From Patescibacteria group bacterium (lineage in GTDB: Bacteria > Patescibacteriota > Microgenomatia > UBA1406 > GWC2-37-13): 64,000 nt of DNA. The notes beneath the pieces were generated by a model. That model did no database searches, was not told the DNA's origin, and was given only the letters and a program-made list of their open reading frames with translations. The stretch lies in contig BPJD01000003.1 in assembly GCA_026004435.1 (NCBI GenBank), forward strand, positions 62,001-126,000. Reading direction: 5' to 3'. Positions 1 to 64,000 of this stretch are shown in pieces; the first letter of the stretch is position 1; each line of letters begins with the position of its first letter. A program made the translations under genes and the position numbers.

Positions 1-263
1 TGGCCCTTAACTTTTCTGTATCTAACCTTTGCCTTAAATCTTCTAATTCTTATTTTATCAGCTTTTAACTGATCAATAATCTCAGCTCTTACTTTAGTTT
101 TTAACACAGGAGATCCAATCTCAGATTTTTTTTCATCAAAAACAGCTAATGTTTCCAGTTCAATCTGATTATTATCTGACTGAATTTTTTCAACATTAAT
201 TATATCTCCTTCTTTTACTAAATACTGTTTACCTCCTGTTTTTACAACAGCTAATTTACTCAT
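1..263 (-). CDS. rplU: 50S ribosomal protein L21 (3' end cut by window edge)
   Basis: The first 87 codons of a ribosomal protein whose C-terminus lies beyond base 1. The protein starts MSKLAVVKTGGKQYLVKEGD, the L21 signature (a VxKTGGKQYxVxxGD pattern), followed by a basic stretch (KIRIRRFKAKVRYRK) that matches the rRNA-binding part of L21. L21 binds 23S rRNA in the large subunit. The ATG at 263 lies 15 nt past the rodA stop, so it is the last visible gene of the long division/cell-wall run. In most bacteria rpmA (L27) follows rplU; here that position is outside the window. Confidence 0.93.
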   Translation of the reverse strand, partial: MSKLAVVKTGGKQYLVKEGDIINVEKIQSDNNQIELETLAVFDEKKSEIGSPVLKTKVRAEIIDQLKADKIRIRRFKAKVRYRKVKG

Positions 264-278
264 AATTGCAGTTAAAAC

Positions 279-1325
279 TTACTCCTTTAATTCTAACAAA
301 CCAAATGATAAAAGTAAAGCAATAAAAGCAGACCCGCCGTAAGAAAACAATGGGAGTGGAATTCCTGCTATTGGGAATAGATTAAGATTCATAGCAATAT
401 TTATCACTACTCTGTAACTAAGGTAAATTGCAAGGCTTAGGTGAGTTAATCCAATATACTCTGATAATAGTCTTAAGTTTCTGGTTTTAAATATGCTGTA
501 GATTAAATTAAAAATAAGCAGTAAATAAAGAATAATCACCAACAACCCGCCGGCTAAACCTGTTTGTTCTACAAAACTGGCAAAAGCAAAATCTGTATGA
601 GCCTCAGGCAAAAAAAAAAGTTTTGACTGAGTAGACCTGCCTATGCCCTTGCCTAAAAACCTACCTGAACCTAAGGCAATCTCAGCCTGAGTTGAGTTAT
701 AAGACGTTGCAGAGTTGTTTTCTTCAGTTTCTGTAAATGATGTAATAAAGTGCAAAACTCTGTTTTTTTGATAATCTTTTAAGGAACTCCAAAGTACAGG
801 TAAAGCAATTGCCGCAAGTATAAACATTCCTGCAATTATTTTTTTAGGAATATTACTAAAGAATAAAACTGCTATAAATATTGGAATAAGATTTGTGGCT
901 GTTGTAAAATCTGGCTGTAAAAATATAACAACAAAAGAAATAACAGTTAAGCCTAAGCCTTTTATAAAATAAACAATAGGTTTTAACTCAAGATCCTCTT
1001 TACTAAATAGCAAAGACAGATAAAACATATAAATAATAATTAAAAACTCAGATGGCTGTAAATTGAAAAAACCAAGCGTGATCCACCGTTTGGCGCCCTT
1101 AATCTCCTCACCGAAGAAAAGCAAAAACATATTTAAAAAAAAAGCCAGCCAGAATAATACAGGAAGTAGCTGCCTGATAAGCAAGTTGAATCTTTTAGCT
1201 GTAAAGTAAACTATAATACCCAACAATAAAAAAAAAGCCTGCCTGTAACCATAATACGGCTGTATGCCAAGCAGATTTATTATGCCAAGTATGCTTATAA
1301 ATAATGCAAGAATTATACTAGTCAT
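279..1325 (-). CDS. rodA: SEDS-family peptidoglycan polymerase, RodA type
   Basis: A 348-residue multi-spanning membrane protein of the RodA/FtsW/SpoVE (SEDS) family, the glycosyltransferases that polymerise lipid II. Family signatures are visible: GAKRW at about 77-81, QPSEF at 90-94, and the LPEAHTDF loop at about 238 that is typical of SEDS proteins. This is one of two SEDS proteins in the window; the other (8557-9651) sits between murD and murG as FtsW normally does, so this one is assigned to RodA and elongation. That assignment rests on position. Its ATG overlaps the ileS stop by one base (TAATG), implying coupled translation. A dedicated PBP2 partner is not next to it. Confidence 0.88.
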   Translation of the reverse strand: MTSIILALFISILGIINLLGIQPYYGYRQAFFLLLGIIVYFTAKRFNLLIRQLLPVLFWLAFFLNMFLLFFGEEIKGAKRWITLGFFNLQPSEFLIIIYMFYLSLLFSKEDLELKPIVYFIKGLGLTVISFVVIFLQPDFTTATNLIPIFIAVLFFSNIPKKIIAGMFILAAIALPVLWSSLKDYQKNRVLHFITSFTETEENNSATSYNSTQAEIALGSGRFLGKGIGRSTQSKLFFLPEAHTDFAFASFVEQTGLAGGLLVIILYLLLIFNLIYSIFKTRNLRLLSEYIGLTHLSLAIYLSYRVVINIAMNLNLFPIAGIPLPLFSYGGSAFIALLLSFGLLELKE

Positions 1326-4273
1326 TAGTTAATTATAGTAAAAGACTCTCCTATTGTTATGCTTTCTGCATTAAGTTTTTGCTTGATATCTTTTTGGAAT
1401 TTTTCATACTCTTTTGGTATCTGAACCTTAATTTTATCTTCCGGAGATAATCCAAGTTTTTTTCGTTCAAGCTGCAGTTTTCTAATATCCTGCCTTAACC
1501 TGCCTTCTAGTTTTAACTCTTCTGTAAGATTAAAGTCATAGTTAATAGCTGTCTCTTTTGCATCTGTTAAGTTTAACTGTTTGAAGTTAAGCTCTGATTG
1601 AATAACTGAGGCAAAAGATTTAATTAAACTGTGATACTGTTTAGGAGCCAAAATTTCAGCTGAAGCTAATGGTTGTCTGATATTTAACCTGTGTTCTTTT
1701 CTAATTCGTCTGCCTGCTTCTATTATCTGTTTAATAAGCTCAAACTCAGATAGTATTTTTTCATCTTGTCCATACTCAGTAAATTCTGGCCAAAACTCAA
1801 GATGAACTGATTCATTGCCTGTTAAGGTTGTGTAGATCTCTTCTGTTATAAAGGGCAGAAATGGCGAAAGTATTATAGACAGCTTAATTAAAAGATAGTA
1901 AAAAGTTTGGTAAAAATAATCTTTATCAGCTGTATCAGTACTATTAGTCCAAACCCTGTCTCTGGAAAGTCTTATATACCAATTTGAGATATCATCCACT
2001 AGAGACTCTATAGCTTCTGCTGCTTTATTGGGAGCATAGTTTTTAAGATGAAGCTTAATCTGGTCTGCTGTTTGTCTCAGCCTCTGTAGAATCCATTTAT
2101 CAAGACTTGTTAGTTTATTGTACTCTAAGTTGTCAAAGATCTGCTGATCAGGATTGTCAAGATTGACATAAGTTAAAAAGAATTGGTAAATATTCCACAG
2201 TTTTAAGTAAAATGTTTTTCTAACCTCATCTGCTTTTTTGTAGCCAAAAAGCAAATTCTCATAAGGATTGTTTTTTAAGTACATCCAGCGAATTACATCA
2301 ACTCCCATCTTGCTAGCTCCTTCATTAAACTCTATTGAGTTGCCCCAGCTCTTATGCATAGGCCTGCCATCCTCTGCAAGCAGAGTACCAAACCCTAACA
2401 CAGTTTTGTATGGATTAGTATCTTCCAAAACTGTTGACATTGCTATTAAGGCATAAAACCAGTTCTTAAACTGACCGGGAAATGATTCTGTAATAAAATC
2501 TGCAGGAAACCATTTTTGCCACTCTTCCCTATTAGTTATATACAACGGCTCACCTTGGTTATTATGTTTAATTGTAGAAAAAGGTACAATTCCTGCATCC
2601 AACCAAGGATTGCCCACATCAGAAATTCTATTGACTAACGCTCCGCAATTAGGGCAGTTAATCTTAACCTTATCAATCTGAGGTTTATGAGGAGATTTAT
2701 TCTCTAGATGCTCAAACCCGACAACAGCTTTTTCTTTTAACTCCTCTTTGCTTCCTATAACCTCAAAATGGCTACAGTTGCTACACTCCCAGATCGGCAA
2801 AGACAGACCCCAGTATCTGTTTTTCTTGCTAATTAACCAATCATGCATTTTTTCAAGCCAGTCCAACTCTCTTTGCAAACCAAACTCAGGCAGCCACTTA
2901 ATTTTCTTGGCGGTATTTATCATTCTTTGCCTTAAGGTTCTGCCGTCTTTTCCTGGCTTATCCATTGATATATACCACTCTTCTGCGATTTTCCAAACCA
3001 ACTCTGTTTTGCATCTCCAGCAAACAGGGTATCTGTGTCTGATTTTTTGAATCTTTAATAAATACTTAAGGTTAGATTCAAACCTTGATAAAATTATTTT
3101 CGGATCATTTTTAGCGTTTAATCCAGACAGATCATCTAAGTCATTAAGGTAGTTTGCCTCTTCATCAATAATCTCTATAACAGGCAGGTTGTGTTTTTTG
3201 GCAATGGCAAAATCTTCCTCACCTGCGGCAGGAGCTAAATGCAGGATTCCTGTTCCCTTATCTGCTGTAACATAATCATTCTCTGCAATGATTGTATGCA
3301 AATTTTCATACTTTTCGGCTGTTTGTTTAATCTTAGATAAGTAATCAAACAAGGATTTATATTTAAGTCCAACAAGCTGATCTCCACTTAAGGTTTCAAG
3401 TTTTTCCCATGAGTTGCCTAAGGCTCTTTCCAAGAACTTTTTAACCTCAGGATCAGTTATCTCATCAGGATCAATACAGACAATTTTTTCTCCTGTTTGA
3501 TTATGCCTAAACAAACAGTATTTCAATTGAGTATTAACAGCTAAAGCTGTGTTGCCCGGTATTGTCCAAGGAGTAGTTGTCCAGACAACTACTGAAAAAT
3601 CTTTTCCCTCAATAGGCAGTTTGAAAAATATAGTCTGATGAACAATCTCCTGATAATCCTCTGTCAAAATCTCATGCTGTGAAATTGCTGTCTGACATCT
3701 TGGGCACCAAGGAACCACATCTCTTCCTTTATAGATCCAACCATTAAGATGACAGGTTTTAAGAAAATGCCAGATCATATAGTTGTTCTCATCACTCATT
3801 GTATAATAAGAATTGTCCCAGTCCATAAAGTAGCCTAATCTTTTTGACTGTTCAGTCTGAACCTTAGCATACTTAATCACTCTTTCTTTGCAGAGATTAA
3901 CAAACTTTTCTATTGATTTTTCTTTATCTGAATCAACTAAATTTTCAATTTCTCGTTTATTGGTAATACCCAAATCCTTTTCTACTCCAACCTCAACCCA
4001 AAGGCCTTGACAATCAAACCCATTATGGAACCGCTGCTTATAGCCTAAAAGATTATAAAACTTTTGCCAAAGATCCTTATAGGTTCTTCCCCAGGCATGG
4101 TGAACTCCCATTGGGTTATTTGCTGTTATGGGACCATCTAAAAAAGAAAAGTATTTGTCTGAGTTGTTGTTTTTATTTATGTATTTTTTAACTATACCAT
4201 TGCTATACCACTTCTTAAGCCAAGACTCCTCCATCTGAATAAAGTTTTTTTTGTTTTCTGGTTTTTTGAACAT
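1325..4273 (-). CDS. ileS: Isoleucyl-tRNA synthetase (variant class I synthetase)
   Basis: A 982-residue class Ia aminoacyl-tRNA synthetase that charges tRNA-Ile. The HIGH-like motif is VHHAWG at about 57-62 and the KMSKS-like loop is MHKSWGN at about 640, both off consensus but of a kind seen in a branch of IleRS-like class I ligases. The CP1 editing domain carries WTTTPWTIPGNTALA. There are several CxxC pairs (WCPRC, CWRCK, CSNC, CPNCG), suggesting zinc sites. The C-terminus has the anticodon-binding domain and an IRQPL segment followed by a KLGLSPED tail. Length and domain order fit IleRS better than ValRS or LeuRS. It lies 17 nt downstream of ftsZ. Confidence 0.88.
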   Translation of the reverse strand: MFKKPENKKNFIQMEESWLKKWYSNGIVKKYINKNNNSDKYFSFLDGPITANNPMGVHHAWGRTYKDLWQKFYNLLGYKQRFHNGFDCQGLWVEVGVEKDLGITNKREIENLVDSDKEKSIEKFVNLCKERVIKYAKVQTEQSKRLGYFMDWDNSYYTMSDENNYMIWHFLKTCHLNGWIYKGRDVVPWCPRCQTAISQHEILTEDYQEIVHQTIFFKLPIEGKDFSVVVWTTTPWTIPGNTALAVNTQLKYCLFRHNQTGEKIVCIDPDEITDPEVKKFLERALGNSWEKLETLSGDQLVGLKYKSLFDYLSKIKQTAEKYENLHTIIAENDYVTADKGTGILHLAPAAGEEDFAIAKKHNLPVIEIIDEEANYLNDLDDLSGLNAKNDPKIILSRFESNLKYLLKIQKIRHRYPVCWRCKTELVWKIAEEWYISMDKPGKDGRTLRQRMINTAKKIKWLPEFGLQRELDWLEKMHDWLISKKNRYWGLSLPIWECSNCSHFEVIGSKEELKEKAVVGFEHLENKSPHKPQIDKVKINCPNCGALVNRISDVGNPWLDAGIVPFSTIKHNNQGEPLYITNREEWQKWFPADFITESFPGQFKNWFYALIAMSTVLEDTNPYKTVLGFGTLLAEDGRPMHKSWGNSIEFNEGASKMGVDVIRWMYLKNNPYENLLFGYKKADEVRKTFYLKLWNIYQFFLTYVNLDNPDQQIFDNLEYNKLTSLDKWILQRLRQTADQIKLHLKNYAPNKAAEAIESLVDDISNWYIRLSRDRVWTNSTDTADKDYFYQTFYYLLIKLSIILSPFLPFITEEIYTTLTGNESVHLEFWPEFTEYGQDEKILSEFELIKQIIEAGRRIRKEHRLNIRQPLASAEILAPKQYHSLIKSFASVIQSELNFKQLNLTDAKETAINYDFNLTEELKLEGRLRQDIRKLQLERKKLGLSPEDKIKVQIPKEYEKFQKDIKQKLNAESITIGESFTIIN

Positions 4274-4290
4274 ACTGTATATTTTACATT

Positions 4291-5460
4291 TTATTTTTTT
4301 CTACGCAAGAAGGCTGGAACATCCAACTCAGTATCAAACTGGCTGTCATCAATATTTTCATCTAAAACCTCCTCCTCATAGCTTTGCTCATCTAGTTGCT
4401 TATTGACTGCCTGAGACTGGGATATATCAGTATCATCTGCTGATCCAGACTTCTGCCCAGATCGGTTTAAGACTTGTCTGCCAGAGAAACTAAAGGTATT
4501 TAGGCGTCTTTCTGAAAAACGAGTAGCAATTATTGTAATCTTAATCTCATCAACTAAGTTTTCATCTATTACTGCTCCAAAGATGATATTGGCATTTGGG
4601 CTGACTGATTTGGTTATTAGGTTGGCTGCCTCATCGATCTCCATCATAGATATATCAGGACCTCCAACTATATTAAAGAGTACTCCTTCTGCGCCTTCTA
4701 TATGAACATCAATTAATGGCGAAGAAATTGCTTCTTTAACTGCAGTAATTGCTCTTTTGTCACCACTGCCGGTTCCTATACCCATCAAAGAGGTGCCGGC
4801 ATTTTCCATTACAGACTTAACATCTGCAAAATCAACATTAATTAACCCCGGCAAAGTTATTAGTTCAGCTATTGCCTTAACTCCTTGATAAAGTATGCTG
4901 TCAATTTTTTTAAATGCATCTAAAATTGATGTTTTTTTATCTATTATCTGCAGTACTCTTTGGTTTGGCACAATTATTAAGGTGTCAACACTTTGTTTTA
5001 GAGCCTCAATACCTTCTTCTGCCAGTTCAGATCTTTTTCTACCTTCAAAATCAAAAGGTTTTGTAACTACAGCAACTGTTAAGATGCCCAATTCCTTGGC
5101 AATTCTTGCAATTACAGGAGCTGCTCCTGTGCCAGTACCTCCACCCATACCAGCTGTTATAAACACCATATCTGAGCCTGCCAGCTCTTCTTTTATTTTT
5201 TCAATAGACTCCTCTGCGGCCTGCCTTCCTATTTCAGGATTTCCTCCAGAACCTAAGCCTCTGGTTATCTCTTCTCCAATCTGAATCTTAATATCTGCCT
5301 CATTGGCCAGCAAGGCCTGAGAGTCTGTGTTTACAGCAATAAAATTTACTCCTGTTATGCCCCCTGTTTTTATCATTGACGATATAGCATTGCCACCGCC
5401 GCCTCCAACTCCTATTACTGAAATTTTGGCCGGTTGTCCTGCGTTGGGTTTAACTAACAT
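4291..5460 (-). CDS. ftsZ: Cell division GTPase FtsZ
   Basis: The tubulin homologue that forms the Z ring. The tubulin signature GGGTGTG is at residues 106-112, the N-terminal nucleotide-binding loop GVGGGGGNA at about 17-25, and the T7 synergy loop NVDFADVK is present. After the globular core comes a disordered, Gln/Ser/Asp-rich linker (about 330-378) and the conserved C-terminal peptide [10 protein letters not shown] (380-389) that binds FtsA. Length (389) is normal. The ATG follows the ftsA stop by 3 nt, and an AAGG sequence lies about 8 nt upstream of it, a plausible ribosome-binding site. Confidence 0.98.
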
Positions 5461-5463
5461 AGT

Positions 5464-6744
5464 TTACCTTGGTATAAATTGTTTGATTAATTCCTTAATT
5501 TTTTTAATCTGAGATAATAAAGAAAGATTCTGCAACACTCTGTCAAAATTTTTAAACTCCATAGTATCATTTATTATATTGTCTTTTATATACAAAATCA
5601 AACCAACCAAACTTGCGTACTCTGGAGATGATACTTCATCTATTAGGCCAGTAATATTTTGGGGATAACCTACTCTCATAGGCAGGCCTAGTATTTTTTT
5701 ACCGATTGTAATTAATCCGGGACTTAACGCTCCTCCTCCTGTTATAACCAAACCCGATGGAATCGCTTCTGCAAAACCGCTTTTTTCAATCTCTTCTCCT
5801 ATTAATTGAAACAGCTCTTCGTATCTTGGCAGTACAATATCATTAATAATCTCTTTAACCGAAAATTCTTCTCTGATGTCAAGCAAACCAATTTTGCTGG
5901 GATTTATTTTTTCATCTTTTTTAGATCTTGAAGCTAAAAAGTCATCAATATCAAGTTCTCTTGACAAATAAAGTTTTAATTTCTCAGCATTACCTAAAGT
6001 TGTTTTTAGACCAATGGCAAGATCATTAGTTATGTTTTTGGCTCCTAAAGGCAAAGATGAGGAGTAGGCAACTGCATTCTCAACATACATACAAAGATCT
6101 GTTTTTCCCCCTCCTATATCAACAACAACAACGCCAAGCTCTTTTTCTGTGTCAGACAAAACTGCTTCAGCAGAAGCTAAACCAGAAAACACAAACCTTT
6201 GCAGAGCAACTCCTGTATGTTGTAGCACCTTCTCAATATTTCTTAGACTCGTTGAACTGGCTGTAATAATGTGAGTCTCAACCTCAAGTCTGATGCCAGA
6301 CATTCCAATGGGATTGCTGATGCCATCCTGACCATTTACAATATACTCTCTAGGCAAAACCTCTATAAGTTCGCGATGAGAAGGCAAAGATACTGCTTCA
6401 GCAGCTTCTATAGCTCTATTTACATCTTCTTGAGTTATCTCACCCTCTGGATCAGAAACAGCAACTACTCCTTGAGAGTTTAGCGAGGAGATTGACGGAC
6501 CGCCGATGACAACATAGGCCTGATTGATTCTCTTGCCTGACATTCTTTCTGCCTTCTCAAGGCTGTCTTCTAAGACCTGAGTAACTTTATCAATATCCAC
6601 TATTAAACCTTTTTTTACACCAATTGAATTTGTTCTATTGTAGCCTATTATGCGGATATCTTTGCTTTTATCGCTACATACTGCGTTAATAACTGCAATT
6701 TTGCTACTGCCAATGTCTATTCCGCAGATTATTTGATCAGACAT
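5464..6744 (-). CDS. ftsA: Cell division protein FtsA
   Basis: An actin/Hsp70-fold ATPase of 426 residues that tethers FtsZ to the membrane. It opens with IICGIDIGSSKIAVI, the phosphate-1 motif, and later has VVVDIGGGKTDL (phosphate-2) and GLVITGGGALSPGL (adenosine motif). The last 20 residues (SQIKKIKELIKQFIPR) form a basic amphipathic helix, the membrane-targeting sequence. It lies between ftsQ and ftsZ with 3-nt gaps on both sides, the classic order. Length fits the family. Confidence 0.97.
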   Translation of the reverse strand: MSDQIICGIDIGSSKIAVINAVCSDKSKDIRIIGYNRTNSIGVKKGLIVDIDKVTQVLEDSLEKAERMSGKRINQAYVVIGGPSISSLNSQGVVAVSDPEGEITQEDVNRAIEAAEAVSLPSHRELIEVLPREYIVNGQDGISNPIGMSGIRLEVETHIITASSTSLRNIEKVLQHTGVALQRFVFSGLASAEAVLSDTEKELGVVVVDIGGGKTDLCMYVENAVAYSSSLPLGAKNITNDLAIGLKTTLGNAEKLKLYLSRELDIDDFLASRSKKDEKINPSKIGLLDIREEFSVKEIINDIVLPRYEELFQLIGEEIEKSGFAEAIPSGLVITGGGALSPGLITIGKKILGLPMRVGYPQNITGLIDEVSSPEYASLVGLILYIKDNIINDTMEFKNFDRVLQNLSLLSQIKKIKELIKQFIPR

Positions 6745-6747
6745 ATG

Positions 6748-7539
6748 TTAAAAACTTTTATAAATAACTTTATCAAATCGCAAATCAAGATACTCAAGTC
6801 TGTCTTTCTCTGTAAACCTATTCCAAAAATAGCTAAACTCATAAGCTGTTTTTCTTAGATCTTTATCGGCTGATATTAAAATATAAAAACTTTTATTACT
6901 GCTTGATTTTTTATTTATAATATTTAATCGTATCATATTACTTGATAAAATATCAATAGAATCTATCTTAATATCATTATGCAAAATTACATCTGAAAAA
7001 AGCAGGGTTGCTTCAACCTCATTGTTTTTAATTTTTTTACCTACAGGATAAGCTAAATAAGAGAAGGGCTGATAATAAGTAATCACAAAAAACTCCTTAG
7101 GATCTTGTCTTTCTTTTTTTAAGATTACTGCTGATTTATCTATTAAAAAGTAACCTACATCAGCTTTAATATAAGCAAAAGGCTCTCTAAGATTAAATTT
7201 AATTCTTAAAGCATCAGGAAACTGTTTCTCAACCTTAATATCTGACAGATTTGGATTAATGCTGGCAAGTTGTTTGGCAAAATCATCTGTGTTAAAAAAA
7301 AATATGTTTTTGTATCCTGCATTGTTAAGACCATTAACTTCAGAGCTGAAGTCAAGATAAATTTTTTTTATTGCAAAGGTCTGGTTAAAACCAAAGATAA
7401 TGAAAAAAACATAACCAGAAAACGATATTAACTTAAGAAACGGCAGACAAGTATTGATTAATCTCCTTGAGAATAATTTCTTCTGTATTCTGATTATAAA
7501 GCGAAGACAGCTTGCTAAAATTGCTTTTATAAATCTCAT
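6748..7539 (-). CDS. ftsQ: FtsQ/DivIB-like division protein
   Basis: A 263-residue bitopic membrane protein: a basic cytoplasmic tail with Arg/Lys up to about residue 26, one hydrophobic helix at about 33-53, then an extracytoplasmic part with a POTRA-like segment (AIKKIYLDF onward) and the PDALRIKFNLREPFAYI stretch typical of FtsQ/DivIB. Position between murG and ftsA supports the call. The only ATG before the membrane helix is at 7539, inside murG, giving a 107-nt out-of-frame overlap. Without it the basic tail and part of the helix would be lost. A non-ATG start nearer 7435 cannot be excluded. The sequence is divergent, as is usual for FtsQ. Confidence 0.82.
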   Translation of the reverse strand: MRFIKAILASCLRFIIRIQKKLFSRRLINTCLPFLKLISFSGYVFFIIFGFNQTFAIKKIYLDFSSEVNGLNNAGYKNIFFFNTDDFAKQLASINPNLSDIKVEKQFPDALRIKFNLREPFAYIKADVGYFLIDKSAVILKKERQDPKEFFVITYYQPFSYLAYPVGKKIKNNEVEATLLFSDVILHNDIKIDSIDILSSNMIRLNIINKKSSSNKSFYILISADKDLRKTAYEFSYFWNRFTEKDRLEYLDLRFDKVIYKSF

Positions 7540-8560
7540 AGTTGCTCGAAACTTTATTTATTAATTCTAAAAGTTTTTCAGATGATTTGTTTTGATTAAA
7601 AATCTCAGCGCAACCAGCAGACTTTAAAATCTGCGCCTGAAGCAGCTGCTCTCTGCCTGCTGACCAAAGCAGTGGCACTAAAACAGCAGGCTTTTTAAGC
7701 CTGACAATCTCAAAAAAAGTGTTGGCTCCTGATCTGCTGACTATAATATCAGAAATTGAAAACACATATCCTATTTCTTTATCTGTAAAGTGCTCTTTGA
7801 CATAATATTGATAATGTTTTTGCTGCATAACTGATTGAAACTGAAGAGCTTTTTGGTAATCATTGTACTTTTTTACACTGCCAGTCTGGTGAATAACTAT
7901 ATAACTGCGGCAAAGTTGTTCAAGCAAATTAAAGATGTGTTTGTTTAAGCTGTGAGCTCCCAAAGAACCTCCTGTTATGTAGATGACCTGTTTGTTTTTT
8001 TGAATCTCAAACGGCTTTTCAATTATGTTAAAAACAGAGTCTCTAACCGGGTTGCCTGTCACAATAATTTTCTTTCTTAAAAATTTGGGAAATTGATTAA
8101 CATTTTCTTTGAATGAAACAAAAACCTTTTTGGCAAAAAATGCAATTAAAATATTGCTTAAACCTGCTTTTCTGGTCTGTTCATGAGTAAATACAGGAAC
8201 CTGATTTACCAGCGCCATTAATGCAATTGGTAAAGCAATATAACCCCCAAAAGAGATAACAGCATCTGGTTTTTCTGTTTTAACAATTTTAAAACTCTGC
8301 CAAACTCCATTTAACACCTTTATCGTATTTTTAATCCAGTCAAAACTTAGTCTTCTTATAAACTTTCCTGTTTTTAGATCGTAGAACTTAAGACCTTTCT
8401 CCAACGCGTTTTTGTAGTCCAAAGACAGACCTTGATCTCCATCTAAATTATATTTTCTGCCTACTAAGACAACCTCTGCATCTGGTTCTTTTTTTCTAAT
8501 AAAATCAATGATTGCAAAGGCTGGAGCTGGATGTCCTCCTGTTACTAGATACTTTCTCAT
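7433..8560 (-). CDS. murG: UDP-GlcNAc--undecaprenyl-PP-MurNAc-pentapeptide GlcNAc transferase
   Basis: The GT28 enzyme that adds GlcNAc to lipid I to form lipid II on the cytoplasmic face. The N-terminal glycine loop is GGHPAPA (8-14), a variant of the usual GGTGGH loop; HEQTRKAGLSN is the acceptor-side HEQN-like motif; ITGGSLGAHSLN begins the C-terminal Rossmann domain; and SRSGANTFFEI is the UDP-GlcNAc-binding signature. Length (375) is typical. Its ATG overlaps the ftsW stop by 4 nt, and its 3' end overlaps the ftsQ start region by 107 nt. Confidence 0.95.
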   Translation of the reverse strand: MRKYLVTGGHPAPAFAIIDFIRKKEPDAEVVLVGRKYNLDGDQGLSLDYKNALEKGLKFYDLKTGKFIRRLSFDWIKNTIKVLNGVWQSFKIVKTEKPDAVISFGGYIALPIALMALVNQVPVFTHEQTRKAGLSNILIAFFAKKVFVSFKENVNQFPKFLRKKIIVTGNPVRDSVFNIIEKPFEIQKNKQVIYITGGSLGAHSLNKHIFNLLEQLCRSYIVIHQTGSVKKYNDYQKALQFQSVMQQKHYQYYVKEHFTDKEIGYVFSISDIIVSRSGANTFFEIVRLKKPAVLVPLLWSAGREQLLQAQILKSAGCAEIFNQNKSSEKLLELINKVSSNYEIYKSNFSKLSSLYNQNTEEIILKEINQYLSAVS

Positions 8561-9651
8561 ATCTGCTTGGCAATATTATAAACTATAGCCAGCAAAAAAT
8601 AACTAATGAGCAGATTCGAACCTCCATAAGATATTAAAGGTATTGGAAGCCCTGTGAAAGGAATTATGCCTGCAATACCAGAGACATTGATAACCAAATG
8701 CAAAATAAAATAAAGCATAATCGCTCCTGAAAGAATAAAACCAAACCGATCTGGCGCTGAAATAGCTGTTTTATATAAATTAAAGATTAAATAAAAATAA
8801 ATCAATAAAATGATCATTAATCCAATAAAACCCAACTCTTCACCGATTATTGGCAGAATAGCATCTGTATGAGCCTCTGGCAGAAACAGAAACTTTTTTT
8901 CAGAAAACCCAATGCCTCTGCCAAACAAACCACCACTGCTTAAGGCCTCGCGCATCTGAGTAATCTGATACCCAATACCTAAAGGATCAGACTCAGGAGC
9001 TAAAAAGGCATAAAGTCTTTGAATTCTATACGGAGCTATAGCAATACCTATTACAACCAAGACACAGGCCAAGAGAACAAGATAGATTAAATAAATATAA
9101 TTTAAACCTGCAAAGTAATAAATTGCAATAGACAGAGAAAATATCAAAACTCCTGTTCCTAAATCAGGCTGATTCATTATTAAAAACATTGTTAATCCTA
9201 AAAGGATTAAAAACGAAGCAAACTGTTTTCTTTCTTTTTTTAAAAACCATGATGACAAATACAGAATCATTGCCAATTTAGCAAACTCAGATGGCTGGAA
9301 ATTAAAAAAACCAAAGTCAATCCATCTTCTGGCTCCGCCAATTTGTTTGCCAATTCCAGGAACTAAAACAAGAATCAAAGCTGCAAAGTTGAATACAACA
9401 ATACTAAAAGCCAGATAGTACCAGCGATGGTAATCAATTTTAGAGATGAAAAAAAACAAAAACAAACCAGCCAAAAACCAAATTATCTGAAGTTTAACAT
9501 AATAAAAAGGATCCTGAAAATTAACAAATGAATTAACTGAACTAGCTTCAAAAATAAAAAATATTCCCATTAAATTAATTGCCAGTGAGGTAAATAAAAT
9601 ATTGTTAGGCAAATTAACAATAACTTTGTGCTTAATTTTTCTTTTTATCAT
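8557..9651 (-). CDS. ftsW: SEDS-family septal peptidoglycan polymerase, FtsW type
   Basis: A 364-residue polytopic membrane protein of the SEDS family with GGARRWIDFGFFNFQPSEFA, the SSGGLFGRGIG loop and LPEAHTDAILPIIGEE. It polymerises lipid II at the septum together with a class B transpeptidase. It is called FtsW rather than RodA because it lies between murD and murG, the standard FtsW position, and because a second SEDS gene (279-1325) exists in the same run. The class B PBP at 19,127-20,788 is its likely partner. Confidence 0.92.
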   Translation of the reverse strand: MIKRKIKHKVIVNLPNNILFTSLAINLMGIFFIFEASSVNSFVNFQDPFYYVKLQIIWFLAGLFLFFFISKIDYHRWYYLAFSIVVFNFAALILVLVPGIGKQIGGARRWIDFGFFNFQPSEFAKLAMILYLSSWFLKKERKQFASFLILLGLTMFLIMNQPDLGTGVLIFSLSIAIYYFAGLNYIYLIYLVLLACVLVVIGIAIAPYRIQRLYAFLAPESDPLGIGYQITQMREALSSGGLFGRGIGFSEKKFLFLPEAHTDAILPIIGEELGFIGLMIILLIYFYLIFNLYKTAISAPDRFGFILSGAIMLYFILHLVINVSGIAGIIPFTGLPIPLISYGGSNLLISYFLLAIVYNIAKQI

Positions 9652-9664
9652 ACAATACTTAATC

Positions 9665-11014
9665 TTAAAAGATTTTTGTTATAAGTTGGTTAAAGACTCT
9701 GCCTCTGTCAAACTCATTATTAAACTGAGCAAAAGATGTAGCTCCTGGAGAAAACAAAACATAATAATCTTTTTCTTTGCCTAAGTAGTTTTGTTTAATA
9801 TTTGTTAGTAATGATTCTAATGTGGTGCAGTTTGCAGAGACCTTATCTGGGTATTTTAACCTTAGCTTTGGCAAAATTTCTTCAGTAAAACTTCCCGGTA
9901 GCAAATAAATTTTCTTGGCTTTAGCTAAATGTTTAATTAGATTATCATAAGGCAGACCCTTACTGTTGCCACCCATAATTAAGATAAAGTTTTTTTCACT
10001 AAAAGCTGAGACTGCCTTTAGCAAAGCTGTTGGCGTTGTTGAGGTTGAATCATTGACAAATGTTAAGTTGCCAACCTTCTTAACAACCTCCAACCTAAAA
10101 GCGATTGGTTTAAAATTCACTAAAAACTTAACTACTTCATCAGCCTGATACTTAAAAACATCAACTAGAAGTCTGAAAACACCAGCTGAGTTAGTCTGAT
10201 TATGCTTGCCTAATAAATAAGCAGGCTTGTACGGAAAATCTTGGCCGCTATACAGCAATACATTTGAGTTAAGTTTATACTTGGATAAATAAGGCTGAAT
10301 TTGTCTGTTGGCTATCAAATAATCTGAGCTTGATTGATAGGAAAAAACAGCAGATTTGTCGTAAAAATAATCCTGCATAGTTGCGTAATAATTTAGATGA
10401 TCTGGATAAAAAGAAGTAAAGACTGCGTACTTGGGGCTTTTTTTAATATTGTGCAATCCAGACAGCATCCATGAGGAAAGTTCCATCACAACCCAATCGC
10501 CGGGTTTAAGTTTAAACAAAGTCTGAAGAGTCTGAGAGTTAGGCACATTACCCAGCAAATAGCTGGGCAGTTTGTTTTTCAGAAAAGAATAAATCATTGA
10601 TGAGACTGTACTTTTGCCTCTGGTGCCAGTAACACCTATAATATTTTTGGTTTTGGCTAAAAGAAAAAATAGATCAACTGAACTTAATACCCAAGCGTTA
10701 TTTGATTTAGCAGCTTTAAGATACTTATTATCCCATGGCACAACAGGATTCTTTATAACAAGATCAGCTTTAATAAAGTCTTGTAGTCTATGCCTGCCTA
10801 AAACATAGCTAATATTGTCATATGGCTTAAGTTGTTTTAGAGAATCAGCCAGCTGTTCCTCTGTTTTAAGATCAGTTACCAGCACCTTTGCCTGCAACCG
10901 GGCAAAAAATTGGGCAGAATCAACTCCTCCGCCTTGTAGTCCAAGACCCATTACAACAACTCTGCGGCCTTTAATAAAAGTGCTAAACTCATCCAGATCC
11001 TTGAACTGATACAT
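9665..11014 (-). CDS. murD: UDP-N-acetylmuramoyl-L-alanine--D-glutamate ligase
   Basis: A Mur ligase that adds D-Glu to UDP-MurNAc-L-Ala. With the start at 11,014 the protein has 449 residues: an N-terminal Rossmann domain with VVVMGLGLQGGG (19-30), the ATP loop GVTGTRGKST (127-136), then FVNDSTSTTPTA and LIMGGNSKG of the C-terminal domain. The start at 11,014 overlaps the mraY stop by one base (TAATG); an upstream in-frame start at 11,071 would add 19 hydrophobic residues absent from the family and overlap mraY by about 58 nt. MurD rather than another Mur ligase is supported by DSTSTTPTA, close to the MurD DSKATN signature, and by position. Confidence 0.92.
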   Translation of the reverse strand: MYQFKDLDEFSTFIKGRRVVVMGLGLQGGGVDSAQFFARLQAKVLVTDLKTEEQLADSLKQLKPYDNISYVLGRHRLQDFIKADLVIKNPVVPWDNKYLKAAKSNNAWVLSSVDLFFLLAKTKNIIGVTGTRGKSTVSSMIYSFLKNKLPSYLLGNVPNSQTLQTLFKLKPGDWVVMELSSWMLSGLHNIKKSPKYAVFTSFYPDHLNYYATMQDYFYDKSAVFSYQSSSDYLIANRQIQPYLSKYKLNSNVLLYSGQDFPYKPAYLLGKHNQTNSAGVFRLLVDVFKYQADEVVKFLVNFKPIAFRLEVVKKVGNLTFVNDSTSTTPTALLKAVSAFSEKNFILIMGGNSKGLPYDNLIKHLAKAKKIYLLPGSFTEEILPKLRLKYPDKVSANCTTLESLLTNIKQNYLGKEKDYYVLFSPGATSFAQFNNEFDRGRVFNQLITKIF

Positions 11015-12060
11015 TAGTTCAAAAAGGCAATTGCTAAACCAAAAATAGCAAAGAGTATAGACAGCAGCCACAATCTCATAGTCACCTTAGGCTCTGGCCA
11101 GCCTATATACTGAAGATAAAGATGAAATGGAGCAACAGGAAAAAGCTTTCTTTTTCTAAATTTTTTAGAAAGCAGCTGCAGTAAAGAAGTTAAGATCTCA
11201 AGCGTCATTACGCCGCTGATAATAGACATTGAAAATGGTTTGCCTAAAATTAGCCCAATTACAGCAAAAGTAGCGCCAAATGATAAAGCGCCGCTGTCGC
11301 CTAAAAAAATTCTGGCAGGATAAATGTTAAAGTATAAAAAGGCCAGTAGCCCGCCCATTAATATAGCAATAAACAATAAGGTTGGTATATCAAAGATTGA
11401 GGCTGAGATTACCCAAAACGCTGCCAATGAAATAATTAAAACACCTGAAGACAAACCATCAATGCCATCGGTTATATTTAATGCATTGGCAAAGGCTGTT
11501 ATTACAAAAACAGCAAAAGGTATAAAAAAATATCCAAGATGCCAAGTCCCAATAAAAGGTATATGAATAAAATCAATCTTTAGGTAATAAAAAATAGACA
11601 AACTAACTATGGTTGAACACAACAACTCCAATAATAATTTATGCCTTAATCTTAAGCCAAAAAACTTTTTTTTCTGCCAGTAAAAGATTTTATTTAAGTC
11701 ATCGTACAGCCCAATCAGAAAAAACAATAAAAATGATGATAAAATTATCATCATCTCAGCAAACATATTTGGGTAATTTGAAAAAACTTTATCAGGAGGA
11801 AGTTTAAGCAAAAAAATTAAGACAAAGATTAAGTAAAGTATTGAAGTCAGCATAATAACCAGTATACCTCCTCCAACAGGGGTTCCTTTTTTAGCCCTAT
11901 TAAACTTGTCAAAAATAGGAGTTGGTTTATCAAATGGATCTTTAGTAACCTGATCGAGTCTTCTAAACTTTAGATCATACAAAAAATCAATAAATGGAAA
12001 AAACAAAATAAAATGAATAAAAAAAGACATTAAAACAATGGCCAAATATAATGAAGTCAT
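11014..12060 (-). CDS. mraY: Phospho-N-acetylmuramoyl-pentapeptide transferase
   Basis: An integral membrane enzyme that moves phospho-MurNAc-pentapeptide to undecaprenyl phosphate, making lipid I. Visible family motifs are KKGTPVGGG near residue 60, LIGLYDDLNKI (catalytic Asp-Asp), NALNITDGIDGLSSG and FLGDSGALSFGA. The 348 residues with about ten hydrophobic segments match MraY. It overlaps the dgkA-like gene by 4 nt and murD by 1 nt. The C-terminal HLYLQYIGWPEPKV replaces the usual HHxxELxGWxExKV motif with one His kept. Confidence 0.94.
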   Translation of the reverse strand: MTSLYLAIVLMSFFIHFILFFPFIDFLYDLKFRRLDQVTKDPFDKPTPIFDKFNRAKKGTPVGGGILVIMLTSILYLIFVLIFLLKLPPDKVFSNYPNMFAEMMIILSSFLLFFLIGLYDDLNKIFYWQKKKFFGLRLRHKLLLELLCSTIVSLSIFYYLKIDFIHIPFIGTWHLGYFFIPFAVFVITAFANALNITDGIDGLSSGVLIISLAAFWVISASIFDIPTLLFIAILMGGLLAFLYFNIYPARIFLGDSGALSFGATFAVIGLILGKPFSMSIISGVMTLEILTSLLQLLSKKFRKRKLFPVAPFHLYLQYIGWPEPKVTMRLWLLSILFAIFGLAIAFLN

Positions 12061-12434
12061 AGCCAGCTTATAATTAAATTATAAATCTTAGGCAAAAAGA
12101 TAATTCCAGCTGATATAAGAGAACAAATTGAAAAAACCAACATTGCTCCTGCAGAGACATCTTTGGCTAATTTTATCTCCTGACGCCAGTCTGTTGTAAT
12201 AGCATCATTGGTTTTTTCTATAGCTGTATTAATCATCTCAATTACCAAGCCTAAAGTAATAAAGGTTGCAATAATCAAAAACTCAAAAACAGATATGTTT
12301 AAGATAAAACCTAAAGCAACTGCTGTTAAGGCAAGCAAAAAATGAAGCCTAAAGTTGTTCTGCGTTTTTAGGGCCCAGACTAAACCAAACCAAGCATTGG
12401 TAAATGATTTTGCTGATTTCTTAAGGCTGATCAT
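12057..12434 (-). CDS. dgkA: Undecaprenol/diacylglycerol kinase family protein
   Basis: A 125-residue membrane protein of the DgkA family. It has an N-terminal amphipathic region (KKSAKSFTNAWFGLVWALKTQNNFRLHF), three hydrophobic helices, and the signature VIEMINTAIEKTNDAI carrying the catalytic Glu. In Gram-positive bacteria these are undecaprenol kinases that feed the lipid carrier pool, and the place directly upstream of mraY fits that role. The substrate is inferred; the sequence alone does not separate undecaprenol from diacylglycerol. Confidence 0.88.
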   Translation of the reverse strand: MISLKKSAKSFTNAWFGLVWALKTQNNFRLHFLLALTAVALGFILNISVFEFLIIATFITLGLVIEMINTAIEKTNDAITTDWRQEIKLAKDVSAGAMLVFSICSLISAGIIFLPKIYNLIISWL

Positions 12435-12440
12435 AGCTTA

Positions 12441-13436
12441 TTATAAAACTGTTGATTTTATAATTTTTAAAATTATCTTGGCTGTTTTAGTGTAACTATG
12501 TCTTAATAAAGATCTTGAAACTGTGTCTGCCTCGCTTTGCCTAATTATTCTTTTAGACAACAGATTTGCTCTAATAACTCTTTTATCTGTGCCAAGATCA
12601 TCTGTTACCACTTGACTATTGTAATGTTGATAATGTTCTATTATCTCTTTTTTTATAGGTTCTTTATTGATTATAATATAATCAACTGACCTTTGTAAAT
12701 ACTTTTCAATTGTTGTCACATAATCCTTAGCAGTAAAGTTATGCGTTTCTCCCGGTTTGGTGAACAAATTAACAAAAAAAACAATCTTTGCTTTGGAGTT
12801 TTTAATTGCCTGAACTATCTCTGGAACCAGCAAAACAGGAACAATGCTTGTATAAATATCACCCGGACCTAAAATCACAAACTCAGCAGACTCCAAACAA
12901 GCAACAGCTGATTTATTTACAGAGACTTTTCTATCAAGCTGAATCTTTAAAATCTTATCATTAATGTTTCTGTAATTGTCAATCTCAGCTTCTTTGTTGA
13001 TGACCTTACCGCTTTTGTAATAGGCTAGCAGATGAGCCTGATCAAAAGTAACAGGCATAACCCGGCCTTGACACTGAAGCAGAACATGGCAATAGTCAAG
13101 CGCCTCTTTGTACGAGGCAGTTATTTTCTCTAAAGCAGATAAAAACAAATTGCCAAAGTTATGACCTTTTAAGTCTCCGCTGTCAAATCTGTATAAGAAA
13201 AGTTTTCTCCAGATTAAATCAGATCTGGACAAAGCAACCAGACACTGTCTAAGATCTCCGGGAGGCAAAACTCCCAACTGGTCTCTTAACCTGCCTGTTG
13301 ATCCGCCTGAGTCAAACATAGTCACAACAGCAGAGATATCAAGCTGACGGCTGTACTTTTTAAGGCCTGATAAAATTACGAAAGTTCCTGTTCCACCGCC
13401 CAAAACAACTAATTTAACTTTTTTGTTTATTCTCAT
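12441..13436 (-). CDS. yvcK: YvcK/CofD-family UDP-sugar-binding regulator
   Basis: A 331-residue protein of the YvcK (gluconeogenesis factor) family. The glycine loop VLGGGTGT (11-18) and VTMFDSGGSTGRLRDQLGV with PPGDLRQC (38-64) are diagnostic; LGPGDIYTSIVPVLLV and the C-terminal region also fit. In Bacillus YvcK binds UDP-sugars and influences peptidoglycan synthesis and cell shape; here it sits between dgkA and murA, which fits a wall-related role. It overlaps murA by 4 nt. Catalytic activity is not implied: the family shares a fold with CofD but has a different function. Confidence 0.9.
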   Translation of the reverse strand: MRINKKVKLVVLGGGTGTFVILSGLKKYSRQLDISAVVTMFDSGGSTGRLRDQLGVLPPGDLRQCLVALSRSDLIWRKLFLYRFDSGDLKGHNFGNLFLSALEKITASYKEALDYCHVLLQCQGRVMPVTFDQAHLLAYYKSGKVINKEAEIDNYRNINDKILKIQLDRKVSVNKSAVACLESAEFVILGPGDIYTSIVPVLLVPEIVQAIKNSKAKIVFFVNLFTKPGETHNFTAKDYVTTIEKYLQRSVDYIIINKEPIKKEIIEHYQHYNSQVVTDDLGTDKRVIRANLLSKRIIRQSEADTVSRSLLRHSYTKTAKIILKIIKSTVL

Positions 13437-14788
13437 TTCTTAATAATGTCAGCTCCTAACTCCCTAAGTTGAGCATCAAAGTTATGGTAACCTCTCTCAA
13501 CTATATCAGCTCCATCAATAATCGACTGGCCTTCAGCAGCTAAAGAAGCAATTACAAGACAGGCTCCTGCTCTAAGGTCATTAACCTTTACTACACCATT
13601 GTGCAGTTTAACAGGACCATTAATCAGTATTGTCTGGTAGTAGTCTTTTTTATTAGGATCAAGATTAAACTGGAACTTGTCATACTCAGACTCAGGTGTT
13701 TTAACAAACTCTATCTTTGCTCCTAACTTTCTTAGTTCTGCAACATAGCCAAATCTGTCTTCAAAAACATACTCAGATAGTTTTGATTGACCATTTGCCT
13801 GTGTCATCAATACAGACCACATTGCCTGCCAGTCTGTTTTAAAGCCAGGGTAGGGAGCTGTCTGAATATCAACAGGCTGCAGTTTTTCAGATTTGTAAAA
13901 CTCTGCTGTTTGGCTGTCAATTATTTTAAACTCAGCCTTAGCTTTGGCAATATTATCTAAAAAAACCTGATAATCTGAAATCTCAGCTCCTGCAACTCTA
14001 ATTCTTTTTCCTGTAATCAAACCCAAAACAGCATAGGATACTGCTTCATTGTGATCTCCCTTAATAAAAATATCAGAGTTTAACTTTAAACCTTTACTTT
14101 TATTTGCTGGATTAGTTTCAATTGTGCTTGGATTATTTTCTGACCTCTTAATGTCTACTCCTGCCTGCTGTAGCGCGGCAATCAGCTCATCGACCTCGGG
14201 CTCTAAAGCAGAGTTTTCTATCACAACTTTATCATCAGAGAAAGCAGACAACATTATTAAGGTCTCAGTTCCTGTATGAGACGGTTTATTAAACCTAAAC
14301 CTGCCGGCAATTGGACCTGTTTTTTTCAAATAGTAATAACCAGTTTCTGAGTTATACTCAACATGAACTCCTAAGGCTTTAACTCCGTTTATTATTCTAT
14401 CAATCGGCCTTGCTCCGATTCTACAGCCTCCGGGATTAGGAACATAACACTCTCCAAATCTGTACAGCAAAGGAGCTAAAAACATAAATGAAACCCTTAC
14501 CTTTGAACCATGAAGCAAATCTACAGTGTTTGAACTTAATGAACTTGAGTTAATCTTAAGCGTATTATCATCAATCCATTCAAAACTGCCGCCTAACTTG
14601 TCAATAATATGAAGTACTTCAAACACATCTCTAATCTGGGGAATGTTTTTTAGCACAACATCTGAATCAAATAACAATGAAGCTATTAACAGCTTAAGAC
14701 TGGAGTTTTTTCCTCCTGCAACCTTAACTTCTCCTTCAAGCAGTCTTCCTCCGTTTACAATATAAACATTTTCATCTAAGTTTTTCAT
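13433..14788 (-). CDS. murA: UDP-N-acetylglucosamine 1-carboxyvinyltransferase
   Basis: The enolpyruvyl transferase that starts UDP-MurNAc synthesis from UDP-GlcNAc and PEP. The catalytic cysteine is Cys122 in PGGCRIGARPIDRII, so fosfomycin sensitivity would be expected if the enzyme is typical (some CPR MurA have Asp here). GGKNSSLK at 25-32 provides the active-site Lys. The C-terminus has the NDLRAGACLVIASLAAEG stretch. The 451-residue length is slightly longer than usual (about 420). It sits between murB and yvcK with overlapping or 2-nt junctions. Confidence 0.96.
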   Translation of the reverse strand: MKNLDENVYIVNGGRLLEGEVKVAGGKNSSLKLLIASLLFDSDVVLKNIPQIRDVFEVLHIIDKLGGSFEWIDDNTLKINSSSLSSNTVDLLHGSKVRVSFMFLAPLLYRFGECYVPNPGGCRIGARPIDRIINGVKALGVHVEYNSETGYYYLKKTGPIAGRFRFNKPSHTGTETLIMLSAFSDDKVVIENSALEPEVDELIAALQQAGVDIKRSENNPSTIETNPANKSKGLKLNSDIFIKGDHNEAVSYAVLGLITGKRIRVAGAEISDYQVFLDNIAKAKAEFKIIDSQTAEFYKSEKLQPVDIQTAPYPGFKTDWQAMWSVLMTQANGQSKLSEYVFEDRFGYVAELRKLGAKIEFVKTPESEYDKFQFNLDPNKKDYYQTILINGPVKLHNGVVKVNDLRAGACLVIASLAAEGQSIIDGADIVERGYHNFDAQLRELGADIIKK

Positions 14789-14790
14789 AA

Positions 14791-15729
14791 TTAATCTAAC
14801 TTAACTTCTAACTTAAGATCAACACCAAACTTGTGCTTAACCTTATGTTTAATTATCTCAATTATTTTTTCTAGATCTTGGTAACTGCCTTTTCCTCTAT
14901 TAATAATAAAATTAGCATGCTTATCTGAAACAACAAAATCTCCTATGGAAAAACCTTTAAGTCCGCACTGATCAATAAGATAACCAGCTGAGGTTGTAGG
15001 CAGATTTAGTTTTTCTTTTAATTCCTCAGAGATATTTTGAAAAAAACAGCCAGCAGTAAAAACGCCAAACGGCTGGGTCTGTTTTCTATACTCCAAGGCA
15101 GATTTAGCTCGTTGGGCAACCAGATCTTTTTTTGATTTTTTAAGTTTTAGCACAACACTAACTAAAAATTCTTTTGTAGTCTGAAGAAAACTATAGTCAT
15201 AACTGAAGTTAAAGTAATCAGCTGAGACAGTTTTAAAGTTACCATCAAGGTCTAAGATTTCGGCAGACTCAACAACATCTCCTACATAGGCTAAAGGTTT
15301 TGTCCACTTGGAGTTCATTACTACAGCTCCACCGACAGTTCCAGGCAGACCTAAATGATACTCAATACCAGATAAACCTAACTGAAGAGTCTCATTAACT
15401 AAAGCATTCATATTATAACCTGAAGAAACCTTAATATATACATAGGTTTTATCCTCTGAAACTACCTTTTTGTCTCTGTATTGATTGAGCAGATAAAAAG
15501 GATGCTCTGCTTTTATCACTACCATATTTGAGCCGCCTCCGATAATTCCGGGGATCAATTTTTCAGTTTTTATAAACTCAGCTAATTTTTTCCAATCCTG
15601 TATTGTCTTGATTTTTACAATACAGTTTACGATCTTGCTCACCTTGCTGGTTAAATAAGGAGCAACATCAACATTTGAAAGTATCTGGTCTTTGGAAAAG
15701 TACTTTTTTAATATTTCTGTTAGTTTCAT
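14791..15729 (-). CDS. murB: UDP-N-acetylenolpyruvoylglucosamine reductase
   Basis: The FAD-dependent enzyme that reduces the MurA product to UDP-MurNAc. The FAD-binding GGGSNMVV is at about 64-71, GLSGIEYHLGLPGTVGGAVVMNS follows, and the C-terminal part has SAGYLIDQCGLKG, SDKHANFIINRG and a Glu-containing LKLEVKL tail. The proton-donor loop reads AGCFFQN, with Cys where E. coli has Ser, a replacement I recall from other MurB proteins. The 312-residue length fits the short (type II) form. It overlaps murC by 4 nt. Confidence 0.95.
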   Translation of the reverse strand: MKLTEILKKYFSKDQILSNVDVAPYLTSKVSKIVNCIVKIKTIQDWKKLAEFIKTEKLIPGIIGGGSNMVVIKAEHPFYLLNQYRDKKVVSEDKTYVYIKVSSGYNMNALVNETLQLGLSGIEYHLGLPGTVGGAVVMNSKWTKPLAYVGDVVESAEILDLDGNFKTVSADYFNFSYDYSFLQTTKEFLVSVVLKLKKSKKDLVAQRAKSALEYRKQTQPFGVFTAGCFFQNISEELKEKLNLPTTSAGYLIDQCGLKGFSIGDFVVSDKHANFIINRGKGSYQDLEKIIEIIKHKVKHKFGVDLKLEVKLD

Positions 15730-17120
15730 AATCTTTTTAACTCTGGAAGCAGTTTATAAACCTCACCAGCTCCTATAGTAACTATTATATCAGTTTTATT
15801 GGCTAAAGACTTTACTCTGTTTAAAGCCTGATAAAAATCTTTGGCATAAAAAAATCTCTCTTGATCGTTAAGCTGTTTAATTAACTCTTCTGAAGAGATA
15901 AGACCTGTATCTGTTTCTCTGGCTGAAGCAAAGATAGGCAGCAACACCAAATAATCCAACTGCCTAAAAACTTTTAAAAACTCTTTTTTTAGGCTAAAGG
16001 TTCTGGTAAAGGTATGGGGCTGAAATACATAAACAATTTTTTTCACAGCTCCAAAACATTGTTTTAAAGCATTATTTACAGCCAGTATCTCTGTAGGATG
16101 ATGCCCATAATCATCAAAGATTAGTCTGGAATCTGAGGTTTTGCCATAGTACTGAAGCCTTCTAGCAAGTCCTGAAAAACTCTCAAGGCTTTTTTTTATT
16201 TGATCATAGGAAAAACCAAGATCAAATAGTAAAGCAATTACCAAAGCTGAGTTGTAGACATTCTTTTCACCATAGAGTTTTAGATTAAAACTAAACTCAT
16301 TAGAGGCAGTTAAAATCTTAAAGCAGGAGCCAGCCTCAGAGTAGGAAATATCTGCAACCCTATAATCTGCATCTGAGTTATCTGAAATTAAACTTAAGTG
16401 TTTATGTTTAGACTTAATCTGCTGATAAAGCTGTAAAACTCCTGAATCTGTCAGATTTAAATAAACTCTTGAATCAGGAAAGTTAAGAATATATCTTTTA
16501 AAGGTATGCAAAACTTCATCAAAGTTTTTATAGATATCAGGATGATCATAATCTAAGGCTGGAAGCAGAAGATAATCGTATTTATACAGCTCTAACTTTA
16601 TGCGCAGATCAACAGGCGGAGACACAGCATACTCATCTGCCTCTAAAACAAAAAACTTATTTCCCAAATAAGCTCCAGCAGGCAGGCCAGAAAACTCTGT
16701 GGTGCCAACATAATAGCCTATATCTTTAGCTAATTTAGTCAGGCAATAAGCTGTTAATGCTGTTGTAGTTGTTTTTCCATGAGTCCCAGCAATAAGAACA
16801 GACTGCTTAAATTGGTCCTGAAGCTGTCTTATAAACTCAGACTGATGCATTACAGCAATGCCTTTGGCTTTAGAATAAACAACGAGCAGATTGTTTACTC
16901 CCTGATGAGCTCCTGTATAAACTACTAAATCCGGAGCAAATCTGTCAATATTTTTCTCAGACAGTTCTGTGTCGTACTTAATTTTTCTTTTTTTTAAGTA
17001 CTCATCAGTTGGAAACTTTTCAGGCAGATCATAGCCTGATACATAATATCCCAAATCTTGGGCTAACAGGCAAAGGTTTACCATACCCCAGCCTTTGATG
17101 CCAACAAAGTAAATCCTCAT
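15726..17120 (-). CDS. murC: UDP-N-acetylmuramate--L-alanine ligase (MurC/Mpl family)
   Basis: A Mur ligase of 464 residues with the N-terminal FVGIKGWGMVNL loop (5-16), ATP loop AGTHGKTTTT (111-120) and a C-terminal YVFQPHTFTRT motif shared by MurC and Mpl. The middle domain reads EADEY (160-164) and DYDHPDIY (190-197), closer to what I recall of Mpl (murein tripeptide ligase) than to MurC (EADESD). Because no other candidate for the essential L-Ala step is seen and the gene lies next to murB and pgeF, MurC function is the best call. Mpl-like substrate use cannot be excluded. It overlaps pgeF by 4 nt. Confidence 0.85.
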   Translation of the reverse strand: MRIYFVGIKGWGMVNLCLLAQDLGYYVSGYDLPEKFPTDEYLKKRKIKYDTELSEKNIDRFAPDLVVYTGAHQGVNNLLVVYSKAKGIAVMHQSEFIRQLQDQFKQSVLIAGTHGKTTTTALTAYCLTKLAKDIGYYVGTTEFSGLPAGAYLGNKFFVLEADEYAVSPPVDLRIKLELYKYDYLLLPALDYDHPDIYKNFDEVLHTFKRYILNFPDSRVYLNLTDSGVLQLYQQIKSKHKHLSLISDNSDADYRVADISYSEAGSCFKILTASNEFSFNLKLYGEKNVYNSALVIALLFDLGFSYDQIKKSLESFSGLARRLQYYGKTSDSRLIFDDYGHHPTEILAVNNALKQCFGAVKKIVYVFQPHTFTRTFSLKKEFLKVFRQLDYLVLLPIFASARETDTGLISSEELIKQLNDQERFFYAKDFYQALNRVKSLANKTDIIVTIGAGEVYKLLPELKRL

Positions 17121-17863
17121 AACTTAAGAATTAAACTAATATTTTGCTTATCTAAAGTTTTGTCCCTTCTATAAGAGGCAAACCTAGTATCACAAGCAGT
17201 GCAAAACAATCTGGAATCAATCTGATCAAGTGATAAACCTGCCTGTTGACACTGCAACAGATTAAGCCGCAACAAGTTTAATCCAGTAGTAGAATTATCT
17301 AACTTAACAAAAATAGACTCCTGCCACTGCTTATAAACCAGTCTAAACAAACTCTGCCTGTTTTTATCAATAGAGTAACAGCAGGCTCCAATGTGCGGAC
17401 CAATAGCCACTCTGATATCTGTTAATCTTTCTTTCACCAGCTGCAGTTTTAATATAACTTTTTCAGCTAAATTCGCAAAACTGCCAATCCAACCTTGATG
17501 AGAAATTGCTATAAACTTTAAACCAGCATAAACAACAGGTAAACAATCAGCTGTTTTAGCTACTAAAATTGTATTTTTAAGATTTGTAATTACTGCATCT
17601 GTTGAGTCTAACACTGTAAAGTCAGAATTTAGCAAAAGGTCTTTTGTTACAACAGCAGTATTTGTGGTATGTCTTTGGTCCATAAAAACAACTTTAAACA
17701 AATCTTTGGGTTTATCTACAGTTCTGGAAACAAAATCTTTGATCTTTTCTGCTGTTTTTTTTAGGGATTTATTAGTAAAAGAAACTGTTTTTACAGTCAA
17801 AAAAGCAGTAAAAACATTATCTGGGAACAAATCAGAAACAAAGTAAGACTGGTTATCAACCAT
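17117..17863 (-). CDS. pgeF: Peptidoglycan editing factor, YfiH/laccase-domain family
   Basis: A 248-residue protein of the YfiH/DUF152 family. Metal-site residues are visible: His in MDQRHTTN, Cys in KTADCLPV and His in AISHQGWIGS, followed by IGPHIGACCYSI and the C-terminal FCTACDTRFASYRRD. In E. coli PgeF (YfiH) removes wrongly added L-Ser from UDP-MurNAc, correcting MurC errors; relatives also act on purine nucleosides (LACC1/FAMIN). Its place between murC and the murE-like gene, with 4-nt and 8-nt overlaps, strongly favours the peptidoglycan role here. Confidence 0.9.
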   Translation of the reverse strand: MVDNQSYFVSDLFPDNVFTAFLTVKTVSFTNKSLKKTAEKIKDFVSRTVDKPKDLFKVVFMDQRHTTNTAVVTKDLLLNSDFTVLDSTDAVITNLKNTILVAKTADCLPVVYAGLKFIAISHQGWIGSFANLAEKVILKLQLVKERLTDIRVAIGPHIGACCYSIDKNRQSLFRLVYKQWQESIFVKLDNSTTGLNLLRLNLLQCQQAGLSLDQIDSRLFCTACDTRFASYRRDKTLDKQNISLILKL

Positions 17864-19124
17864 ACTTGGCTTGCAAAAATCTTAACAAGGTCTTTTTTTC
17901 ATCCCAAGGCCATTCTTTGCCAAACCTAGCCAGGCTTTTTTCATGACTTTTGCCCGTAGCTAAAATAACATCACCAGGCTGGGAAAGTTCAACAGCAAGT
18001 TTTATAGCTTGTTCCCGATCAGCAATCTTATAATAAATCCCTGCTTTATTTTCTATTTTTTTTATGTCTGCCAACTTAAAGCCATTCTTTACAATACCCT
18101 GCTCTATCTCAGCAAATATCTGATTAATATCTTCGTTTCTAAAATCTTCCTCTGTTAAAATTACAATATCTGCGTTTTTACTTGAGTAATAACCCATATG
18201 AGGTCTTTTGGCAAAGTCCCGCTGACCTGCGCAACCAAAAATATGAATCAGTCTTGAGTTTTTAGCATAATTATTTTTTATATAAGGCAAAACTGTTTTA
18301 AAAGCGTTTTGAGTATGAGCAAAATCAATAATGGCAGTAACCTGTTTGTTCCAGACAACCTCAAGCCTGCCGGCAGGTCTGCTAAAGGTTTTCATAGCTT
18401 CTGCAATCTGATCATCTGATAATCCTAAATGTTTCAGAATGCTATAACCTAGACTAAAATCTTCTTTTAAAAACTCAGGAAGATTATTCAGTCCGTATCT
18501 CTTAAAATCAAATTTGTAATCTGCTTTTGTTTCATCTTTATACCCATAAGTAAAAAACTTTTTGTTGTGACGAAACAAAAAAGACTTTATATAGCTGTAA
18601 TTGCTGTCATCCCTATTAATAAAACAGTGCTGACTGGCTAAAAGAAGTTTAAGCTTTGTGTCTCTGTATTTTTTAAATGTAGAAAAATAATCGCTTTCTT
18701 TATCCTTTGACATAATGTGTTCAGCAGTAATATTAGTTATGCCTGAAGATTGAAAATCTATTCCAATAATTCGGTTTTGATCTATAGCATGGGCAGTAAC
18801 CTCTAGTACTGCATACTCTATTTTCTCTGAAACTGCTTTTGCCAAAAAAAACTGCAGCTGCTTATTTGATGGAGTTGTTGTATGCAGTCCAGTATCATAC
18901 TCCAAATCTCCGATTTTGGCATAAACCGATGATACAATCATTGCCTTTTTGCCTGATTTGACTAAAGCATCATAAATAAAATGAGTTGTAGTTGTTTTGC
19001 CGTCTGTACCAGTAATGCCAATTAGCTTAAGCTTTTTAGACGGATAACCATAATACCAGCAAGCTAATAGGCCAATAACCAAGTGATAAAAATTTTTTGC
19101 CTTTCTTTTCAAAACTCTTAACAT
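17856..19124 (-). CDS. murE: MurE-like UDP-MurNAc-peptide ligase lacking the N-terminal domain
   Basis: A 422-residue Mur ligase with GITGTDGKTTTT (36-47), the HTTTPSN substrate loop (77-83), VLEVTAHAIDQNRI and the C-terminal IIDFAHTQNAF. The canonical MurE starts with a UDP-binding domain of about 90 residues; here only about 30 residues, with a hydrophobic stretch (about 11-25), precede the ATP domain. The amino-acid specificity loop, DNPR in meso-DAP enzymes, reads EDFRNED. The third residue it adds (Lys, DAP, Orn or other) therefore cannot be read from the sequence. It overlaps pgeF by 8 nt. Confidence 0.85.
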   Translation of the reverse strand: MLRVLKRKAKNFYHLVIGLLACWYYGYPSKKLKLIGITGTDGKTTTTHFIYDALVKSGKKAMIVSSVYAKIGDLEYDTGLHTTTPSNKQLQFFLAKAVSEKIEYAVLEVTAHAIDQNRIIGIDFQSSGITNITAEHIMSKDKESDYFSTFKKYRDTKLKLLLASQHCFINRDDSNYSYIKSFLFRHNKKFFTYGYKDETKADYKFDFKRYGLNNLPEFLKEDFSLGYSILKHLGLSDDQIAEAMKTFSRPAGRLEVVWNKQVTAIIDFAHTQNAFKTVLPYIKNNYAKNSRLIHIFGCAGQRDFAKRPHMGYYSSKNADIVILTEEDFRNEDINQIFAEIEQGIVKNGFKLADIKKIENKAGIYYKIADREQAIKLAVELSQPGDVILATGKSHEKSLARFGKEWPWDEKKTLLRFLQAKYG

Positions 19125-19126
19125 AA

Positions 19127-20788
19127 TCAGTAGGAACTTGCAATATTATAGTAAAGAATCAGATCTTTAACAATTTCAAAAAACAAAGGCGCAGCTGTTT
19201 CTGACCCCCAAATAGAAGCAGAGGGTTCTTTAAGCATAGTCATAATTATAAACTTTGGCTGGTCAGCAGGAAAAAAACCAATAAATGAGGCTAAGGTTTT
19301 GTCAGGGTCATACTTGCCCTCAACAGCAATCTGGGCTGTGCCTGTTTTACCTCCAATCAAGTAGCCAGCCGGAACATCCCACTTAACCTCGCCGCTTCTT
19401 ACAACTTCAACCAATAATTTTCTAATCTGCTCAGAAGTCTTACTGGAAATAACCCGTCTTTTTTGCTCTGGGGTAATTATCTTAACTTTATTACCCTGAA
19501 CAATCTTGTCAACAACATATGGTTTTAGCAAAACACCATCATTAATAATTGCATCAAATGCAGAAAGCATTTGAATCGGAGTTACTGCAATACCCTGACC
19601 AAAACTGGCAACAGCATAATCTATAGGATACCAACTCTGTTGAGGCTTAATTACAGAGTTAACCTCACCCTGCAGATCAATGCCTGTTTTTTCAAAAAAA
19701 CCAAAGTCTTTTAAGTAGTTAAAAAACACATCATCGCTCAGTTTTTCCTGAATTCTAATCATTCCAACATTTGATGATCTTTGCAAGACTTTGGTAACAG
19801 TAATCCTGCCTTCGTACTTGTTATCCCAGGTTTTGATAAAATACTGGCCAAACTGAACCGGACCTGACTCATTAACTACTGTTGTTGGAGTTATTTTTTG
19901 TTCTTGTAAAGCCATTGCAACAACAAGAGGCTTAAAAATTGAGCCAGGTTCATACACATTAGAGATAACAGGATTAACAAAGGCAGATGGAGAAGCTGTA
20001 GCGTAAAGATTAGGATCAAAGTCAGGCAGACAGCTTAAGGCTTTAATCTTTAAAGTAGCTACCTCTGCTACTATAGAACAGCCAAGTTTAGCTCCATAAC
20101 GCTCTACTGCTGAGGCTGTTCTTTTTTTTACAATACTCTGAATACCTTTATCAACCGTAAGATAAAGATCTGCTCCATTAATAGGATTGATAACTTCCTG
20201 CAGTCCAAAGATAAATGGCAGACCTCCTCCACCCTTCTCACTCTTAAAGACACCGCTTAATCCTGTAAGAATCTCGTCATAATAACCTTCAATACCAAAA
20301 TAACCAACACTTTCTCCTTTTTCGTTTTTGCCGACAAATCCTGTGAGATGCGCGCTATCTGACGCTTCAGGGTAATACCTGCTAAAACTTTCCTCAAAAT
20401 ATAGTGGTTTAGTGTCTAATTTTTCTTCAAGGACAAATTTATCTGCTAAAGTTAAATTGTTTTTAATAGGAACCCAAACCGAGTAATTTTTAATTCTGGC
20501 AGATATGGTGGACTGATCTATATTTAGTAAAGCAGACAACTCTGCGCTGTACTTTTCCCAGTCATTAGTCTTGCTTTTATCAAAGTATAAAGTATAGATT
20601 CTTTCGTTTATAGCCAAAGGACTGGAGTCTGCTGTATAAATTTTGCCCCGCTCTGCTGATAGTTTTTTGTTTGAGACATTGGCATAATTTAAGGTCTTGC
20701 TCATTACCTGAAAATGAAACAACCTAAACAAAGCCAAAAACAACCAAACAACAAATAAATAAAAAACTATCTTTACTCGTGTTTGCAT
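19127..20788 (-). CDS. ftsI: Class B penicillin-binding protein (FtsI/PBP2 transpeptidase)
   Basis: A D,D-transpeptidase of 553 residues with one N-terminal membrane anchor (about 8-24), a dimerisation/pedestal domain with AERGKIYTADSSPLAIN, then the penicillin-binding domain with active-site SIFK near residue 284 in EPGSIFKPLV, SSN in LQRSSNVGM, and KTGT near 481 in IGGKTGTAQIA. It cross-links septal peptidoglycan and probably works with the FtsW in the same operon. FtsI is preferred to PBP2 (MrdA) because of location in the division cluster. An AT-rich TATAATTACT precedes the ATG. Confidence 0.93.
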   Translation of the reverse strand: MQTRVKIVFYLFVVWLFLALFRLFHFQVMSKTLNYANVSNKKLSAERGKIYTADSSPLAINERIYTLYFDKSKTNDWEKYSAELSALLNIDQSTISARIKNYSVWVPIKNNLTLADKFVLEEKLDTKPLYFEESFSRYYPEASDSAHLTGFVGKNEKGESVGYFGIEGYYDEILTGLSGVFKSEKGGGGLPFIFGLQEVINPINGADLYLTVDKGIQSIVKKRTASAVERYGAKLGCSIVAEVATLKIKALSCLPDFDPNLYATASPSAFVNPVISNVYEPGSIFKPLVVAMALQEQKITPTTVVNESGPVQFGQYFIKTWDNKYEGRITVTKVLQRSSNVGMIRIQEKLSDDVFFNYLKDFGFFEKTGIDLQGEVNSVIKPQQSWYPIDYAVASFGQGIAVTPIQMLSAFDAIINDGVLLKPYVVDKIVQGNKVKIITPEQKRRVISSKTSEQIRKLLVEVVRSGEVKWDVPAGYLIGGKTGTAQIAVEGKYDPDKTLASFIGFFPADQPKFIIMTMLKEPSASIWGSETAAPLFFEIVKDLILYYNIASSY

Positions 20789-20809
20789 AGTAATTATAAA
20801 TATACAGTT

Positions 20810-22561
20810 TTATTTTCTTCTTTTAAACATTTTTTCAAGTTGTTTTTTTTCAAAGATTACAGCTGTGGGTCTGCCATGCGGACAAGTGAACCTAAAAAAA
20901 GCCTCATCGTTTAATTGTTCAATCAGAACCTGAACCTCAGACTCTGTCAGTTTATCTCCAGCCTTGACTGCAGATCTGCAAGCCATTGTAGCAATGATTC
21001 TTTCTAACCTGTCTGAATGAGCATAGTTTTCTGTTTGCAAAGACGAGACAATTTCCAAAAATATCTGCTGAATATCTTTTGATTTAATAATCTCTGGCAC
21101 AGAGTTAATCTTTACTTTATCAAAACCAAACTCCTGAATACTAAAACCTAATTTTTTTAGCTCTTGTTTATGCTCCAAACAAACTGACTGCAGACTATGG
21201 GGTAGTTTAACTAAGACAGGAATTAAGAGTTCAGCTGAGTTTAATTCCTGTTTTTTATTGAACTCTTGTTTTAACTGTTCATAGATCCGTCGTTCATCTG
21301 CGGCATGCTGGTCAATAATAATTAAGTTGCTTTCCTTTTGGACAAGTATAAATAAATTAAAGATCTGTAAATACTTTGTTTTTTTGTCAGTATCATTAGC
21401 AAAAGAAATCAGTTTCTCATTAACAGTCAAATTATCAAAAGACTGACTTATCAATGGTTTATACTCATAAGACTTATTAATGCCAGAACTTAACCTAGTT
21501 TTTACTGGTGTTGTTTGCGGCAGACGATCAATCTTTGACACAAGCAATGGTTTAAACTGTTGCCTATAAATCAGGTCTTTTTTCAAAAGACTGCTTGATA
21601 TTGTTTTCTGAATAAAACTAAAAACCTTATTGTTATCTAGAAACTTTATCTCTTCTTTCCTTGGATGAATATTAACATCATACTCACTATAGGGCAGGTT
21701 CAAATAAATCAGATAGCTATACTTGGCAGACTCAGGATACAAAGTTCTTAAAGAACTTCTTAAAGCTGAGTACAACAAAGATGAGTTGACCGGCCTGTTG
21801 TTAACAAAGCAGTAGTTAAAGAAAGCATATGCGGTTAATTTATCTGGTTTAACAACAAAAATTTTTCCGTCCCAATCTCCAAGTTTATTATTAAACTCAA
21901 CAAAGTCATTTTTAAGATCAAGTTTTAAAGCCTCTGAAATGCGACTAGTTAAATCTTTAGCTTTAAGGTTAAAGACTGTTTTTCCATTATGACTAAGCTT
22001 AAAACTAATACGCGGAAAGGTCAGGCAGTAATTTAAAACTCTTGAGGCGATATGCTTAAACTCTGTAACATCTGATTTTAAAAACTTTTTTCTTGCAGGC
22101 AAATTAAAAAACAGATTCTCAACAGAGATTATTGTTCCTTCTGGCATACCCAAAGGTTCTTTTTTTATTAGTTTTGATTCAAGAAACTCAGCTGAAGCTC
22201 CTATATCTGCAGTTTTAGGCCGCGAACTTATAATAAGTTTGCTAACGCTGGCAATACTGAATAAAGCCTCGCCTCTAAAACCTAAACTTGAGATATTTTC
22301 AAGATCTGCTTCTGTGGTAATCTTGCTTGTTGCGTGCTTTAACACAGCTTTCTCCAAATCATCCGGTTCAATACCCTCGCCATTGTCTATAACTGTGATT
22401 CTTTTTTTGCCTGCTTGTTCAATCACGATCTCAATCTCATCGGCTTTGGCATCTATTGCATTCTCAACCAACTCCTTGACAACAGAGTCAGGCCTTTCTA
22501 TGACCTCTCCAGCAGCAATTTTGTCAGCAACTCTTTTAGGTAAAAGATGTATTCTTCCCAT
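20810..22561 (-). CDS. mutL: DNA mismatch repair protein MutL (endonuclease type)
   Basis: A 583-residue GHKL ATPase. The N-terminus has KIAAGEVIERPDSVVKELVENAIDA, IDNGEGI and SSLGFRGEAL, the ATP-binding motifs. The C-terminal domain contains DQHAADERRIYE, ACRSAVKAGD and CPHGRPT, the metal-binding nuclease motifs of MutL proteins that nick DNA in organisms without MutH. It couples mismatch recognition by MutS to strand incision. It lies 30 nt downstream of mutS and upstream of ftsI. Confidence 0.96.
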   Translation of the reverse strand: MGRIHLLPKRVADKIAAGEVIERPDSVVKELVENAIDAKADEIEIVIEQAGKKRITVIDNGEGIEPDDLEKAVLKHATSKITTEADLENISSLGFRGEALFSIASVSKLIISSRPKTADIGASAEFLESKLIKKEPLGMPEGTIISVENLFFNLPARKKFLKSDVTEFKHIASRVLNYCLTFPRISFKLSHNGKTVFNLKAKDLTSRISEALKLDLKNDFVEFNNKLGDWDGKIFVVKPDKLTAYAFFNYCFVNNRPVNSSLLYSALRSSLRTLYPESAKYSYLIYLNLPYSEYDVNIHPRKEEIKFLDNNKVFSFIQKTISSSLLKKDLIYRQQFKPLLVSKIDRLPQTTPVKTRLSSGINKSYEYKPLISQSFDNLTVNEKLISFANDTDKKTKYLQIFNLFILVQKESNLIIIDQHAADERRIYEQLKQEFNKKQELNSAELLIPVLVKLPHSLQSVCLEHKQELKKLGFSIQEFGFDKVKINSVPEIIKSKDIQQIFLEIVSSLQTENYAHSDRLERIIATMACRSAVKAGDKLTESEVQVLIEQLNDEAFFRFTCPHGRPTAVIFEKKQLEKMFKRRK

Positions 22562-22591
22562 CTGTGCTATTCTATAATATTTAACATTAAT

Positions 22592-25198
22592 TTATGCGCT
22601 TGGTTTTTTAGCTTCATTTACTAGTTTATATAAAATTTCAAGAGCTTGTTTAGGTGAGATATTATCAGGATCTAATGATTTTAGTTTTTCTATCAGCTTA
22701 TTTGCTGAATTTGAAAATAACCCCGGCTGATTAATAATAATTTTTTTGACAGATACAGACTTAGTTTTAGCTTCCAAGATTTTCAAGGTGCTTTTGGCAG
22801 AGTTGATAACCTCAACCGGCATCTTTGCCATCTCAGCGGCATAAATTCCAAAACTGTGCGAGCTTGCGCCTCTGATAACTTTATATAAAAATATTGGTTT
22901 TCCTGACTGGAGTTTTATAGCCATCTGATAATTTTTTATATTTGGAAATCTTTCTTCCAGACTCTGAAGTTCATGGTAATGCGTGGCAAACAAAGTAAAG
23001 GCTTTTTTTCCTGGAGTCTCTGCCAGATACTCAGCTATTGCCCAAGCTATGCTGATGCCATCATAGGTGCTTGTGCCTCTGCCAATTTCATCTAAGACAA
23101 CAAAACTATTATCTGTAATAGAGTTAAGAATCTTTGATGTCTCAATCATCTCAAGCATAAAGGTAGAGATGCCTTCACTGATTATATCTCCTGCTCCACT
23201 GCGAACACAGATACGATCAAAAACAGGCAGAATAGCCTGCTTGGCTGGAACAAAAGAGCCAATCTGGGCTAAATAAGCTATTAAAGCAGACTGTCTGATA
23301 AAAACAGATTTGCCTGCCATATTAGGACCTGTTAAGATTAAGATCTGGCTGTTTTTTTTATTCATTACTGTGTCATTTGGTGAAAACACAGTCTCTTGTT
23401 GAGTTTTTTCAACAATAGGGTGTCTGCCTTCAATAATCTTTATCTGGTTAGAACTGGAAAACTGAGGCTTTACATAGTTGTTTTCATAAGCAATCTCAGC
23501 CAGATTGTGCAGACAGTCTATCTCAGAAGCAAACTCTGCCAGCAGTTTCAAATCTTTAATACTTTGCATAATCTCCTGTCTTAGTTCTTCAATTATCTTA
23601 AGTTCTAAGGCAATGATCTTTTGTTCAGCTGTTAAGATCTGCTCTTCAAGCTCTTTTAATTCCTGATTAATATATCTTTCTGAATTAACTAATGTTTGTT
23701 TTCGTATATAAGTCTCAGGAACTTTATCTTGATAACTTTTACTAACCTCAATATAAAAACCAAAAACTTTATTGTAGCCAATCTTTAAGGTAGGAATCTG
23801 TGTCTTTTTTCTTTCATCAACCTCCATCTTGGCTATTATCTGCTGAGTATTCTCAAGCAGATCCTTTAACCTATCAAGTTCTTCTGATACTCCACGATTA
23901 ATTTGATTAGTGTCTGATCTGTCTGAAGCGTCCTCAATTATAGTTTTATCAATTAGATCAGCTAAATTGCTTAACTTATCATTAACCTGAGATCTTAATT
24001 GGTTAAATAGTTTATTGTTTGAACCAAGCAGATTTTTTAACTCAAGACTATTATAAATTGAGTGTTTTAAATTAATAAGATCATCAAGTCTGAACTTGTT
24101 GTTAATAATTCTTGTCAAGATTCTTTCTATATCAAAGATCTGATCTAATCTGTTGGCTGATGACTCTGCCAGTTTTTGGTCATTAAAAAACTCAGCCACA
24201 GCTGAGAGCCTTGCTTCTATAAGACTCTTGTCGGCTAAGGGTTTCAAAAACCACTTTTGCAAAAGTCTTTTACCTCCAGCTGTTCTACAGTTATTAAATA
24301 AGTTAAACAATGAAGTTGTTTTCGACTGATATTTATAATGGTCAAAAACATCAAGATTAAAAAGAGTTGAAAAATCTACAGACAAATACTGAGTATCTGT
24401 CTCTTTTTTTATTGTAGTAATCTGATTAACTGCGTTTTTTTCAGCATAAATTAAATAATCCAACAACCCAGCACAGACTGCAGAGCTTAATGAATCAGAC
24501 TCCAACTCAAACACCTTAAGACTTGCTATTTTAAAATGCTGTTTTAAAAAATTCTCAGCTGTATTTAATGCAGAGTACTCAGGCTGATAAAAATGCGTAT
24601 GAACCTCCTTGGTTTTCTTTAAGATAGAGTCAATCTCTAAAGCAATCTTATCTTTTCCGAAAAAAATCACCTCAGAAACAGGCAGAGTTTTTACCAGCTC
24701 CACTGCCTGATCTACAATATTATCAGCAAAGATCTCATTAAAAACAAACTCCCCTGTTGAAACATCAGCATAACAGTAAGCTAATTTTTTGCTGTTATAA
24801 CAAAAGCTTATAATATAAGACAGCTGCTCATCTGACTCGGACAAATAAGCATTGATATTACCCGGAGTTAAGATCTTAACCACATCCCTTTCAACCAAAT
24901 TTCTGCCATCAGCCTCAGTTAATTCTTCGCAAACAACAATTCGATACTGATGATCAATTAGTTTTTTAAGATAGTTCTCAACAGAGTGATAGGGTATCCC
25001 GGCCATAGGAATTTTTTGATCAGCTCTTCTTGATCTTGAGGTTAAGGTAATACCCAAAATTTTTGAGACAACTTTAGCATCATCATAAAAAAACTCATAA
25101 AAATCGCCTAATCTAAACATCACTAAATGATCAGGGTACTTTTTTTTAATCTTTAAGTACTGACGCATCATAGGAGTAGTTGCAGCTGGCTTGCTCAT
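22592..25198 (-). CDS. mutS: DNA mismatch repair protein MutS
   Basis: A mismatch-binding ATPase, 868 residues from the ATG at 25,198. The mismatch-reading Phe-X-Glu is in GDFYEFF (33-35), followed by IPMAGIPYHSVENYL. The ATPase domain has GPNMAGKSVFIRQ (about 625), VLDEIGRGTSTYDG and LFATHYHEL. The C-terminal tail (NISPKQALEILYKLVNEAKK) is the tetramerisation-type end of MutS1. A TTG at 25,207 would add three residues; the ATG is preferred because a TATAAT ends 8 nt before it. It heads the long minus-strand run. Confidence 0.97.
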   Translation of the reverse strand: MSKPAATTPMMRQYLKIKKKYPDHLVMFRLGDFYEFFYDDAKVVSKILGITLTSRSRRADQKIPMAGIPYHSVENYLKKLIDHQYRIVVCEELTEADGRNLVERDVVKILTPGNINAYLSESDEQLSYIISFCYNSKKLAYCYADVSTGEFVFNEIFADNIVDQAVELVKTLPVSEVIFFGKDKIALEIDSILKKTKEVHTHFYQPEYSALNTAENFLKQHFKIASLKVFELESDSLSSAVCAGLLDYLIYAEKNAVNQITTIKKETDTQYLSVDFSTLFNLDVFDHYKYQSKTTSLFNLFNNCRTAGGKRLLQKWFLKPLADKSLIEARLSAVAEFFNDQKLAESSANRLDQIFDIERILTRIINNKFRLDDLINLKHSIYNSLELKNLLGSNNKLFNQLRSQVNDKLSNLADLIDKTIIEDASDRSDTNQINRGVSEELDRLKDLLENTQQIIAKMEVDERKKTQIPTLKIGYNKVFGFYIEVSKSYQDKVPETYIRKQTLVNSERYINQELKELEEQILTAEQKIIALELKIIEELRQEIMQSIKDLKLLAEFASEIDCLHNLAEIAYENNYVKPQFSSSNQIKIIEGRHPIVEKTQQETVFSPNDTVMNKKNSQILILTGPNMAGKSVFIRQSALIAYLAQIGSFVPAKQAILPVFDRICVRSGAGDIISEGISTFMLEMIETSKILNSITDNSFVVLDEIGRGTSTYDGISIAWAIAEYLAETPGKKAFTLFATHYHELQSLEERFPNIKNYQMAIKLQSGKPIFLYKVIRGASSHSFGIYAAEMAKMPVEVINSAKSTLKILEAKTKSVSVKKIIINQPGLFSNSANKLIEKLKSLDPDNISPKQALEILYKLVNEAKKPSA

Positions 25199-25206
25199 AC
25201 TCCACA

Positions 25207-25272
25207 ATTATAACTAAATCCAGTTGAATATGTTTTAAAAACAACTTACTTTAGCTTTTTGAGGACTATAAT
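25207..25272. promoter_or_regulatory. Divergent promoter region between mutS and the GT2 gene
   Basis: Two -10 hexamers with perfect TATAAT sequence: one on the minus strand at 25,207-25,212, ending 8 nt before the mutS ATG, and one on the plus strand at 25,267-25,272, ending 10 nt before the ATG at 25,283. Clear -35 boxes are not seen for either. The short distances predict transcripts that begin at or next to the start codon. Confidence 0.6.
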
Positions 25273-25282
25273 TAGATATTAT

Positions 25283-26020
25283 ATGAGGCACAACAAAGTT
25301 GTTGTTGTTTTGCCAGCTTACAATGCTGAAAAAACACTAAAAAAAACTGTATCTGAAATTCCAAAAGATTATGTAGACGAGATTATTTTAGTTGATGACG
25401 CAAGCCAGGATAATACCTATAAAATTGCCCAGCAACTTAATCTTACTACCTACCAACACAATAAGAACAAAGGTTACGGAGCTAACCAAAAAACCTGCTA
25501 TAGACTAGCTTTAGCACATAAGGCAGATATTATTATAATGCTGCATCCAGATTATCAGTATGATCCTAAAATTATAAAATACTTTGTTCAGATAATGAAT
25601 GATGGTTACTTTGATATTATGCTGGCAACAAGAATCAGATCACGGCAGGAGGCTCTAAACTCAGGTATGCCTCTGTATAAGTATATCTTTAACCGCATCT
25701 TAACTTTTTGTCAGAACTTATTAAGCGGACAAAACCTAAGCGAGTGGCACACTGGCTACAGAGCATTTAAACGACAGGTTTTGGAAAGTATTCCTTTTGA
25801 AAATAACTCAGATGATTTTGTTTTTGATACTCAGATTTTATTTCAGGCAATTGAGCGTGGATTCAAAATAGGAGAGATCTCAATCCCAGCAAGGTACCTA
25901 AAAGATTCTTCAAGCATTAGCTTCAAACGCTCAATTATTTACGGTCTACTATGCCTAAAAACTGCTTTTGAATTTTTTATAAAATCAATATTAAAAAAAC
26001 TAGGTTATGAAAAAAAATAA
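25283..26020 (+). CDS. Family 2 glycosyltransferase (DPM1/GT2 type)
   Basis: A 245-residue GT-A fold enzyme with VVVLPAYNAEKTL at the N-terminus, ILVDDASQDNT, HNKNKGYGANQKT, and MLHPDYQYDP, the variant DxD metal/nucleotide site; WHTGYRAF follows later. The family includes dolichyl/polyprenyl-phosphate mannose and glucose synthases, which make lipid-linked sugar donors for GT-C enzymes. The next gene is such a membrane enzyme and overlaps by 14 nt, so this protein may make its polyprenyl-phosphate sugar. The ATG at 25,283 is preferred to a TTG at 25,259. Confidence 0.85.
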   Translation: MRHNKVVVVLPAYNAEKTLKKTVSEIPKDYVDEIILVDDASQDNTYKIAQQLNLTTYQHNKNKGYGANQKTCYRLALAHKADIIIMLHPDYQYDPKIIKYFVQIMNDGYFDIMLATRIRSRQEALNSGMPLYKYIFNRILTFCQNLLSGQNLSEWHTGYRAFKRQVLESIPFENNSDDFVFDTQILFQAIERGFKIGEISIPARYLKDSSSISFKRSIIYGLLCLKTAFEFFIKSILKKLGYEKK

Positions 26021-27596
26021 TAATTTAATTGCTTTGGTTTACTTTTTAATGTTTGGATTTTTAATTTATTTTCCTGCTTTATTTTTTGATTTTACTTTTT
26101 TCGATGATCAGGAGCTAATACTGAACAACCTTAACTTTTTAACCAAACCGCAAAACATAATTAAAGCATTTCAGACAGATGTGTTTTTTTCAGTCTCAAA
26201 TCCCTCATACTATCGGCCTTTACTTACAATTAGTTTTATGCTCGATGCTCTGCTGGCAAAAGACTCTCCTTTTATGTACCACTTCAGCAACTTAATTTTT
26301 CACATTTTAGCTGTTTTTTTAATCTATAATTTGCTAAGAAAGCTGAAGTTGTCAGAGCCATTCAGCCTTAAACTCAGCCTGCTGTTTCTTGCGCACCCAA
26401 TTGTCACACCTGCAGTAGCTTGGATTCCCGGCAGAAATGATTCTTTGCTTGCTGTTTTTACACTTTCTGCTTTACTTTTTTACCTTAAGTATCTTAAAGA
26501 CAGTTATGCAAAAAATTTTCTGCTGTATTTATTGTTTTTAACTTTGGCATTATTTACCAAAGAAACTGCAGTAATGATTGTGGTTGTTTGTTTATACTTT
26601 GTAATTATCAACAAACCAACACCTGCAGACTTAGTAAAACTAATTCTAAGTTTCAGCGCAGTCTTAGCTGGTTACATAATAATTCGGCAACAAGTACTTA
26701 ATAATGTGATTTACTTAACTTTAAAGGAATTACTAAACTCAGTGTTAACCAACTTTTCTGCTCTGTTTTATTATTTTGAAAAATTTTTTCTTCCGATTAA
26801 CTTAACGGTCTTTCCAACAAGAGAAAACTTTAACCACAGTTTAGCTCTTGCTGGTTTTTTTGCCTTTCTTGCAGTCACAGTTATAACAAAACAGAAAAAC
26901 TCAAAACTATATTTTTTAGGACTTATCTGGTTCTTTAGTTTTAATGCCTTAAATCTGATTAAACTGCCACAAACTACAGCAGAGGTTCTCACCCACAGGA
27001 GCTATACAGCAACTATAGGTTTGTTAATAATGTTATCCAGCCTAAACTCAGTTAAAAGATTAGCAGAAAATAAAGGTATTTTTACTGGTTTTATTGCTAT
27101 TTTTGCAGTTACTGCTTTTTTTTATCAGTTCAGTTTTTCAGACAGACTAACATTTTGGTCAAAAGCAGTTAAAGCTGCTCCAAACTCAGCATTTGTTCAT
27201 AAAAATTATGGAGTAATGCTTTATTTTAAGCAAGATTATGCTAATGCCATAAAACATTACAATCAAGCCTTAAAGCTTAACCCAAAAGAAGAGATGGTTC
27301 ATAACAATATCGGTGTAATTTATTTGGAGGAGAAAAAATACCAAAAGGCTAAACTAGAGTTTGAGAAAGAACTTCAGAATAATCCAAACTATGACAAAGC
27401 CTTGTTTAATTTAGGACTGGCTTATTATTATTTAAAAGAGTACAATAAAGCCGAAGGATACTGGCTAAAAACACTTCAGATAAATCCTAGACACCAACAA
27501 GCATATTTGAAACTATCTGAGTACTACAACAAAATTAATGAAACAGAGAAAGCCAATACTTACTTTAACCTTTTGCAGCAGCTAAATAGTCGTTAA
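26007..27596 (+). CDS. GT-C membrane glycosyltransferase with C-terminal TPR repeats (TMTC-like)
   Basis: A 529-residue protein: about ten membrane helices up to residue about 375, then about 150 residues of tetratricopeptide repeats (NYGVMLYFKQDYANAI, NNIGVIYLEEKKYQKA, NLGLAYYYLKEYNKA). The first extracellular loop has FFDDQELI, an acidic pair as in GT-C glycosyltransferases that use lipid-phosphate sugars, and SYYRPLLTISFMLD matches the YRPL segment of O-mannosyltransferase-like TMTC proteins. It likely glycosylates a surface protein or lipid using the product of the preceding GT2. Acceptor unknown. Confidence 0.8.
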   Translation: MKKNNNLIALVYFLMFGFLIYFPALFFDFTFFDDQELILNNLNFLTKPQNIIKAFQTDVFFSVSNPSYYRPLLTISFMLDALLAKDSPFMYHFSNLIFHILAVFLIYNLLRKLKLSEPFSLKLSLLFLAHPIVTPAVAWIPGRNDSLLAVFTLSALLFYLKYLKDSYAKNFLLYLLFLTLALFTKETAVMIVVVCLYFVIINKPTPADLVKLILSFSAVLAGYIIIRQQVLNNVIYLTLKELLNSVLTNFSALFYYFEKFFLPINLTVFPTRENFNHSLALAGFFAFLAVTVITKQKNSKLYFLGLIWFFSFNALNLIKLPQTTAEVLTHRSYTATIGLLIMLSSLNSVKRLAENKGIFTGFIAIFAVTAFFYQFSFSDRLTFWSKAVKAAPNSAFVHKNYGVMLYFKQDYANAIKHYNQALKLNPKEEMVHNNIGVIYLEEKKYQKAKLEFEKELQNNPNYDKALFNLGLAYYYLKEYNKAEGYWLKTLQINPRHQQAYLKLSEYYNKINETEKANTYFNLLQQLNSR

Positions 27597-27601
27597 TACT
27601 C

Positions 27602-27634
27602 AACTTTATCTAAGATAAAGGTTAATTTTTTGAT
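27602..27634 (+). terminator. Probable intrinsic terminator after the GT-C/TPR gene
   Basis: Six nt past the stop codon, TTTATC and GATAAA form a stem with a short loop, extended by AAC/GTT around one bulged G, followed by AATTTTTT. It overlaps the last codons of the convergent mltG gene. Confidence 0.5.
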
Positions 27635-28574
27635 TATGCTCCTCTAAAGTTTTTGAAAAATGGGTCTTGCCTGTTTTATCTGCCAGATAATACCAGTAAG
27701 GAGTTGAATCATCAGCCTCTGACACCGCCTTAATAGCATCAAGACCAGGATTGCAGATAGGAGTTGGCGGCAATCCCTTATTTTTGTAAGTATTATAAGG
27801 AGAGTCTATTTGAAGATCTTGTCTGGTTAAGTCCTTTTTCCAGTAAGTTTTTTCTGATTCATTATAACCTAAAGCATACTGTACTGTTGCATCGACCTGT
27901 AAAGGCCAATCATTCTTTAGACGCTTCAACAGGACACTTGCAACCTCAACCTTATCATTATAAGATTTAGCCTCCCGTTCAACCAGACTTGCCAAAATCA
28001 AACCTTGATAAAAACTTAAACCCTGCGCCTCAATCTTTGATTTTATATCAGCAGTCACTTTTTGATCAAAAGTTTTAGTCATTAAATTGACTAATAATGC
28101 CTCTGAGCTTAGCTTTGGAACTAAATAAGTATCAGGGAATAAGTAACCTTCTTTTCCCTTAGCCAAACTTAAAAACTCTGTTTTATCAATACCTAAATTT
28201 TTGACAAAAATATCAGCAATCTCCTCTGATCTTAAACCTTCAACTACCGTAACCCAAACATCATTAGTGCCTTTAGTCAATGACTTGGCTAAATCAAAGG
28301 CTGATGCTGAGGCTGACAAATTAAAGGAACCAGCCTGAATCTTGTCTTCAATTGACAACTGTTTTACTACTAAGATGAAGGCTAAACGGTTTTTTATAAG
28401 TTTCTCAGCTTCTAATCGTTTGGCAATGCTTGCCAAAGACTCGCCTCTGTTTATAACAAACCTCTTGGCAGTAGTAGACTGTGGATCTGCTGGAGCTACC
28501 AGATAAGAATAAACTCCATAACCGAAAACAGACAAAACTAAGGTAATGATAATTAAAAAAATTAGTTTTTTCAT
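27606..28574 (-). CDS. mltG: Endolytic murein transglycosylase MltG
   Basis: A 322-residue YceG-like lytic transglycosylase that cuts nascent glycan strands at the membrane and sets chain length. It has an N-terminal membrane anchor (4-22), a LysM-like segment (FVINRGESLASIAKRLE), and the catalytic domain with KEGYLFPDTYLVP, ASLVEREA (catalytic Glu near 196), LQVDATVQYALG, SPYNTYKNKGLPPTPICNPG and the C-terminal HFSKTLEEHN. The ATG overlaps the AMP phosphorylase stop by 4 nt, so it is the last gene of the murJ operon. Confidence 0.95.
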   Translation of the reverse strand: MKKLIFLIIITLVLSVFGYGVYSYLVAPADPQSTTAKRFVINRGESLASIAKRLEAEKLIKNRLAFILVVKQLSIEDKIQAGSFNLSASASAFDLAKSLTKGTNDVWVTVVEGLRSEEIADIFVKNLGIDKTEFLSLAKGKEGYLFPDTYLVPKLSSEALLVNLMTKTFDQKVTADIKSKIEAQGLSFYQGLILASLVEREAKSYNDKVEVASVLLKRLKNDWPLQVDATVQYALGYNESEKTYWKKDLTRQDLQIDSPYNTYKNKGLPPTPICNPGLDAIKAVSEADDSTPYWYYLADKTGKTHFSKTLEEHNQKINLYLR

Positions 28575-29827
28575 TTTACCTGAAAAACTGGAAATAACCT
28601 CAAAGTTTCAATTGCTGCCTCAAGTTTATCTTTATCCTCTGCATAAAATTCCAAAACTGGCTTGCCTTTTGTAACAAACTCGCCTGTATTAACCAACAGC
28701 CTAATACCTGCAAACTTATAGTTTGGAGCTCCCAGAATCTTGCTTATAGCAGACAAATTATTGTTATTGAGTTTAATAATTTTTCCCTCTAACTCTGATT
28801 TAATCACAGTTTTAATGGAGTTCTTTTTTATCTTGTCAAATAAAGACTCTGAAGTTACAGATGCATCACCGCGCTGAGCCTTAATAATCTCTTTGAACTT
28901 CCTTAACGCTTTACCAGAAGTTAAAACATTAAAAACCTCGTTGTAGGCTTTATCCAAACCAATACCTCTAACCAAAGCATACAGCTGGGCTGAAAAATTT
29001 AATGCTTTTTTCTCCAGTCTCAGATCTCTTTGTTTATCCTGCTCAAGTATCTGCAGGCAACTAAAACTTTCCAATGCCGGTCCAGATGTTGTGCTTAAAT
29101 TATCTGTACTGTAGTTAATAACAATTTTGGTCTTAATATTAAATAACTTTGTTAATTTTTTGAACTTGTTGGCAATTGCCTCAGCCTGAGATTTGGATTT
29201 TATTTTTAAGGTTTTGCTGTAAGGAATATCCAAGATTAAATGAGTTGCTGAAACTGCCAACTTTTTTGCCAAGATTGAGACAATAACCTTATCCTCTGAC
29301 TCAATATGAATTGGTTTTTCTACAGAGATTAATTCATCATCAGCAGGAGCGATATTCAATCCTCCGCCCCACACAACACAACCATTAGTTTTTTCAACAA
29401 TGCTTTTCAGCTCATCAGGCTCAAACTCAACCTTAGCCAACACCTCCATACAATCTGCTGTACCAGCAGGACTGGTGATAGCCCGCGAAGAAGTTTTTGG
29501 AATCTTAATACCCAAAGCAGCAATAATAGGAACTAAGATCATAGTGACTCTATTCCCCGGCACACCTCCTGTGGAGTGTTTATCTGCAACAGGAGGCTTA
29601 AACTTTATAACTGTACCTATATCAACCATTGCTCTGGTAAAGTCATACAGCTCTGGCACAGACGGAGGCGACTTATAAGTACTAGCAGTAAAATAAGTCA
29701 TTAAAATCTCATTGACCTTATTATCAGCTATTGCTTTAAGGAGTTTAAAATAATCATTATAACTTAATCTTTTCCCATTAAGTTTTTTTTGAATAATCTC
29801 AACTATTTGCAAATCCTCTGATGACAT
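28571..29827 (-). CDS. deoA: AMP phosphorylase (archaeal-type thymidine phosphorylase family)
   Basis: A 418-residue nucleoside/nucleotide phosphorylase. Signatures KHSTGGVPGNRVTM, TSSRAITSPAGTADCMEVLA and GGGLNIAPADDEL match archaeal and CPR AMP phosphorylases rather than classical DeoA, which has KHSTGGVGD. In archaea this enzyme turns NMP and phosphate into base plus ribose-1,5-bisphosphate, the start of a pathway through R15P isomerase to RuBisCO. The archaeal form has an extra N-terminal domain of about 80 residues; it is missing here, and the protein begins near the helical core. It sits between murJ and mltG, unrelated in function. Confidence 0.85.
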   Translation of the reverse strand: MSSEDLQIVEIIQKKLNGKRLSYNDYFKLLKAIADNKVNEILMTYFTASTYKSPPSVPELYDFTRAMVDIGTVIKFKPPVADKHSTGGVPGNRVTMILVPIIAALGIKIPKTSSRAITSPAGTADCMEVLAKVEFEPDELKSIVEKTNGCVVWGGGLNIAPADDELISVEKPIHIESEDKVIVSILAKKLAVSATHLILDIPYSKTLKIKSKSQAEAIANKFKKLTKLFNIKTKIVINYSTDNLSTTSGPALESFSCLQILEQDKQRDLRLEKKALNFSAQLYALVRGIGLDKAYNEVFNVLTSGKALRKFKEIIKAQRGDASVTSESLFDKIKKNSIKTVIKSELEGKIIKLNNNNLSAISKILGAPNYKFAGIRLLVNTGEFVTKGKPVLEFYAEDKDKLEAAIETLRLFPVFQVK

Positions 29828-29833
29828 AAGTTT

Positions 29834-31462
29834 TTATTCAACTGATGTAAAATATTGTATCAGATTTCTTCTATATCTTTCTATACGAGATAAAACTTTA
29901 GGAATAATTAAAAACTGTTTTATGTCAACAAGCCAAGCTAAGACAACAAAGACAGAGCCAAAAACAAAACAGGTTAAACCAAGCAAAACTAATAAAGTAA
30001 TTAAGTTTATTGTTTCAATAAATAGCCCGTCTACCAGCCTCATGAAATTATAAGCAACAACAGAGCTTAAAAATGTAATTGCATAAATCTTGGCAGTTTC
30101 AATAATAAAATGCGAATCAACAAACCTGAATTTTCTATTTAGATAAAACCCTAAACACAAAGTATTAAGTGTATTTGTGATTGTAAAAGCCAAAGCCAGA
30201 TACCAGACCTGTTTGTTTAAAAACACAACAAAGTAATAACTGATCAAAATAGAAACAACTGTAAACAAACTGTTGACAATAAGCGGAATTTTGGTTTTAA
30301 ATAAAGCAAAAAAAGTTTTATTATAAAGATAAAATAAACTGTGAAAGGGAATTGAGTAAGCAAACATTGAAACAGTATAAGCAGTAGTTACAGTAGCAGA
30401 CCAATCAAACTTTTCACCTCCAAAAAACACTCTTACAATAGGAGTTCTGGCAAAGATCAAGAAAAAGGATACAGGTACAGTAGTAAAGATAACAAGCAAT
30501 GTATTGTTTTTTATAATTTCTGCTATTTGTTTTGTTTTACCTTCCTCGCTTAAAGAAGAGATAAATGGGTAAGCTGCCTGCGAGATTGACTGGCCTATTA
30601 ACGAGACCGGCAGATACTGAAGTCTTTGAGCTAAATAAAAGGCAGTATACGAACCTAAACCCAACAATGTTGACAAAGCAAGCTCAACAGTTGACTCAAG
30701 CTGTTTAACAATGAGATTAACAACCCGAGTTGACGAAAGCAGAATAAAATCTTTAAAAGACCTATCTGGTTTAAAGCTAAACACATACTTAAAATCTGTT
30801 AACTTAATTATGCCAAGCTGAGAAACAGCATACATAAAAGATCCTAAAACAACGCCAAATATCAATGCAGACAGACCTAAACTTCCAGCGAAAATAAGTG
30901 TTATAAGCATAATAGAAAGATTATAAAACAATGGAGCTAAAGCAGTAAGCAAAAACCTTTTTTCAACCTGAGCAAACGCGCTTAGAACAGAACCTATGGT
31001 TAAAAAAGGCACCTGAGTTGCCAAGATTATACGGGTATAATAAACAACAATTCTCTGTTGCTCAGGATCAAAACCAGGAGTCATAAGGCCAACCAAAAAC
31101 TCAGCAAAAACAATGGCTAAAACTACTAAAACCAGCAAAAACAACATAAACAAATTTAAATTTACCGAGATAGATTTATAAAACCTCTCCTGAGACTGTC
31201 TGCGATATCTTAAAACTAAAGGAATTAACGAATAACCTAAAACACCTGAGACAACAGAGTCAAAGAGCATATCAGGCAGTCTGAAACTGGCAAAAAACAG
31301 ATCAAGCTCTTCAACTGTAAAAAAATAGGAAAAAACCCTATACCTAATAAACCCTAAAACTCTGGAAAACCCAAACATTAAAGCAATAATTAATGCTGAT
31401 GAAAGTATGCTTGTCTGCTGGGTAAAAAACAGGTTTTTAAATTTTCTCCACAGTTTAAACAT
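29834..31462 (-). CDS. murJ: Lipid II flippase MurJ
   Basis: A 542-residue MOP-superfamily transporter with about 14 membrane helices. Family marks include SRVLGFIRYRVFSYFF near the N-terminus, LDLFFASFRLPDMLFDSVVSGVLGYSLIPL, and LAQRLQYLPVSLIGQSISQAAYPFIS. MurJ moves lipid II to the outer face of the membrane, where the SEDS proteins and class A PBPs of this window use it. First gene of an operon with the AMP phosphorylase and mltG; divergent from mraZ with a 41-nt gap. Confidence 0.93.
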   Translation of the reverse strand: MFKLWRKFKNLFFTQQTSILSSALIIALMFGFSRVLGFIRYRVFSYFFTVEELDLFFASFRLPDMLFDSVVSGVLGYSLIPLVLRYRRQSQERFYKSISVNLNLFMLFLLVLVVLAIVFAEFLVGLMTPGFDPEQQRIVVYYTRIILATQVPFLTIGSVLSAFAQVEKRFLLTALAPLFYNLSIMLITLIFAGSLGLSALIFGVVLGSFMYAVSQLGIIKLTDFKYVFSFKPDRSFKDFILLSSTRVVNLIVKQLESTVELALSTLLGLGSYTAFYLAQRLQYLPVSLIGQSISQAAYPFISSLSEEGKTKQIAEIIKNNTLLVIFTTVPVSFFLIFARTPIVRVFFGGEKFDWSATVTTAYTVSMFAYSIPFHSLFYLYNKTFFALFKTKIPLIVNSLFTVVSILISYYFVVFLNKQVWYLALAFTITNTLNTLCLGFYLNRKFRFVDSHFIIETAKIYAITFLSSVVAYNFMRLVDGLFIETINLITLLVLLGLTCFVFGSVFVVLAWLVDIKQFLIIPKVLSRIERYRRNLIQYFTSVE

Positions 31463-31465
31463 AAT

Positions 31466-31519
31466 TTGACAACTACCGCAAATTTGGTGTAAAATGGTTA
31501 CATATGGTTTTCTTTGGTG
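31466..31519 (+). promoter_or_regulatory. mraZ promoter with four MraZ-type operator boxes
   Basis: A -35 box TTGACA (31,466-31,471) and a -10 box TAAAAT (31,490-31,495) are 18 nt apart, with the mraZ ATG 8 nt further on. Superimposed are four boxes TGGTG, TGGTT, TGGTT, TGGTG starting at 31,485, 31,495, 31,505 and 31,515, exactly 10 bp apart. Known MraZ operators are TGGGN boxes repeated every 10 bp in front of mraZ, so this looks like an autoregulatory operator with T for G at the fourth base. The last two boxes lie in the coding region. Confidence 0.75.
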
Positions 31520-31902
31520 AATTTCACATCTCTTTAACTACAGGCAACAGAGTTGCTCTACCAAAAAAAATTCGTGAACAACTTGATAACCATACATTTA
31601 TTCTAACAAAGGGTTTTGACTTTTGTTTATCTGGATATAGAACACAGGACTGGGAAAAAAAAGCAAAAGAACTTATGAACAGTTCTTTGCTTGACAAAAC
31701 AGATATTAGGAAAAAAAGAATAATGTTTTCTTCTGCTGTTTATCTGGAGTTTGACAACCAAGGCAGATTTATTCTGCCAAAAAACCTGCTTGATTTTGCA
31801 GGAATTCAAAAAGAAGTTGTAATCATCGGAGTCGGAGACCACTTTGAGATCTGGGCAAAAGAAAACTGGGAAGTTTATCAAAATCAAGATGACAATGAAT
31901 AA
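31504..31902 (+). CDS. mraZ: Transcriptional regulator MraZ
   Basis: A 132-residue protein with two SpoVT/AbrB-like repeats: FFGEFHISLTTGNRVALPKKIRE in the first half and SAVYLEFDNQGRFILPKNLLDFAG in the second, each with the G-R-x-x-L-P core of MraZ. MraZ is a ring-forming DNA-binding protein that represses its own division-gene operon. It heads mraZ-rsmH-ftsL, as in most bacteria, although the rest of the cluster is on the other strand elsewhere. Four putative operator boxes overlap its promoter and first codons. Confidence 0.95.
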   Translation: MVFFGEFHISLTTGNRVALPKKIREQLDNHTFILTKGFDFCLSGYRTQDWEKKAKELMNSSLLDKTDIRKKRIMFSSAVYLEFDNQGRFILPKNLLDFAGIQKEVVIIGVGDHFEIWAKENWEVYQNQDDNE

Positions 31903-32746
31903 ACACACTCCAGTATTATACAATCAAGTGATTGACGAACTGTCAGACACCAACCTAACCAAGATTATAGACGCAACAGCAGGACAAGGAGGTTATCTTA
32001 AAACTCTTTTGGCTGATAAATCAAAAAAAATACTGGCAATTGACATAGACCCACTGCAAATTAAAAGATTAAAGGAAATTTATAAAGAAGAACATAAATC
32101 CGGCAGGATAATTTTTCAACAAGGAAACTTTGCCAATCTAGATAAATTTGCCAAAAAGCACAATTTTTATCCAGCATCAGCAGTTATCTTTGACCTGGGT
32201 TTGTCTTGGGATCAGATGATCTCTTATCATAAAGGGTTTTCATACAAACAGGAGCAAGATGATCTTGATATGAGATTCAACTCCAGATTTAAATACACTG
32301 CAGCGGATTTGCTCAACAACCTAACGGAAGATCAACTGCTTGATGTATTTATGAGTTTTTCTGAAGAACCAAAGTCTTTTGATCTGGTTAAGGAAATAAT
32401 AAGAGTCAGAGCAAAAAAAACAATAAAAAAAGTAGCAGATCTAAACAAGGTTATTGCTAAAATAAGCAAAAAAGACTCAACTTACAGAAGAATTTATCAA
32501 GCATTGAGAATAGCTGTTAATAATGAGTTTGTTAATTTAAAAAAAGGATTGGACTCTGCCTTAAAAATTCTTGATTTAAATGGAAAAATTCTTTGTCTAA
32601 CCTTTAATCCAACAGAAGACAGAATAGTTAAAAGATTTATTAAAAACAACAACTTAGCCTCAAAGACAATAAAAAATAAATCTGCAGAAGCTAACTTTGA
32701 AAAAATTGCAACATTACGAGTTATTGTAAAAACCAATGACAAATAA
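31895..32746 (+). CDS. rsmH: 16S rRNA (cytosine1402-N4)-methyltransferase RsmH
   Basis: A SAM-dependent methyltransferase of 283 residues. The opening NKHTPVLYNQVIDEL matches the HxPVLxxEVxxxL start of RsmH, and DATAGQGGYLKTLL (26-39) is the SAM loop. LDIDPLQI-like AIDIDPLQ, FDLGLSWDQM and the insert with QALRIAVNNEFVNL complete the signature. The ATG at 31,895 overlaps the mraZ stop by 8 nt; an ATG at 31,889 would add only Met-Thr. An upstream start at 31,844 would add a basic stretch not found in the family. Confidence 0.95.
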   Translation: MNKHTPVLYNQVIDELSDTNLTKIIDATAGQGGYLKTLLADKSKKILAIDIDPLQIKRLKEIYKEEHKSGRIIFQQGNFANLDKFAKKHNFYPASAVIFDLGLSWDQMISYHKGFSYKQEQDDLDMRFNSRFKYTAADLLNNLTEDQLLDVFMSFSEEPKSFDLVKEIIRVRAKKTIKKVADLNKVIAKISKKDSTYRRIYQALRIAVNNEFVNLKKGLDSALKILDLNGKILCLTFNPTEDRIVKRFIKNNNLASKTIKNKSAEANFEKIATLRVIVKTNDK

Positions 32747-33011
32747 ACTTTATTTTACAGCCTTAATAGTTTTGGCAGTAATGTTTACAGCAAATATATT
32801 TCTGTATACTAAACTCTTAAGTTTTTCTAACCAAATTAAAACAATAGAAGAAAAAACAATAAAACTCCAGCTAGAAAATAGTCTCTTTGAAAAAAAGGTT
32901 TATAAAAAAAGTTCTTTGAAGGTTATTGAAGAAAAAGCCAAACTTTTAGGATTAGAGGATAAACAAGAACTAGTAATTCTCAGTGATCCAAAAATTGCTC
33001 TGTCCAACTAA
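32736..33011 (+). CDS. ftsL: FtsL-like bitopic division protein
   Basis: A 91-residue protein with a short cytoplasmic start, one membrane helix (about 6-27) and a heptad-rich coiled coil (about 30-72), ending with an AKLLGLEDKQELVILSD segment like that of FtsL/DivIC. These small proteins join FtsQ and FtsW-FtsI in the divisome. FtsL sequences are poorly conserved, so the call rests on topology and on position after rsmH (11-nt overlap), where ftsL normally lies. DivIC is the alternative. Confidence 0.8.
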   Translation: MTNKLYFTALIVLAVMFTANIFLYTKLLSFSNQIKTIEEKTIKLQLENSLFEKKVYKKSSLKVIEEKAKLLGLEDKQELVILSDPKIALSN

Positions 33012-33012
33012 G

Positions 33013-35181
33013 TTAATTTGATTGATCAATCTGGCGTTTTAAAACCTTTCTGGGTTTAGATCCTTCAGCCGGACCTACATAACCAGCTTTTTCCAGTTGA
33101 TCTAAAATTCTTGCGGCTCTGGCATAGCCAATAGACAAGTACCTTTGAAGTAATGAAGCAGATGCTGTTTTTTGACCTATAATAAGGCTTAAGGCTTTGT
33201 CAAACAAAACATCTTTTCCTTCAAGACTTATTGAGTTGGATTTTTTTGAGGTTTGAATATACTCTGTTGAGCCCTGAATAATTTCTTTGTCATACTCAGT
33301 TTCTAAATTGTGAGACTTTAAAAACTCAATAATCTTTTTAATCTCTGACCCGCTGATATAAGGACCCTGGATACGATTAGGTTTTGACTGATCAGGCGGC
33401 AAAAACAGCATATCTCCTTTGCCCAGCAGTTTTTCAGCTCCCGGACCATCTAAGATAACTCTTGAGTCAACCATTGACGAGACATTAAAGGCAATTCTGG
33501 TTGGAATGTTGGCTTTCATTAAACCGGTTATTACATCAACCGATGGTCTTTGGGTAGCTAAAACCAAGTGAATTCCAACAGCTCTTGCCATTTGAGCCAA
33601 TCTTGTAATTAACTCTTCAACATCTTTGGCAGCATACATCATTAAATCAGCCAGCTCGTCTATAATAAATATAATGTATGGTTTTTTTTCTACATTTGGC
33701 AGTTCATTATAATCTTGTATGTTTCTGACACCTAAATCAGCAAACTCTTTGTACCTATTATTCATCTCTTTTACTGTCCAACGCAGAGCAGAAACTGTTT
33801 GATCAGGCTCAACAATTACATCTGTAAGCAGATGAGGAATACCGTTGTATAAGGTCAGTTCTACTCTTTTGGGATCAACCATAATCATCTTTAACTCATC
33901 AGGCCTGGTTCTCATCAAAAAACTGCAGATCCAAGCATTTAACAAGACAGACTTACCTGAACCTGTTGCGCCTGCAATAAGCACATGCGGCATTCTGGAG
34001 ATTGAGTAAAACTTTAGTTCGCCGCCAACATCAAGTCCTAAAGGCACAGTGGTCGGATCTGTTTCTTTTTGCAAAACAGGGCTGGACAACACATCTCGTA
34101 AAGTAACTATTTGAGGACGAATATTTGGCAGTTCAATACCAACCAATGATCTTCCGGGTATTGGAGCCTCAATTCTAACCTGTCCTTTTGGGGCTGCCAA
34201 GTTTAAAGCTAGATCATTAGCCAGTGTTGTTATCTTAGACAGTTTTGTGCCTAGAGGAATTTTTAATGCATACTGAGTTACTGCAGGACCATAGTTTATC
34301 TCAACAACACTTGCTCTAATACCAAAACTGCTTAAGGTTTCCTCTATAGTCTGGGCATTTTTCTTGACATCTCCTCTTTCTGCTGCTTTTTGCTGGATAT
34401 CCTCAAGCAATGATAATGGAGGAAACAAGTAAGAAGACTGCAAATCAGCGGCTGGAAAAGGCTTAATTAAATGTTGATCAGGCTTGGTTTCCTGTTTAAT
34501 CTCTGACTTTGAGGTATTTGCAAAGACCTCAGTACCTGCATTAATCTTAATATCTTTTTCTTTGGATTGTTCTTGTGGCTTTTCTTCTATTGTCTCTTTC
34601 TTAATCTCCTCAATCTTTGACAACTCTGTTTTGGTATTAGCTAAAACATTTTTAAATCCAAGATAAAGTTTTTTTACCAGATTAATAAACTTAACAAACC
34701 CTAAAACAATGTCTGTAAAAGACAGATCAAAAAATAACACCAAACCAAAAAAAAAGCTCACAAGAAATATACTATAAGCTCCTGCAGATGAAAACGCATA
34801 AGCAATATTTTCAAATAAAAATCTGCCGTAGTCTCCTGCCTGATTTAAACCTATAAGAGAAATAAAGATTAAAATAAAACCTGAAGTAATATTCCATTTT
34901 ACAACTCGAAATTTTTCATTTGATAAAAAATGCGTTGCAATCAACAAGAAAATAAAGGGAACAAAAAATGCAAAACCTGAGAACTTAAAAAACAATAACT
35001 GTCTAATGAATAAAGTAAAAAAACCTTGCAATGAGGGACTAAAATAACTGGCCAATGACACTCCTGTTACTATAAAAAGGAGCACAAAAAAAACAAACAG
35101 AATATTATTAAATAATTTTTTTGGTAGATCAATCTTTTTTCCGAGCAAACTTATCTTCATAGCTTTTTTTCTTCTTGGCAT
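33013..35181 (-). CDS. ftsK: DNA translocase FtsK/SpoIIIE
   Basis: A 722-residue protein with about four membrane helices in the first 180 residues, a short charged linker, and the motor domain with Walker A AGATGSGKSVLL (about 408-419), Walker B IIFIIDELADLM and LATQRPSVDVITGLMKANIPTRIAF. The C-terminal winged-helix gamma domain (SASLLQRYLSIGYARAARILDQLEKAGYVG) reads KOPS-type sequences. It moves chromosome ends through the septum. The start at 35,181 follows a TTGCTT-17-TAAGAT promoter; a TTG two codons upstream is less likely. Confidence 0.96.
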   Translation of the reverse strand: MPRRKKAMKISLLGKKIDLPKKLFNNILFVFFVLLFIVTGVSLASYFSPSLQGFFTLFIRQLLFFKFSGFAFFVPFIFLLIATHFLSNEKFRVVKWNITSGFILIFISLIGLNQAGDYGRFLFENIAYAFSSAGAYSIFLVSFFFGLVLFFDLSFTDIVLGFVKFINLVKKLYLGFKNVLANTKTELSKIEEIKKETIEEKPQEQSKEKDIKINAGTEVFANTSKSEIKQETKPDQHLIKPFPAADLQSSYLFPPLSLLEDIQQKAAERGDVKKNAQTIEETLSSFGIRASVVEINYGPAVTQYALKIPLGTKLSKITTLANDLALNLAAPKGQVRIEAPIPGRSLVGIELPNIRPQIVTLRDVLSSPVLQKETDPTTVPLGLDVGGELKFYSISRMPHVLIAGATGSGKSVLLNAWICSFLMRTRPDELKMIMVDPKRVELTLYNGIPHLLTDVIVEPDQTVSALRWTVKEMNNRYKEFADLGVRNIQDYNELPNVEKKPYIIFIIDELADLMMYAAKDVEELITRLAQMARAVGIHLVLATQRPSVDVITGLMKANIPTRIAFNVSSMVDSRVILDGPGAEKLLGKGDMLFLPPDQSKPNRIQGPYISGSEIKKIIEFLKSHNLETEYDKEIIQGSTEYIQTSKKSNSISLEGKDVLFDKALSLIIGQKTASASLLQRYLSIGYARAARILDQLEKAGYVGPAEGSKPRKVLKRQIDQSN

Positions 35182-35190
35182 ATACAATAC

Positions 35191-35219
35191 ATCTTAACTT
35201 ATTAGGCTTAAAAAAGCAA
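35191..35219 (-). promoter_or_regulatory. Probable ftsK promoter
   Basis: On the minus strand, TTGCTT (35,214-35,219) and TAAGAT (35,191-35,196) are separated by 17 nt; the ftsK ATG begins 9 nt further on. No Shine-Dalgarno sequence fits in the gap, so a leaderless or near-leaderless mRNA is expected. The rest of the 123-nt gap up to the pnp stop shows no other clear signal. Confidence 0.5.
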
Positions 35220-35304
35220 TAAAACAACTTAAAGATCTAGTTTATCATACTAAAAAATTAGTCAGCAGGTTTAATTTTATTGCCAAAAAAATCAAAATTA
35301 AGAA

Positions 35305-37380
35305 TTAATTAAGTTTTTCAATTAATGCAAGATTGATTCTGCCAAGATCATCTATTTTGATTATCTTAACTCTGACTCTTTCTCCAACCTTAACAATCTC
35401 TGAGGGATCTTTAACAAATTTTTTACTAAGGTTTGAGACATGAATCATACCATCTTTTCCCGGAAAAAGATTTACTATTGCTCCAAATGGAAGCAGTCTA
35501 ACAACCTGCCCATCGTAGACATCTCCAACCTGAACCTCTCTAATCATATTATTTATATACTCAGCCGCTGCATTAACAGAGTCTTTATCAACTCCGCTAA
35601 TTACAGCCTGACCAGCCTCATCTATATTTATTTCAGCTCCTGTTTTGGCAATAATTGATTTAATAGTTTTGCCCCCCGGACCTATGACCTCGCCTATCTT
35701 GTCTTCAGGCAGTTTTATTACTACAATCTTAGGCGCATAACTGGAGATCTCTTTTCTAGGCGTAGACAAAACAGCTTTCATTTTGTCTAAAATAAACAGT
35801 CTGGCTTTTTTTGCTTGTTCTAATGCCTCTTGAAGCATTTGATCCGTTAGTCCTTCGTTCTTTACATCAAGCTGAACTGCTGTAATTCCTGTTTCTGATC
35901 CAGCAACTTTAAAATCCATCTCGCCTGAAAAGTCTTCTAACCCAATAATATCAGTTAAAATTTTGTAATCAGTGTCTGAACTGCTAAACAAGCCCATAGC
36001 AATACCGGCAACCATTGATTTTATAGGCACACCAGCATCCATTAGAGCCAAAGTAGAACCGCAAACAGATGCCATTGAGGTTGAACCATTGGATGATAAA
36101 ACCTCAGAAACAACTCTGATTGTGTACGGAAAGTCTTTTTCTAAAGGTAGAACAGGTATTAATGCCTTTTCAGCTAAAGCTCCATGCCCAATCTCTCTTC
36201 TAGAAGGAGATCCTAATCTGCCAACCTCACCTACTGAGTAGGGAGGCATATAGTAATGGTGCATATATCTTTTAACCTCCTGACCTTCTGAACTTTCAAT
36301 TAGTTGTTCAAGACCTGGAGCTCCAAGAGTTGCTACAGACAATACCTGCGTATTACCTCTTTGAAACAGGCCAGAACCGTGAGTTCTGGGCAGTATAGAC
36401 ACATCAACAGTTATTGGTCTAATCTCATCAAACTTTCTTGAGTCAACTCTTTTGTTGTCTTCTAAAACAGTCTTTCTAACATACTCTTTCTCAAGTTTAA
36501 AAATAATTGAGTCAACATCAGTTAGATCTGGATTCTCAGCAGTAATCTGTTCAATTAACTTTTGTTTTTCAGACAGATATTTGTCATTGTTTTTTAGTCT
36601 TAAATCAACAAGTTTGCCAACAGCATCAAGGTATTTTTCCTTAAGTTGACTAATTGAATCCTGAGATTCAGTTATCTTCATTTTTTCAACCGAAAACTCA
36701 CTGGCAAATTTAGTTAATTGTTGTATTAAGTTCTGGTTATACTCTTTTGCAGATAAAACTGCTTTTAAAAAAATTTCTTCCGGCACTTCTTTGGCCATTG
36801 ACTCAATCATTACTACTTTTTTTTCATTGCTTGCTATGAACAGATCTAAATTAGAAAACTCTTTTTCCTCTTCTGTTGGATTATTAATAAACTGATGGCT
36901 ATCTGATTGTATATAAGCTATTTCTGATCCTACAATTGGACCTTTAAAAGGTACTTTTGAAATCATTAATCCTGCTGATACTGCAAGCAAGGAAAGAAAA
37001 TCCAGCGAGTTAACTCCATCTACAGATAACTCTGTAATAATAATCTGAGTCTCATAATTAAAGTTTTTGGGGAGAAATGGTCTGATTGATCTGTCAACCA
37101 ATCTTGATCTTAGTATTACTTCATCGCTTGGCTTGCCTTCTCTTTTTATCCATCTTGAACCTTTGATTCTACCTCCAGCATAAAGTTTTTCAACATACTC
37201 AACCTGAAGCGGCACAAAATCTATGCCTTCTCTTTGCTGACCTACAACTATAGTAACCAGCAGACAGTTTCCTCCTTGTTTAGCTAAAATAGCTGAGTCA
37301 GCAGATGGTGCAAGCTGACCAACCTGCAGTACTACATCTGTTGGTTTGGTTTTTATTATGTATTCTTTAAAGTTTTTCAT
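35305..37380 (-). CDS. pnp: Polyribonucleotide nucleotidyltransferase
   Basis: PNPase, 691 residues: two RNase PH-like domains (GNCLLVTIV and YMHHYYMPPYSVGEVGRLGSPSRREIGHGALAEKAL in the second), a helical linker, a KH domain with GEVIGPGGKTIKSI and a C-terminal S1 domain (VGDVYDGQVVRLLPFGAIVNLFPGKDGMIHVS). It degrades RNA 3' to 5' by phosphorolysis. It lies 6 nt downstream of rpsO, the widely conserved pair. In E. coli the rpsO-pnp transcript is controlled by RNase III and PNPase itself; no such structure is evident in this short gap. Confidence 0.97.
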   Translation of the reverse strand: MKNFKEYIIKTKPTDVVLQVGQLAPSADSAILAKQGGNCLLVTIVVGQQREGIDFVPLQVEYVEKLYAGGRIKGSRWIKREGKPSDEVILRSRLVDRSIRPFLPKNFNYETQIIITELSVDGVNSLDFLSLLAVSAGLMISKVPFKGPIVGSEIAYIQSDSHQFINNPTEEEKEFSNLDLFIASNEKKVVMIESMAKEVPEEIFLKAVLSAKEYNQNLIQQLTKFASEFSVEKMKITESQDSISQLKEKYLDAVGKLVDLRLKNNDKYLSEKQKLIEQITAENPDLTDVDSIIFKLEKEYVRKTVLEDNKRVDSRKFDEIRPITVDVSILPRTHGSGLFQRGNTQVLSVATLGAPGLEQLIESSEGQEVKRYMHHYYMPPYSVGEVGRLGSPSRREIGHGALAEKALIPVLPLEKDFPYTIRVVSEVLSSNGSTSMASVCGSTLALMDAGVPIKSMVAGIAMGLFSSSDTDYKILTDIIGLEDFSGEMDFKVAGSETGITAVQLDVKNEGLTDQMLQEALEQAKKARLFILDKMKAVLSTPRKEISSYAPKIVVIKLPEDKIGEVIGPGGKTIKSIIAKTGAEINIDEAGQAVISGVDKDSVNAAAEYINNMIREVQVGDVYDGQVVRLLPFGAIVNLFPGKDGMIHVSNLSKKFVKDPSEIVKVGERVRVKIIKIDDLGRINLALIEKLN

Positions 37381-37386
37381 ATATTA

Positions 37387-37812
37387 TTACTTTTTCAAAC
37401 CTAATCTGGAGATCAGTTTTTGATATCTGTCTTCATCAAATTGTTTGAGATAATAAAGCAGTCTTCTTCTCTTTGATACTACCTTTAACAAACCTTTTCT
37501 TGAATGATTATCTTTTTTATTGCTTTCCAAATGTTCTACTAAATTTTCAATTTTTTTTGTAAGCAAAGCTATCTGGACCTCAGGGGAGCCTGTATCTCCT
37601 TTATGGATAGCAAACATATCAATAATCTCCTGTTTGCTGTCCGGCAGTTTAACAGCTCCGTTTTCCTTATTGGTTTTGTTATTGTCTGTTTTTTGTTTGG
37701 ACTTGCTTGTTTTGCTTTCTGATTTTGGAGTTTTTGATTCAGCAGTCTTTTTTACACTACTGGTTGTTTTTTTATCGTTATTAGTTTTATTTGTTTTCTC
37801 ATCGTTTGCCAT
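37387..37812 (-). CDS. rpsO: 30S ribosomal protein S15 with a long basic N-terminal extension
   Basis: S15 is about 89 residues in most bacteria; here the core ([27 protein letters not shown] to the end) takes residues about 59-141 and is preceded by some 55 residues made almost only of Lys, Thr, Ser, Asn and Asp. The extension has no fold signature and looks disordered. No ATG, GTG or TTG precedes the core closely, and a TATAAT ends 10 nt upstream of the ATG at 37,812, so the extension seems to be truly translated. S15 binds the central domain of 16S rRNA. Confidence 0.93.
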
Positions 37813-37822
37813 AGTACTAGTT

Positions 37823-37828
37823 ATTATA
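37823..37828 (-). promoter_or_regulatory. -10 box of the rpsO-pnp operon
   Basis: A perfect TATAAT on the minus strand, ending 10 nt before the rpsO ATG. The position 17 nt upstream has TTGTAT, a poor -35 that abuts the palindrome at 37,851-37,868. Confidence 0.55.
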
Positions 37829-37850
37829 CATCAGACAACTTAATAATACA

Positions 37851-37868
37851 AGGTTCTTTAAAGAACCT
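37851..37868. repeat. Perfect 18-bp palindrome between the Cys-rich gene and rpsO
   Basis: AGGTTCTTTAAAGAACCT reads the same on both strands. As RNA it gives a 7-bp stem with a TTAA loop. It begins 10 nt after the stop of the Cys-rich gene and touches the -35 region of the rpsO promoter. It could be a weak terminator (no clear T-run follows) or an operator; the sequence does not decide. Confidence 0.5.
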
Positions 37869-37877
37869 AAATCAATG

Positions 37878-38288
37878 TTAAATATTACCACATTTTGCCT
37901 CACAGTCAAAGAGGTTTTCAGTGTTTTCCTGATGTTGTTCAATGCAGTTTTTAACACAGTCTCTGCAGACTGAGAACTTTTCGTTGTAAATAGGCTGACA
38001 GCTATTGTTGACTATACCGCACTGACTAAACTGCCTGCAGACATCTCCAATCACATACTCCATAGTGCAGAACTCAGCCTTCACAGGACCGCATTCTATC
38101 TCTAATCCATGACAGTTAGACACAAAACAGCCTGAACTAGAGTTAATCTGCTGGTCAGTCGGCAGCACTGCTTTATCGTCTGATTGGCTTTGATGTTGTT
38201 TAACCAGATTTTGTTGATACAAAACCAGCAATAGTATAAAAATTGTTACTATAGCAAAAATAACCAATATAACTTTGCGGTTTTTCAT
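37878..38288 (-). CDS. Small membrane-anchored cysteine-rich protein, unknown function
   Basis: A 136-residue protein not matched to any family I recognise. An N-terminal membrane helix (about 5-25) without a lipobox is followed by a Gln/Ser/Asp-rich linker and a domain with 12 cysteines between residue about 54 and the end (spacings such as CRDCVKNC and CEAKC). The even number and spacing suggest a disulphide-bonded extracytoplasmic domain or a metal-binding one. The dtd stop is 17 nt upstream, so it is probably the last gene of the metG-PBP-dtd run. Confidence 0.75.
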   Translation of the reverse strand: MKNRKVILVIFAIVTIFILLLVLYQQNLVKQHQSQSDDKAVLPTDQQINSSSGCFVSNCHGLEIECGPVKAEFCTMEYVIGDVCRQFSQCGIVNNSCQPIYNEKFSVCRDCVKNCIEQHQENTENLFDCEAKCGNI

Positions 38289-38305
38289 AAGGATAAGGTT
38301 AAATT

Positions 38306-38740
38306 TTAAATATCTAAAATTATAGTAACAGGACCATCGTTTTGCAAAGATACCTGCATATACTGGCCAAATACTCCTGTTTTAACAACTACCTTACTGC
38401 TTAACTCATTAACCACCAGTTTATAAATCTTTTTGGCTTTTTCTGGCTCCTCTGCCTGAATAAAAGAGGGTCTATTGCCTTTTTTGGTATCAGCTATTAA
38501 GGTAAACTGGGAAACTAAAAGTATCTGTCCTTTTACATCAGTCAGACTTTTGCTCATTTTATTTGCTTCATCTTCAAAGATGCGAAGTTTTACCAATTTT
38601 TCTGCCATTTTTTTAGCTTTATCTGCTGTGTCATTTTTCCTTATGCCCAATAAAACCAGTAAGCCCTTGCCGATCTCTGAGACTGTCTGTTTGTTGACCT
38701 CAACCTTAGCCCACTTAACTCTCTGAACCACTGCTCTCAT
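38306..38740 (-). CDS. dtd: D-aminoacyl-tRNA deacylase
   Basis: A 144-residue DTD-family enzyme that hydrolyses D-aminoacyl-tRNA and glycine mischarged on tRNA-Ala. The start MRAVVQRVKWAKVEV, the active-site SQFTL motif and the C-terminal NDGPVT (usually NxGPVT) are all present, along with KKGNRPSF. The ATG overlaps the end of the PBP-A gene by 26 nt. Length is normal. Confidence 0.95.
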   Translation of the reverse strand: MRAVVQRVKWAKVEVNKQTVSEIGKGLLVLLGIRKNDTADKAKKMAEKLVKLRIFEDEANKMSKSLTDVKGQILLVSQFTLIADTKKGNRPSFIQAEEPEKAKKIYKLVVNELSSKVVVKTGVFGQYMQVSLQNDGPVTIILDI

Positions 38741-41045
38741 TTTGCCTTGGTTTTAACTTATCAACATTAACAGTTGTAACAGGCAGATTTTGGTTATTGC
38801 AGTCTAGGCAGTAAAGGCCAAAAGGGTCTTCTATAATCAGCTTTTCCCGCATCTCAACAGCAGGATCATCAGGCTTTGTCAGCTGATCAGTATCTCTGTT
38901 TACTGGCACAACTCGCTTGAGATTCTCAGTTGCAGTTGGTTCTGTACCTTTTATAAAGTACTCGAATCTTATCTGACACCTATTGTCTGGATTAGGCCTT
39001 AATCCGCTTAAAATACAAATCTCAGCACCTGTTATACCATCCGGTTGAGGAGTCCAAAGATCTTCCTGGTCTTCAAGCACATAACTTATGACTCTGTTCC
39101 AGATAGATGAGGCTCCGGTTAAACCAGAAGCAATACCTTTCATTGGTGAGTTATCATTGTTGCCTACCCAGACTGCTGTTAAAAAATTTGGCGTATAGCC
39201 TATTGTCCAGTTGTCTCTTAAGTTATTGGTTGTTCCTGTTTTAACAGATACTGCTTTACCTGACACAACTAAATCAGAGTTAAAGCCAAAAGCCTGAGAT
39301 CTGGCATTGTTATCCAAAAGTATATGCGAAATTAAATAGGCTGTTTCTTTGGAAACAACTCTTTTGCCTTCAATGGCTAAATACTTTGGCGGCTGGAGAT
39401 TCTCTCTAACATTAAGTTGAAAGTTTGGGTCTTTATACTCATAAATAGTCTTACCAAGTTTGTCCTTTACAGTTAGTATTGCAATTAAATCCTTTCTTAT
39501 GCCTTGGTTGGCAAAGACTCCATAGGCTTCTGCCATATCTGTCATTCTAACCTCTCCACCGCCTAAAGTAAGAGATAATCCATACCTGCTGGGATCCTTA
39601 AAAGTATCTATGCCAAAAGCTGAAGCAGAGGCAATAAACTCTTCTACTCCGTTTAAAGCCAGCATCTTTACTGCTGGAATATTATAGGAATTAGCCAAAG
39701 CAAACCTTAAAGCAGTTGGTCCATGAAACTGGCCGTCATAGTTTACAGGACAATAGGCTTTAGGCTGGCCACTGGCAATAAAACAGGTTGGAGCGTCAAT
39801 AAAAACACTTGCTGGTGTAACTGTTTTAGTCTCAATGCCTACTGCGTAATTTAATGGTTTTATAGAAGATCCTGGTTGTCTTAAAGCTGTTGTCACATTG
39901 TATGAGCCTGAGGGTGTGGCAAAAAAATCTACTGACCCTACCATTGCCAGTATCTCTCCTGTGCTTGGCCTGGTTACTAATACTGCTGCATTTGTTACAT
40001 TCAGTTCCTTTACCTTTTCTATCTCTTCCTTTACTATCATCTCTGCTTCCTCTTGTATCTGTAAATCTAAACTTGTGTATACCCGCAGTCCTCCTTCTTC
40101 TACCATATCTTTTCCATACATCTCCTCCAGCTTCTGCCTGACATAAAAGACAAAGTGCGGTGCTTTTATCTTGATTCTGGCTGGCTTTACCTTTACTTCT
40201 TCTTTTATACTTTCTTGATACTTTGACCAACTTATATATCCTTGTTCATACATTGCCTTCAATACTGTGTCTCTTCTGATCTTGGCTAACTTGATATCAT
40301 TGTACGGCGAGTATAGTGATGGAGCTTTTGGCAGTCCTGCCAACAATGCTGCCTCTGTTAAACTTAACTCCTTTGCTCCTTTCTCAAAGTATAACTGTGA
40401 GGCTTCCTCTATTCCATAGGCTGATCCTCCGTACGGTATCTGGTTTAGGTACATCTGGAGTATCTCATCTTTGCTATAGATCCTTTCTGCCCAAAGTGCC
40501 AGTATTATCTCTTTTATCTTTCTCTCTATTGTTCTTTCTGGTGTTAATAAACTTGTCTTGATCAACTGCTGGGTTATGGTTGATCCTCCTTGCAGTTCCT
40601 GCTTTAAAACAATCTCTTTTACTGCTCTTAATATGCCTCCTATTGGCGAAACTCCATTGTGCTTGTAAAAGTCTTTGTCTTCTATTGCTATTGTTGCTTG
40701 TTTTACATACTCTGGCAGATCCTGAAGTCTTACAGGAGTTCTGTTCTCATCTCTGTATACTTCGTACAATAATCTGCCGTTTCTATCATAAATGTGGGTG
40801 GATAACGGAGTTACTTTATAATCTCTTAATAAATTAGGATTGGGTAGATCTTTTAGAATTTTAATATAAAAAACAGCTCCACCAATAAGACTAACAATAA
40901 TGAGCCCAATTACTAAAACCTTAAGGCTTAACTTAAACTTTAAAAATGATTTAAGTCTTTGTTTTAATATGTCTGACCAAATTGATTTAATCTTTGTCCA
41001 AGGCTTTACGGTTTTGTCAATTATAAAATTACGAATGTTTTTCAT
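38715..41045 (-). CDS. mrcA: Class A penicillin-binding protein (PBP-A, bifunctional)
   Basis: A 776-residue PBP1A-like enzyme: cytoplasmic basic tail, membrane helix (about 43-66), GT51 glycosyltransferase domain with catalytic Glu in IEDKDFYKHNG, GGSTITQQLIK, ERKIKEIILALWAERIYSK and QIPYGGSAYGIEEAS, then transpeptidase domain with active-site SSIK in RQPGSSIKPL, SYN in ALANSYNIPA and KTGTTNNLRDNW. It polymerises and cross-links peptidoglycan. A 436-bp stretch in the GT51 region (40,370-40,805) is almost identical, inverted, to the second PBP gene at 62,986. Codons in about 39,880-40,810 look less AT-rich than in the rest. It follows metG by 14 nt. Confidence 0.96.
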   Translation of the reverse strand: MKNIRNFIIDKTVKPWTKIKSIWSDILKQRLKSFLKFKLSLKVLVIGLIIVSLIGGAVFYIKILKDLPNPNLLRDYKVTPLSTHIYDRNGRLLYEVYRDENRTPVRLQDLPEYVKQATIAIEDKDFYKHNGVSPIGGILRAVKEIVLKQELQGGSTITQQLIKTSLLTPERTIERKIKEIILALWAERIYSKDEILQMYLNQIPYGGSAYGIEEASQLYFEKGAKELSLTEAALLAGLPKAPSLYSPYNDIKLAKIRRDTVLKAMYEQGYISWSKYQESIKEEVKVKPARIKIKAPHFVFYVRQKLEEMYGKDMVEEGGLRVYTSLDLQIQEEAEMIVKEEIEKVKELNVTNAAVLVTRPSTGEILAMVGSVDFFATPSGSYNVTTALRQPGSSIKPLNYAVGIETKTVTPASVFIDAPTCFIASGQPKAYCPVNYDGQFHGPTALRFALANSYNIPAVKMLALNGVEEFIASASAFGIDTFKDPSRYGLSLTLGGGEVRMTDMAEAYGVFANQGIRKDLIAILTVKDKLGKTIYEYKDPNFQLNVRENLQPPKYLAIEGKRVVSKETAYLISHILLDNNARSQAFGFNSDLVVSGKAVSVKTGTTNNLRDNWTIGYTPNFLTAVWVGNNDNSPMKGIASGLTGASSIWNRVISYVLEDQEDLWTPQPDGITGAEICILSGLRPNPDNRCQIRFEYFIKGTEPTATENLKRVVPVNRDTDQLTKPDDPAVEMREKLIIEDPFGLYCLDCNNQNLPVTTVNVDKLKPRQNESSGSES
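40370..40805 (-). repeat. Inverted repeat copy 1, inside PBP-A
   Basis: This block, read on the minus strand, matches 63,565-64,000 on the plus strand without gaps. I find two differences in 436 bases: partner positions 40,593/63,777 (CTG against CTA) and 40,394/63,976 (TTA against CTA), both synonymous Leu codons. Identity stops abruptly at 40,806. The other end is unknown because the second copy runs out of the window. Confidence 0.95.
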
Positions 41046-41059
41046 AGACTGGACTCAAC

Positions 41060-42490
41060 TCAATCAGTAATATTAGGAAATAAGACTGGAGCTTTTTTAA
41101 TCCTGCCTGAAACTGACTTTATAACTATATCTGCTGTTTCAGGCAAAAATGGGCTTAAAATATAACCCAGCTTAAACAGATCAGACATCCTAGCAATTAA
41201 AAAACTCCTCCTCTGATCAGATGTTTTTGTCCAAGGCTTAAAATCATCAATTGTCTTATTAAGCTTTTTTACAAATCTGTTAATTTCTGCCAGAGCTTGA
41301 AAATAATTGTAATTCTCAATTAATGACCCTAAATCAACATCGTTTAAAACAAAGTCAGGCTTTTGAGTTTGCTCAACTGCAAGATTGTCTTTTCCTGCCA
41401 TAGCTGTAAGCCTGACAACCAAGTTGCCTAGTTCATTAACCAGTTCAGATTTATAGATCTCTTCAAATCTTTGAAAGCTAAAGTCTCCATCATCTGCTGT
41501 AGGAATCTCACGCAAAAAATAATATCTGACAGCATCAACTCCGTATTTATCAACCAAATCATAAGGTGAGACGACATTGCCTAAAGTCTTGCTGATCTTT
41601 TGATGATTTATTGTCAAAAAACCATGGACAAAAACTTTGTTTGGCAAAGGCAAACCTGCGGACAACAGCATAGCAGGCCAGTAAATTAGATGAAACTTAA
41701 TAATATCCTTTCCTATAAAATGGGTTTTATTGTTATTGTTTAACCAAAAGGTTTGGTACTGTTTTGAGTCTGAATGAAAACCCAAACCAGAAATATAGTT
41801 TATAAGAGCATCAAACCAGACATAAATCTTTTGTGTAGGATCACCCGGGACATCAATTCCCCAGTTGTAGGTTCTTTCAGCAGGTCTTGAGATAGAAAAA
41901 TCTTCCAAACCTTTTGCAATAAAGTTTAGGACCTCTTTTTTTCTATACTCAGGAATGATCTTAATTTTATCTTGACTGATTATCTCAAAAAGCTGTTTCT
42001 GATATTTGCTTAAAGCAAAGAAGTAATTTTCTTCCTCAATCACCTCAAGCTGTTTTTTATGATCAGGGCAAATATTATCAGCTAGTTCGCCGTCTTTATA
42101 AAAAGCCTCACAACCAGAACAATAAAGCCCAGCATATTTTTTTTTATAGATATCAGCCTGACATAACTGCCAGAATTTTTGAGACGCTAAATGATGCTGT
42201 TTTGAAGAGGTTCTTATAAAGTTGTCAAAGCTAAGGTTTAATACTGATTTTAATCTGTAAAACTGCTGAGCATAATCATCAATCATTTGCTTTATATCAA
42301 TACCAAGCTCATTTGCTTTTTGCGCATTTTTTATAGCATTTTCATCAGTTCCTGTTAAAAAAAAAGTGTTAAAACCTAAAATTCTATAGTATCTAGCTAA
42401 TACATCAGCCTGGATCACCTCCAAGGCAAAGCCAATATGCGGACTGCCATTAACATAAGGTATGGCTGTGCTAATATATGCTTTTGACAT
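41060..42490 (-). CDS. metG: Methionyl-tRNA synthetase
   Basis: A class Ia synthetase of 476 residues from the ATG at 42,490. Motifs: YVNGSPHIGFALEVIQAD (HIGH type), a zinc knuckle with CSGCEAFYKDGELADNICPDH, and the KMSKS-type loop KISKTLGN. The anticodon-binding helices close the protein, and the C-terminal tRNA-binding domain of longer MetRS is absent. The ATG is preferred because an extended -10 (TGGTATAAT) lies 6 nt upstream; a longer in-frame reading to 42,571 would add 27 hydrophobic residues and overlap the upstream gene. It starts the metG - PBP-A - dtd - Cys-rich run. Confidence 0.95.
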   Translation of the reverse strand: MSKAYISTAIPYVNGSPHIGFALEVIQADVLARYYRILGFNTFFLTGTDENAIKNAQKANELGIDIKQMIDDYAQQFYRLKSVLNLSFDNFIRTSSKQHHLASQKFWQLCQADIYKKKYAGLYCSGCEAFYKDGELADNICPDHKKQLEVIEEENYFFALSKYQKQLFEIISQDKIKIIPEYRKKEVLNFIAKGLEDFSISRPAERTYNWGIDVPGDPTQKIYVWFDALINYISGLGFHSDSKQYQTFWLNNNNKTHFIGKDIIKFHLIYWPAMLLSAGLPLPNKVFVHGFLTINHQKISKTLGNVVSPYDLVDKYGVDAVRYYFLREIPTADDGDFSFQRFEEIYKSELVNELGNLVVRLTAMAGKDNLAVEQTQKPDFVLNDVDLGSLIENYNYFQALAEINRFVKKLNKTIDDFKPWTKTSDQRRSFLIARMSDLFKLGYILSPFLPETADIVIKSVSGRIKKAPVLFPNITD

Positions 42491-42496
42491 ATGCCA

Positions 42497-42505
42497 ATTA
42501 TACCA
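42497..42505 (-). promoter_or_regulatory. Extended -10 promoter of metG
   Basis: On the minus strand, TGG followed by TATAAT (an extended -10 of the TGn type) ends 6 nt before the metG ATG. A -35 box is weak or absent, as is common with extended -10 promoters. The metG transcript should start at the start codon or within a few bases of it. Confidence 0.6.
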
Positions 42506-42513
42506 CCTTAAAA

Positions 42514-42813
42514 TTAAAGTAAAAAAAAGATGAAAAGATAAAATAACAGCAAAATTAAGACATTCAGCCAAGACAAGCCAGCTATAAACAACACAGAAAA
42601 ACTCGCCAAGAACACAAGCATTAGCTTAATTAAATGCTTTTTTAAAAATGAAAAGATCAATAAACTCAAACCTAAAGAAAGTAAAAACACAAAACTAAGA
42701 ATTATAAAAATACTGCTTGGAGGTATATTAAAAAATATATAGCCAGCAATAGTCAAAACAATTACAGCAGCAAATAAACTTTTCCAGTTAATCACAAACT
42801 TCAGTTTGCGCAT
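42514..42813 (-). CDS. Small hydrophobic membrane protein, unknown function
   Basis: A 99-residue protein with a basic N-terminus (MRKLKF) and three or four hydrophobic helices making up almost all the rest. I do not recognise a family. It has its own ATG preceded by a TATAAT 6 nt upstream, and its stop lies 23 nt before the metG ATG. The good spacing and promoter argue that it is a real gene, though the simple composition leaves some doubt. Confidence 0.55.
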   Translation of the reverse strand: MRKLKFVINWKSLFAAVIVLTIAGYIFFNIPPSSIFIILSFVFLLSLGLSLLIFSFLKKHLIKLMLVFLASFSVLFIAGLSWLNVLILLLFYLFIFFLL

Positions 42814-42819
42814 AGATAA

Positions 42820-42827
42820 ATTATAAT
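42820..42827. promoter_or_regulatory. Shared symmetric -10 element for two divergent genes
   Basis: ATTATAAT is its own reverse complement, so it provides TATAAT on both strands: at 42,822-42,827 on the plus strand, ending 7 nt before the ATG at 42,835, and at 42,820-42,825 on the minus strand, ending 6 nt before the ATG at 42,813. One element seems to start both the glycan operon and the small membrane protein gene. Confidence 0.65.
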
Positions 42828-42834
42828 TAAGTAT

Positions 42835-44538
42835 ATGAATAAAGTTTTAGCAACCTCGCTTAAGGCAGTTTTATTAATATTTGTTTTTTTGTTTATTGGT
42901 TTAAGCATTAATCCTTTTGATGGTAAATACTTTATCTACCACGATCAAACCCAACCTGCCAGAGTCTTGGAGTTTTTTTTGAATCTCAAACAGCTCAATA
43001 TTCCTCCAAGACTATCTGCCAATATGTACTTTAATCTTGGCTACCCTGTTTTTAATTACTACAGCCCGTCAGCTTATTTATTCACATCTGCTTTTATGCT
43101 TGCAGGACTCAACAGTCCTCAAGCAATTGAGCTAAGCTTCATTGTTTTTATGTTAATAGGCTTTGCTGGAATGTTTTTGCTGTTAAAACAGTACTTTAGT
43201 TTTTTGCCCAGCTTTTTGGGAGCAACAGCCTACATTACCACACCTTATTTAGCTGTTGAGATCTTTGTTAGAGGTAATTTAGCTGAACTGTGTTTCTGGG
43301 CTTTTTTGCCTTTAACCCTATACCTGCTTAAAACTAATCAACTGTTTAAGGCAAGTTTATCAACTTCAGTGCTGTTAACTGCTCATAATGTGTTGTCATT
43401 AACAGCAGTCCCATTGCTTATTTCTTGGGTATTAACAAACAGATCAAAAAAGAACCTGTTGGCTTTAGTTTTTGGTTTTTTACTTTCTGCCTATTTTCTA
43501 CTGCCTGCCTTGCTTGAACAACACTTAGTCTGGGCAAAAACAATTGCAGAAAGAACTAATTATCAACAACACTTTCTCTGCCTCAAACAACTCTGGTCAA
43601 ACAACGGCTGGCTTTACGGAGGTTCCATAGCTGGCTGTAACGACTCAATGAGCTTTAAGTTAGGTAAGATTCAAATTCTTTTATTGGCAGTCGGACTCAG
43701 TTACTTTAGTTACAAACTAATTAAACTAAAAAAAATAACTGCGTACAAAGATCAATTGGCAGTGTTGTTTTGGGGAGTTTTATTTACCTTAGCAACTCTT
43801 GAGTACTCAAAACCTGTCTGGGACCAACTATCAACAGCTGTTGCTGTATTTCAGTTTCCTTGGCGATTCTTGATTTATAGTGTTTTTGCTTTAAGTTTTT
43901 TTATTCCTTATGCTGTGCATTTACTCAAGTCAGCCAAACTTACATTTAAATTAACCTCAATACTCCTGATTGTATTGTTATTAATAATAAATAAGAAATA
44001 CTTTAAACCTGAAAAGTATTTTAATTACACAGATTTTTATAATAGATACCTATCTGCTGAGTACATTAAGTATGCTGTAGCAAACAGTATCCCAGAGTAT
44101 TTAAGCAAACAAACCAAGTACGAAAAAGTTTTACTAGAACTAAACAAAGCTTACAAAGATTTTTTAAACAACAAGGACTTGATAAAGTACAACAAAGACC
44201 CCCAATCTACAGTTAATGTTAAGGTAATAAACTTTAGCAACAATCTTTTTAACAAAAACTTAAAAGTCTTAGCTGTAACAACAACAGAGTACCAACTGCC
44301 GATTCACTTTATCAACAACTGGAAAATTAAAGTTAACAACAAGCTGACAAGCCCAAAAAAATTTGATGACTATGCTAGGCCTATAATAACTTTAGACTCA
44401 GGAGAAAACTTAATAGAGATGCAGTACTCTCAAAGCATAATTGAGAAAACAGGCAACATTATATCGATAATTTCATTTATAATGTTGACATTAATAAGCT
44501 ATAAAATCTCAAAAAATGCCAAACAAACCAGATCTTAG
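42835..44538 (+). CDS. Polytopic membrane protein, GT-C/YfhO-like
   Basis: A 567-residue membrane protein with about eleven helices up to residue about 385 and a soluble extracytoplasmic C-terminal domain before a last helix. YFIYHDQTQPARVLEF in the first loop carries an acidic residue where GT-C enzymes have their catalytic Asp, and LGYPVFNYYSPSAYL is typical of the YfhO-like, 6-pyruvoyl-tetrahydropterin-synthase-related membrane family. Probably a lipid-linked-sugar-dependent glycosyltransferase that starts or completes a surface glycan. It is the first gene of the glycan operon and overlaps the next gene by 23 nt. Confidence 0.7.
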   Translation: MNKVLATSLKAVLLIFVFLFIGLSINPFDGKYFIYHDQTQPARVLEFFLNLKQLNIPPRLSANMYFNLGYPVFNYYSPSAYLFTSAFMLAGLNSPQAIELSFIVFMLIGFAGMFLLLKQYFSFLPSFLGATAYITTPYLAVEIFVRGNLAELCFWAFLPLTLYLLKTNQLFKASLSTSVLLTAHNVLSLTAVPLLISWVLTNRSKKNLLALVFGFLLSAYFLLPALLEQHLVWAKTIAERTNYQQHFLCLKQLWSNNGWLYGGSIAGCNDSMSFKLGKIQILLLAVGLSYFSYKLIKLKKITAYKDQLAVLFWGVLFTLATLEYSKPVWDQLSTAVAVFQFPWRFLIYSVFALSFFIPYAVHLLKSAKLTFKLTSILLIVLLLIINKKYFKPEKYFNYTDFYNRYLSAEYIKYAVANSIPEYLSKQTKYEKVLLELNKAYKDFLNNKDLIKYNKDPQSTVNVKVINFSNNLFNKNLKVLAVTTTEYQLPIHFINNWKIKVNNKLTSPKKFDDYARPIITLDSGENLIEMQYSQSIIEKTGNIISIISFIMLTLISYKISKNAKQTRS

Positions 44539-45439
44539 CATAATCATAATCTCATACAACACAGCAGAAATAACAAAAAACTGTTTGTTGTCTATAAAAA
44601 AATCCTTAAAAAACTCAAACTTAAAAGCAGAGATTGTTGTTTTGGATAACAACTCTCAAGACGGATCAGTATCAACCTTAAAACAACTGCAAAAACAGTT
44701 TAACTCAAACCTGAGCCTTAACCTGATTTTTTCAAAAAAAAATCTGGGATTTTCAAAAGGCAACAACACAGCAGTAAAAAAAGCAAAGGCAGATTACCTA
44801 ATGTTTCTAAACTCAGACACAATTATTCTAAACAGAGCAATTGAAAAACTTTATAACTTTTATACTAACAACGAAAACAGATTTCAGTTTGTAGGGCCAA
44901 AACTGTTTTACGCTAACAACCAACCTCAACCATCTGTTGGAAAATTCTATAATTTGTGGAATGTGTTTTTAACCTTTTATCTGCAAGGAAATAAGCTGGG
45001 GCTCACAAGACAATCTCCTAATAGAATCACTTATGCTGATTGGCTGCATGGAGCTTGTTTTATGACTAAAAAAAGCTACTTTAATAAATTGAAAGGTTTT
45101 GATGAAAAAATATTTATGTATATGGAAGAGGTTGATTTATTCTACCGTGCCTCCCAACTCGGGTATAAATCAGGCTTTTACCCTTATGCTAAAATAATTC
45201 ATCTTGAAGGCGCCTCAAGCTCTTCAAAAAATAAAAGAACCTTTCCAATTTTACAGTTATATCAAGGACTTTTATATTTTTACAAAAAGCATAATTACTC
45301 AAAATTCTCTATACTAATATTAAAAGCTCTTTTGCTAATTAAAGCTGAAGTTCTATATTTTATTGGTAAAATTATCAATAATCAGTATTTAGCAGAAACT
45401 TATGGACAGGCTAAAAACATTGTTGCAAACTATAGATAA
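44516..45439 (+). CDS. Family 2 glycosyltransferase (rhamnosyltransferase-like)
   Basis: A 307-residue GT2 enzyme with LSIIIISYNTAEITKNCL at the start, VVLDNNSQDGSV, KNLGFSKGNNTAVKKA, MFLNSDTII (DxD-type site) and later DWLHGACFMTKKSYF and FMYMEEVDLFYRA, the ED-containing catalytic-base region of this GT2 subgroup (WcaA/RfbF type). It acts in the cytoplasm on a lipid-linked acceptor. Sugar unknown. It overlaps both neighbours (23 and 38 nt), so translation is tightly coupled. Confidence 0.88.
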   Translation: MPNKPDLSIIIISYNTAEITKNCLLSIKKSLKNSNLKAEIVVLDNNSQDGSVSTLKQLQKQFNSNLSLNLIFSKKNLGFSKGNNTAVKKAKADYLMFLNSDTIILNRAIEKLYNFYTNNENRFQFVGPKLFYANNQPQPSVGKFYNLWNVFLTFYLQGNKLGLTRQSPNRITYADWLHGACFMTKKSYFNKLKGFDEKIFMYMEEVDLFYRASQLGYKSGFYPYAKIIHLEGASSSSKNKRTFPILQLYQGLLYFYKKHNYSKFSILILKALLLIKAEVLYFIGKIINNQYLAETYGQAKNIVANYR

Positions 45440-47036
45440 ACATCTTTTGCCAGCTTTAGTCTGGATTTTTTTTATCTTAATCCCACTTTATCCGAAACTT
45501 CCTTTGATGCATGTTAATTTTACTTATATAGCAATAAGATTAGAGGATCTCTACTTTGCTTTGCTCTCATTTGTTTTTTTAATTTATTTAATTAGAAAAA
45601 AAATAAGTATAAATAAAAAAATACTTATATATTTTTTACTCTACTGGTTGGCAATATTTATCTCTTATATTTTTGGGTTATATTTTTTTCAAACAATTCA
45701 TTATCCAAAACTAGGTTTTTTACATACTTTAAGACGAGTTGAGTATATGCTGCCGTTTTTTTACACTGCTTTGCTTATTGGAAACACTAAAGATCTGCTT
45801 AAATTTTTAAAGGTTGGATTAACAGTTGCATTAATTGTTTGTCTTTATGGTTTAGGCCAAAAGTTTTTAGGATTTCCTGCTGTCCAAACAATGAATGATG
45901 AGTACTCAAAAGGCCTTATACTAAGATTAACTCCAGAAGCTAGAGTTTCCTCAACCTTTGGAGGACACTATGATTTGGCAGCTTATTTAGTATTTTTTAT
46001 ACCTATAATTATTGCTTTAAACATCTACACAAAACAAAAGCGATACTTTTTACTCTTAGTCCTTGCCATTTATATGCTTATTTTAACCTCATCGCGCATC
46101 TCGTTTATAGCCTACATAGTAAGCGTATCTTTTTTTCTACTGTTTTTTAAAAAAATTAGATACTTACTGCTGGTTATTTTGATTACAGCAGTTTTAACAG
46201 TATACGACAAAACAATAATAGAAAGATTCTCTAGAACAATACAGGTCAAACAAGTAGTAAAAACAAATCAGGAAGTATATATACCACAAGAGATCAGGCC
46301 CGATGAACTGCCTGCAGGCAGTTTTAATATAGAAACAAACCTGCCGATCTTAAAAAAAATTGCAGAAGAGAAAACCTCTAAACAAGATCTTGAAAAGGCA
46401 CAAAAAAAAGCTATTGAAGATTTAGCTGTTTCAGCAGGCTTCAGTACAGCTGAGGCAAGAATTATTGCAGAAAAAAAAGATCTGGCAACAATTGAGTCTA
46501 AAATCAAAGAGACCAATAATAAAAGCTTGCTAAATGAATTAAACAAACTAAAACCAATAATCTCAGAAGAAGATCTTAAAGAAAACAGGAAACAAGCACA
46601 AGACCTATTAAAGCCAGCTACCGCAATTCTAACAGATATTTCTTTTGCAACAAGAATTCAGGTCGAGTGGCCTAGAGCTATAGGATCGTTTTTAACCTCT
46701 CCTTTAATTGGATTAGGAGCAAGCACAATAACTGAGGCTACAGACAACAGCTACCTAAGAAGTTTAGGAGAATTTGGACTGCTGGGAACAGTTTTATACT
46801 TTTATTTACTGCTTAAAGAAATTGGCTATAAAATACTTAATCAGGCAAAAAAGCTAAAAAGCAAAAACAACAAGATGCACTTAATTTACTTTGGCTTTTG
46901 CTTTGGCATACTTGCCTTATTAATAAACGCAACTTATATTGATGTCTTTGAAGCAAGCAAAGTAGCCTTTATGCTCTGGATGGTTGCAGGAGCTTTTTAC
47001 AAATCAATTACTATTAATAGAAAGCAAAAGATATGA
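45402..47036 (+). CDS. O-antigen ligase/Wzy-like polymerase with a charged loop insert
   Basis: A 544-residue protein with about ten membrane helices, related to the O-antigen ligase/Wzy family (SSTFGGHYDLAAYLVFFIPIIIALN, LTSSRISFIAYI, and GLGASTITEATDNSYLRSLGEFGLLG). The large outer loop holds a charged, helical insert of about 130 residues (about 280-410), rich in Lys, Glu and Ala and probably coiled coil. The protein should polymerise or transfer a lipid-linked glycan outside the membrane. It overlaps the next gene by 4 nt. Confidence 0.75.
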   Translation: MDRLKTLLQTIDKHLLPALVWIFFILIPLYPKLPLMHVNFTYIAIRLEDLYFALLSFVFLIYLIRKKISINKKILIYFLLYWLAIFISYIFGLYFFQTIHYPKLGFLHTLRRVEYMLPFFYTALLIGNTKDLLKFLKVGLTVALIVCLYGLGQKFLGFPAVQTMNDEYSKGLILRLTPEARVSSTFGGHYDLAAYLVFFIPIIIALNIYTKQKRYFLLLVLAIYMLILTSSRISFIAYIVSVSFFLLFFKKIRYLLLVILITAVLTVYDKTIIERFSRTIQVKQVVKTNQEVYIPQEIRPDELPAGSFNIETNLPILKKIAEEKTSKQDLEKAQKKAIEDLAVSAGFSTAEARIIAEKKDLATIESKIKETNNKSLLNELNKLKPIISEEDLKENRKQAQDLLKPATAILTDISFATRIQVEWPRAIGSFLTSPLIGLGASTITEATDNSYLRSLGEFGLLGTVLYFYLLLKEIGYKILNQAKKLKSKNNKMHLIYFGFCFGILALLINATYIDVFEASKVAFMLWMVAGAFYKSITINRKQKI

Positions 47037-48472
47037 AAACATTAAAAACTGCTTTAGTTTCTTTTATATTGTTACTAGGAATAGCTGTCAGGCTTTACAA
47101 CATTACAGCGCCTCTGGCAGATTATCATTCATGGAGACAGGTTGATACAGCATCAACTGCAAAAATATTTGTAGAAGAAGGCTTTAATCTACTAGAACCG
47201 AAGTATCACGACTTATCTAATACCCAGTCTGGGCTTGATAATCCCAATGGCTATAGAATGGTTGAGTTTCCTCTTTATAACGCTGTATTTGCTTTTCTCT
47301 ACCAACAGTTTAATCACTTTCAGATAGAGTTTTACGGAAGATTAATAAGTATTTTAGCTTATGCGGTTTCTGCAGTCATCATCTTTTACCTATTAAACAA
47401 AGAACTTAACTTTACAACAGCAGTTATTGGTCTGCTAAATTTTAGCTTTTTGCCGTTTATGGTTTTTTTCACACGAGTAGTTTTACCTGAACCAACAGCT
47501 ATGGCGCTTGGTTTAACTGCTGTCTTTTTTGGCTACAGATTTTATAAAGCTAGGACAAAAAGAAAAGCAATTCTTTTTTATACATTATCTTTAATCTGTT
47601 TTGCAGTAGCAATTTTAGTTAAACCAACCGCTGTTTTTTTGGGAATAATTCTGCTCTATTACTTCAGCAGAAGATATGATATCTTTGTTTTTACCAGACC
47701 ACAGTTTTATCTTTATTTTCTGCTTTCAATAGTTCCCTTTATTCTTTGGCGAATTCATATTGCCAAATACCCAGAAGGCATTCCAGCAAGCACTTGGCTG
47801 TTAACAAGCGTCCAAACTTCATCAGGACCTCAACAAATATTTTTTAAACCAGCTTTTTTTTACTGGATAATCTTTGAAAGAATTACTAATTTAATTTTAG
47901 GAGGTTTATTGGTCTTTTATTTTATCTATGGAATTATTAAAAACAACAGTTGGTTTGTAAGAATATTCTTAATTAGTATGACTGCGTATTTATTAGTCTT
48001 TCAAGGCGGCAATGTCCAGCATGAGTATTATCAAACATTAATCTTTCCAGCAGTATCAATAATTACAGCCGCAGGATTTTACAGCTTTAGCAAAGAATTA
48101 AAGAACAAGACTTTATCGATCTTAATCTTTATAATACTCTTTGGTTTTTCTATTTATTTTTCTTTTGTTAAAGTAAAAGGATATTATAGAATTCCTCCTG
48201 ATTTGGTCAGCTATAGTAAAATTATAGAAAAAGTAACTGAACCCAACAGCAATATAGTAACTGACAGAAACGGAGACACAACTTTGCTTTATTTATCAAA
48301 CAGAAAAGGCTCTGCAGTTTTAATAGAAGACATTAACAAACTAAAGCAGTATAACTATAAATACATAGTATTAACCAACAAAGACAAAAAACAAGAGCTC
48401 ATTGATAAATACTCCCAAAATTTAAAGGAGGTATTTACAAGTGATGAATTGACAATTCTTGAGATTTTATGA
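47033..48472 (+). CDS. ArnT/PMT-like membrane glycosyltransferase (GT39/GT83 type)
   Basis: A 479-residue protein with about eleven membrane helices. The first outer loop has NITAPLADYHSWRQVDTASTAKIFVEEG, with Asp near the first helix and the HxWRQVDT segment seen in ArnT/PMT-type enzymes that take sugar from polyprenyl phosphate. The C-terminal part (about 400-479) is soluble. Likely role: sugar transfer to glycan or protein on the outer face. It overlaps its neighbours by 4 nt on both sides. Confidence 0.75.
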   Translation: MKTLKTALVSFILLLGIAVRLYNITAPLADYHSWRQVDTASTAKIFVEEGFNLLEPKYHDLSNTQSGLDNPNGYRMVEFPLYNAVFAFLYQQFNHFQIEFYGRLISILAYAVSAVIIFYLLNKELNFTTAVIGLLNFSFLPFMVFFTRVVLPEPTAMALGLTAVFFGYRFYKARTKRKAILFYTLSLICFAVAILVKPTAVFLGIILLYYFSRRYDIFVFTRPQFYLYFLLSIVPFILWRIHIAKYPEGIPASTWLLTSVQTSSGPQQIFFKPAFFYWIIFERITNLILGGLLVFYFIYGIIKNNSWFVRIFLISMTAYLLVFQGGNVQHEYYQTLIFPAVSIITAAGFYSFSKELKNKTLSILIFIILFGFSIYFSFVKVKGYYRIPPDLVSYSKIIEKVTEPNSNIVTDRNGDTTLLYLSNRKGSAVLIEDINKLKQYNYKYIVLTNKDKKQELIDKYSQNLKEVFTSDELTILEIL

Positions 48473-49665
48473 AAAAAAAGATTTTGATGATAACTCCTTA
48501 TGTGCCCTACCCTCCAGCCTCAGGCGGACAAATCAGAACGCTTAATCTGCTTAAGTATTTAAAGAAAAACAATGACATAACACTGGTTTGTCTTTATAAA
48601 ACTCAAACTGAAAAACATCTGGCAAAAAAACTTAAAAATTACTGTAAAGAATACTATTTATGCAAAAGGCCAGAATCACCTTGGCAGTTAAATCTAATTT
48701 TAAGGACTGGGTTTTCTACTAAACCGTTTTTAATCACCAGAAACTACTCCCAAGAAGCCAAAGAACTAATAAGAAAAATTCTAAAGAGCGAAAAATACTC
48801 AGCAATTCATGCTGAGACTTTTTACACTATGCCTCACCTGCCTGAGACTAATCTGCCTGTTATTTTGGTTGAACAAACAATTGAGTACAATGTCTACAAA
48901 CACTTTGTAGACACTCTGCCAGTTGGAATAAAACATCTGCTTTACATAGATATTTACAAACTAAAAAAATGGGAAAAGTATTTTTGGAAAAAAGCGAATA
49001 TTGTAGCCTGCGTTAGTCCAAGCGATCAAAAAGAAATCCTAAAAATAGACAAAAATATTAAAACAGTACTAATTCCCAACGGAGCAGGCGATGAGATGTT
49101 TGTGAAAACATTGCCTAAATTTGAACAAAAACAAAAAAACTTATTATTTGTTGGCAACTTTCTTTGGCTGCAAAATACAGAAGCAGCCAATTTTATAATT
49201 GATAAAATCGCTCCCAAACTGCTAAAGTTTAAAGATTTAAAAATTGTTATAGCCGGACAAAACATTAAGCAAAATTTTAATAAAAAAACACTGAAAAATT
49301 TAAGCTTAGTAGAGATTAAGCCAGAGGATTCCAAAACAATAAAAGAGCTTTACAAGAACTCATTTGCTTTTATCTCACCTATTCAGGGACCGGGAGGAAC
49401 ACGGCTTAAGATCTTAGGAGCTATGGCATCAGGTCTGCCAATTATAGGAAGCAAAGTCTCTGTAGCAGGACTAAATGTGAAAAAAGACAAAGAGTATATT
49501 TTGGCAGAACAACCTAATGATTACTTAAAGGCAGTAGAACTGCTTATGAATAATAAAAAACTTTACGAGACTATTCAAAAAAACGCCTACAAAAAAGCTG
49601 TTGAAGAATATAGCTGGAAAAACATTGCCCGCAAGCTAAACCAAATTTATAATTCACTTACATAA
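48469..49665 (+). CDS. Family 4 glycosyltransferase
   Basis: A 398-residue GT-B enzyme. The N-terminus has MITPYVPYPPASGGQIRTLNLLKYL, the acceptor-side glycine loop of GT4; the C-terminal half has LLFVGNFLWLQNTEAANFI and AFISPIQGPGGTRLKILGAMASGLPII, the nucleotide-sugar EX7E-like region with GGTRLKILGAMA in place of the usual E-G-x-G-x-x-x-x-E. Related to WcaL/PelF-type transferases using UDP- or GDP-sugars. The ATG overlaps the previous stop by 4 nt. Confidence 0.88.
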   Translation: MKKKILMITPYVPYPPASGGQIRTLNLLKYLKKNNDITLVCLYKTQTEKHLAKKLKNYCKEYYLCKRPESPWQLNLILRTGFSTKPFLITRNYSQEAKELIRKILKSEKYSAIHAETFYTMPHLPETNLPVILVEQTIEYNVYKHFVDTLPVGIKHLLYIDIYKLKKWEKYFWKKANIVACVSPSDQKEILKIDKNIKTVLIPNGAGDEMFVKTLPKFEQKQKNLLFVGNFLWLQNTEAANFIIDKIAPKLLKFKDLKIVIAGQNIKQNFNKKTLKNLSLVEIKPEDSKTIKELYKNSFAFISPIQGPGGTRLKILGAMASGLPIIGSKVSVAGLNVKKDKEYILAEQPNDYLKAVELLMNNKKLYETIQKNAYKKAVEEYSWKNIARKLNQIYNSLT

Positions 49666-49667
49666 AA

Positions 49668-50816
49668 ATGATAACTCTGGACATTTCTCAATCTGTCTAT
49701 AAAGGAACAGGATCTGCTAGATTCATAACAGATCTTACAAAAACAATTCTAGATTATTCTGATAATGAGTTTTTTTCTTTTTTTTTCTCTGGATTAAAAC
49801 AGAAGTTAGATAATAGTATTCAAAAATCAATTAAAGCAAAAAAGTTTAAACTGTACAGATTCTTTCTCCCACCAAAACTTTTGAGCTTTATCTGGAACCA
49901 GATGCATATTCTGCCTGTTGATTTTTTTATAAAAACAAAGGTATTTTTAAGTTCAGATTGGACAGAACCTCCAACAATCAACTGCAAAAAGGCGACTATA
50001 CTCCATGACCTTGCTTTTCTAAGATTTCCCAATGTGATTCACCCGCTTATTTTAAAAACTCAAAGACAAAGACTTAAATGGATTATCAAAGAAAGCAGTT
50101 TGATAATAACTGATGCTACAGCAACTGTTTCTGACATCAAAACACTAATACCAAAACATAAAAAAATCTTAGGATTATCTGAAACTGATTTAGACAGACT
50201 TGAAAAAGAGATTAAAGTAGAAGTTGTTTATCCGGGAGTGAAAATTCCCAAGATTAACCATCACAAGGCTGAACTAATACTAAAAAAGTTTGGACTTAAA
50301 CCAAACTCATACTTTTTAAGCGTAGGCAAAATTGAACCAAGAAAAAACCTAAAAAGATTAATCACTGCCTTCAATCAAATAACAACAAAAAAGAAATTAA
50401 TTATTGTTGGACCTGAAGGCTGGGACAAACTTAAACAAGAGCGCATTAATCGTGATAACATAATCTTTACAGGATTTATCACAGATAACGAGTTATTCAG
50501 CTTATACGCAAATGCCTATGCCTTTGTCTTTGCCTCAATCTGGGAAGGGTTTGGCTACCCACTAATAGAAGCAGGGTTATCAAAAACACCAATAATCTGC
50601 TCTAATATTGAGATATTTAATGAACTTATTGGCAAGAATGCACTGTATTTTAACCCCAAAAACACAAAGGATATTGCTGAAAAACTTCAACTGGCAGAAC
50701 AAAACCCCAACCTGATCAACAAAAACATTCAGCCTGCTTATAACTTAAGCCAAAAATATAACTGGAAAAATTATTATAATTCATTTAAACAAATTTTAAT
50801 AAATCTTTGCCGATGA
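49668..50816 (+). CDS. Family 4 glycosyltransferase
   Basis: A 382-residue GT4 enzyme with ISQSVYKGTGSARFITDLTK at the N-terminus, LHDLAFLRFPNVIHP, LSVGKIEPRKNLKRLI, and SIWEGFGYPLIEAGLSKTPIICSN, which carries the E-G-F-G-x-P-x-x-E signature. Belongs to the mannosyltransferase-like (WbdA/MtfB) branch. An internal segment near 165-195 is longer than usual. It ends in TGA overlapping the next ATG by 4 nt. Confidence 0.9.
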   Translation: MITLDISQSVYKGTGSARFITDLTKTILDYSDNEFFSFFFSGLKQKLDNSIQKSIKAKKFKLYRFFLPPKLLSFIWNQMHILPVDFFIKTKVFLSSDWTEPPTINCKKATILHDLAFLRFPNVIHPLILKTQRQRLKWIIKESSLIITDATATVSDIKTLIPKHKKILGLSETDLDRLEKEIKVEVVYPGVKIPKINHHKAELILKKFGLKPNSYFLSVGKIEPRKNLKRLITAFNQITTKKKLIIVGPEGWDKLKQERINRDNIIFTGFITDNELFSLYANAYAFVFASIWEGFGYPLIEAGLSKTPIICSNIEIFNELIGKNALYFNPKNTKDIAEKLQLAEQNPNLINKNIQPAYNLSQKYNWKNYYNSFKQILINLCR

Positions 50817-51925
50817 TAATTGCAATAGAAGGCAATGAAGCCAATACAAACATTAGGGTAGGCGTATCAAACTACTGCTATTACCTGATTAAAGAGTTTT
50901 CCAAAATCAAAACCAACAACATTAAATTCAATGTCATTTTGAAAAACGATCCAGTTTCAGATCTTCCAGTTGCCAATAACCAACTTCAGTACCAGATAGT
51001 AAAGGGAAGCCCTATGTGGTTAAGATTCTGGGTAAGCCTGCACTTGTTAAAAAAAAGATTGCTTAACAGCTATAATCTTTATTTTGCTCCAGCCCATTAC
51101 ACTCCAAAGTTTATTTTTTTTCCATTGGTTGTCACTATACATGATCTTGCTTATCTTTACTTTCCAGATGAGTTTAAAAAAATTGATTTATATAAACTTA
51201 ACAACTGGACGAAAGAGTCTGTGCTTAAAGCCAAACAAATCATAGCTGTTTCTAAAACAACCAAAAAAGACCTGATTAAAAATTATCAAATTCAGGAAGA
51301 CAAAATTAAAGTAATTTACAATGGCTTTACTCAGCCCAAAGACGATTACAAAACTGAAAAATTAAGTTTTAACTTAGCTGAAAAAAAGTACTTTATTTTT
51401 ATTGGAACTCTGCAGCCTCGTAAAAACATTACCAGATTAATTAAGGCATTTGAGGTCTTTAAAGACAGAACAGGTTCTGACTTTAAATTAGTCATAGTAG
51501 GTAAAAAAGGCTGGTTTTACGACAAAATTTTTCATCAAACCAATCAAAGCAAGTATAAATCAGATATAATCTTTACAGATTATGTTGAAGATAAAGTAAA
51601 AAACAGACTTCTGCAAACTGCTTTTGCCTATATTAATCCAGGGCTTTATGAAGGTTTCGGTATGCCTATACTCGATGCTTTTTATTTTAAGATACCTACA
51701 GCTGTAAGTTTCACAGGAGCTCTGCCTGAGGTAGGAGGAAAAGCAGTTGAGTACTTTAATCCATATCAAGTTCAGGATATTGCCAAATCAATGTATGATC
51801 TTTTTCAATACCCAAGACTCAGACAAAACCTAATTAAAGAAGGGACTAACAGACTTAAAGAGTTTAGCTGGAAAAATACTGCAGAAAAAACATTAGAAGT
51901 TTTTATTGCCAATGCCAAAGTTTGA
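50813..51925 (+). CDS. Family 4 glycosyltransferase
   Basis: A 370-residue GT4 enzyme with TIHDLAYLYFPDEF, FIGTLQPRKNITRLIKAFEVF, and NPGLYEGFGMPILDAFYFKIPTAVS, where the E-G-F-G-M-P signature is present and the usual second Glu is Asp (ILDAF). Similar in plan to the preceding gene and perhaps an old duplicate. The ATG at 50,813 in the ATGA junction is preferred to a TTG two codons upstream. It ends 14 nt inside the FemAB gene. Confidence 0.9.
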   Translation: MIIAIEGNEANTNIRVGVSNYCYYLIKEFSKIKTNNIKFNVILKNDPVSDLPVANNQLQYQIVKGSPMWLRFWVSLHLLKKRLLNSYNLYFAPAHYTPKFIFFPLVVTIHDLAYLYFPDEFKKIDLYKLNNWTKESVLKAKQIIAVSKTTKKDLIKNYQIQEDKIKVIYNGFTQPKDDYKTEKLSFNLAEKKYFIFIGTLQPRKNITRLIKAFEVFKDRTGSDFKLVIVGKKGWFYDKIFHQTNQSKYKSDIIFTDYVEDKVKNRLLQTAFAYINPGLYEGFGMPILDAFYFKIPTAVSFTGALPEVGGKAVEYFNPYQVQDIAKSMYDLFQYPRLRQNLIKEGTNRLKEFSWKNTAEKTLEVFIANAKV

Positions 51926-52898
51926 GATTCTAGACAGTAATATCAGCATTGATGAGTATGAAAACCATACCTTTCACCCTATGCAGTCGTATTACTGGGG
52001 ACAGGCAAGACTTAAGACAGGTGTTGAGGTTGTCAGATTTGCCAAATTGACAAACAAGAATATTAACTCTGTTTACCAAATGACCATTCATAAACTGCCT
52101 TATCTAAACTGGAAACTAGGTTATCTGCCTAGACATACTGATTTAGATAAAGAACTTCTAACATTTCTTGAGGGTTTTGCTAAAAAAAATAATTTGTTTT
52201 TAATCAAACTTGAACCTTATATTTTCACAACAGACAACTACCAATTACCAAAACAAAACAACCTGATTAAATCCAGTATTCCTTTATTTCCAGACTGGAC
52301 GCAGATGCTTGACTTAAAGCCGACTGAGTCTCAGTTATTAGCCAAGTTTAAATCTAAAACACGCTACAATATCAGATTAGCTCAAAGAAAAGGAGTTGTT
52401 GTAAAAGAAATGTCAGATGACAAAGGATTTGAGATCTTCAGCAGACTTTATTTTCAAACCTGTCAGAGACAAAACTACAAAGGACATAACAGGAATTATC
52501 ATAAAGCAATCTGGAATAACCTTAAAAACAAAATAGCCCATATATTAATAGCTTTTTATATGAACGAACCATTAAGCGCTTATGAATTATTTTTGTACAA
52601 AAACAGACTCTACTACCCTTATGGCGGATCCAGCTATAAGCACAGAAATCTTATGGCAAGCAACCTGCTTATGTGGGAGACAATCAGGTTTGGAAAACGC
52701 AATAAGGCTGAAATCTTTGATCTGTGGGGATCATTGCCTCCAGACTACGATCTTAATGATCCTTGGGCGGGCTTCACAAGGTTTAAGCAAGGATACGGCA
52801 CAGAGTTTGTCCAGACTATTGGCAGTTGGGATCTGGTTATAAACAACCTAAAGTATCAGATCTTCAAACAGCTATGGAGATTTAGAAAATCAGTTTAA
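51912..52898 (+). CDS. FemAB-type aminoacyl-tRNA-dependent transferase
   Basis: A 328-residue protein with two GNAT-like halves. Family features: FHPMQSYYWGQARLKTG at the start, KSKTRYNIRLAQRKGVVV in the middle (the TRYNIRxAxKxG motif), GGSSYKHRNLMASNLLMWE and FDLWGSLPPDYDLNDPWAGFTRFKQGYG near the end. FemAB proteins add amino acids from aminoacyl-tRNA to peptidoglycan stem peptides; more distant ones act on other surface polymers. As the last gene of a glycan operon it may modify that glycan or link it to the wall. The ATG at 51,912 is used; a TTG at 51,906 is less likely. Confidence 0.87.
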   Translation: MPKFEILDSNISIDEYENHTFHPMQSYYWGQARLKTGVEVVRFAKLTNKNINSVYQMTIHKLPYLNWKLGYLPRHTDLDKELLTFLEGFAKKNNLFLIKLEPYIFTTDNYQLPKQNNLIKSSIPLFPDWTQMLDLKPTESQLLAKFKSKTRYNIRLAQRKGVVVKEMSDDKGFEIFSRLYFQTCQRQNYKGHNRNYHKAIWNNLKNKIAHILIAFYMNEPLSAYELFLYKNRLYYPYGGSSYKHRNLMASNLLMWETIRFGKRNKAEIFDLWGSLPPDYDLNDPWAGFTRFKQGYGTEFVQTIGSWDLVINNLKYQIFKQLWRFRKSV

Positions 52899-52914
52899 TA
52901 ACTTTAACTGATTT
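52887..52914. terminator. Inverted repeat between convergent operons, possible terminator
   Basis: AAATCAGTT (52,887-52,895) and AACTGATTT (52,906-52,914) form a perfect 9-bp stem with a 10-nt loop. It straddles the stop codon of the FemAB gene and lies between two convergent genes. No U-rich tail follows directly on the plus strand, so the terminator role is uncertain. Confidence 0.45.
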
Positions 52915-52937
52915 GTTAAAAAACAGCCAAATTAGAC

Positions 52938-53801
52938 TTACTCTGATTTTTTATTTTCCAGACTAGAATCTAGACCAAGCAGATTAATTAACTGAGCATT
53001 ACTGGGAATAATATACTTTACATTTTTAGCTAAGGTTTCTCTGGCTGTCTCAAACTGTTTCCAAGCTTTGGCATTGTCTTTAAAATGTAGATTAGCTGAG
53101 TGAGATACCATCTCAATAGCCTTAGCTTGAGCTTGAGCCTTTAAGGCAATGGCCTGAGCCTCACCTTGGGCTTCAAGCACTTGTTTTTCTTTTTTACCTT
53201 CTGCTTCTAAAATCTGACTTTGCTTAACTCCTTCAGCCTTTAAAATCATTGCTCTCTTTTCTCTTTCTGCCTTCATCTGCATACTCATAGCCTCAGATAT
53301 TTCTATTGGAGGATCAATCTTTTGCACCTCTACTCTAGTTATTTTTACACCCCAGTTGTTAGTTGCTTCATCTAAAACATCTCTTAAGTTCTCGTTAATT
53401 ATATCTCGCGCTACTAAAGTTTCATCTAAGGTTTTATCACCAATAATATTTCTAAGATTGGTTTGGGCCAGAGTTGTTGCAGCATAATTAAAATCCTCAA
53501 CCTCAAACTCTGCTTTTACAGGATCAACAACTTTGTAATAGATAACAGCATCAACCTCAACTGTTACATTATCCTGAGTAATTACTTTTTGAGGCTCGAC
53601 ATTAATAACTTTTTCTCTTACATCAACATTAATAACTGAGTCTAAAAAAGGAAAAATAAAGTTTATGCCCGGCTGTAACAGTCTATGGTACTTGCCAAAA
53701 CGCATAACAATACCACGCTCAAACTGCCTGACAATAACAATAGATTTAACTAAAGCTATAATACCTAAAACAGAAATAACAAAATAAAAACCAAAATCCA
53801 T
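52938..53801 (-). CDS. SPFH/band 7 membrane protein (slipin/paraslipin type)
   Basis: A 287-residue SPFH protein: one N-terminal membrane helix (about 3-22), the band 7 domain starting VRQFERGIVMRFGKYHRLLQPGINFIFPF, then a long Ala/Glu/Lys-rich coiled coil (about 165-235). These proteins form membrane rings or scaffolds. It is paired with an NfeD gene 2 nt upstream, the standard genomic partner of slipin-like SPFH proteins. Last gene of the minus-strand operon from 58,341. Confidence 0.92.
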   Translation of the reverse strand: MDFGFYFVISVLGIIALVKSIVIVRQFERGIVMRFGKYHRLLQPGINFIFPFLDSVINVDVREKVINVEPQKVITQDNVTVEVDAVIYYKVVDPVKAEFEVEDFNYAATTLAQTNLRNIIGDKTLDETLVARDIINENLRDVLDEATNNWGVKITRVEVQKIDPPIEISEAMSMQMKAEREKRAMILKAEGVKQSQILEAEGKKEKQVLEAQGEAQAIALKAQAQAKAIEMVSHSANLHFKDNAKAWKQFETARETLAKNVKYIIPSNAQLINLLGLDSSLENKKSE

Positions 53802-53803
53802 AA

Positions 53804-54244
53804 TTATTTTTTAGAAATTTTTAATGTTACTCCTTCTACTGCATCAATTTTAACAGATTCTTTTTCAGAAACTTTTTGATCTGACTCAAACCTCCATTTC
53901 TCAGATCCTACTAAAATTAGGCCTGATTTTTTATCAGCATTTAGTTTGACAATAGAACCAGTCCTGCCGATTAAACTATCTACATTTGTCTTATGAGTAG
54001 CCACAGCAACCTTTTGTTTAATTAACTCCCTGCCAAAAATTACATATAAAAAAGAAAGTATAAAGATTGATACCAGCCCAGTGTAAGGATAGTCAATCAA
54101 TCTTTGCAAAAATGACGAGATTATAAAATTTAATCCAACGAAAAACAGATCTAGACCTGTATCCACTCCTACAATCAACTCAAGTATAATCAAGAGCAGT
54201 CCTATATATATATAAAGATCTGGGTTAGCAAAAAACTCAATCAT
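53804..54244 (-). CDS. NfeD-like membrane protein (short form)
   Basis: A 146-residue protein with three membrane helices in the first 75 residues and a C-terminal OB-like domain (SLIGRTGSIVKLNADKKSGLILVGSEKWRFES), the NfeD core. It lacks the serine-protease domain of long NfeD proteins, so it is the short (NfeD1b) type that partners with SPFH proteins. The functional link with the downstream SPFH gene is well supported by conserved gene order. Confidence 0.9.
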   Translation of the reverse strand: MIEFFANPDLYIYIGLLLIILELIVGVDTGLDLFFVGLNFIISSFLQRLIDYPYTGLVSIFILSFLYVIFGRELIKQKVAVATHKTNVDSLIGRTGSIVKLNADKKSGLILVGSEKWRFESDQKVSEKESVKIDAVEGVTLKISKK

Positions 54245-54266
54245 AACAGTATTTTACCAAATAAAG

Positions 54267-55097
54267 TTAAATTTGATCAGACAAAGATTTTAAAATATCT
54301 AGATTTTTTTTATCAGGGCCTTTATTGTCAAAGCCCGGAGTCTCAATAATCATTGGCAGCTGTCTAAACTCATTAATTGATAAGATATTCATAAAACCTT
54401 TTTTGCCAATACTGCCTTTGGTAAGGTTCTCATGTCTGTCCCTTAAAGAACCTAAAGGATCCTTGCTGTCATTAAGGTGCCACAAAATAAGTTTATCTTT
54501 ACCTATTAAGTCATTAAATCTCTGCCAATAAGCTGACAATTGGTCAAAATCAGTTAGATCTATACCTGCAGAAAACAAGTGACAAGAATCCAGACAAACC
54601 TTAACCCGCTCTGAGTTAAGTTTTTCAAGTATTAAAGCTATCTCCTCCAGATCTTTACCTATTTTTCTATTGCCTGCATTTTCAATTATAAAATAGGTAT
54701 TAGGATTAGTTTCAGCTAAAACCTGCTTAATATTGGCAATTAGCAGATCATAATCTTTGTCATTGTTTTTAAACGAACCTAAATGCACAACACTTCCTAC
54801 AATACCCATCTTTGATGCAAGATTAAGCTCATTTATTAACAGCCTTACTGATTTTTTACCAGTCTCTTGATTATCTGCTAAATTAATTAGATATGAAGCA
54901 TGAAAAAACACAGGCGAGACAGAGTACTCTAATTTTGTCTCAATAAAAGAGTTAATTTGCTCTTGAGTAAACCCTTTAAAACTCCAACTTCGAGGAGAAG
55001 TTGAAAAAATCTGCAAACAATTGCCGCCTTTGGCTGCAATATCTTTAACTGCAAAATCAAGGCCCTTTGATATGGATAGATGAGCTCCGATCAACAT
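54267..55097 (-). CDS. nfo: Endonuclease IV (AP endonuclease)
   Basis: A 276-residue TIM-barrel enzyme that cuts DNA at abasic sites. The N-terminus IGAHLSISKGLDFAV and QIFSTSPRSWSF, metal ligands in VVHLGSF, IIENAGN, CLDSCHLFSAGIDL, WHLNDSKDPLGSLRDRHENLTKGSIG and MIIETPG are all present. Length is normal. The ATG overlaps the stop of the upstream secreted-protein gene by one base (TAATG). It is out of functional place in this operon. Confidence 0.96.
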   Translation of the reverse strand: MLIGAHLSISKGLDFAVKDIAAKGGNCLQIFSTSPRSWSFKGFTQEQINSFIETKLEYSVSPVFFHASYLINLADNQETGKKSVRLLINELNLASKMGIVGSVVHLGSFKNNDKDYDLLIANIKQVLAETNPNTYFIIENAGNRKIGKDLEEIALILEKLNSERVKVCLDSCHLFSAGIDLTDFDQLSAYWQRFNDLIGKDKLILWHLNDSKDPLGSLRDRHENLTKGSIGKKGFMNILSINEFRQLPMIIETPGFDNKGPDKKNLDILKSLSDQI

Positions 55098-57391
55098 TAT
55101 TCTAAACTAAATAGATTTATATTGTTTAGGATTAAATACTCTTTATTTTCATCAATAAACTGCTTTAAACTCATAGTATATACCTGTCCAGTTTTGGTTT
55201 TAACTATAAAATAAAAAGGCAGTTTAGGCAGATCTTGATAGCTAAGATTAACAAAACCATTATCTGCAATATTATGTTGAGAGTAAACTTTGTTTGTTGA
55301 TTGGTCAACCAAAGCAAGTGTTACTGCGTCTTTAATATAACCCTGAATTTGTACAGGAGGCAATAAAAACTCCTTTCCTGCAACTCTTGTGTCTGCTGAA
55401 ATATCAAACCTAAACAATCTTTTTAAACTTTCCCACAGATCTTTCAGGAACCCTCTTTCCTCAACTTGATAATACTCAGGATTCTTTTCAAAAATTGGTG
55501 TCAGACCTTGCAATTGGTCAACATCTGATCTGTTTACAATTAACTCATATGAACCAAATCTATCAGCTATGGTTTGGGCAACAACTCGTCTTGACTGAAC
55601 AATCTTGACAATAGTAAACGGATGACTAACTCTTCCAACAATCTTAACAATATTATTATTAGCAGAAGGTAGTATCTCAAAATCAATTGATTTTACTGGG
55701 TATGCTTTTCCTTTACCATCTTTTGGATACAAGGCAATATCCTTATGAACAGGATTATCTGCTGTCTCAACAATAACTTCATTAGGTTTATAAGGATCAG
55801 TATAGATCAAGTTGTACTTTTCATTTAATTTAATTTTATCCTTAAACTCATAACCACTAGGAGGTGTCACCTGTAGTTTATACCTACCATCTTCAACCAA
55901 AAAGTTATACAAACCATCAGCTTCAGTTAAAACAGGATTAATTAACCCTGGCCTAGTATAAATTGAGTCTGTATCTGTAACCAGTTGGATCTTGGCATTT
56001 GGAATTGGCTCAAGGCTTAGACTATCAAATACTCTGCCATAAGGATCCCAGTAGATAGCAACGCATTTTTTAATCTCCTCATCTTTCTGACCAAAGCCAA
56101 TTGTGCCGTACTGAACTGAACTATGACTGCCATCTGGCGATGAACCACCTGATACTCCAGAGAAAAACACAGAAAAAAATGTATGAGTTGCAGTAGTTTT
56201 TGTATGGCTATAAACTACTTTTGTCAACTGACTGCCCTGCTGGGTTAACTGCAATGGATTAGGCGGATCTACTATAAACTCATGATCACTGGCCGGTCTG
56301 ATTGACAATTTTTGATCATTAGAAGCATTTCCTGTAGTACAGGCAACATTTCCATTCCTTGAAACACAACCAACTATATAAATATCTTTATTGGCAGGCA
56401 AATTATTAACCTTAAGCAATAATCTATGGTCTGTTTTGCCTCCCGGTTTTATAGTTCCATCATAATACTCAGACTGCATACAGTACCATGTCTGACCCGG
56501 CTTTAGCACAGGAGCCATAGTTCCAGTTTTATTGTGACTCGGAGTCGGAAAAGCAGTGACTATAAAGGTAGGAGTTGGAGTTGGCGTATTAGTTGGTGTT
56601 GGGCTTGGTGTCGGAGTGTTCGTTGGAGTTGGCGTAGCAGTCGGTGTTGGAGTAACTGTTGGAGTAGCTGTAGGCGTCGGAGTTGGCGTTGGCAATGGAA
56701 TAAATTTAAATTTAAAATCAAAACCAGCCTTATTCTCATTATTAGCAAATCCTTCTTCATAAAACTCAGCCTCTACCCACTTTCTTATACGATCTTTTAT
56801 ATACCACTTACCAAATTTATGAGAAAGACCTTGATCAATTAAATGCTGGGGCAGACTGTAGCCTTCAGGGAAATACGGACCCCATCTGTGGGGGTTTGAC
56901 CCACAGTTAAAACCACACCAATTAAGTTCATAAGCGTAAACAGGATTATTAGATTCAGTACAAAGTAAAATATTAGAATCGCAAATTGGCAATGACTGAG
57001 CGTCTATTGAACACACTCGATTTTCTTGAAAAAGTCTTTTTGTCGGGCATCTATTAGCTCCTCTTGAAGTTTTACACATTGGAGCTGGATCTGCCTGATT
57101 CTCAACCATATAATTCCCCATATAATAACTGCCATCTGGCTTAACAGTCGTTTCAACAACATCATTTACTCCCCAACATTTGGCATTCTCAGCACCACAG
57201 TAGCTCCAAGTCCACCAATCCAGTCTGTAAATTTTAACACCAGGCAAAGGTATCCTTGAGCCATCTGGAAGTTCTCCAAAAACTCTACCCCTGACTGATG
57301 CAGGAATCCATGCAGAAACAGAATCAGTATAAAAAAATTCCAAGACAAAAAACAATGAGAACAGCAAAACTAAAATTAATTTCTTGACCAT
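55097..57391 (-). CDS. Large secreted protein with Thr-Pro stalk and carboxypeptidase-regulatory-like domains
   Basis: A 764-residue exported protein. A signal peptide (about 1-27, cleavage after SVSA) is followed by a Cys-rich N-terminal module (WWTWSYCGAENAKCWGV and about ten further Cys up to about 170), with VRGRVFGELPDGSRIPLPGVKI resembling a carboxypeptidase-regulatory/Cna-B-like beta sandwich. A Thr/Pro/Ala stalk occupies about 233-275, then a second module with RVFDSLSLEPIPNAKIQLV and GLYNFLVEDGRYKLQVTPPSGYEF, again regulatory-like, and a C-terminal third. No sortase motif or terminal membrane helix is evident. Probably a surface or shed protein; target unknown. Confidence 0.75.
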   Translation of the reverse strand: MVKKLILVLLFSLFFVLEFFYTDSVSAWIPASVRGRVFGELPDGSRIPLPGVKIYRLDWWTWSYCGAENAKCWGVNDVVETTVKPDGSYYMGNYMVENQADPAPMCKTSRGANRCPTKRLFQENRVCSIDAQSLPICDSNILLCTESNNPVYAYELNWCGFNCGSNPHRWGPYFPEGYSLPQHLIDQGLSHKFGKWYIKDRIRKWVEAEFYEEGFANNENKAGFDFKFKFIPLPTPTPTPTATPTVTPTPTATPTPTNTPTPSPTPTNTPTPTPTFIVTAFPTPSHNKTGTMAPVLKPGQTWYCMQSEYYDGTIKPGGKTDHRLLLKVNNLPANKDIYIVGCVSRNGNVACTTGNASNDQKLSIRPASDHEFIVDPPNPLQLTQQGSQLTKVVYSHTKTTATHTFFSVFFSGVSGGSSPDGSHSSVQYGTIGFGQKDEEIKKCVAIYWDPYGRVFDSLSLEPIPNAKIQLVTDTDSIYTRPGLINPVLTEADGLYNFLVEDGRYKLQVTPPSGYEFKDKIKLNEKYNLIYTDPYKPNEVIVETADNPVHKDIALYPKDGKGKAYPVKSIDFEILPSANNNIVKIVGRVSHPFTIVKIVQSRRVVAQTIADRFGSYELIVNRSDVDQLQGLTPIFEKNPEYYQVEERGFLKDLWESLKRLFRFDISADTRVAGKEFLLPPVQIQGYIKDAVTLALVDQSTNKVYSQHNIADNGFVNLSYQDLPKLPFYFIVKTKTGQVYTMSLKQFIDENKEYLILNNINLFSLE
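56570..56693 (-). repeat. Low-complexity repeat coding for the Thr-Pro stalk
   Basis: About 124 nt of imperfect 6-nt units that read Thr-Pro, with Ala, Val, Asn or Ser at intervals. The units differ at third positions, so the array has diverged or been selected against slippage. It encodes about 41 residues of an extended linker in the secreted protein. Confidence 0.85.
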
Positions 57392-57393
57392 AA

Positions 57394-58341
57394 TTATTCA
57401 ATTTTTAAAACTAAACCTTCTTTTTTTCTGGCCTCAATTAATTCCTCAACAGAATCAAACTCCTGAATCTTTTTTTCATTGATTTTAATTACAATATAAT
57501 AAGCCTCATACCAACCAAACTCAGGAGCAAAGTCTCTGCCGATTAACACAGGCGACAACTGGCCTTCCTCCATCTTCCAGATATAATCATTAAGTATATC
57601 ATCATGAAAGTATTTATGGTCTTTCTTTAAGTATAAAAACTCTTGATGGGCATTCCATTCATACGCCTCGTCTATCTCAAACAAGGATTTATTAGCCTTA
57701 ATCTTTTCTCCTGCCTGTTTCATAGTCAAACTGCCTGACGCAATCTGATTTCTTAAATCCTCAATAAAAGGTCTTGTAATTTCTTTGGCTTTTTCAACTC
57801 CCATAGCAGGAGGCTCTATATTATAAAACCAAACAGAGATTGCCTCTCCAGACAAATAAGTTGTTCCTTTTGTCTCAAAATACTCTCTGGCAAAATTAGC
57901 TCTGGCAGGAGTAAATTTATTATCAGAGTAAAAAACAATGCCTTTCCTTACAGCTTCATTCTGTAAAATAATCTCATCAGTTAACCCATCAAACACAGCC
58001 TGCCATTTTTCAGGGTCTTTTCTATTTTCTACAGTGTTCTGGTAGCTGTACTTAAATCTTTGATTGATATCCTCAAGATAAACCCTGACAGCTCCTACCT
58101 GAATACCGTCTGCAACCTTTCCTGCCGAAAAAGGATATATTTTATCAATCTCTTCAGGATTTAAATTATCAGTGATATTAAGCTTTCTTTCAGTTTCTTG
58201 TCTATCAGTGGTTAAATCAGGCTTTTTATCTGGTGAGAGATTTGAAGTAATTACAAAAATTGCAACCAATAAAAATACTATGCCAAATAAAACTAGAATA
58301 TATATTTTTTTTTCTTTTATAAATAAAATTAAACTCTGCAT
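57394..58341 (-). CDS. Membrane-anchored SurA/PpiC-like foldase-related protein
   Basis: A 315-residue protein with a basic start, one membrane helix (about 13-31) and an extracytoplasmic part. The segment VGAVRVYLEDINQRFKYSYQN and the charged alpha-helical middle resemble the SurA N-terminal/PpiC-anchor architecture; the C-terminal WKMEEGQLSPVLIGRDFAPEFGWYEAYYIVIKINEKK looks like a degenerate parvulin domain (L-S-P-V, Y-x-I-V-K). Active-site residues of parvulin cannot be confirmed, so it may be a chaperone without isomerase activity. It lies 2 nt upstream of the large secreted protein, whose folding it may serve. Confidence 0.6.
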   Translation of the reverse strand: MQSLILFIKEKKIYILVLFGIVFLLVAIFVITSNLSPDKKPDLTTDRQETERKLNITDNLNPEEIDKIYPFSAGKVADGIQVGAVRVYLEDINQRFKYSYQNTVENRKDPEKWQAVFDGLTDEIILQNEAVRKGIVFYSDNKFTPARANFAREYFETKGTTYLSGEAISVWFYNIEPPAMGVEKAKEITRPFIEDLRNQIASGSLTMKQAGEKIKANKSLFEIDEAYEWNAHQEFLYLKKDHKYFHDDILNDYIWKMEEGQLSPVLIGRDFAPEFGWYEAYYIVIKINEKKIQEFDSVEELIEARKKEGLVLKIE

Positions 58342-58485
58342 TTACTTTAATATTTATAATATTTAGCATACTGATAAATGAAGTTAAAATCAAGTCTAGA
58401 CACATTAAAAAAACTTTAACCAAAAAGTATATGTTTATGATTAATATCACAACTCATTCTGCACTTTAAAAGCAAAAAACTGCTG
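58342..58485. other. Intergenic stretch between the foldase-like gene and tRNA-Leu
   Basis: AT-rich and without a convincing ORF. On the minus strand TTGATT, a 17-nt spacer and TATGCT lie upstream of the ATG at 58,341 and could be its promoter, but the match is weak. A T6 run directly downstream of the tRNA 3' end may help termination. Confidence 0.3.
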
Positions 58486-58569
<84 letters not shown>

Positions 58570-58591
58570 ATTGATTAATTTTAATTAAGAT

Positions 58592-58620
58592 ATTATATCC
58601 AAATTAGTCTGAAATGTCAC
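58592..58620 (-). promoter_or_regulatory. Promoter of tRNA-Leu
   Basis: On the minus strand GTGACA (58,615-58,620) and a perfect TATAAT (58,592-58,597) are separated by exactly 17 nt. The transcription start would be near 58,585, about 16 nt before the mature tRNA 5' end. Confidence 0.7.
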
Positions 58621-59248
58621 TTAAGTTGATTAGCAAAGTTTCTGCATAACTGCATAACATATTAATCTCATTAAAATAAAAAACGAAACTTTTTACTTTA
58701 AGGCTGTATTTTGCTTACAATACCCAGTATTAATAAAATCAAATTCTAAATTAAACAAAACAAAAAATCCTTACAATGAAACCCAAAGTTCATCTTATGT
58801 TTAGTTGATTACTCAACTGAACAATAATGCAAGGTCTCAAAGATAAAAATAAAAAAGCAATCTGTTGGTTTGAAAAATTTAAGTTTTTGCCTTAGACTCA
58901 TAAAAACTGCCAAAGCCAGTGTTGCTGTATCTTTAAGTTAACCTTGTAAAATCATATAAACGGCTTAAAAAAATGAAACTTTTGACCAATTCATCTTTTG
59001 CTGGAAATCTTCAGTTAAGTTTGCACTGCCAAGACAACCAATTTTATTAACCACTAGCCAAAGTAATTGCATCTTGTAATTAATTGATTTTTTATAAAGG
59101 AAAAGCATAAGCAGCCAATTTTTTATTTTTAAATGTAGCTTTTATAAAGATTGCAAACACAAACAATCCAATTCTGTTTATAGAACACAAAATTTTAAAG
59201 CAGTCTTAAGGTTTAAAATAACAAATTTAATGTCTTTCAAACTCAAAG
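58621..59248. other. About 630 nt with no identifiable gene
   Basis: The longest gene-free stretch in the window, between the O-acetyltransferase stop and the tRNA-Leu promoter. It is very AT-rich, has no long ORF and no tRNA or rRNA signature. A hairpin TTAGTTGA-TTAC-TCAACTGA lies at 58,801-58,820. It could hold a decayed gene or an unknown small RNA; nothing more can be supported. Confidence 0.5.
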
Positions 59249-59845
59249 TTATCTAAACCAAGCTGCTCTGCCTAGTTTGTAGGATAATTTTTTTAATTTT
59301 CTCTCACCTATGATTTTAGCTGGAACTCCAGCAGCTACTGCAAACGGCGGAATATCTTTGGTTACCACAGCTCCAGCTCCAATTACTGCTCCTTTCCCAA
59401 TAGTAACACCAGGCAAAATTATTGCTCTGGGACCTATAAATACATAATCCTCAATAACAACTTGGTCTGTAATAGCTGAAAAATTTTCATCATTAATATT
59501 ATGCTCTGAGTTATAAATCATTACCTCTGAAGCAATATCAACATGATCTCCGATAATTAAGTTGTCTCTGCCGTCAAGAACAGTGCCTTCTCCTATTATT
59601 GTATCCTGGCCAATCTTAATATTTTTAGGATTATAAAATCTAATATGCATATGAAGCGATGACCCTCTGCCAATTTTAATACCAGCTGTTTTGTATATTA
59701 ATTTTCTTAAGTTATGACTGGGAAGACAGCCTGTTAAATGCAGTAAAAACACCTCAAACTCCAACAGCACTGTCTTAAAGCGGGTTATCAGCTTATCTAT
59801 TAATTCAGAAAAACTTAATGGCCTGCCTGCTTTATCTTTAAACAT
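59249..59845 (-). CDS. Hexapeptide-repeat O-acetyltransferase
   Basis: A 198-residue acyltransferase with left-handed beta-helix repeats ([66 protein letters not shown]). The catalytic His is probably in IYNSEHNI. It ends with [12 protein letters not shown], typical of the maltose/galactoside O-acetyltransferase and WbbJ group. It acetylates a sugar hydroxyl from acetyl-CoA. Its start overlaps the upstream transglutaminase-like gene by 8 nt, so the two are probably co-regulated. Confidence 0.87.
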
Positions 59846-60680
59846 TTTTATATTTTAACACACTCTGAAACAGCTCAACTCTTTGATTAAGAATAGGCAA
59901 TTTATGATTTAACCCATACGATAAAACAATATGATACGAACTTAGTTTTCCAAATCCAGCAAATCTTGAGCTTAAGAAGTGTCTATTTCTCCAGTCTACA
60001 GATGGATCAAGAGGAAATCTTTGATTGTTTTTAAGTTTGATCTCCAACCAAACATGCATTCCTGCCGAACCTGTCCTGCTTGTATAAAGCTCTCCTACAA
60101 CTAACTCAACAGGAATTTTTCTGACTAATAAAATACTGGCAAGTAAAGTGCAAAAACCTCCGCAGTCTACATAATCTAGAGTTAAAGCCTGTTTGTAGGA
60201 GTACAAGCCTTTTATAGGTTTTCCATATCTTAACTTATTAATAACTAAGTTATACGCTTGTTTGACAAACTCAATAGTAGAATTTGAGGTTATTCTGTTG
60301 GCAATGCTTATTATCTCTTGGTCATAAGGATTTATTTTATCAATAATCTTTTTATCAAAACTTGACTGCTGCCGGATATAATTTAGTTGTTGAACAGCTA
60401 AATTAACAGGTTTAACCTCAAGCCTGTACTTTAATTTTACTAACTTTGGTTGTTTAACTTTTGCCAGCAACAAATTATAGTTATTACTGCTAATTCTATC
60501 AGCCTCAAAATTTAAATCATAACCCAGCAGTCTCTGACGCTGGTTGACTAAAGGAAGAGGAATGACAACGAAAGCATCAGAATCAGCATCAAACTGTTTT
60601 GTTACAGCATAACTTGCAGTTTTAGTCTCTCTTGTTAATCTTAAATTGTTAAGTACTTGTTTAGTTATCTGTTTAAGCAT
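59838..60680 (-). CDS. Transglutaminase-like cysteine protease-fold protein
   Basis: A 280-residue protein with a complete transglutaminase-like triad: Cys in [11 protein letters not shown], His in [10 protein letters not shown] and Asp in PLDPSVDW. The N-terminal 130 residues resemble the beta-rich domain that often precedes such cores. There is no signal peptide, so it may act in the cytoplasm unless exported by another route. Family members cleave or cross-link peptides or act as amidases; the partner here could be a peptide-bearing glycan intermediate. The ATG follows a TATATT by 6 nt. Confidence 0.8.
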
Positions 60681-60686
60681 TGCAGT

Positions 60687-60701
60687 AATATATTTTATAA
60701 T
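60687..60701. promoter_or_regulatory. Paired -10 boxes in a 27-nt divergent spacer
   Basis: Between the two divergent ATGs are TATATT on the minus strand (60,687-60,692) and TATAAT on the plus strand (60,696-60,701). Each ends exactly 6 nt before its start codon. Any -35 boxes would lie inside the opposite gene. Both transcripts should be leaderless. Confidence 0.55.
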
Positions 60702-60707
60702 TTTATT

Positions 60708-61895
60708 ATGAGCATCTCCAATATTCTTCCAACTGTAGAAGACAAAGAACTTATATTTTTGCTTAAAAACTTAAAAAAGCACGCGTATTATAAAAACAAA
60801 ACAATTAACCGGCTAAAGACTTATTTTCCAGACAGCATATTCTTATTCTTTGATTCAGGCAGGTCAGCTTTACATTTTTTAGCAGAAAATGTGCTGGAGA
60901 AAAACAGCAGAATAGCCCTGCAGACCTTCACCTGCTCTGCAGTTGTCCATCCTTTTTTGACAACCAACATACTGCCAAACTATCTAAGTTTTGACAAAAA
61001 CAGTTTTAACTTTGAGTATCAACATCTTATAAACTACATTAACAAAAAAACCAAATCAGTATTGCTGCAGTATACATTCGGAATTGTACCCAACAGTTTG
61101 GAGCAGATTCTTAACTTTTGCCGTAAAAACAACCTAATTGTTATAGAAGATCTAAGCCACAGTTTTGGCAATAGGTATAACAACAGATACCTTGGCAATT
61201 TTGGAGATTTTGCTGTCATTAGTTTTGGCAAAGATAAACCAATCACAGTAGGATCAGGAGGGTGTCTAATTGTTAATGACAGAAAATGGCAGACCAGATT
61301 AAAAAAAGCTTACCAAAAAATTAAACAACCAACTAAAACTGATACTGCCAAACAATTGTTTTACTTGTTTTTTATGCAGTTTGCCAAAAAACTTTATCAT
61401 CACAAAGTTATTAGAGCCTTAATTTACTTACTGCAAAAAACAGGCTTGCTAACAAAAGCTGTCTCAGATAAAGAAAAGCAACTTTATCCAAACAAAATTT
61501 ATAGCATCAATAAATTTCTGTACCCTTTGCTCTACTCCCAGCTAAAGAAGCTTAAACCCTTAATGGATCTACGAAAAACAAACACCAATTACTGGAATAA
61601 GTTATTTAACAAAAACTATAAAACTGCCTTGTTAAAATATCCTCTGTCTGCATCAGACAAACACAAAATCTTAGAAGAACTTAAACAAAATCATATTTAT
61701 TTATCTACCTGGTACAGCAATCTTCTGGACCCAGAAGGAGTTGATCTGAGAAAGTACCGGTTAGATACCGACAAATTTAAACAAGAGCTGTACTTTGCCC
61801 AAACAATTATAAATCTGCCAAATCTTAATCTTAACCTAAACCAAAAAAAGATCATCTATTCTATTATTAACAAGTATGAAAATAACAGAGATTAA
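60708..61895 (+). CDS. DegT/DnrJ/EryC1-family PLP aminotransferase
   Basis: A 395-residue sugar-aminotransferase-like protein. RSALHFLAENVL and ALQTFTCSAVVHP open the PLP domain; VIEDLSHSFGNRYNNRYLGNFGDFAVISFGKDKPITVGSGGCLIV contains the Asp that contacts PLP nitrogen and the Schiff-base Lys region (SFGKDKP). Such enzymes make amino sugars from keto-sugar nucleotides. The ATG at 60,708 is chosen because it is preceded by TATAAT. The next gene, a FemAB protein, overlaps by 20 nt, which suggests joint action on a surface precursor. Confidence 0.85.
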   Translation: MSISNILPTVEDKELIFLLKNLKKHAYYKNKTINRLKTYFPDSIFLFFDSGRSALHFLAENVLEKNSRIALQTFTCSAVVHPFLTTNILPNYLSFDKNSFNFEYQHLINYINKKTKSVLLQYTFGIVPNSLEQILNFCRKNNLIVIEDLSHSFGNRYNNRYLGNFGDFAVISFGKDKPITVGSGGCLIVNDRKWQTRLKKAYQKIKQPTKTDTAKQLFYLFFMQFAKKLYHHKVIRALIYLLQKTGLLTKAVSDKEKQLYPNKIYSINKFLYPLLYSQLKKLKPLMDLRKTNTNYWNKLFNKNYKTALLKYPLSASDKHKILEELKQNHIYLSTWYSNLLDPEGVDLRKYRLDTDKFKQELYFAQTIINLPNLNLNLNQKKIIYSIINKYENNRD

Positions 61896-62880
61896 AGACA
61901 AAAACAACTGGGAACGCTTTATCTTAAGTACAGAGTGGACGCCTTTTTTTCAGTCTTGGGCATTTGGCAATTCACAAAAGTCAAAAAACACTAAAATCTA
62001 CAGACTGGCAGTAACTGAAAATAAAAAGATAATAATGGCCTGCCAGATCTTTGAGATAACAGCCAAACGAGGCAGATTTTTTCATTTAAGACACGGGCCT
62101 GTGTTTAATGACTTTTCACACAAGGCATTTAAACTGCTTCTTAAGCATTTAGTCCAATTAGCTGAAACAAGAGATGTCTGGTGGATAAGAATGAGTCCAT
62201 TAATCTCAAAAGAACAAGGCAAGACAATTCTAAAAAAATACAACTTAATTAACTCTCCGACCGCAAATCAGGATGCAGAAAACTGCATTGTAATAGATCT
62301 TAAAGACAGCCTTGAGACTATTTTTTCCAGATTCAAAAAAAACACAAGGAACCTAATCAGAAAAGCAGAAAAGCTAGGCATAACAATTGTGGAATCAACC
62401 TCAATAACTGATTATCACCTTTTTGACGATATCTATCACAAAACTGCTGTAAGACAAAACTTTGTTCCTCACAAAAATATTTGCTCTGAATTTAAAACCT
62501 TAGTTCAGAAAAACCAAATTAAACTTTTTTTAGGATATTATCAACAAACCCTGTTATCAGCAGCGTTGATAGTTTTTTACGGCAAACAAGCAGTCTACCA
62601 CCACTCCGGCAGTATACCAACAAAACTGCCAGTTAACTACCTACTGCAATGGAAGGTTATCCAAACAGCTAAAAACTTAGGTTTTAGGTACTACAATCTC
62701 TGGGGAGTATCACCCAGAAACAAACCCAACCATCCTTGGTCAGGCTTAAGTTTTTTCAAAAGAAGTTTTGGCGGTACAGAAATTGAGTTCTGTCACAGCC
62801 TTGATTTAGTTCTTAAAGCGCAGTACTGGCTATCCTATCTTTACCAGAAATTCTGGTTGTGGAAAAAGGGATATCTTTAA
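61876..62880 (+). CDS. FemAB-type aminoacyl transferase (second copy)
   Basis: A 334-residue GNAT-fold protein of the FemAB/peptidoglycan-bridge family. TPFFQSWAFGNSQKS at the start, RFKKNTRNLIRKAEKLGITI in the middle (K-x-TRxLIRKAEKxG), YHHSGSIPTKLPVNYLLQW, and YYNLWGVSPRNKPNHPWSGLSFFKRSFGG near the end follow the same plan as the copy at 51,912, but the two are clearly different in sequence. Probably adds an amino acid to a stem peptide or amino sugar; the aminotransferase before it could supply the acceptor. Confidence 0.86.
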   Translation: MKITEIKDKNNWERFILSTEWTPFFQSWAFGNSQKSKNTKIYRLAVTENKKIIMACQIFEITAKRGRFFHLRHGPVFNDFSHKAFKLLLKHLVQLAETRDVWWIRMSPLISKEQGKTILKKYNLINSPTANQDAENCIVIDLKDSLETIFSRFKKNTRNLIRKAEKLGITIVESTSITDYHLFDDIYHKTAVRQNFVPHKNICSEFKTLVQKNQIKLFLGYYQQTLLSAALIVFYGKQAVYHHSGSIPTKLPVNYLLQWKVIQTAKNLGFRYYNLWGVSPRNKPNHPWSGLSFFKRSFGGTEIEFCHSLDLVLKAQYWLSYLYQKFWLWKKGYL

Positions 62881-62949
62881 CTTAAATTAAGATAAACAGA
62901 TTTTTAAAAATACAGTTGCAGTCAAAAGCTGCAATCCTATATAATTGGA

Positions 62950-62978
62950 TTGAATCTTATTCTCAACTGTGATAAAAT
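62950..62978 (+). promoter_or_regulatory. Promoter of the second class A PBP gene
   Basis: TTGAAT (62,950-62,955) and TAAAAT (62,973-62,978) are 17 nt apart; the ATG is 7 nt further on. The rest of the 105-nt gap after the FemAB stop shows no clear terminator. Confidence 0.6.
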
Positions 62979-62985
62979 TCGCGGT

Positions 62986-64000
62986 ATGAACTTTATAAAT
63001 TATGACAATATATCAAGCTATATTTTAAACTTTATCTTAACTATCATTAATTTCACTATTAAACTTTTTTATTTTATAGGATATTTCACAATTAAGGTTA
63101 TAAAGTTTGTAATCAGGTACGCGTTATTTAGCCAAAAAGAGTTTCTTAACTTCAGCTGCAGACTAGCTGCCAAATCATCAAACTTAACAAAAACTGCTTT
63201 TATTAATACTGCTTCTCTAATCAATAGGACAACCTCAATCTCATTAAAAACAATCAGGTCTTTCTTTAGTTCTTCAATCAAAAAAATCAAAAAAATAAGC
63301 CAAACAACCGCAAAGATCTCATCTGCAGTAAAAAAAATTAAAACTAAATTAAAAATACGCAGAAAAACTACCCAGCTAAAAGTAAAAAAAACTCAACCAA
63401 AACCTAAACCTGCCAAACAGCCAAAACAAACCCGGATTAAAACTCAGATTTTATCTTTTTTCTTTGGCATCTTATTTGCAAGTATTGTTTTTCTAAGCTA
63501 CAGAACTTATGTGTTTTTCAACAACCTGCCTGCTCCAACAAATTTATCTACAAAACACATACCTTTATCCACCCACATTTATGATAGAAACGGCAGATTA
63601 TTGTACGAAGTATACAGAGATGAGAACAGAACTCCTGTAAGACTTCAGGATCTGCCAGAGTATGTAAAACAAGCAACAATAGCAATAGAAGACAAAGACT
63701 TTTACAAGCACAATGGAGTTTCGCCAATAGGAGGCATATTAAGAGCAGTAAAAGAGATTGTTTTAAAGCAGGAACTACAAGGAGGATCAACCATAACCCA
63801 GCAGTTGATCAAGACAAGTTTATTAACACCAGAAAGAACAATAGAGAGAAAGATAAAAGAGATAATACTGGCACTTTGGGCAGAAAGGATCTATAGCAAA
63901 GATGAGATACTCCAGATGTACCTAAACCAGATACCGTACGGAGGATCAGCCTATGGAATAGAGGAAGCCTCACAGCTATACTTTGAGAAAGGAGCAAAGG
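62986..64000 (+). CDS. Class A penicillin-binding protein (PBP-B), 3' part beyond window
   Basis: An open frame of 338 codons running off the window edge. Residues 1-155 are unlike PBP-A: hydrophobic near 12-46, then a strongly basic, Lys/Thr/Pro-rich region, then a membrane helix (about 155-178). From residue 194 to the edge the protein is identical to PBP-A, with catalytic Glu in IEDKDFYKHNG and GGSTITQQLIK of the GT51 domain. The cytoplasmic part, about 155 residues, is much longer than PBP-A's (about 42). Its transpeptidase domain is not visible. Confidence 0.9.
   Translation, partial: MNFINYDNISSYILNFILTIINFTIKLFYFIGYFTIKVIKFVIRYALFSQKEFLNFSCRLAAKSSNLTKTAFINTASLINRTTSISLKTIRSFFSSSIKKIKKISQTTAKISSAVKKIKTKLKIRRKTTQLKVKKTQPKPKPAKQPKQTRIKTQILSFFFGILFASIVFLSYRTYVFFNNLPAPTNLSTKHIPLSTHIYDRNGRLLYEVYRDENRTPVRLQDLPEYVKQATIAIEDKDFYKHNGVSPIGGILRAVKEIVLKQELQGGSTITQQLIKTSLLTPERTIERKIKEIILALWAERIYSKDEILQMYLNQIPYGGSAYGIEEASQLYFEKGAK
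63565..64000 (+). repeat. Inverted repeat copy 2, inside PBP-B
   Basis: Partner of 40,370-40,805 on the other strand, 434 of 436 bases the same without gaps. Both differences are silent Leu codons. The match begins abruptly at codon 194 of PBP-B and continues to the window edge, so the true length is unknown. Confidence 0.95.

Follow-up and report, generated by a model that had tools for sequence, protein, structure and literature searches.

The mraZ gene of this Patescibacteria group bacterium begins within four direct repeats that follow one another at exact steps of 10 bp and extend from the promoter into the first codons (Table 1). The repeats are a real and strongly conserved array, very probably one through which MraZ binds and regulates its own gene. 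On the evidence of order-wide alignment and codon use, we are highly confident that the array would serve as the autoregulatory operator of MraZ and that autoregulation would act through it. The array lies in a stretch of 64,000 nucleotides, referred to here as the window, and was compared with mraZ loci of the order to which the organism belongs (hereafter the order) and of more distant lineages.

Layout of the mraZ locus

Between positions 31466 and 31520 the window holds TTGACA, 18 nt, TAAAAT and then the ATG that opens mraZ (132 aa), and the two hexamers with their 18-nt spacer match a promoter at 11 of 12 positions. The TG of the start codon (31504-31506) begins box 3. The preliminary description of this DNA had reported four TGGTK boxes at exact 10-bp spacing; all four are present at the positions it gave, and none appeared in shuffled sequence. 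Arrays of three TGGTK boxes have a shuffle expectation of 0.00 (100 shuffles of the window), and the two that were observed overlap, forming the single four-box array. The looser pattern TGG-N7-TGG-N7-TGG has five matches in the whole 885-kb genome, with a fourth box at the mraZ site alone, and a search of the rest of the 885-kb genome gave no second four-box array. Further TGG triples in the genome were considered as other targets and look like chance; one on the minus strand at 17910-17932, with three TGG at 10-bp spacing and no fourth box, is probably a chance match.

Table 1 Features of the mraZ locus in the window.
Feature	Position	Strand	Remarks
murJ (lipid II flippase)	29834..31462	-	divergent; PF03023 E=7.4e-56
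-35 hexamer TTGACA, mraZ promoter	31466..31471	+	1.0-2.0 bits per column in 75 aligned sequences of the order
MraZ box 1 (putative), TGGTG	31485..31489	+	noncoding, between -35 and -10
-10 hexamer TAAAAT	31490..31495	+	last T shared with box 2
MraZ box 2 (putative), TGGTT	31495..31499	+	noncoding
Predicted transcription start, A at -2	31502..31502	+	from -10 spacing; leaderless or 2-nt-leader mRNA
MraZ box 3 (putative), TGGTT	31505..31509	+	start codon ATG and Val2 codon
MraZ box 4 (putative), TGGTG	31515..31519	+	codons 4-6 (Phe-Gly-Glu)
mraZ, 132 aa	31504..31902	+	PF02381 E=1.4e-27; solved MraZ 1n0e E=2.9e-22; putative ligand of the array
rsmH (mraW), 16S rRNA methyltransferase	31895..32746	+	PF01795 E=7.2e-54; overlaps the mraZ end
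Small DivIC/FtsL-like septum protein	32736..33011	+	PF04977 E=1e-4, below the curated cutoff

The encoded protein is a clear member of its family, with a Pfam PF02381 score of 95.9 bits against a cutoff of 23 that is spread over two stretches (two MraZ/AbrB-like halves) and a full-length match to the solved MraZ 1n0e. It is 85% identical to the MraZ of the metagenome-assembled genome KatS3mg090, the closest named relative. The gene order mraZ-rsmH, which heads a dcw-type cluster, is present here, and rsmH lies downstream of mraZ in 67 of the 77 loci of the order. Upstream, murJ is divergent in 58/77 of these loci; in the window the murJ and mraZ start codons are 41 bp apart (31463-31503), a gap that holds the mraZ promoter and operator.

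Conservation of the array within the order

The pattern TGG-N7-TGG-N6-ATGG-N7-TGGNGA was searched genome-wide in 83 genomes of the order. It occurs in 42 of them, each time once and at the mraZ start, the sole exceptions being three low-complexity matches in one genome (G021), while the reversed control pattern has no match in the 83 genomes. A gapless alignment of 77 distinct mraZ starts of the order (75 for some column and codon counts) shows that most box positions carry 1.3-2 bits, whereas most of the sequence separating the -35 hexamer from box 1 is nearly random, at 0.1-0.4 bits. Both noncoding boxes share in this conservation, with 1.3-1.6 bits for the TGG of box 1 at -19 and T in 74/77, G in 73/77 and G in 65/77 at -9 to -7 in box 2. 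Across the order, [A/T]TGG[T/C]G describes the boxes better than TGGTK.

The array is not uniform among relatives. Some members of the order have a degenerate box 3 (ATGCT, ATGTT), and the GG of this box is missing in 13 of the 77 sequences, those with Leu2 or Phe2. Fewer than three intact boxes remain in 10/75. In genus g6, two loci (L192 and L194) encode an MraZ that begins MVFFVGE, and the one additional codon shifts their fourth TGG off the 10-bp phase; a third locus of the genus (L193) is without the extra codon and has lost box 3 instead.

Codon choice in boxes 3 and 4

Since the N-terminal residues are themselves conserved, and Phe-Gly-Glu forces the GG and part of the T of box 4, the in-gene boxes could owe their retention solely to the N-terminal sequence MVFFGE, the upstream boxes then being part of the promoter. 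Codon use makes this very improbable. Within mraZ of the order, 50 of 59 Val2 codons are GTG, the least used codon for Val at 15% (local codon usage predicts 8.4), and 59/59 are GTG or GTT (32.5 expected), with GTA and GTC never used, and Gly5 is GGT or GGG in 73/75 (31.6 expected) at the expense of GGA and GGC; the sequences are related and not independent, so that simulated P values for these counts are too small, and within-gene Gly codons, which carry the same history, served as controls. At these controls (Gly 15, 29, 37 and 44) GGA and GGC are freely used. The homologous Gly codon is likewise free of the bias elsewhere, being GGT or GGG in 41/107 sequences outside the order compared with 74/77 inside. 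Furthermore, promoter elements have no need of a TGG in 10-bp phase with codons. That boxes 3 and 4 arose from coding alone is thus rejected by the tests at Val2 and Gly5 and by the homologous Gly outside the order: the two boxes restrict synonymous codon choice at Val2 and Gly5, and the array as a whole is not forced by coding, as two of its boxes are noncoding and the other two have constrained synonymous sites. Phe3, which lies in none of the boxes, shows an excess of TTT, so that T-richness at the gene start is a lesser and separate bias.

The preliminary description had proposed an MraZ operator that covers the promoter and runs into the coding region, and had suggested aligning the upstream regions of related mraZ genes as a check. 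The alignment bears this out in that the boxes are conserved, including the noncoding ones, and the synonymous sites are constrained, which makes such an operator very likely.

Promoter, transcription start and position of the array

Box 1 lies between the -35 and -10 hexamers, box 2 on the -10 hexamer and box 3 at the predicted transcription start. In the order the end of the -10 box is 8 nt from the ATG, and an A at -2 is found in 74/77 sequences. No Shine-Dalgarno-like motif was detected within 18 bases upstream of the start in any of 50 predicted genes of the window (first ATG taken as start). From the position of the -35 and -10 hexamers, the conserved A and the lack of such a motif, the mraZ mRNA of the order is predicted to be leaderless, and it is for this reason that the downstream half of the operator would fall within codons 1-6. 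The array had also been described as a site where a bound ring would block both promoter and start codon. Coverage of the promoter is supported, but a ring bound to DNA does not in itself block a start codon, which is covered here because it coincides with the predicted transcription start of a leaderless mRNA.

A probable leaderless mRNA would also allow a constraint on the RNA itself, in which a given 5' end (AUGGUG...GGUG) is favoured for translation initiation or mRNA stability. The absence of Shine-Dalgarno-like motifs fits such a constraint, and the GTG at Val2 could in part reflect a second-codon preference; Val2 occurs in 3/50 genes of the window and GTG in none of these, too few to judge a general preference. 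Yet boxes 1 and 2 would be untranscribed and have the same motif and phase, and relatives whose start codon lies elsewhere retain the array at the promoter, so that we regard a constraint on the mRNA as very unlikely.

Arrays of TGG with a 10-bp period are found upstream of mraZ well beyond the order, in 43/67 sequences from other orders of the class, 22/30 from other classes and 9/12 from other phyla, with a shuffle expectation below 0.5 in each of these sets. What differs is their position. The array reaches the start codon in 65/65 cases in the order, compared with 5/74 outside, where the start is ambiguous for some of the five; elsewhere in the class and in other classes the whole array mostly precedes the ATG. 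An array running into the coding region is accordingly not the CPR-wide variant that the preliminary description had supposed. In family f108, the TGG arrays of two loci from outside the order (L140, L149) cross possible start codons, the true start being ambiguous. Both in the order and in other orders of the class, the first TGG most commonly follows TTGACA after 12 nt, which ties the array to the promoter.

That a regulator other than MraZ binds the array appears very improbable as well. MraZ is the putative ligand, and the murJ start, 41 bp away and divergent in most of the order, would place the site within reach of a regulator of murJ. TGG arrays nevertheless track mraZ across phyla, whereas murJ is not universally upstream even within the order, and we know of no other factor for a TGG array motif. 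With MraZ as the ligand, it may co-regulate the lipid II flippase gene murJ.

The base before TGG and the recognition loop of MraZ

The change from TGGG to TGGT had been taken as a CPR trait. This interpretation does not stand, as TGGT is the commonest box type in the set from other phyla and is present in other classes too. The real sequence shift of the order concerns the base before TGG, which is A or T in 226/234 boxes of the order and G in 70/78 boxes from the phylum's other classes and 24/28 from other phyla. The first loop of most MraZ proteins reads KGR; in nearly all of the order its basic residue is gone (PGR, GGR, SGR, QGR, GNR), and the Arg that follows the basic position is conserved (Arg16 here, which we take to be aligned with Arg15 of E. 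coli MraZ). At sequence level, all 75 of the proteins lacking a basic residue at position 14 are without majority GTGG boxes, and majority GTGG accompanies 50/63 of those that have one. When phylogeny is controlled for, the covariation of residue and base comes to three supported independent pairs on the tree and is not significant, and the family-level p of 0.017 was obtained with a cut-off picked afterwards. Loss of the basic residue going together with the shift from GTGG to (A/T)TGG is therefore suggestive. For the ATG start codon to act as an operator core, an A ahead of TGG must be tolerated, and the two changes would fit together in this respect.

Comparison with known MraZ operators and proposed mechanism

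Like an MraZ operator, the array consists of at least three (here four) direct repeats with a TGG/GTG core and a 10-bp period at the mraZ promoter; the canonical GTGG/TGGG sequence, a lineage-dependent feature and not a strict requirement, is absent. The E. coli operator, as Eraso et al. reportedly described it in 2014, comprises TGGGN repeats with 5-nt spacers at Pmra. It shares with the present array the TGG-core direct repeats, the 10-bp period and the location at the mraZ promoter, as well as a conserved Arg in the first loop of MraZ, but the boxes here are [A/T]TGG[T/C]G and span the start codon and codons 2-6, the leader being absent by prediction. In Mollicutes, the mycoplasma operator (AAAGTGKN3)3 (Fisunov et al. 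2016, cited in PMC5282649 and PMC8475190) is similar in its 10-bp period, in the A-rich tract ahead of a TG core and in being formed by promoter repeats upstream of mraZ-mraW; there G precedes TG, whereas here A or T precedes TGG and the boxes reach into codons. The MraZ site of Burkholderia cenocepacia has four repeats of 7 nt, separated by 3 nt, that overlie the start site (PMC7761207) and thus resembles the present array in number, period and overlap with the (here predicted) transcription start. Its repeats, however, lie downstream of the -10 box, in the promoter region and outside the ORF, while box 1 here is upstream of the -10 box. A literature search for MraZ boxes in CPR or Patescibacteria found no paper.

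Under the proposed mechanism, a ring-shaped MraZ oligomer would bind the four boxes, which recur once per helical turn on the same face of the DNA. It would cover the first 5-6 codons as well as the -10 box and the transcription start, thereby repressing transcription of the mraZ-rsmH-ftsL-like operon to which its own gene belongs. The promoter would position the operator, and the leaderless mRNA would put boxes 3 and 4 into the ORF, fixing the codons of Val2 and Gly5. As the roles of MraZ differ between distant organisms (PMC7761207), the sign of regulation is a matter of inference. Repression is likelier than activation given that the array lies over the -10 box and start site and that loss of mraZ in M. 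genitalium derepresses the operon, raising mraW, MG_223 and ftsZ (PMC8475190).

Perhaps, though we put this forward only tentatively, regulator gene, promoter and operator have merged in this order into a single unit of 60 bp. The start codon would then be part of the operator, its ATG giving the TG of box 3, and an MraZ without the basic residue of KGR would read (A/T)TGG instead of GTGG, letting ATG serve as a core. The code for repressor binding would reside in synonymous sites of the repressor gene itself, and the ring may control murJ too.

Significance

MraZ is among the most widespread bacterial regulators. Patescibacteria are mostly uncultured, and the control of division genes in them has been little studied. 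The array is a new variant of the known MraZ operator and not a new kind of system. As a conserved operator that overlaps codons, it would provide direct sequence evidence of active MraZ autoregulation in Patescibacteria, and the naturally occurring replacement of GTGG by (A/T)TGG, accompanied by an altered recognition loop, offers a testable specificity switch. The codon constraint at Val2 and Gly5 shows a compact genome stacking regulation on coding.
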